Source: a virus
Direction: 5' to 3' (one strand)
Length of the DNA: 20,404 nucleotides
Virus record (IMG/VR): IMGVR_UViG_3300034375_000640
Location: 1 to 20,404 of that record
Part shown: one piece after another, positions 1 to 20,404 of the stretch
Position numbering within the stretch: position 1 is the first letter of the stretch
How the letters are laid out: the number at the start of each line of letters is the position of its first letter
Program-made: the position numbers and the translations under genes
Notes under the pieces: generated by a model
What the model was told of the DNA's origin: nothing
Database searches by the model: none
Seen by the model: the letters and a program-made list of their open reading frames with translations, nothing else

Positions 1-797
1 CACCGGACGCTAAAGGAAACAGTGTATCTTTTAAAGATGATGAGGGAACTATACTTCTGATAAAAGCGCCCGGAATAGGCACACAAACAGGCGACCACTA
101 TAACGACATAATTCAAGCTGGAGGATACGTAGGAGACTTGTACAAGGCTTTTACAAAGCACGACGGTAAACCTTCTTTAGAACAGCTTTGGACAGAACTT
201 AAAAAAGTATCTGATAAAAATGCAGAGTTTAACGCGCTTCCTAAGTCTGAGAGAAACGGAAAAACAAGGTGGACACTAAAAGACGATAGCAATACCTTAG
301 AAGGTGCAAAAGAAAACGGAATATGGTTGTCAGACTCTAAAGCAGGAAGGGCGTATACTGAAGGAGGTATAAATTTTTTAGTAAAAGTTCAACCTAACGG
401 AAACATATTTGCAGTAATGTCAGATGAGCATAATTTCTTAGAGAACATTCCAGCAAAACTAGATCAGGGCGTGAGGGCTGTAACAGGTCGAGAAGAGGGC
501 GCTAGTTTAATTTCTCAGTTTGAGCAAGTTTTACCACACAGATTGATAGCCGTTACTCCACCTATGCAGGCTAACATATTTAAATTAAGAAAGCAGCTTG
601 GCACAGAAGGCCCTCAGATAAGCAATGTAATAACAGGAGAGGGCGCAGTGCGTCGAGAGGATCTTCAAGCGTTTATGGACGCGAGGCCAAGCGAAAGAGG
701 TATGCTTTTAGAGCAACAGAGAAATAGAGCCGCTGCAGAAATACTAGGTGGAGCGGGGTTATTTACATTAGGAGGAAACCGTGAAGAACAAAGATAA
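1..797 (+). CDS. C-terminal part of a large phage protein, probably a virion component (5' end outside window)
   Basis: The reading frame (first full codon at base 3) is open from the left edge to the TAA stop with no in-frame stop, so this is the 3' end of a longer gene. A TTG at 138 lies inside this frame and is not a convincing start. About 264 residues are visible. They are mixed polar with no signal peptide or membrane segment. The C-terminus is Arg/Glu/Gln-rich and looks helical, with a short hydrophobic patch (AEILGGAGLFTLGG) near the end. I recognise no catalytic motif. It lies on the same strand as the late genes at the right end, and long genes at the end of a podovirus late operon are often internal virion or tail proteins. 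That role is inference from position only. Confidence 0.75.
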   Translation, partial: PDAKGNSVSFKDDEGTILLIKAPGIGTQTGDHYNDIIQAGGYVGDLYKAFTKHDGKPSLEQLWTELKKVSDKNAEFNALPKSERNGKTRWTLKDDSNTLEGAKENGIWLSDSKAGRAYTEGGINFLVKVQPNGNIFAVMSDEHNFLENIPAKLDQGVRAVTGREEGASLISQFEQVLPHRLIAVTPPMQANIFKLRKQLGTEGPQISNVITGEGAVRREDLQAFMDARPSERGMLLEQQRNRAAAEILGGAGLFTLGGNREEQR

Positions 798-966
798 AGA
801 CCACAGTGTATCATACACCTCCATTGACTACCACAGTATGTGCCAGAAGTCAAAGGAACGCATCAGGAAGATGCAGGAACAAGGAATACCTACGCCCCAT
901 GACCCGAAAGACAAGCCAGAGGACGTAGGCAAAAGGGAAGGTTACTCTATCCTATTCATGTCATAA
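781..966 (+). CDS. small hypothetical protein, coupled to the preceding gene
   Basis: Encodes 61 residues, very polar and rich in Lys, Asp and Glu, with one stretch (KERIRKMQEQ) likely helical. I do not recognise it. The start is GTG, placed five bases after a strong Shine-Dalgarno GGAGG that lies inside the end of the upstream gene. The two genes overlap by 17 bases, which suggests translational coupling. Its stop overlaps the stop of the convergent reductase gene by 6 bases. It appears to be the last gene of the plus-strand block seen here. Confidence 0.7.
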   Translation: MKNKDKDHSVSYTSIDYHSMCQKSKERIRKMQEQGIPTPHDPKDKPEDVGKREGYSILFMS

Positions 967-2829
967 CTCACAGTTGTTCCCCGTACAGGCCAGTTGTTGT
1001 GATCCCTCAGTCATATCGCTGGCCTCTTCTATATCCCACGATATTTCCTTAGGGAAACCCTTGGCTAACTCGTTGTACGTCTTCTTGTCCACGGGTTCGT
1101 AAGGAGCCTGTTGATACGTGTGGTCTGAGTAGGGCAGGAAAGAGATGCCACTGACCTTATCAAACTTGTTGTACAACCACTGTCCCACCTCCAGAAACTC
1201 CTCGTCACGGTAGTAGCAAGTCATGGACGGCTTGTGCTCACACCAGTAGTCCTGATATATCTCCCATAGCTCTAGCTGCTCCATAGCACCCATCTCTGAG
1301 GCTGTCACAGCGCCCTCAGGAGACGCGATAGGGAAGGAGAATACCCTAGTACTGGGTGACATGAGATCGTCCTCTACAGGCACTCCTGCGGCCTCTAAGA
1401 CGCTACAAAGCGGGTCACGAGCGTCTGCACGGACTCGTCTAATATATTGACTGCTGTAGCGAGGGTGAATACCACTAGCGCTGTCAACCAACTGACTAAC
1501 AGTACCTGAAGGCTTAACTGCAGTAATTGCGGTAGACGGATTGATACCAAGTTTCTCAGCCCACGCCTTGTTCGTATCAATAGCTTCCTGACGCATCTCC
1601 GTAAGCCACTTCTTGAGTTTAGCATTGTCTCCTCTCCCGGACAGCAACGGGTGATCCATGATGCCTGTCAAGGACACACCTAGCAGTGCCTCTTCTTCCG
1701 TGTTGGTCTTCCAGATGTTCCTCAGATATCTGAAGTTGGTAAGGGTAGCCTGTAGAGTCCCAAGGATAGTCGCAACCCGAACCTTTCGTTTGAGGCTAGC
1801 GAGTGTATCTTGTGGCCTAACGACAACCTCTGAAAGATTACAGAACTGGTAGGGTCTGAGGATGATTTCGCTACACGGATTAGTTCCGAAATCAAAGGTA
1901 GCATCTCTTCGCTCATTTCTTGCAGCTTGTTTTTGACTTGCGACTCTACTAAATACTCCTCGCTCTCCGGATCTTGATTCGTATAAGCTGGTCCACTCAT
2001 TTAGAAATGCCTCAAAGTCTGGTTTCTCTGTGTAACACGCTGAGTTGTTCGCTAGTCCACGCTGGGGTTCCTCTACCCACCACTGTCCGTGTTTGCATCG
2101 TCGGAGTCTATCGTCTGTGAGGTTACTGAGGCTGATGAGTGCTGATCGTCTGACTCCTCCGACAACGACGATTTGAGCAATCTTGCAGCAAAGATCGTGA
2201 CACTCAATGGAGCTAAGTTTTCGTCCAGCAGCCGCCCGAAACAGGTCCACTGTGAATCTGAACAAGTCGATGAGAGGTTCAGGACCACTTGCACGACCTC
2301 CGAAAGTTTTGAGTGGGGCACCTGCAGGTCGAACTCTGCTAACGTCCCATCTGGGAACCTGACCTGTGTACAACAGTGATACCAACTCCCTAAACGATTT
2401 CGCCCATCCGATCTTCGAATCCGCAACATTGATAACTGTATCTGTTTCATGGAACTCTTCTGCCACCTCCGGTAACTTCTGTATGTACTGACGCTCAACA
2501 CTGAAGCCAACACCTGTGCCACACAGCAGGACGTACATCAACTCATCGAACGCCTTAGGGTGATCTATAGGCAGGTAGCTGCAGTTGAACCCTGCTACAT
2601 TGTCACGCTCCAGTGCCTCTCCTGCGGTCATCAAGGCTCGCATAGATGGCATAACATCTAGGTTGTCGATAGCTGTCAGGATTTCATCGTAAACGTCTTC
2701 GATGTCAAACTTGTTTGCAAAGTAGTTGACGTATCTCGCTACTGTTTCTTCCCAAGTCTCCCGACGCTTCTCCTCAGGCAAGTACCTAGCGTACCGTGAC
2801 TTGTGTATGTACTGTTGGTATGCGTCCAT
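961..2829 (-). CDS. adenosylcobalamin-dependent (class II) ribonucleoside-triphosphate reductase
   Basis: Reduces ribonucleotides to deoxyribonucleotides with a B12 radical, supplying dNTPs for phage DNA synthesis in the cytoplasm. The 622-residue product has the class II monomeric layout. Cys83 (in FNCSY) fits the first redox cysteine. Cys319 (in NPCSEI) and Cys330 (in QFCNL) fit the radical and second redox cysteines, and their 11-residue spacing equals that of C408/C419 in the Lactobacillus enzyme. RPAGAPLKTFGGRA (167-180) is a family signature. A C-terminal CTGNNC pair (615, 620) would shuttle electrons from a thioredoxin-like donor. It is shorter than the roughly 740-residue bacterial enzyme, and no N-terminal ATP-cone is apparent. 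ATG follows directly after the previous gene's stop. Class II needs no oxygen and no second subunit, but it needs B12 from the host or its surroundings. Confidence 0.95.
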   Translation of the reverse strand: MDAYQQYIHKSRYARYLPEEKRRETWEETVARYVNYFANKFDIEDVYDEILTAIDNLDVMPSMRALMTAGEALERDNVAGFNCSYLPIDHPKAFDELMYVLLCGTGVGFSVERQYIQKLPEVAEEFHETDTVINVADSKIGWAKSFRELVSLLYTGQVPRWDVSRVRPAGAPLKTFGGRASGPEPLIDLFRFTVDLFRAAAGRKLSSIECHDLCCKIAQIVVVGGVRRSALISLSNLTDDRLRRCKHGQWWVEEPQRGLANNSACYTEKPDFEAFLNEWTSLYESRSGERGVFSRVASQKQAARNERRDATFDFGTNPCSEIILRPYQFCNLSEVVVRPQDTLASLKRKVRVATILGTLQATLTNFRYLRNIWKTNTEEEALLGVSLTGIMDHPLLSGRGDNAKLKKWLTEMRQEAIDTNKAWAEKLGINPSTAITAVKPSGTVSQLVDSASGIHPRYSSQYIRRVRADARDPLCSVLEAAGVPVEDDLMSPSTRVFSFPIASPEGAVTASEMGAMEQLELWEIYQDYWCEHKPSMTCYYRDEEFLEVGQWLYNKFDKVSGISFLPYSDHTYQQAPYEPVDKKTYNELAKGFPKEISWDIEEASDMTEGSQQLACTGNNCEL

Positions 2830-3090
2830 CTATTCAGTTACTCCTAGCGTCTCATTAATGATTGCCTGTGCTGCCATCTGAAGCAGCATATACACTCCGT
2901 CAGGGTACTGTTCGTTGGACGCTACTTCAAACATCTCACCGTCCTCGTACATGATTACAGCCACCTTGATCTTGCGTCCTTCCTCTTCGTACCCCAGAGC
3001 CTTCAAAGCAAACCTAGATAAAAACTCAGACGCAGTGATCTCATCTTTTGTCTCGTCTGTCTTACCGAACTTGCCCTCTACAACTTTCAT
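2830..3090 (-). CDS. hypothetical protein between the DUF3310 and reductase genes
   Basis: Unrecognised 86-residue protein beginning MKVVEGKFGK. It has an acidic, helical middle and a strand-rich part (IKVAVIMYEDGEMFEV), ending in a hydrophobic helix (MLLQMAAQAI). I chose the ATG that overlaps the upstream stop as ATGA. It lies seven bases after a perfect AGGAGG, and the longer frame starting at 3174 has no such site. It is sandwiched in the nucleotide-metabolism end of the replication operon and directly abuts the reductase start, so the two are probably co-translated. A supporting role for nucleotide metabolism is only a guess. Confidence 0.75.
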   Translation of the reverse strand: MKVVEGKFGKTDETKDEITASEFLSRFALKALGYEEEGRKIKVAVIMYEDGEMFEVASNEQYPDGVYMLLQMAAQAIINETLGVTE

Positions 3091-3443
3091 GTGGCGACCT
3101 CCTTGATTAACCACTCTAGGTACACCTTGGCCTTCCTGAGATCCTCTACGCCGTTCTTGTATTCGTACCTCCACAAGTATTTCAGGCAGTTTCCCTTGAG
3201 ATATCCTTTGTATTCTTGTGGGTGCATGGACGCCTTGATTGCTTCGATGGCTTCGATGGCTCCCTTGTTGTAGTGATCTGGTTGTGTCACAGGGTTGTGT
3301 TTGTCGCTGGGGTGAAACAATTTGCCTGTAAACGTCTTACTCTTGTTCACCCTGTCCCAATCCTCTGGTTTAGCTTCGTCTATAGATCCGTAAGTCATAA
3401 CCTCACCGTGTTTATCCAAATAAGTTGTCCACTCATTCCGCAT
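3087..3443 (-). CDS. DUF3310-type phage protein (putative nucleotide kinase family)
   Basis: Encodes 118 residues. The C-terminal half matches my knowledge of the DUF3310 (SaV-like) domain of phages: a PDHYNKGAIEAIEAI block (about 55-69) followed by LKGNCLKYLWRYEYKNGVEDLRKAK split across the last 40 residues. The family is often labelled a nucleotide kinase, but its activity is not well established. The N-terminal 50 residues are polar and unrecognised. The gene overlaps its upstream neighbour by 11 bases and its downstream neighbour by the ATGA motif. Its place beside the ribonucleotide reductase agrees with a role in nucleotide metabolism. Confidence 0.85.
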   Translation of the reverse strand: MRNEWTTYLDKHGEVMTYGSIDEAKPEDWDRVNKSKTFTGKLFHPSDKHNPVTQPDHYNKGAIEAIEAIKASMHPQEYKGYLKGNCLKYLWRYEYKNGVEDLRKAKVYLEWLIKEVAT

Positions 3444-3609
3444 ACGCTTCTTCCTCTAGCTCCTCCTGAAACTCGTCTAGCTTGCGTATCAGTTTGTCCT
3501 CAAATCTGTCCAGTATATCTTCAGCAGAAATCTGTAGTGCTTCCAGAAGATCATCAGGGTCGTATAACCGCAACAGACGCTCCTTAATTTCTTCTAGTGT
3601 CAGAGACAT
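3433..3609 (-). CDS. small acidic helical protein (58 residues)
   Basis: A short gene between the endonuclease and DUF3310 genes, overlapping both. The product (MSLTLEEIKERLLRLYDP at the start) is strongly acidic and almost wholly helix-forming, with a run of Glu near the end (QEELEEEA). This is compatible with a small coiled-coil or adaptor protein, and I recognise no function. The ATG has AAGGAG ten bases upstream. It is also the first start codon downstream of the candidate promoter at 3638-3666, whose predicted transcript would begin about 20 bases before it. Overlaps are 26 bases upstream and 11 bases downstream. Confidence 0.75.
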   Translation of the reverse strand: MSLTLEEIKERLLRLYDPDDLLEALQISAEDILDRFEDKLIRKLDEFQEELEEEAYAE

Positions 3610-3994
3610 AATCGACTAACTCCTTAAGTGTATCTATATTATACCATAAAATCTCGTGTTTGTCACACCATTCAGCCATAGTAAGTTTGGTACTTTTACT
3701 CACTTTCTGGTTAGGCTTCATCAGCACAAAGATGAGTTCTTGCGTCCACGGTAATGACCTAGAGATCGCTTTATACTTTTGCGTATCTCCTGCTCTAAAG
3801 TATCCTTTGCACTCAATGAGGTAAGCTCTGTCTCCTCTTTCGTACACAAAGTCTGGGGTGTACTTCCGTGGGATGATGTAGTCCACTTGGAACGGCTCGT
3901 AGCTAAAGCCAAATGGTTGTAACTGCTTTGCGACATCTTTTTCAAACTCCGACCTAAAGTTTCCTAGCTTAGACTTCCGCGACCTTCGGCTCAT
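3584..3994 (-). CDS. endonuclease I-like Holliday-junction resolvase (T7 gp3 family)
   Basis: Cuts branched DNA such as four-way junctions. In T7 it resolves replication intermediates before packaging and helps degrade host DNA. The 136-residue length is close to the 149 of T7 gp3. The catalytic PD-(D/E)XK residues are visible: an acidic residue in the first helix (Glu16 or Glu18), Asp48 in YTPDF, then Glu61 and Lys63 in LIECKG, matching T7 E20/D55/E65/K67 in order and spacing. The N-terminus is very basic, as expected for DNA binding. ATG follows GAGG by six bases. It overlaps the 3' end of the upstream nuclease gene by 26 bases and carries the internal promoter candidate in its own 3' part. 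Confidence 0.92.
   Translation of the reverse strand: MSRRSRKSKLGNFRSEFEKDVAKQLQPFGFSYEPFQVDYIIPRKYTPDFVYERGDRAYLIECKGYFRAGDTQKYKAISRSLPWTQELIFVLMKPNQKVSKSTKLTMAEWCDKHEILWYNIDTLKELVDYVSDTRRN
3638..3666 (-). promoter_or_regulatory. sigma-70 promoter candidate inside the endonuclease I gene
   Basis: On the minus strand there is GTGACA, a 17-base spacer, then TATAAT. The spacer ends in TGG, giving an extended -10. The block TATGGTATAATATA is shared with the late promoters. A transcript would start near 3631 and cover the 58-residue gene, DUF3310, the hypothetical gene and the reductase. The -10 is perfect and the -35 matches 5 of 6. It lies in coding sequence, so it remains a prediction. Confidence 0.6.
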
Positions 3995-4823
3995 TGACCA
4001 CCTCTGTTAAGTACCTTGGACCACTTGAGTAGATGAATGTTCTTAGTCCGGGCCAGCAGGTATGCTTGTAGGGACAATAGGAACAACCGACTGCGAGCTT
4101 TTGATTTCCACTTTTGCCATCTGGTACGGTTTCGTGGCAGTGCTCTGGTGCTTCCGGTTGCTCTACGAGCTTTTTTACGCGGTTGATGTGCTCCTCTATG
4201 TCGTAAGAGATCTTGTCGTACACGGGAGCCTGTGTGTCCTCAGAGTCGTACATGAGGTACGTCAGGTGTCCGTTCTGTTTGTCCATCGCTAACCAGCCGA
4301 ACTTAGTTTCTCCTTCTGAATGTGCGTATCCTTTAATTTGAGCAACGTATCCAAACGGATCATCAAAAGCCAGACTTCCGTCCTTGAATTTCTTAAACCC
4401 AAAAGTGGAGACACTCTTAACATCAGTGACAACACCGTCAATTTTGCAGTCCATAGACCCTGTAACACCCGCAACTTCACACTGCTTCTGTTCATCTGTC
4501 ACCTCGTGTCCTGATAGTCTGGTGAGAAACAACAGCATCTCTTCGATCAGATGCCCGTACATAAACTTGACGTATGTGTTAGGTGTCATCTCCTCTTGTA
4601 CGTCTGGGTTGTTGACCACGTTCCACAGGTAACGATCATCACGCCCGATGTTAGACATACGCAGCTTACGTCCGTCACGCTTCTCTGTGAACAGGTTAGA
4701 CATGAGGCGCTTGCAGTTCTCACCAAAGCGGTCTATCTCGTCTATCAGGTCAACACCTTCTGCTGGCTGCTTCTCAGAAACCACCTTGTAGATATCGTCT
4801 ACCAGTGAGTAAAGTTTGTTCAT
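3969..4823 (-). CDS. Cas4/RecB-like PD-(D/E)XK nuclease with predicted 4Fe-4S cluster
   Basis: Predicted DNA exonuclease of the Cas4/AddB-type Fe-S nuclease group, 284 residues. The nuclease core is visible: GHLIEE (90-95), Asp125 in GSMDCKID, Asp134-Val-Lys136, and a QxxxY motif (Gln162, Tyr166). Four cysteines fit the family's iron-sulphur arrangement, Cys37 far upstream and the trio Cys247-x2-Cys250-x5-Cys256. The start chosen overlaps the previous stop as ATGA, with AAGGA six bases upstream. An in-frame ATG eight codons earlier lies inside the upstream gene and is less likely. It sits between polymerase and endonuclease I, about where T7-like phages keep their 5'-3' exonuclease, so a role in recombination or host DNA breakdown is reasonable. 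Confidence 0.88.
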   Translation of the reverse strand: MNKLYSLVDDIYKVVSEKQPAEGVDLIDEIDRFGENCKRLMSNLFTEKRDGRKLRMSNIGRDDRYLWNVVNNPDVQEEMTPNTYVKFMYGHLIEEMLLFLTRLSGHEVTDEQKQCEVAGVTGSMDCKIDGVVTDVKSVSTFGFKKFKDGSLAFDDPFGYVAQIKGYAHSEGETKFGWLAMDKQNGHLTYLMYDSEDTQAPVYDKISYDIEEHINRVKKLVEQPEAPEHCHETVPDGKSGNQKLAVGCSYCPYKHTCWPGLRTFIYSSGPRYLTEVVNEPKVAEV

Positions 4824-5119
4824 GCTGTGTCCTTGTGGTTTATCCATCGTAGTTTGCGAGTCTTAGGGTGAAAACCTAGAAATCTTACGTTGTATTTAAC
4901 TTGTTGTTCTGTCCTAGTTTGCTTTATCTGTCCCGTTTTGTACTTATTGTGTAGTGTTTTTACGTCAACTAAAGTACACTCTCCGTCTTTCCAAGCCACC
5001 ATGTCTACAAATCCGGTTGAACCGGGATTGAGGTAAACTTCGTAACCGTTATCCCACAACCATGTAACCGCATAAAACTCTGCTATATCACCTACTCTAC
5101 TTGGATCCATTAGTTTCAT
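4820..5119 (-). CDS. small PD-(D/E)XK nuclease-like protein
   Basis: A 99-residue protein with the minimal nuclease fold pattern: Glu14 in the first helix, Asp39 in GFVDMVAW and Asp52-Val-Lys54 in LVDVKT. The helix-strand order and the motif D-x(12)-D-x-K fit small phage or archaeal resolvase-like PD-(D/E)XK proteins. The substrate is unknown. I took the ATG that overlaps the polymerase stop (TAATG) with GGAG eight bases before it. A frame extending to 5173 would add 18 basic residues from inside the polymerase gene without a better ribosome site. Two further nucleases of the same superfamily follow directly downstream. Confidence 0.8.
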   Translation of the reverse strand: MKLMDPSRVGDIAEFYAVTWLWDNGYEVYLNPGSTGFVDMVAWKDGECTLVDVKTLHNKYKTGQIKQTRTEQQVKYNVRFLGFHPKTRKLRWINHKDTA

Positions 5120-6765
5120 TAGTGTGTCTCCGACCATGTTTGTCCGACCTTGTACTCTCCGTCGAGTGGACATCTGAGTTCAAAAGAAATGCCAGCCGCC
5201 TTGATGCACTCGACTGCGAGCCAGCCGAACTTCTCTGCTTGTTCTGAAGCCACCTCCGATTGTATCTCGTCATGTACGTTCCCTATAAACTTGTAGTCAA
5301 TGTTGTGCTGAGTAGCGTAGTCATCCAGAAGCACCAGAGCCTTCTTCATAATGATAGCACCAGCCGCCTGTAGTAACGTGTTCAGTGCACTATGTTCTGA
5401 CCTGACCCAGAGCTTTCGTCCGTCGAGGCCAGTGAGGTAACCCTTCCTAGACGCCTGTCCAACTCGCTCTCGTAGAGTTTCAAGAGAAGGTGTATTTCGT
5501 AGAAAGCGTGTCCTAAGCGCATACCCATCTCTTGCAGTTCCTCCGATGATACTTCCAATCTTTGCGTCTCCTGCTCCGTAGAGGAAAGCGTAGATGAAAG
5601 TCTTTGCCTGAGGTCTTGTTGCAAGTCCAGCAGCAGTTTGATTTCTGGTGTGAATATCGTCTCTAAGCAAGACATTTGTAAACTCCTCGTCGCCCATGTA
5701 GTGAGCTAACATACGTAGCTCTAGTCCACTGGCGTCTACTCCCACCAGCTTGCGTCCCTCTGGTACAATCCAACAGTCACGACACTCCTTGCCAAACTGA
5801 GAGTTGACTGACGGAACCTGTGCCATGTTAGGGTTCTGGTGTGTCATCCGTCCTGTGATAGCACCGTTGGTTGTAACTCTCCCGTGTACCCTACCGTCGT
5901 CCTCAACGTGTTCTATCCAAGAGGATACTTGTGCGTAACGCTTCTGCAGAAGAAGGTACTCAAGGACGAGAACAGCTTCCGGTATATGTTTGTTTTCCTC
6001 AAGCGTCCTCTCGTCCACCTGTGGCCTACCAGACGGTGTGAGTTCCGACCAAACAGCACCCTTAGCTTCAAGTCTTTCTGCCACCTGTTGCCTTGAGCCG
6101 GGATTGAATACCGTAACTTTATCCTTAAGGCGCTTGCCTGTTTTCTCAGAGATCCTTTCTTCAACAATCGGCGGGAACACCCTCTGGAGTTCTTCCTCGA
6201 TTTCATACATACGCTCCTTGAACCTAGCGCACAGCGTGTGGCACAGACGTTGATCCAGTAGCCACCCGTTACGCTCCTGTTCCTGTATGATCCACTGCAC
6301 ACTGTGTTCTAGGTCAATGCTGGCCTGTGAGAAACCCTCTAGCTCTACCCGTAGCCTGTTGTACACCGCCTCAGTCAACTCTACGTCACGTATGCAGTAG
6401 TCAATCATCTGTGGTGTAAGCTGCGACCAATCCTCGTGGTCACCCTTTGCAAACCCTAGGATGTTTCCCCAGTTACGCAACGAGTGTCCACCAGACCTGC
6501 TTGGGTCAGCCAGCCTAGACATTACTAGAGTGTCAGCGACCATGCTCCTGTCAAAAGTAAAATTCCAAATACGCTCGACCACAGGAACATCAAAGCCAAT
6601 TCCGTTGTGGAATATGAATTTAGCTGGCGCTTTACGCGATACATACGCCTTGAAATCTGCTTCATTACAAATCACCTCGCTCTCTAAGTTGTGTCGGCAG
6701 ACAGCACACCAGATGGTAGTGGCGTCTAAACCGTCAGTTTCAATGTCACAAAAGACGATGTTCAA
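5119..6765 (-). CDS. family A DNA polymerase with 3'-5' exonuclease domain (T7-like)
   Basis: Replicative polymerase, 548 residues, shorter than the 704 of T7. The proofreading domain shows Exo I Asp7/Glu9 (CDIETDG), Exo II around Asn54-Asp59 and Exo III Tyr123-x3-Asp127. Polymerase motif A is VDASGLELR (Asp344). Motif B is RPQAKTFIYAFLYG (Arg384, Lys388, Tyr392, Tyr396). Motif C is VHDE (Asp499). Tyr392 aligns with E. coli Pol I Phe762 and T7 Tyr526, a residue state common in virulent phages. The start is TTG, overlapping the primase-helicase stop, with GGAG eight bases upstream. It must be this early because Exo I lies only six residues in. It lies between the primase-helicase and nuclease genes in the replication operon. 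Confidence 0.96.
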   Translation of the reverse strand: MNIVFCDIETDGLDATTIWCAVCRHNLESEVICNEADFKAYVSRKAPAKFIFHNGIGFDVPVVERIWNFTFDRSMVADTLVMSRLADPSRSGGHSLRNWGNILGFAKGDHEDWSQLTPQMIDYCIRDVELTEAVYNRLRVELEGFSQASIDLEHSVQWIIQEQERNGWLLDQRLCHTLCARFKERMYEIEEELQRVFPPIVEERISEKTGKRLKDKVTVFNPGSRQQVAERLEAKGAVWSELTPSGRPQVDERTLEENKHIPEAVLVLEYLLLQKRYAQVSSWIEHVEDDGRVHGRVTTNGAITGRMTHQNPNMAQVPSVNSQFGKECRDCWIVPEGRKLVGVDASGLELRMLAHYMGDEEFTNVLLRDDIHTRNQTAAGLATRPQAKTFIYAFLYGAGDAKIGSIIGGTARDGYALRTRFLRNTPSLETLRERVGQASRKGYLTGLDGRKLWVRSEHSALNTLLQAAGAIIMKKALVLLDDYATQHNIDYKFIGNVHDEIQSEVASEQAEKFGWLAVECIKAAGISFELRCPLDGEYKVGQTWSETH

Positions 6766-8372
6766 AACTCAGTCTCCGGTGGATTAGGGTTGGCACACTC
6801 GTGGATACGTCCGGTAAACTTGTCGTACCGTAGCCAGCAAGCGGGTCCAGTTTCTCCAGCGTAGCGGTTCTTGAGTATGCGTACACACGTTGTGTTCCTA
6901 GTGTCCTCGTCCTCGTGTTGCTGGTTACGCTCCATGCCTATGACAATATCTGATAGCTGTGCGATAGACTGAGATCCCCTGAGATCCTGTAGGCTTATGC
7001 GGCCTCCGTCCTCGTGTGCTGTGCCAGAGGTACGCTTCAGGTGCGACACGAGGAACAGTGTGATTCCTGTCTCTGCCACCAGTGTGCGTAGCTTTGTCAT
7101 AATTTCGTCTATAGCCTTCCGTTCGTCCCCGTTCTCTTGAGAAGAAACCACGATGGACAGGTGGTCGAGGATGATGTATCGACAGTCACAGGCTTTTGCC
7201 ATGTGCCGTACTCTTGAAAGAAGCTCATCGGCAGACGTTGATCCCCAGTGGTCAAACAGGTAATAACGTCCAGAACCCATCGTTGCTTCCCAGTGAGGTC
7301 TAAGCTCATCAATAGGCGTATCTTCCTCCAAGTGTAGCCGCCTAGATGACGCCACCGACATAATTCCCAGAGCTGTCGTTGCGACATCTTCCTCGAGTGC
7401 AAGTACACCGATATTGGCGTCGGTTCTGTGGAGCAAATCGTACTCAAGCTCTCTGATAAACTGGGACTTTCCCATACCAGAACCGCTGGTGATAGTGACC
7501 AGTTCGTAGGGTCTGTGTCCTCTGGTGAGTTCATTGAGTCCGTCCCACGGATAAGGTATGCTCTGTACCTGACGCTTGTTTACCAGCGCCTCCCATGTGT
7601 CAGCACCAGCAATGATACCGTCCGGTCTGTACACCTTTGCGTCCCACCACGCCTGTGTAAACTCCTGCACCCTGTTAGCCATGAGCATTTCACTGGCGTC
7701 CTTCAGAGGCAGACTGCATATCTTCAGCTTGTTGGGACTAAACAGATCCTTGATCTGCTCTACTGCTAGTTCTCCTGCTTTGTCTTGGTCAAAACAAACG
7801 ACCACGTTATCGTAACCCTCAAGCCACTCTAGCTGTGCCTTGATCTCTTTTGATGCGCTAGACGCACCAGACCTCAGTGATACCACATCGTACTTGTGTC
7901 CGAACATTTCGTACACTGACATGGCGTCCAGTTCGCCCTCAGTGATCGTGACGTACTTCCCTTTGCCACGGCACTGCTTCTGACCAAACAGACCTACGTT
8001 AGACATTGAGCCTGACGACAGGAAGTCTTTGGTCTTGACGATGCGAGACTTGGCAGCAACTAACTCACCTGTGTCTACATCGTAGTACGGGTAGAAGTGC
8101 CGGGCTATCTTACCGTTAGCGTCGTACTCCACCGTGACCTGATACTTACCTACGGTCTTGGCAGACAAACGACGCTCTGGTATGCCAGCAACGACACCAC
8201 CCATGTTCAGGTTACTAGGTGTTGACACCTGTGTTTCCTCTCCTGTTTCACCGTTTACGTGATAGTCACAGTCGGCAGAAAAACAGTGGCGACCACCGTT
8301 AGAGTAGACCGCCACGTTGTTCCTACTGCCACACTTGGGACACTCCTCGTGGTGTAGGAATTTAGAGTCCAT
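6762..8372 (-). CDS. primase-helicase (T7 gp4-like)
   Basis: Makes RNA primers and unwinds DNA at the fork. The 536-residue protein has an N-terminal zinc finger (Cys11, Cys14, Cys30, Cys35), and a TOPRIM primase core with TEGELDA (Glu145) and FDQDKAG (Asp195, Asp197). A hexameric DnaB/RecA-type helicase follows, with Walker A GSGMGKS (297-303) and Walker B IILDHLS (Asp403). The length and domain order match full-length T7 gp4 (566 residues). ATG overlaps the SSB stop by one base. Its own stop overlaps the polymerase TTG start, so helicase and polymerase are probably coupled in translation. Confidence 0.95.
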   Translation of the reverse strand: MDSKFLHHEECPKCGSRNNVAVYSNGGRHCFSADCDYHVNGETGEETQVSTPSNLNMGGVVAGIPERRLSAKTVGKYQVTVEYDANGKIARHFYPYYDVDTGELVAAKSRIVKTKDFLSSGSMSNVGLFGQKQCRGKGKYVTITEGELDAMSVYEMFGHKYDVVSLRSGASSASKEIKAQLEWLEGYDNVVVCFDQDKAGELAVEQIKDLFSPNKLKICSLPLKDASEMLMANRVQEFTQAWWDAKVYRPDGIIAGADTWEALVNKRQVQSIPYPWDGLNELTRGHRPYELVTITSGSGMGKSQFIRELEYDLLHRTDANIGVLALEEDVATTALGIMSVASSRRLHLEEDTPIDELRPHWEATMGSGRYYLFDHWGSTSADELLSRVRHMAKACDCRYIILDHLSIVVSSQENGDERKAIDEIMTKLRTLVAETGITLFLVSHLKRTSGTAHEDGGRISLQDLRGSQSIAQLSDIVIGMERNQQHEDEDTRNTTCVRILKNRYAGETGPACWLRYDKFTGRIHECANPNPPETEF

Positions 8373-8746
8373 CAGAAGTCAACAGCTTCTGCTGAAACTT
8401 CTGCCTCCTCTAGCACCTTGACTGCTTCCAGATACGTTGGAGTACCGTGGACAGGGTGTGCTGGACCTGTCTTGTACTTCAGGCGCACACGAGAGTTGTA
8501 CGGAACCTCACCGTTGTACGCGTTGCCTTCGGCGTCGTACATACCGATGGTGTACTTAGACTTAAACTTACGCTGCTTGTTGCCTTCGTAGTCCTTGATC
8601 TTGACACCCTGTGCCGCCAGTGTAGCCGCATCGTCCTCAGACATGGTAATGGTCATGCTGAACGTGCCAGTGTCCTGACCGTTGAACACATCGTGCTTGG
8701 TGACGTTTGAGAAGTTCACCACACCTTCGATTACTTGACTTGACAT
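8372..8746 (-). CDS. single-stranded DNA-binding protein (T7 gp2.5-like)
   Basis: Coats ssDNA at the replication fork and contacts polymerase and helicase. The 124-residue protein shows an OB-fold-like mix of strands and a C-terminal acidic tail ending in an aromatic residue (EEAEVSAEAVDF). This is the hallmark of T7 gp2.5, whose tail ends in Asp-Phe. T7 gp2.5 is 232 residues, so this is a compact version. The frame is open further upstream to 8791, but that start would lie before the predicted transcription start. The internal ATG (MSSQVIEG) has a GAGGA ribosome site and follows the leader. First gene of the replication operon. Confidence 0.82.
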   Translation of the reverse strand: MSSQVIEGVVNFSNVTKHDVFNGQDTGTFSMTITMSEDDAATLAAQGVKIKDYEGNKQRKFKSKYTIGMYDAEGNAYNGEVPYNSRVRLKYKTGPAHPVHGTPTYLEAVKVLEEAEVSAEAVDF

Positions 8747-8768
8747 AATGAGATAATCCTCGTTGTTG

Positions 8769-8789
8769 AAAAAGAGTTCCCGAAGGAAC
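8769..8789 (-). terminator. UUCG hairpin with U-tract in the SSB leader (attenuator, terminator or 5' stabiliser)
   Basis: The minus-strand RNA would fold as GUUCC-UUCG-GGAAC, a 5-bp stem capped by an extra-stable UUCG tetraloop, followed two bases later by five U. It resembles a short intrinsic terminator for transcripts arriving from the early genes. For transcripts starting at the local promoter it would be the very 5' end of the mRNA and could protect it. The sequence alone does not say which role applies. Confidence 0.55.
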
Positions 8790-8795
8790 ACCTAT

Positions 8796-8824
8796 AGTAT
8801 ACTACATCCCTCCTCTAATTGCAA
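8796..8824 (-). promoter_or_regulatory. sigma-70 promoter of the replication operon
   Basis: Minus strand: TTGCAA, 17-base spacer, TATACT (4 of 6 and 5 of 6 to consensus). It lies in the 78-base gap between the early small genes and SSB. Transcription would start about 8789, right at the base of the UUCG hairpin. Confidence 0.65.
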
Positions 8825-9094
8825 CTAGATGTTTACCCAACCGTAATTATTCACAACTTTAATTGATATGTACCCGTCAGGATGAAACTCGTAGGCTTCT
8901 TTCAGCGTCTCAATAACTTTAAGTACTGCCTGATCTAGCTCTGGCCTCATGTGTGCGCCCATGAACGGGATACGCCCTAATTCCTGCAGCGATTGATCTG
9001 ACTGATGTTCGTATACAATGATCTCACAGTCGTACCACAAGTCAGCTTCAGTAACTTTAGTTTCTACTTTAGTTTCTCCTGTAGTATTATCCAT
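8825..9094 (-). CDS. hypothetical early protein (89 residues)
   Basis: Unrecognised soluble protein, acidic in its first half, with alternating strand-like and helical segments (EADLWYDCEIIVYEH, then LDQAVLKVIETLKEAYEF). ATG follows an AAGGA site at a normal distance. It is the last gene of the small early cluster before the promoter of the replication operon. No membrane segment, signal peptide or metal motif is visible. Confidence 0.75.
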   Translation of the reverse strand: MDNTTGETKVETKVTEADLWYDCEIIVYEHQSDQSLQELGRIPFMGAHMRPELDQAVLKVIETLKEAYEFHPDGYISIKVVNNYGWVNI

Positions 9095-9121
9095 TAGTAT
9101 ATATCCTTTAGTTATTAATCT

Positions 9122-9352
9122 TTAGTAGTTCTTAATACTACTTAAGATGTTATCATAGTTTTCCTGTAATTGCAACACATCATCCTGTGAAATACTACCG
9201 TCAATATCTATTGACTCCATGTTATCTAGTTCCCAGTGTGCAGCAATGGATACTGTCAAACATTCTGTACACAGGTCATAGTGTACTCCGTTGGCGTCCT
9301 TCTTCAGTAGTTCTACGTCATCCAGGATAACATCACACGCTTTACATCTCAT
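9122..9352 (-). CDS. small zinc-ribbon-like protein
   Basis: A 76-residue protein with two Cys pairs, CKAC (3-6) and CTEC (28-31), spaced as in a zinc ribbon, followed by an acidic helical tail. It could bind nucleic acid or a host protein, and I recognise no family. The ATG chosen overlaps the end of the upstream gene, with GGAG nine bases before it. A TTG five codons earlier is also in frame, but the ribosome site fits the ATG better. Part of the coupled run of early genes. Confidence 0.75.
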   Translation of the reverse strand: MRCKACDVILDDVELLKKDANGVHYDLCTECLTVSIAAHWELDNMESIDIDGSISQDDVLQLQENYDNILSSIKNY

Positions 9353-9542
9353 CAGGGTAATCTCCAAATACTTGGCTATAAGCCTTTACTAACTGGTTGT
9401 AGCTCATATCACGGTACTTTTGTCGTAACACAGTACGGGCTATGTTTAGTGTCTCAGCAAATCCTATGAACCCTAGCTCGTACTCTGCTATGTCACAGAT
9501 CATCTGCTCTTGTGTAAGATCTGGTTCTTTGTAGTCATCCAT
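9342..9542 (-). CDS. hypothetical early protein (66 residues)
   Basis: Unrecognised 66-residue acidic, mostly helical protein (EQMICDIAEYELGFIGFAETL and a second helix ending NQLVKAYSQVF). ATG follows AGGA at eight to nine bases and comes immediately after the stop of a tiny membrane-peptide gene. It overlaps the zinc-ribbon gene downstream by 11 bases, consistent with coupled translation in one early transcript. Confidence 0.75.
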   Translation of the reverse strand: MDDYKEPDLTQEQMICDIAEYELGFIGFAETLNIARTVLRQKYRDMSYNQLVKAYSQVFGDYPDEM

Positions 9543-9665
9543 TTACAAGTCCTCTTGCTTAGGTACTGTGTCTGTCCAATCATAAGTCACTGAAATATAT
9601 AACATTAGCGGCAGCCAAAGAGGTGCAGTGATAAACGCAATCGCTATTGCAAGTATACGGTACAC
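9543..9665 (-). CDS. tiny membrane protein C of the early cassette (40 residues)
   Basis: GTG start, seven bases after a GGGAG site and one base past the stop of the preceding mini-gene. Residues 4-25 form a clear membrane segment (ILAIAIAFITAPLWLPLML), followed by a short polar tail (DWTDTVPKQEDL), so the protein probably spans the inner membrane once. Its stop directly abuts the next ATG. No family is recognised. Small early phage membrane peptides can act on host membrane functions, but nothing here identifies a target. Confidence 0.6.
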   Translation of the reverse strand: MYRILAIAIAFITAPLWLPLMLYISVTYDWTDTVPKQEDL

Positions 9666-9666
9666 A

Positions 9667-9729
9667 CTAATCTCCCATCAAAATTTGAAATAAAATAAAA
9701 ATTATAACAGCCACGGCAACAAATGTCAC
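9667..9729 (-). CDS. tiny membrane peptide B of the early cassette (20 residues)
   Basis: A 20-residue, almost wholly hydrophobic peptide (TFVAVAVIIFILFQILMGD after the start) beginning with GTG. The start overlaps the stop of mini-gene A as GTGA, and a perfect AGGAGG lies four bases upstream, one of the strongest ribosome sites in the window. The length suits a single membrane helix. The strong site and tight overlap support real translation despite the size. No family can be assigned. Confidence 0.55.
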   Translation of the reverse strand: MTFVAVAVIIFILFQILMGD

Positions 9730-9842
9730 GTTTCCTCCTGTTCGCATAGTTCCTCGACGTACGGACATTCGTTGACCCTGTTGGGGTGCTCTACTTCGAC
9801 GTACGTAAACCACACCACTAGGGCTATCATTGGTAGTAACAT
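9726..9842 (-). CDS. tiny membrane protein A of the early cassette (38 residues)
   Basis: ATG overlaps the stop of the preceding gene (TAATG). The first 13 residues are hydrophobic (MLLPMIALVVWFT), then the chain turns acidic with two cysteines (NECPYVEELCEQEE). It could be a short membrane-anchored peptide or a cleaved signal. The ribosome site is not distinct, so it may rely on re-initiation after the upstream gene. Confidence 0.5.
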   Translation of the reverse strand: MLLPMIALVVWFTYVEVEHPNRVNECPYVEELCEQEET

Positions 9843-10315
9843 TAGACTGCCTCCTGTCCGTACCAGCGCATAGGTATGCCTCTGGCGTCCCAATCGTCTG
9901 CCTTGAAATTATAGTACACCTGATAGCCTAGCACAGCATCATCACGTTTGCACTCGTCTGGCATACACTGAGGCGGATCAGTGAAACCACCGTCAGGGAT
10001 GCCTCTAGGAGCCTCTGTAAGCGTCTCTGAGTGCTTTTGTATGGTAGCGTGTACCTTACCATAGCGTCTCGTGTATTCGTCTCCTAGAGCCTCCAGATGC
10101 CTCCTGAGCCACCTGTAGTTTTGACTGCTAGCCCTAGCCCAGACTGCGCTAGGGTGGTTCTTGTGGGTGCTCTTGTAGGCCACCTGTTTACCGTCTAGCT
10201 CGTTGTGTGCCGTAGAGAGTAACTGTGCCGTCTCTAGTATCATTTTGACTACGTGACGGTCACATTGCAGCCTAGCGGCCTCGTGTGGGTCACGGTCTAG
10301 GTAAAATATGTTCAT
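9842..10315 (-). CDS. conserved phage protein of unknown function (157 residues)
   Basis: The N-terminus MNIFYLDRDPHEAARL, with CDRHVVKMILETAQLLS next, resembles a protein I know to recur as a hypothetical in many T4-like and marine phages, but I know of no proven function. The conserved-looking Asp, Cys, His and Lys residues in the first 30 positions might form an active site. The central part is basic and helical (NYRWLRRHLEALGDEYTRRYG). I chose the ATG overlapping the upstream stop as ATGA with GGGGA eight bases before it, not the one five codons earlier inside the neighbour. The tiny membrane-protein cassette follows directly. Confidence 0.8.
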   Translation of the reverse strand: MNIFYLDRDPHEAARLQCDRHVVKMILETAQLLSTAHNELDGKQVAYKSTHKNHPSAVWARASSQNYRWLRRHLEALGDEYTRRYGKVHATIQKHSETLTEAPRGIPDGGFTDPPQCMPDECKRDDAVLGYQVYYNFKADDWDARGIPMRWYGQEAV

Positions 10316-10551
10316 ATCTCTGTTCCCCATTCATCCGGTGCGTACTTATAAAATTTGTTCATCTGGTCCTCGTATGCACAAGTATCACATAATCCCGTAT
10401 CGGTGGCAACGCTGTCAACTATCTCGTAGCAACCGTCGCAAACGTGGGTGTACTCTATGTAATCAATGCGCTTATACGGTCCAGTGCCGTCACAGTAGTG
10501 ACTGTAATCGTTGTAAGGGTCATCTGTTATGCTGCAGTTCATCTTGCTCAT
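10312..10551 (-). CDS. small zinc-binding protein (two CxxC pairs)
   Basis: A 79-residue acidic protein with CDGC (38-41) and CDTC (55-58), a likely zinc ribbon, plus two further cysteines near the N-terminus (6 and 20). I recognise no family. The start is set by GAGGAG eight bases upstream and by the ATGA overlap with the preceding mini-gene. A longer frame reaching 10617 lacks a ribosome site. The stop overlaps the next gene as ATGA. Confidence 0.72.
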   Translation of the reverse strand: MSKMNCSITDDPYNDYSHYCDGTGPYKRIDYIEYTHVCDGCYEIVDSVATDTGLCDTCAYEDQMNKFYKYAPDEWGTEI

Positions 10552-10637
10552 GCGTTCATCTCCTCGCTGAATATTAACCATGCCACCAGTACTAGGCAAC
10601 CAAAGCCCCAGAGCCAAATTGTATCGGGTTCACACAT
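10548..10637 (-). CDS. tiny membrane peptide (29 residues)
   Basis: Encodes a single hydrophobic, Trp-rich span (TIWLWGFGCLVLVAWLIF) with a short polar N-terminus and acidic C-terminus. ATG lies eight bases after AGAGG, which overlaps the stop of the preceding gene. Its own TGA overlaps the next start as ATGA. Such packing on both sides supports real translation. Function unknown. Confidence 0.6.
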   Translation of the reverse strand: MCEPDTIWLWGFGCLVLVAWLIFSEEMNA

Positions 10638-10641
10638 GTTA

Positions 10642-10848
10642 TCACCTCTCTAATTGTCTAACCAAGTTGTCGTATATCTCCCGACCGTTTTCCGTTAACG
10701 CCTCGTATGTCACGCCACCGAAACCCGGACGGTATCCCATTCGTTGCAGTCTGCCGAATATGGCGTACTCTGGGGACCACTGCCCACCGTGGTAATCTGT
10801 GGCGAACGCGTGGTACGCCTCGCAAATGTCGAATCTGTCGAAATACAT
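10642..10848 (-). CDS. hypothetical early protein (68 residues)
   Basis: Unrecognised compact soluble protein. It begins MYFDRFDICEAYHAF, has a Gly/Tyr/Arg-rich middle and ends in a helix (NGREIYDNLVRQLER). ATG follows a GAGGG site. The stop codon region doubles as the ribosome site of the 29-residue membrane peptide that follows. Nothing indicates an enzyme. Confidence 0.72.
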   Translation of the reverse strand: MYFDRFDICEAYHAFATDYHGGQWSPEYAIFGRLQRMGYRPGFGGVTYEALTENGREIYDNLVRQLER

Positions 10849-10852
10849 AATT

Positions 10853-10909
10853 TTACCCTCTGTTCGTTGATTGGTTTACCAGTGAACCCAGAGCGTACCC
10901 TAGGCCCAC
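10853..10909 (-). CDS. possible 18-residue membrane peptide
   Basis: A GTG-started frame of 18 residues (VGLGYALGSLVNQS core) lies between two accepted genes. It is preceded by a perfect AGGAGG, though 11 bases away, which is long. The hydrophobic start resembles the other mini-genes of this cluster. A weak candidate, kept because the strong ribosome site otherwise serves no gene. Confidence 0.3.
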   Translation of the reverse strand: MGLGYALGSLVNQSTNRG

Positions 10910-10924
10910 CAGAAAAACAACCTC

Positions 10925-11113
10925 CTATTTGTCCGTTATTGATACGTTGACCCGCTTCTGTGGCTTCCTCAGGCTCACGTACAGGCTAAACAACCCAGCG
11001 TGGAACCCGTGGAAGCACTCGCCCCGCTTGTATGCCACTGGGCGCTTGTGTGCAACCCTGCGACGTAGGATGAACGAACGGCCTAGTACTTTTGTTCGTG
11101 TGATGTTTTCCAT
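10925..11113 (-). CDS. small basic hypothetical protein (62 residues)
   Basis: Strongly basic (many Arg and Lys) with clusters such as SFILRRRVAHKRPVAYKRG. It is possibly nucleic-acid binding, and I recognise no family. ATG has an AAGGAG site at normal distance. An opposite-strand frame covers the same stretch but has no ribosome site and sits against the local gene direction, so this strand is preferred. The stop directly precedes an AGGAGG. Confidence 0.6.
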   Translation of the reverse strand: MENITRTKVLGRSFILRRRVAHKRPVAYKRGECFHGFHAGLFSLYVSLRKPQKRVNVSITDK

Positions 11114-11125
11114 GTTTTAGTCTCC

Positions 11126-11386
11126 TTAGCTATACGCTAGTTGGTCTTGGTAGTTTTCATCGAATAGGTCTTCGATTGTGTCAATCTGCCATACTGCGCC
11201 ATCCGGTGTCAACTCTGGCAACTCGTGCAGTAATTCGTGGATAGCTTGCTGCCTAGTGCAAACCATGTAGACCGCTAGTTCTACTTTATTTTGCATTAGG
11301 TTATACAAGCCCTCGTCGTTGTTTAACCACAGCGCAGTATTCCAGTGGTCGTATGACTCGTATCCGTTGTATGTTGTGTTTGACAT
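11126..11386 (-). CDS. conserved early phage protein (86 residues)
   Basis: Acidic 86-residue protein starting MSNTTYNGYESYDHWNTALW, with a Trp/Asn-rich first third and a helical remainder (RQQAIHELLHELPEL). Similar small proteins occur in many phages as an uncharacterised family, and I cannot give a function. ATG follows GAGGA at eight bases. Its start region is nearly identical to that of the gene at 11560-11751. Confidence 0.78.
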   Translation of the reverse strand: MSNTTYNGYESYDHWNTALWLNNDEGLYNLMQNKVELAVYMVCTRQQAIHELLHELPELTPDGAVWQIDTIEDLFDENYQDQLAYS

Positions 11387-11389
11387 GGT

Positions 11390-11557
11390 TTAGTCCTCGT
11401 GCCAGTAAAGACGCTCGCCGTATATAGGCTTAAGCGTGTTTAGTATGGGTACTATGTACTTTGCGGCATAATCATCTAAATTTAAACTAGGGTCAAATTC
11501 AGATTTTATTGTCATTACTATGTCGCCGTTTTCCGTTACTATGTCGTAAGTATACAT
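11390..11557 (-). CDS. hypothetical early protein (55 residues)
   Basis: Starts MYTYDIVTENGDIVMTIK and ends GERLYWHED. It is acidic and likely a small strand-helix fold, not recognised. ATG lies three bases after the stop of the upstream gene and about nine bases after GGGGA. Its stop is followed three bases later by the next ATG, and its last codons contain that gene's GAGGA site. Without this gene there would be an unexplained hole in an otherwise gapless cluster. Confidence 0.7.
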   Translation of the reverse strand: MYTYDIVTENGDIVMTIKSEFDPSLNLDDYAAKYIVPILNTLKPIYGERLYWHED

Positions 11558-11559
11558 GA

Positions 11560-11751
11560 TTAAATTCCCCTAGTGTCTAGCACTATTTCTGTGGCGATAC
11601 CCTGCACCGAATACATGAGATCATAAGAATATAACCTATTCTCCGCACCTGCATAAGTCTCATGGGCAGAGACTAGTCTACTGTCTACCCTAAACTCCCA
11701 AAGACCGCTAATGTCGTTTTTGGCTACTCTTAAATGTCTAGTGTTTGACAT
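11560..11751 (-). CDS. hypothetical early protein (63 residues)
   Basis: Unrecognised 63-residue protein (MSNTRHLRVAKND at the start), likely strand-rich with a conserved-looking LWEFRVDSRLVS segment. It could be a small regulatory or host-takeover protein, but there is no direct evidence. ATG follows GAGGG at eight bases. The gene is preceded by an 84-base gap holding short ACGAAACAT-like repeats. Confidence 0.7.
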   Translation of the reverse strand: MSNTRHLRVAKNDISGLWEFRVDSRLVSAHETYAGAENRLYSYDLMYSVQGIATEIVLDTRGI

Positions 11752-11835
11752 GGTTTAACCCTCGTTTCATATGTTTCGTATGTTTCGTGTGTTTAATAGT
11801 GGACACCGTATAGATGCCCACCGTTAAACAACCCC

Positions 11836-12063
11836 TTAAGCAAACTCTGCCATAGCTTGATTCATCACCACGCGCATCTCTTCCTGATAGTCTTGGTGGC
11901 GGCTGTAGAAGTCCTCAGAGATTCGCCCTGAGTCAATCAGGCTGGTCACCTGTTCTTCTGTGGCGTAGTAGAGCGCACCCCAGTCGCCGTTGTTTAAGTC
12001 TGTTGCGATGCTTTCGAGTGTTGCTTTTTTGCCTTCGCTAATTCGCTGTTCTGTTTTGCTCAT
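11836..12063 (-). CDS. first gene of the early minus-strand block (75 residues)
   Basis: Acidic, helical 75-residue protein (MSKTEQRISEGKKATLESIA at the start, with a later EEMRVVMNQAMAEF helix). I do not recognise it. ATG follows AAGGA at nine bases. It lies closest to the central intergenic region, so it is probably the first early gene expressed. Its promoter is not clear, because no good sigma-70 match is visible just upstream. Confidence 0.75.
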   Translation of the reverse strand: MSKTEQRISEGKKATLESIATDLNNGDWGALYYATEEQVTSLIDSGRISEDFYSRHQDYQEEMRVVMNQAMAEFA

Positions 12064-12269
12064 GTCTCTGCATCCTTTTGGGGGTGGCGTGTGTCCCCTG
12101 TCGCCATGTGTGTATATTGAGGCCTAGCGAGGCAGAACACAAGTGTAAATATTACCACGTTTGGACTATTGACAGCCTAGCACGTTGTATGCTTGCGATT
12201 AGCCAGAGGGTCCTACCACGGCTCACACACTCGTGTCTACGTAAATATTCACAAGTTACAGCTCCCGAT

Positions 12270-12439
12270 GTTGGCATGAGTTTTGCCTATGCAATATCTG
12301 TGCCAACTTTGGGGGCCTCTCGTGTTGGCACGAGTCTTGCATTAGCAATAAGTGTGCCAATGTTGGTGGCCTCTTGTGTTGGCACGAGTTTTGCATTAGC
12401 AAGATCCATGCCAACTCTGGGGTGCCCCTTGTGTTGACA
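12270..12439. repeat. 54-bp tandem repeat array, each full unit able to form a hairpin
   Basis: Full units start at 12270, 12324 and 12378, and a degenerate half unit starts at 12433, so the period is 54, 54, 55. Each full unit carries a 38-base inverted repeat: GTTGGCA, about 24 bases, TGCCAAC (the last base is T in unit 2). Nested inside is TTGC-4 bases-GCAA. The 16-base linkers (GGCCTCTCGT-like) are also similar, so whole units were duplicated. Outer arms are conserved better than the interior. Confidence 0.85.
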
Positions 12440-12644
12440 CGGGGGGAGGGGGTTGACTCGTGTTGATTATAGTTGTAGCCTCCCAAGTTCACAAGAGAGT
12501 AAATTTAGGAAAAAAATAGGCACTATTCATGTTACTTATGTCCTCCTCAACACCCTGTTTTACCTCGTGTTTACCCACGGGTGAGCCAAAAGTACTAAAT
12601 ACGTTGCTGCTTATTACCATTTGTGATAGATTTACGTAAAATAA

Positions 12645-12683
12645 TGCTTGACTTTTGAGTAAAAATATGGTAAAATATAGAGT
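12645..12683 (+). promoter_or_regulatory. late promoter copy 1 (sigma-70 type)
   Basis: TTGACT at 12648-12653, a 17-base spacer ending TGG (extended -10), and TAAAAT at 12671-12676. It drives the terminase, lysis and head genes after a leader of about 135 bases. The 39-base block matches copy 2 at 18659 in all but four positions. Confidence 0.8.
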
Positions 12684-12820
12684 AGATATTAGGATGTATT
12701 TAGTTACACAGGTGCGGGACTAAAGTTTGAGTGTTGTATAGTTCGTATAGATCCCCTCATCTGTTACAACCTAAGCAGGGGACTCATGCGAACTAGCGTT
12801 AAACACAAGGAAACAGGAGA

Positions 12821-13276
12821 ATGTCAGGAGATAGCGTCAGCGGTGCTGAACATGACACCCTAGAAGCCCAAGTAGCAGCTAGAAAGGAGATAAATCTCAA
12901 GAAAAGACCCAGAGGTAGGCCTAAGAAAAAAGAGATCAAAGCTAAAACAGCAGGATCCAGAGGCAAAGTAGGTAGACCTAAGGGTGATGCTACAATAATT
13001 AACGAGTACAAGGCTAGAATGTTAGCCTCTCCTAAGTCCGTTAAGGTACTAGAGACCATATTTGAGGCTGCTCTGGACAACGATCACAAGAATCAGGCAG
13101 CAGCGTGGAAACTAGTGATGGACAGGATACTCCCCGTAGGTGCATTTGAAAAAGAGGTTATAAAAGACAATGGAAGAAGTGCGATTCAGATTAACATCAC
13201 TGGTGTCGGAAGCACAACAATTTCTGATGGCGGTGAAAGCGGAGACGTTATCGAAGGTGAGTACTCTGAAGAGTAG
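12821..13276 (+). CDS. terminase small subunit candidate with AT-hook-like motifs
   Basis: A 151-residue DNA-binding protein, probably the small terminase that recognises phage DNA for packaging. The evidence is its position as the first late gene, upstream of the large terminase, and its make-up. A basic N-terminus contains RPRGRPKKK (28-36, AT-hook core RGRP) and a second GRPKG (50-54). A helical central part (IFEAALDNDHKNQAAAWKLV) suits oligomerisation, and the tail is acidic. Small terminases diverge strongly, so homology could not be judged by eye; a regulatory DNA-binding protein is the alternative. ATG has AAGGA nine bases upstream. Confidence 0.6.
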   Translation: MSGDSVSGAEHDTLEAQVAARKEINLKKRPRGRPKKKEIKAKTAGSRGKVGRPKGDATIINEYKARMLASPKSVKVLETIFEAALDNDHKNQAAAWKLVMDRILPVGAFEKEVIKDNGRSAIQINITGVGSTTISDGGESGDVIEGEYSEE

Positions 13277-13328
13277 AATCTGTGGTTGCAGCTGTGGTTG
13301 CGAGGAGTGTTCTGAGGAAAACTCTTGA
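13257..13328 (+). CDS. possible Cys-rich 23-residue mini-protein
   Basis: A GTG-started frame begins inside the end of the preceding gene and ends in TGA that overlaps the endolysin TTG start (TTGA). The product carries five cysteines in ICGCSCGCEEC, a spacing suited to a metal ion or cluster, then an acidic tail. A GGAG lies about 12 bases before GTG, farther than usual. Translation is plausible through coupling but unproven. Confidence 0.4.
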   Translation: MSTLKSRICGCSCGCEECSEENS

Positions 13329-13666
13329 AGTACTTCACTAGAGAAGAGTTCAACTGTCAACATACTGGTGAGAACCGTATGGAAGACGAATTCCTACTAA
13401 AGTTAGACCAACTCAGGGACAACTGTGGTTTCCCTTTTGTTATCACCAGCGGCTACAGAAGCCCTAGCCATCCCATAGAAGCTAAAAAGGACGTACCCGG
13501 AACACACGCCCAAGGCATAGCAGCAGACATAAAAATAACTAACGCTGCTCACAGGTACGCAATAATAAGAGAAGCTCTGTCTATGGGATTTACTGGCATA
13601 GGGGTCGCTGGTGACTTTATTCACGTCGATACACGGGGCACTGCTCCGGTGATCTGGACCTACTGA
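13325..13666 (+). CDS. M15-type peptidase endolysin
   Basis: Zinc peptidase that cuts the peptide part of peptidoglycan, probably for lysis. The 113 residues match the Peptidase M15A (D-Ala-D-Ala or L-Ala-D-Glu carboxypeptidase) layout: SGYRSPSHP (42-50), His61 and Asp68 in THAQGIAADIK, and His100-Val-Asp102. His61, Asp68 and His100 fit the three zinc ligands. Small phage endolysins of this type often have only this domain. The start is TTG, giving the typical N-terminus KYFTREEF, with GAGGA six bases upstream; no in-frame ATG lies early enough to retain it. No signal peptide is present, so a holin is needed, and none is identified with certainty. Confidence 0.88.
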   Translation: MKYFTREEFNCQHTGENRMEDEFLLKLDQLRDNCGFPFVITSGYRSPSHPIEAKKDVPGTHAQGIAADIKITNAAHRYAIIREALSMGFTGIGVAGDFIHVDTRGTAPVIWTY

Positions 13667-14028
13667 TGCTCTATACACGACACAAGACCCTCACAGACAA
13701 CACAGAACAGTCGATACTGACGATTCCCAGCGGGTTTGTAGCCCACGTAAAGTACGTCTACATTGCTAACCACGGAGGATCTACGAACCAAGTAGACCTC
13801 TTTTGGGAAACAGGTGGAGTGCCTGATGTTTACATCTTTGACGGCACTAGCATCGGCTCTGGAAGCAGAGAAATACTAGGAGACTCTGGATCTGGTGTAA
13901 TCTTTGTTTTGTCTGAAAACGAAACAGTAAAAGCACAAGCCAGTTCAGCAACAGGTAGCATAGAAATTGTTATGACCATAGACCTCCTAGATCAACCACC
14001 TGTGTTTGTAAACTTTAACGGTGCGTAA
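13666..14028 (+). CDS. probable structural protein, beta-rich (120 residues)
   Basis: The sequence alternates short hydrophobic strands with Gly/Ser/Asn turns throughout (FVAHVKYVYIANHGGS, then VYIFDGTSIGSGSRE), as in small jelly-roll or Ig-like head or tail proteins. No catalytic residues, cysteines or membrane spans are seen. I recall similar proteins in marine phages without an assigned role. A head decoration or tail component is my best guess from composition and late position. ATG overlaps the endolysin stop (TGATG). Confidence 0.72.
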   Translation: MLYTRHKTLTDNTEQSILTIPSGFVAHVKYVYIANHGGSTNQVDLFWETGGVPDVYIFDGTSIGSGSREILGDSGSGVIFVLSENETVKAQASSATGSIEIVMTIDLLDQPPVFVNFNGA

Positions 14029-14031
14029 CAG

Positions 14032-14262
14032 ATGATTACCATTATAGGTGCTGATTGGTGTCCTGCGTGTCGCAGAGCCAAGAAGACAGCCAAAGAGTAC
14101 AACCTAGACTACAAGTACGTACACATACCTCCGGGTCAAGAAGGTTGGGATTGGGTAGAACAACTGACAGGCAAGCGGTCTATACCACAAATCTTTTACC
14201 ACTTTGGTGGTTCAAACGATTTTAAAGAAGCCCTAAACAGCGTAGGAGAACTTACTAAATGA
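14032..14262 (+). CDS. glutaredoxin
   Basis: Small thiol-disulphide oxidoreductase, 76 residues, with the active site WCPAC (Cys10, Cys13) and the cis-proline segment RSIPQIF (Pro52) that binds thiol substrates. Full length for the glutaredoxin/NrdH fold. It could supply electrons to the class II reductase on the other strand, or act on virion or secreted protein thiols, given its late position and its neighbour with four or more cysteines. CPAC differs from the classic CPYC. Stop and the next start overlap as ATGA. Confidence 0.88.
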   Translation: MITIIGADWCPACRRAKKTAKEYNLDYKYVHIPPGQEGWDWVEQLTGKRSIPQIFYHFGGSNDFKEALNSVGELTK

Positions 14263-14687
14263 AATCACTAAACGAAATGTTCATCGGACTAGGTTTGACC
14301 ATCTTTTTAACTCTAGTGTCTCTGTCTGCTTACGGTGACACTGTTATCAACTACGACGACGGCTCTACGTATACTCTAGCTGAAAAAGAAAAAATATACA
14401 TCACTAAAGGTAAACTGTTTACACAAAGAAGTTACAGCAACGGCAACGTGAATTTTACACTACAAAAAGAACACAGCAAAAGAGACTACGCGCCTGACCC
14501 AGACGGAACTGATGATTGGGCAGTAGGGTCTCACCCTTGGTGTAAAGCGTACGTACCGTGGCACGAGGGTCTTACGTTCAACATGATCTCGTGGCAACGA
14601 ATGTGTGACACAAACAACGACGGTAAGTACGGCTGTGGTGATGACAGGTACAACAACTCAGAAGACGGCGGTGCTTGCTCAAGTTGA
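14259..14687 (+). CDS. secreted or envelope protein with EF-hand-like calcium loop
   Basis: 142 residues. The first 26 form a signal peptide, with hydrophobic core MFIGLGLTIFLTLVSLS and probable cleavage after AYG. The mature part is polar and has four cysteines (in HPWCK, RMCDT, YGCGD and GACSS) that could form disulphides outside the cytoplasm. DTNNDGKYGCGD has ligands at 1, 3, 5 and 12 (DxNxDGxxxxxD), the pattern of EF-hand or dockerin calcium loops. No family recognised. It is coupled to the glutaredoxin gene by ATGA and overlaps the large terminase start by TTGA. A role at the cell envelope during infection or lysis is inferred. Confidence 0.72.
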   Translation: MKSLNEMFIGLGLTIFLTLVSLSAYGDTVINYDDGSTYTLAEKEKIYITKGKLFTQRSYSNGNVNFTLQKEHSKRDYAPDPDGTDDWAVGSHPWCKAYVPWHEGLTFNMISWQRMCDTNNDGKYGCGDDRYNNSEDGGACSS

Positions 14688-15934
14688 CAGACCTGAACGT
14701 ACAACTGTTGCCTTGGCAGCAGGAAGTCTACTCTGATCCTACTAGGTTCAAGGTAGTAGCTGCAGGACGGAGAACAGGGAAGTCCCGTCTTGCTGCTTGG
14801 ATGTTAATCATTAATGCTCTACAGACAGATAGAGGTCAAGTTTTTTACGTTGCGCCCACACAGGGACAAGCCCGTGACATCATGTGGCAAACCCTGCTGG
14901 AGCTAGGACACCCTGTCATCTCAGGTTCACATATTAATAACCTGCAGATCAGGTTGGTCAACGGGGCCACGATTAGTCTCAAGGGAGCCGATAGGCCAGA
15001 GACAATGCGTGGTGTGTCCTTGAAGTTTCTCGTGATGGACGAGTACGCAGACATGAAGCCTGACGTATGGGAACAGATACTCCGTCCAGCACTGGCAGAC
15101 CAAAAGGGTTCTGCGATGTTCATAGGTACGCCTATGGGACGTAACCACTTTTACGAACTGTACAAGTACGCGGAGTTAGGTGACGATGAGACTTACAGGG
15201 GCTGGCATTTCACCAGCTACGATAACCCGCTGTTGGACGCCGCTGAAATCGACATGGCGAAGAAATCAATGTCGAGTTACGCCTTCCGACAAGAGTTCAT
15301 GGCCTCGTTTGAAGCCAGAGGCTCAGAGATGTTCAGGGAAGATTGGATCAGCTTTGGAGAAGAACCGGAGGTTGGAGATTACTATATAGCCGTTGACCTC
15401 GCTGGTTTTGAAGAAGTAAACAAGAAACGAACAAAGAACACTAAACTAGATGAAACCGCAATCGCTGTTGTTAAAGTTAGTCCTGATGGTTGGTACGTTG
15501 ATAACATTATATATGGGAGGTGGAGCCTTGACGAGACTGCCACCAAGATATTTCAGGCCGTTAGAGACTACAGACCCATTAGCGTTGGTATTGAGCGAGG
15601 TATCGCAAAGCAAGCTGTAATGAGTCCCCTGATGGATCTACAGAAGCGCTACGGCACGTTCTTTAGAGTCGAGGAGTTAACCCACGGTAATAAGAAGAAG
15701 ACTGACAGGGTGATGTGGGCTTTACAGGGACGCTTTGAGAACGGCTACGTAACACTAAACAAAGGCGAGTGGAACTCCAGATTCTTGGACCAACTGTTTC
15801 AGTTTCCAGATCCATTAACTCACGATGATTTGGTTGACGCTCTGGCGTACATAGATCAGTTAGCACAAGTTGCGTACCACTACGATTACGAAATTGACGA
15901 TCACGAAATACTAGACGTTGTAGCAGGATACTAA
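14684..15934 (+). CDS. terminase large subunit
   Basis: ATP-driven DNA packaging motor and nuclease. The 416-residue protein has Walker A AAGRRTGKS near the N-terminus, Walker B FLVMDEYAD, and the coupling motif IGTPMGRN. The C-terminal RNase H-like nuclease shows its acidic residues in YIAVDLAG, in a central Glu (VGIERG), and in HDDLVDAL near the end. Length is slightly below most phage large terminases, but all motors are present. No ATG fits. I chose the TTG overlapping the previous stop (TTGA), giving MTDLNVQLLPWQ; a TTG three codons earlier is the alternative. Portal follows, separated by a tiny gene. Confidence 0.95.
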   Translation: MTDLNVQLLPWQQEVYSDPTRFKVVAAGRRTGKSRLAAWMLIINALQTDRGQVFYVAPTQGQARDIMWQTLLELGHPVISGSHINNLQIRLVNGATISLKGADRPETMRGVSLKFLVMDEYADMKPDVWEQILRPALADQKGSAMFIGTPMGRNHFYELYKYAELGDDETYRGWHFTSYDNPLLDAAEIDMAKKSMSSYAFRQEFMASFEARGSEMFREDWISFGEEPEVGDYYIAVDLAGFEEVNKKRTKNTKLDETAIAVVKVSPDGWYVDNIIYGRWSLDETATKIFQAVRDYRPISVGIERGIAKQAVMSPLMDLQKRYGTFFRVEELTHGNKKKTDRVMWALQGRFENGYVTLNKGEWNSRFLDQLFQFPDPLTHDDLVDALAYIDQLAQVAYHYDYEIDDHEILDVVAGY

Positions 15935-15935
15935 A

Positions 15936-16034
15936 GTGACAAACAAAGTTTTTAGACCTTTTAATACGTACGGAATCTACGCAATCTCTGCCGTAGTGTT
16001 TTTTACACTGGGTTACAGCGTAGCAATACTCTAA
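15936..16034 (+). CDS. tiny membrane protein between terminase and portal (32 residues)
   Basis: GTG start with AGGA seven bases upstream, one base after the terminase stop. The product has a polar basic start (TNKVFRPFNTYG) and then one hydrophobic span (IYAISAVVFFTLGYSVAIL) to the end. It fills the otherwise unexplained 110-base gap. It could be a small holin-like or virion membrane peptide, which I cannot distinguish. Its end lies just before the portal's AAGGA site. Confidence 0.55.
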   Translation: MTNKVFRPFNTYGIYAISAVVFFTLGYSVAIL

Positions 16035-16044
16035 GGAAACTACT

Positions 16045-18102
16045 ATGGCAGAAGAAATCTACAGCCCAGACCCTCTGATGATTGAAGAGTCTCTTGAAGA
16101 GTGGGTGATGACTAAATGTGAGAACTGGCGTGATTACTACGAGTCAAACTACGAAGCAAAGTTTGAAGAATACTACAGACTCTGGAGAGGTCAATGGGAT
16201 CCTGCAGATTCCCAGAGAGGATCAGAGCGTTCCAGAATCATATCTCCTGCGCTACAACAGGCCGTAGAGTCCAACGTAGCAGAACTAGAAGAAGCCACGT
16301 TTGGCAGAGGTAAGTGGTTTGACATTGCTGACGACACTAACGACAAAGACCGTCAGGACATCCAGTACCTCCGTAACAAACTCACAGAAGACTTTGAGAA
16401 GTGTAAGATACGTAAGGCTGTTGCAGAGTGCCTGATTAACTCTGCTGTGTTTGGAACAGGCATAGGAGAAGTTATCCTAGAGGAAATCAAGGAGATGGCT
16501 CCTGCTACTCAGCCTATCATGGGTGGTGATCTTACGGCTGTAGGTGTCAACATTACTGACAGAGTGGTAGTTAAGCTGAAGCCTGTGTTGCCTCAGAACT
16601 TCCTGATAGACCCTGTTGCTACGTCCGTAGAAGACGCTATGGGTGTCGCTATTGACGAGTTTGTGTCTAAGCACTCCGTAGAACTCATGCAGGAACAGGG
16701 CGTGTACAGGGAGGCTTACATTGAGTCTGCTGCTCCTGATACAGACCTAGAGCCAGATCAAGACCTCACGATCTACAACGACGACAAGGTACGCCTGACG
16801 AAGTACTACGGACTCGTGCCCCGTGAGTTGCTCGAGGCTGAAGACGTAGAAGTAGAGTCTGAGTCTATGTACGTTGAGGCTATCGTAGTTATCGCTAACG
16901 GCGGTACACTCCTGAAGGCTGAAGCTAACCCTTACATGATGCAAGACCGTCCTGTGGTTGCGTTTCCGTGGGACGTTGTTCCGGGTCGATTCTGGGGCAG
17001 AGGAGTTTGCGAGAAGGGCTACAACTCTCAGAAGGCTCTGGACACTGAGCTACGAGCTAGGATTGACGCACTGAGTCTTACCATTCACCCCATGCTTGCT
17101 ATTGACGCAACGCGTTTACCTCGTGGCGCTAAACCTGAGGTACGTCCGGGCAAAATGATTCTAACTAATGGAGATCCGCGTGAGGTACTTCAACCGTTCA
17201 ACTTTGGGCAAGTTGGTCAGATTACTTTTGCACAAGCTCAGGCGCTTCAGCAGATGGTACAACAAGCCACGGGCGCTGTAGACTCCGCAGGTATTGCTGG
17301 TCAGGTTAACGGAGAAGCAACCGCCGCTGGCATAAGTATGTCTCTAGGCGCTATCATCAAGCGTCACAAGCGTACCCTGATTAATTTCCAGCAGTCATTC
17401 CTGTTGCCGTTTGTAACCAAGGCTGCACACAGGTACATGCAGTTTGATCCTGAGAACTACCCTGTGGCTGACTATAAGTTCAACGCTACGTCTACTCTGG
17501 GCATTATTGCTAGAGAGTACGAGGTAGGACAACTGGTGCAACTCTTGCAAACCATGAAGCAAGACAGCCCAATCTACCCTGTGCTGATCCAGAGCATTAT
17601 CGACAACATGAACCTGAGCAACCGTGACGAGTTGATTGCGTCTATGCAACAGGCGTCTCAGCCAGATCCTCAGGCTCAACAGATGGCTCAGATGGCACAA
17701 CAAGCACAGCTTGAGTTCCAGCAGAGTCAGACCGCAGCGTTGCAAGGTCAGGCCGCTGAGTCGCAAGCCAGAGCAGCTAAGTACGCCATTGAGACACAAC
17801 TGGCTCCTGAAGAGTTACAGATTGAGAAGATCAACGCAATCACACGTAATCTCAAGGACGGAGACGCAGATGACAGAGAGTTTGAGCGTAGACTCAAGAT
17901 TGCTGAAGTGGCACTCAAAGAAAAAGCACTAAACAACAGAGGAGCAATTCCCGGTGTTAATGACACAAACAGAAATGAACCAGTTCCTAGCCCAGATCAA
18001 CCAAGCGTTCCAAGACCAGTTCAACAAATTGGAAGCGTTGGAGGCCAAGGTAGAGGCCCTAGAGGGCCAAATGTCGGACCTGCGCCACAAGGAGGACTCT
18101 GA
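16045..18102 (+). CDS. portal protein
   Basis: Forms the dodecameric ring at the capsid vertex through which DNA enters and leaves, and connects head to tail. The 685-residue size, acidic helical N-terminus, position right after the large terminase and before scaffold and capsid, and a long central part with a helix-rich stem (residues about 390-530) fit podovirus portals. The segment ALQQAVESNVAELEEATFG near residue 75 is typical of this marine group as I know it. The C-terminal 150 residues are Gln/Ala-rich helices ending in a Pro/Gly/Gln tail, possibly barrel-like. The tail overlaps another open frame. ATG follows AAGGA by seven bases. Confidence 0.88.
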   Translation: MAEEIYSPDPLMIEESLEEWVMTKCENWRDYYESNYEAKFEEYYRLWRGQWDPADSQRGSERSRIISPALQQAVESNVAELEEATFGRGKWFDIADDTNDKDRQDIQYLRNKLTEDFEKCKIRKAVAECLINSAVFGTGIGEVILEEIKEMAPATQPIMGGDLTAVGVNITDRVVVKLKPVLPQNFLIDPVATSVEDAMGVAIDEFVSKHSVELMQEQGVYREAYIESAAPDTDLEPDQDLTIYNDDKVRLTKYYGLVPRELLEAEDVEVESESMYVEAIVVIANGGTLLKAEANPYMMQDRPVVAFPWDVVPGRFWGRGVCEKGYNSQKALDTELRARIDALSLTIHPMLAIDATRLPRGAKPEVRPGKMILTNGDPREVLQPFNFGQVGQITFAQAQALQQMVQQATGAVDSAGIAGQVNGEATAAGISMSLGAIIKRHKRTLINFQQSFLLPFVTKAAHRYMQFDPENYPVADYKFNATSTLGIIAREYEVGQLVQLLQTMKQDSPIYPVLIQSIIDNMNLSNRDELIASMQQASQPDPQAQQMAQMAQQAQLEFQQSQTAALQGQAAESQARAAKYAIETQLAPEELQIEKINAITRNLKDGDADDREFERRLKIAEVALKEKALNNRGAIPGVNDTNRNEPVPSPDQPSVPRPVQQIGSVGGQGRGPRGPNVGPAPQGGL

Positions 18103-18148
18103 TAATGCCAAAGGAAAAAGACCCAAGGCTAGCGCGAGCAGGAGTTAG
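17954..18148 (+). CDS. overlapping coiled-coil protein candidate (64 residues)
   Basis: In a different frame from both neighbours, overlapping the portal end by 149 bases and the next gene by 44. GTG start with GGAG nine bases upstream. The product has a helix-forming N-terminus (EMNQFLAQINQAFQDQF), then a heptad pattern of Leu and Val (LEALEAKVEALEGQMSDL) and a basic tail. The heptads are too regular for a random shadow frame, and the portal frame here is low-complexity. It could be a small head or scaffold-like protein. Confidence 0.5.
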   Translation: MLMTQTEMNQFLAQINQAFQDQFNKLEALEAKVEALEGQMSDLRHKEDSDNAKGKRPKASASRS

Positions 18149-18395
18149 CGGATACAACAAGCCTAAGCGAACACCTAGTCACCCTAAGAAGAGCCACATT
18201 GTTGTTGCTAAAGAAGGTGACAAAGTTAAAACTATTCGCTTTGGTGAACAGGGTGCTAAGACTGCTGGTAAACCTAAAGTGGGTGAAGGTGACAAGATGA
18301 AAAAGAAGCGAGCGTCATTCAAAGCTCGTCACGCAAAGAACATAGCCAAAGGCAAGATGTCTGCGGCTTACTGGGCTGATAAGGTGAAATGGTGA
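18105..18395 (+). CDS. basic Lys/Gly-rich phage protein (96 residues)
   Basis: Highly basic 96-residue protein (MPKEKDPRLARAGVSGYNKPK at the start; later MKKKRASFKARHAKNI). Similar proteins occur near the portal in many marine phages, with no function known to me. It ends with a conserved-looking SAAYWADKVKW. It may bind DNA or the capsid interior. ATG has a perfect AAGGAGG nine bases upstream, and two more Lys-rich genes follow. Confidence 0.75.
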   Translation: MPKEKDPRLARAGVSGYNKPKRTPSHPKKSHIVVAKEGDKVKTIRFGEQGAKTAGKPKVGEGDKMKKKRASFKARHAKNIAKGKMSAAYWADKVKW

Positions 18396-18405
18396 GGAGA
18401 CAGTT

Positions 18406-18516
18406 ATGCCAAAAGTAGGTGGAAAACACTATGCGTATACAGAAGCTGGTTATAAGGCAGCGGCTAAAGCTAAGGCTAAGATGAAGAAAAAGAAGGCTAA
18501 GAAACGTGCCAAGTAA
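18406..18516 (+). CDS. Lys/Ala-rich mini-protein (36 residues)
   Basis: Starts MPKVGGKHYAYTEAGYKAAA and continues as a run of Lys and Ala to the end, resembling a histone-tail-like DNA-binding peptide. ATG has AGGAGA six bases upstream. It overlaps the next gene by 11 bases. Too short for ordinary gene callers, but flanked by two similar genes. Confidence 0.65.
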   Translation: MPKVGGKHYAYTEAGYKAAAKAKAKMKKKKAKKRAK

Positions 18517-18658
18517 AGGACTATACGCCAACATCCACGCCAAACGTAAGCGCATCAAGGCTGGATCAGGTGAGAAGATGCGTAAGCCGGGAGCAAAAGG
18601 TGCTCCTACAGCAGAAGCCTTCAAAAAAGCACGAAAAACTACCAAAAAACGTAAATAG
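18506..18658 (+). CDS. small basic phage protein (50 residues), GTG start
   Basis: GTG-started gene whose product begins PSKGLYANIHAKRKRIKAGS and continues GEKMRKPGAKGAPTAEAFKK. I know closely similar 50-60 residue proteins as recurrent hypotheticals in marine and enteric phages; function unknown. Net charge is strongly positive, with a helical basic C-terminus. It ends just before the second late promoter, closing the portal transcription segment. Confidence 0.7.
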   Translation: MPSKGLYANIHAKRKRIKAGSGEKMRKPGAKGAPTAEAFKKARKTTKKRK

Positions 18659-18697
18659 TGCTTGACTTTTGCGTAAAAGTATGGTATAATATACAGT
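18659..18697 (+). promoter_or_regulatory. late promoter copy 2 (sigma-70 type, extended -10)
   Basis: TTGACT at 18662-18667, a 17-base spacer ending TGG, and a perfect TATAAT at 18685-18690. It begins at the last stop codon of the basic-protein group and drives the scaffold and capsid segment. Nearly identical to copy 1 at 12645, and stronger by consensus. Confidence 0.85.
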
Positions 18698-18746
18698 GTA
18701 CTTAGGTACATCCTATTAACCAGAGACAACCCAAGAGGCCTCACTG

Positions 18747-18995
18747 ATGGATCAAGAAACACAGCAGTACTACGACAATTACTTTAGTCTTTTTATGACA
18801 GACGGTTGGAAACAACTCGTGCAAGACTTTGGTAACAACGCTGTTCAAATTAACAGTATTGAAGCAGCTAAAGATGCTGACGATATGTTTTTCCGTAAAG
18901 GACAACTAAACGTATTAGCCCACTTAATAAACATGGAAACTATCGTAAACACTAACTACGAGGAAGCGTCAAAGCCTCCAGAAGAAGATGATTAA
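18747..18995 (+). CDS. small acidic hypothetical protein (82 residues)
   Basis: Acidic and helical (SIEAAKDADDMFFRKGQLNVLAHL split through the middle), with a Glu/Asp tail. The layout resembles small uncharacterised proteins encoded just before scaffold genes in podoviruses. ATG has AGAGG eight bases upstream. First gene after the second late promoter, overlapping the next gene by eight bases. A head-assembly helper is possible but unproven. Confidence 0.75.
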   Translation: MDQETQQYYDNYFSLFMTDGWKQLVQDFGNNAVQINSIEAAKDADDMFFRKGQLNVLAHLINMETIVNTNYEEASKPPEEDD

Positions 18996-19215
18996 AGTAT
19001 TTGACTTTCGTTGTACTAACGGACATACCTTTGAAGAATTTGTAGAAGCAGGTACTACATCCAGTAGGTGCGGGTGTGGTGCCAACGCTACAAAGATTAT
19101 CTCAGCAACTCAACACGTACTCGATGGTGCGTCTGGCGATTTCCCCGGCAGACACATGAAGTGGGTACGTGAACACGAGAACGCTGGGAAACATACGAGG
19201 GAATCTCAACACTAG
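18988..19215 (+). CDS. FmdB-like small zinc-ribbon protein
   Basis: 75 residues beginning MIKVFDFRCTNGHTFEEFV, like the FmdB/CxxC-CxxC regulatory zinc-ribbon family whose typical start is YEYRCxxCGHxFE. Metal ligands here would be Cys9, His13, Cys28 and Cys30, so the usual second Cys of the first pair is absent and CxC replaces the second CxxC. The C-terminal half is basic and His-rich (FPGRHMKWVREHENAGKH). Its role in phages is unknown. It lies between capsid-assembly genes and overlaps its upstream neighbour. Confidence 0.72.
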   Translation: MIKVFDFRCTNGHTFEEFVEAGTTSSRCGCGANATKIISATQHVLDGASGDFPGRHMKWVREHENAGKHTRESQH

Positions 19216-19278
19216 AGGCAACTCCCATTTAATCCTCCATAACCTAATAATAATAATAATAGGCGGGGTAAGTTTAGA

Positions 19279-20082
19279 ATGTCACGAGCGACACTTATTG
19301 ATGAGCGTAAGGAAGAAGAATTAGAAACAACAGACCAACTCGACACACAGGACACCGTAGAGAATCCTCAAGAGGAACAACCTCAACAGTCTAATGTTCC
19401 AGAAAAGTACCAAGGTAAATCTGTAGAAGAACTTGTACAGATGCACCAAGAACTAGAGAAGTTCTCAGGTAAGCAGAGTACGGAAGTTGGAGAGTTACGT
19501 AAAGTTGTTGATAATTACATCCAGACACAACTCTCAGTCCAACAAGCACCTCAACAACAGCAATACAACGGCGATGAAGATGATGATGTAGATTTCTTTG
19601 TTGATCCCAAGACCGCTGTTAGTCGAGCTATAGACAACCACCCTAAGATCAGAGAAGCACAGGCTTACACACAACAGTACAAACAACAGGCTACTCTTGC
19701 ACAACTCAAGTCCTCTCATCCTGAGATGGAACAGATACTGCAAGACCCTAAGTTTGCTGAGTGGATCAAGGGGTCAAAAGTCCGAACACAGTTGTTTGTT
19801 CAGGCTGACCAAGCGTACGATTACGACGCTGCTCACGAACTGTTTAGCCTCTGGAAAGAGAGGAACCAAGTAGTTCAACAGACAGCACAGGCTGAAAGAG
19901 AAGCCCGTAAGAGTGCAGTAAAGTCAGCTAACACAGGCAACGCTCGAGGAACATCGGAAGGATCACGCAAGAAAGTTTATCGTCGTGCTGACATTATTAA
20001 ACTTATGCGTACCGACCCAGAGCGTTATCAGAGTCTATCAGACGAACTACTGAAGGCTTACGCAGAGGGTCGGGTTAGATAG
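19279..20082 (+). CDS. capsid scaffolding protein
   Basis: Internal assembly scaffold that shapes the procapsid and then leaves. It is 267 residues, with an acidic Gln-rich N-terminal third (TTDQLDTQDTVENPQEEQPQ), predicted helices and a poly-Gln stretch (QQAPQQQQY), an Asp-rich patch (GDEDDDVDFF), and a basic helical C-terminus (EGSRKKVYRRADIIKLMR). The basic helix is where podovirus scaffolds bind the capsid protein. It lies immediately upstream of the capsid gene, the canonical position. No protease motif seen. A 63-base leader precedes it, with a (TAA)5 run and only a weak GGGG ribosome site. Confidence 0.88.
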   Translation: MSRATLIDERKEEELETTDQLDTQDTVENPQEEQPQQSNVPEKYQGKSVEELVQMHQELEKFSGKQSTEVGELRKVVDNYIQTQLSVQQAPQQQQYNGDEDDDVDFFVDPKTAVSRAIDNHPKIREAQAYTQQYKQQATLAQLKSSHPEMEQILQDPKFAEWIKGSKVRTQLFVQADQAYDYDAAHELFSLWKERNQVVQQTAQAEREARKSAVKSANTGNARGTSEGSRKKVYRRADIIKLMRTDPERYQSLSDELLKAYAEGRVR

Positions 20083-20099
20083 CCTAAAGGAGAATTACA

Positions 20100-20404
20100 A
20101 TGGCTGGTGAAACCTCTGGTGCCTATTTTACAGCTAATGCTGTAGTAGACAAAACTGCTGCTGGGACTTTTATCCCAGAAATCTGGAGCGATGAAGTAAT
20201 CGCTGCTTACCAAAAGAACCTGAAGATGGCTCCCCTTGTCAAGCGTCTCGCTATGTCTGGCAAGAAGGGTGACGTTATTCACATCCCTAAGCCCATCCGT
20301 GGTGCTGCATCTGCTAAGGCAGAAGCTGTAGCAGTTACGATTCAAGCTAACCTAGAAACTGAGTTGCAAGTAACTGTTGACCGTCACTTTGAGTACTCAC
20401 GTTT
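20100..20404 (+). CDS. major capsid protein, N-terminal part (3' end outside window)
   Basis: About 101 residues of the main shell protein. It begins MAGETSGAYFTANAVVDKTA and continues with a helix-rich segment containing FIPEIWSDEVIAAYQKNL, then VKRLAMSGKKGDVIHIPKPI, a strand signature common to HK97-fold capsid proteins of marine podoviruses. The next residues (TELQVTVDRHFEYSR) are also typical. AAGGAG lies seven bases before ATG. Position after the scaffold supports the call. Confidence 0.9.
   Translation, partial: MAGETSGAYFTANAVVDKTAAGTFIPEIWSDEVIAAYQKNLKMAPLVKRLAMSGKKGDVIHIPKPIRGAASAKAEAVAVTIQANLETELQVTVDRHFEYSR

Follow-up and report, generated by a model that had tools for sequence, protein, structure and literature searches.

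The window analysed here, i.e. the whole 20,404-nt stretch of DNA, derives from a source record representing a 20.4-kb virus fragment of a podovirus-like marine phage. As indicated by the ORF list and annotation, the genes are arranged in two divergent blocks, separated by a 757-bp non-coding control region (12064..12820). The leftward early block encodes a primase-helicase, PolA, an SSB-like protein, an exonuclease and a ribonucleotide reductase, and its first ORF (75 aa) occupies positions 11836..12063 on the minus strand. The rightward late block encodes a lysis peptidase, terminase and portal protein. It begins with a conserved ORF (151 aa; 12821..13276, plus strand) that occupies the position where a small terminase subunit gene is usually found, and that gave no family match on annotation.

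The control region contains the strongest tandem repeat of the window (TRF period 54, 3.2 copies, 12269..12441, score 218). A repeat search placed the 54-nt copies at 12269, 12323 and 12377, with a short fourth piece spaced at 55 nt, which confirms both the 54-bp tandem array reported in a preliminary description of this DNA and its location between divergent early and late genes. All three units carry outer arms (TTGGCAY/RTGCCAA) around an inner TTGC/GCAA pair, as had been claimed. The conservation ascribed to the outer arms holds for these bases, but not for the seventh pair, which is T-G in unit 1 and a C-A mismatch in unit 3. The fourth piece, previously regarded as a half unit, is degenerate: the sequence GTGTTGACACG (12431..12441, plus strand) has lost the GG, and is also found in L094, a close relative without the array. 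It belongs to a conserved flank.

Several other features were identified nearby. A consensus scan alone indicated a candidate leftward (early) sigma-70 promoter, TTGTGA-17-TATAAT (12466..12494, minus strand), whose -10 region is kept in several relatives; it lies upstream of the array and would read through it. A promoter-like block (TTGACT-17-TAAAAT) is present in two copies of 88% identity (12634-12683 and 18649-18697), and Pseudoalteromonas phage Slicky01 contains two occurrences of a block resembling it (87%). The repeated motif GTAAATATTAC/GTGAATATTAC (12145-12161 and 12241-12257) was found in most relatives compared at the control region, and the block GAGGGTCCTAC-ACTGG-TCACACACT (12209-12235) is kept in the relatives compared regardless of array type. 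Upstream of the first late gene there is a conserved 5′-leader hairpin, GTTCGTATAGATCCCCT...AGGGGACTCATGCGAAC (12741-12793), with no Rfam match. It was found in 36 of 72 regions, in 17 distinct versions, each of which folds into a long stem; some of the differences between them appear compensatory (CCCCT/AGGGG to CCCTT/AAGGG).

Inspection of the arms revealed that each has the form TTGGCAY-N5-TTGC, with the GG-N10-GC spacing of a sigma-54 -24/-12 element, the consensus of which for sigma-54 (RpoN) is TGGCACG-N4-TTGC (PMC3224663). The exact pattern TGGCAYNNNNNTTGC (TGGCAYN5TTGC), searched on both strands of the 20.4-kb window, gave six matches, which are the six arms, three per direction. The extended form TGGCAYR-N4-TTGC is present in all six, the final base being W in five and C in one. 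A weight matrix was then trained on 42 intergenic sense E. coli sigma-54 sites identified by ChIP-seq (PMC4591121, Table 1). The six best scores in the window, both strands included, were again those of the six arms (21.7, 21.4, 20.1, 19.9, 19.0 and 16.7 bits), followed by a next best of 15.3 bits. The E. coli sites themselves reached a leave-one-out median of 14.8 and a maximum of 21.0 bits, so that two arms outscore all 42 of them. Six sites, all within the array, reached at least 16.7 bits, whereas matrices with permuted columns yielded 0.055 such sites on average, which excludes chance.

The six elements form three convergent pairs, with the facing TTGC (-12) elements 4 nt apart. In unit 1, the rightward element TTGGCATGAGTTTTGCC (12271..12287, plus strand) is the sixth best in the window (16.7 bits) and faces the leftward TTGGCACAGATATTGCA (12290..12306, minus strand; 19.9 bits). 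In unit 2, the rightward TTGGCACGAGTCTTGCA (12325..12341, plus strand; 21.4 bits, above all E. coli sites) faces TTGGCACACTTATTGCT (12344..12360, minus strand; 20.1 bits). Unit 3 combines the best element of the window, TTGGCACGAGTTTTGCA (12379..12395, plus strand; 21.7 bits, also above all E. coli sites), with TTGGCATGGATCTTGCT (12398..12414, minus strand; 19.0 bits). Since the six arms head the matrix ranking, each "hairpin" is read as two complete predicted sigma-54 sites placed face to face, and the supposed inner TTGC/GCAA stem is, by its sequence, a pair of -12 elements. The array thus very probably comprises six predicted binding sites for the host sigma-54 RNA polymerase holoenzyme. 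The earlier suggestion of a palindromic protein site was right in kind, although each arm appears to be a complete site, and the protein is most likely the host sigma-54 polymerase.

The distribution of such sites was examined in relatives of the phage retrieved from IMG/VR (80 by terminase and 80 by primase). Allowing at most one mismatch with GG-N10-GC kept, the control regions of 66 distinct relatives contain 109 sigma-54-type sites, compared to 3.75 expected from dinucleotide shuffles. Column-by-column conservation among 84 leftward sites reproduces the sigma-54 consensus, with T before TGG, C/T and then G after CA, T before TTGC and A/T after it. Within the family, 98 sites point leftward and 41 rightward, the leftward ones fit the E. 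coli matrix better (p = 0.025), and unpartnered sites are almost all leftward, i.e. directed toward the early genes. A more distant relative, L330 (same broad group by terminase and portal families), has eight sites in tandem, all leftward, at the position of the array.

In some relatives the slot of the array is occupied by up to 11 tandem DnaA boxes (TGTGGATAACC, period 11). Among 65 regions, 15 contain sigma-54 sites only, 15 DnaA boxes only, 5 both and 30 neither. On the terminase tree the sigma-54 state changed at least 13 times and the DnaA state 14 times, counts that recombination may inflate. Relatives L071 (ten DnaA boxes) and L072 (three sigma-54 sites) have identical terminases. Judged from these sequences, the array clearly behaves as an exchangeable cassette. 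The DnaA boxes in the slot are perfect tandem copies at 11-bp spacing in L035, L043, L058, L060-L062, L069 and L071, and are followed there by a G-rich and an AT-rich stretch, resembling a bacterial origin.

Gene-content correlation across the early block was used to look for a phage DNA-binding protein cognate to the array. No early-block gene tracking the array across lineages was found, the top gene clusters being private to the 47-bp lineage, which speaks against a phage-encoded cognate protein. Moreover, no RpoN or sigma-54-activator (EBP) domain was found in the 26-30 phage records searched, so the binder would be host-encoded.

Similar arrangements were detected in other viral contigs. 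The palindrome pattern and the tandem-pair pattern each occurred in at least 120 stretches, compared to 45 for a permuted-palindrome control, and no exact sigma-54 site was present in the loci of that control. Within 38 viral records, sigma-54 matches reached 26 per record, whereas a reversed-pattern control gave 0-1 per strand. The sites are locally clustered: for example, 16 of 18 fall in about 3 kb of a 94-kb contig, and among the matches listed, other viral contigs hold 6-21 sites within a few kb. L330, L376 and L353 carry 6-8 sites in tandem, repeated every 25-28 bp; L376 differs from the window phage's group in its portal and terminase families. Clusters of 12-21 exact sites in 6-14 kb were observed in L365 (147-kb contig), L360 (94-kb contig), L206 and L210.

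A set of 79 viral loci for which no relationship to the window phage was detected provided 353 sites, of which 109 lie inside ORFs, compared to 215 expected. Orientation toward an ORF start within 200 nt was no more frequent for the real sites (52) than for flipped ones (54). Avoidance of ORFs with no orientation preference is unlike the behavior of promoters; given that the loci were chosen by motif and the ORF calls were simple, it amounts to a strong indication rather than proof.

BLASTN comparison of the array with phage isolates gave only weak matches (E ~2), which pointed to T5-like Vibrio phages. A further match, to phiCB2047-B, was rejected as due to chance, its genome containing no exact sigma-54 site. 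T5-like Vibrio phages have exact sigma-54 sites close to the A1/A2 genes, at the pre-early end of the genome: 6 of 6 in D419 (103.2-107.2 kb of 114 kb), 7 of 7 in D51 (106.2-110.4 kb), 6 of 7 in VCPH (116.9-119.8 kb) and 2 of 2 in JSF10 (91.6-94.4 kb). VCPH and D419 each contain a convergent pair, with 33 and 32 nt, respectively, between the TGG starts, compared to 33 nt in the window. The same clusters contain DnaA boxes (TTATCCACA), comprising all five of those in D419, both in JSF10 and most of those in D51 and VCPH. The genomes of T5, T4, T7, lambda and CHOED contain no exact sigma-54 site, and KVP40 has two isolated ones. T5 carries DnaA boxes in its first-step-transfer region. The pre-early region of the V. 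cholerae phage JSF10 (L422) also includes a 1.7-kb non-coding stretch (3671-5403) in which several short-repeat families accompany DnaA boxes and a sigma-54 site.

The holoenzyme bound at sigma-54 sites in E. coli is transcriptionally inactive as long as no activator acts on it (PMC4591121), and the Kd of holoenzyme-DNA binding is approximately 3 nM (PMC7064336). Titration (decoy) sites in bacterial genomes have been discussed for sigma-54 and PhoB (PMC4591121, PMC10294691). Since the sigma-54 holoenzyme cannot open DNA without an activator ATPase, its binding to the array would be tight yet silent. The face-to-face pairs are also poorly placed as two working promoters, because each predicted start lies inside the partner site. 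Silent binding combined with this geometry makes capture of host sigma-54 polymerase at the six sites the most likely role of the array, an overall explanation whose chances may be put at somewhat better than even. The 4-nt distance between TTGC elements, the more than 200 nt to the first early start and the position downstream of the candidate sigma-70 promoter suit holding polymerase over firing. As judged from these features, the more specific proposal that the polymerase is held in a silent closed form, so that the array serves the early control region either as a decoy or as a roadblock, is plausible at slightly less than even chances.

Capture would begin soon after entry of the phage DNA and would increase as its copy number rises. 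It could starve the host sigma-54 regulon (e.g. envelope-stress, nitrogen and motility genes) and might also, or instead, block transcription through the early leader. Where DnaA boxes fill this slot, DnaA would be affected in the same manner. Bonocora et al. observed intragenic sigma-54 sites in E. coli without a roadblock effect. Two further observations run counter to capture: six sites per genome make a small sponge before replication, and the leftward bias of the family, together with the better leftward fit, counts against a pure decoy, which needs no orientation.

It is this bias that keeps alive the main rival explanation, in which the leftward sites function as early promoters that depend on sigma-54. 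Early gene expression would then be turned on by a host activator sensing the infection or nutrient state, with the rightward sites as weaker by-products or brakes. The distance of 220-330 nt from the array to the early block downstream of it, and the eight tandem sites of L330, which all point leftward, would fit such a role, as would the nearly uniform direction of the unpartnered sites. Against this, the sites of each pair converge with overlapping footprints, and the first early ORF starts approximately 220 nt past the predicted start of the nearest leftward site, giving a leader of more than 200 nt, compared to mostly 20-100 nt in E. coli. A sigma-70-like early promoter is predicted upstream of the array by the consensus scan, many relatives lack any sigma-54 site, and the sites of unrelated loci show no orientation preference. 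Sigma-54-gated early transcription is therefore considered a rather unlikely, though serious, alternative to capture.

A replication origin, in which the units would be iterons for a phage initiator and the DnaA boxes of relatives another version of the same device, appears improbable. The check by GC skew proposed in the preliminary description did place the cumulative minimum (~11.5-12.5 kb) at the array, and the perfect tandem DnaA boxes of relatives adjoin G-rich and AT-rich stretches. The direction of the genes changes at the same point, so that skew cannot separate an origin from transcription divergence. Furthermore, the window contains no TTATCCACA box, the motif is the sigma-54 consensus, no cognate initiator was found among the early genes, and the free exchange of sigma-54 and DnaA arrays between near-identical phages conflicts with such an initiator.

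By analogy with T5, whose injection stop signal region contains DnaA boxes and inverted repeats and has been proposed to bind host components (PMC13250531), proteins on DnaA boxes or sigma-54 sites might halt or pace genome entry. The pre-early regions of T5-like Vibrio phages hold both types of site, but the window phage resembles podoviruses and carries its array where the early and late blocks diverge, and both types are missing in many relatives; an entry signal is accordingly given little credence.

The preliminary description had also proposed selection on hairpin structure. In an alignment of 10 distinct 36-nt units, none of 11 pairs was changed on both sides, and the observed covariation was lower than in any of 500 shuffles. 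Among the outer pairs a single one varies, and it is broken in two sequences; one inner pair is broken in four. Right-arm half-units without a left partner occur in L014, L089, L046, L050, L053, L056, L066, L072 and others, and the loop varies in length (4 nt in the 54-bp family, 6 nt in one unit of L118 and 7 nt in most units of the 47-bp family). No Rfam family matched the array at gathering score; a weak match to MIR8565, far below this threshold, was rejected as a palindrome artefact. The favorable RNA folding score (z = -6.9) is of the kind that any array of palindromes would yield. Selection for hairpin shape, whether of a structured RNA or of a DNA cruciform, is thus a most improbable explanation, the hairpin reading being already largely refuted by these observations.

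Takeover of host transcription by phages is usually credited to proteins, and in enterics sigma-54 runs the phage-shock envelope response. The clusters found in the early control regions of phages both related and unrelated to this one, often beside DnaA sites, suggest capture of host regulators by phage DNA. It may tentatively be proposed that diverse lytic phages have independently evolved arrays of sigma-54 and DnaA sites in their earliest-acting control regions, thereby capturing host regulators by DNA rather than protein. With similar reserve, the palindrome array of the window could be viewed as one compact form of such arrays. If correct, this would represent a protein-free way for phages to disarm or read host regulation, and would tie sigma-54, through the envelope response, to infection. 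Dense consensus arrays are present in early regions of unrelated phages, cultured T5-like Vibrio phages included. They suggest a concrete role, amenable to testing, for the DnaA boxes and inverted repeats that have long been noted in the T5 first-step-transfer region. No description of phage sigma-54 arrays was found in the open-access literature, which does not prove novelty.

The array can be compared with several known systems. With iteron-type origins it shares tandem (here predicted) protein-binding repeats near a skew minimum, but its repeats are inverted pairs matching sigma-54 sites, and no cognate initiator gene was found. The T5 first-step-transfer region with its injection stop signal is similar as an early-entering non-coding segment that contains DnaA boxes together with inverted repeats, but T5 lacks an exact sigma-54 site and the window phage is not T5-like. 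The sigma-54 -24/-12 promoter element has the same consensus and GG-N10-GC spacing, and the arms score at the top of, or above, the E. coli sites; the array differs in being phage-borne, clustered in face-to-face pairs and far from a start codon, and the sites of unrelated phages are not oriented to genes. The bacterial decoy sites discussed for sigma-54 and PhoB are, as here, consensus sites without promoter placement, silently bound in the bacterial case. Relative to these, titration by the array is a predicted function, and the sites are phage-borne, dense and exchanged with DnaA boxes.
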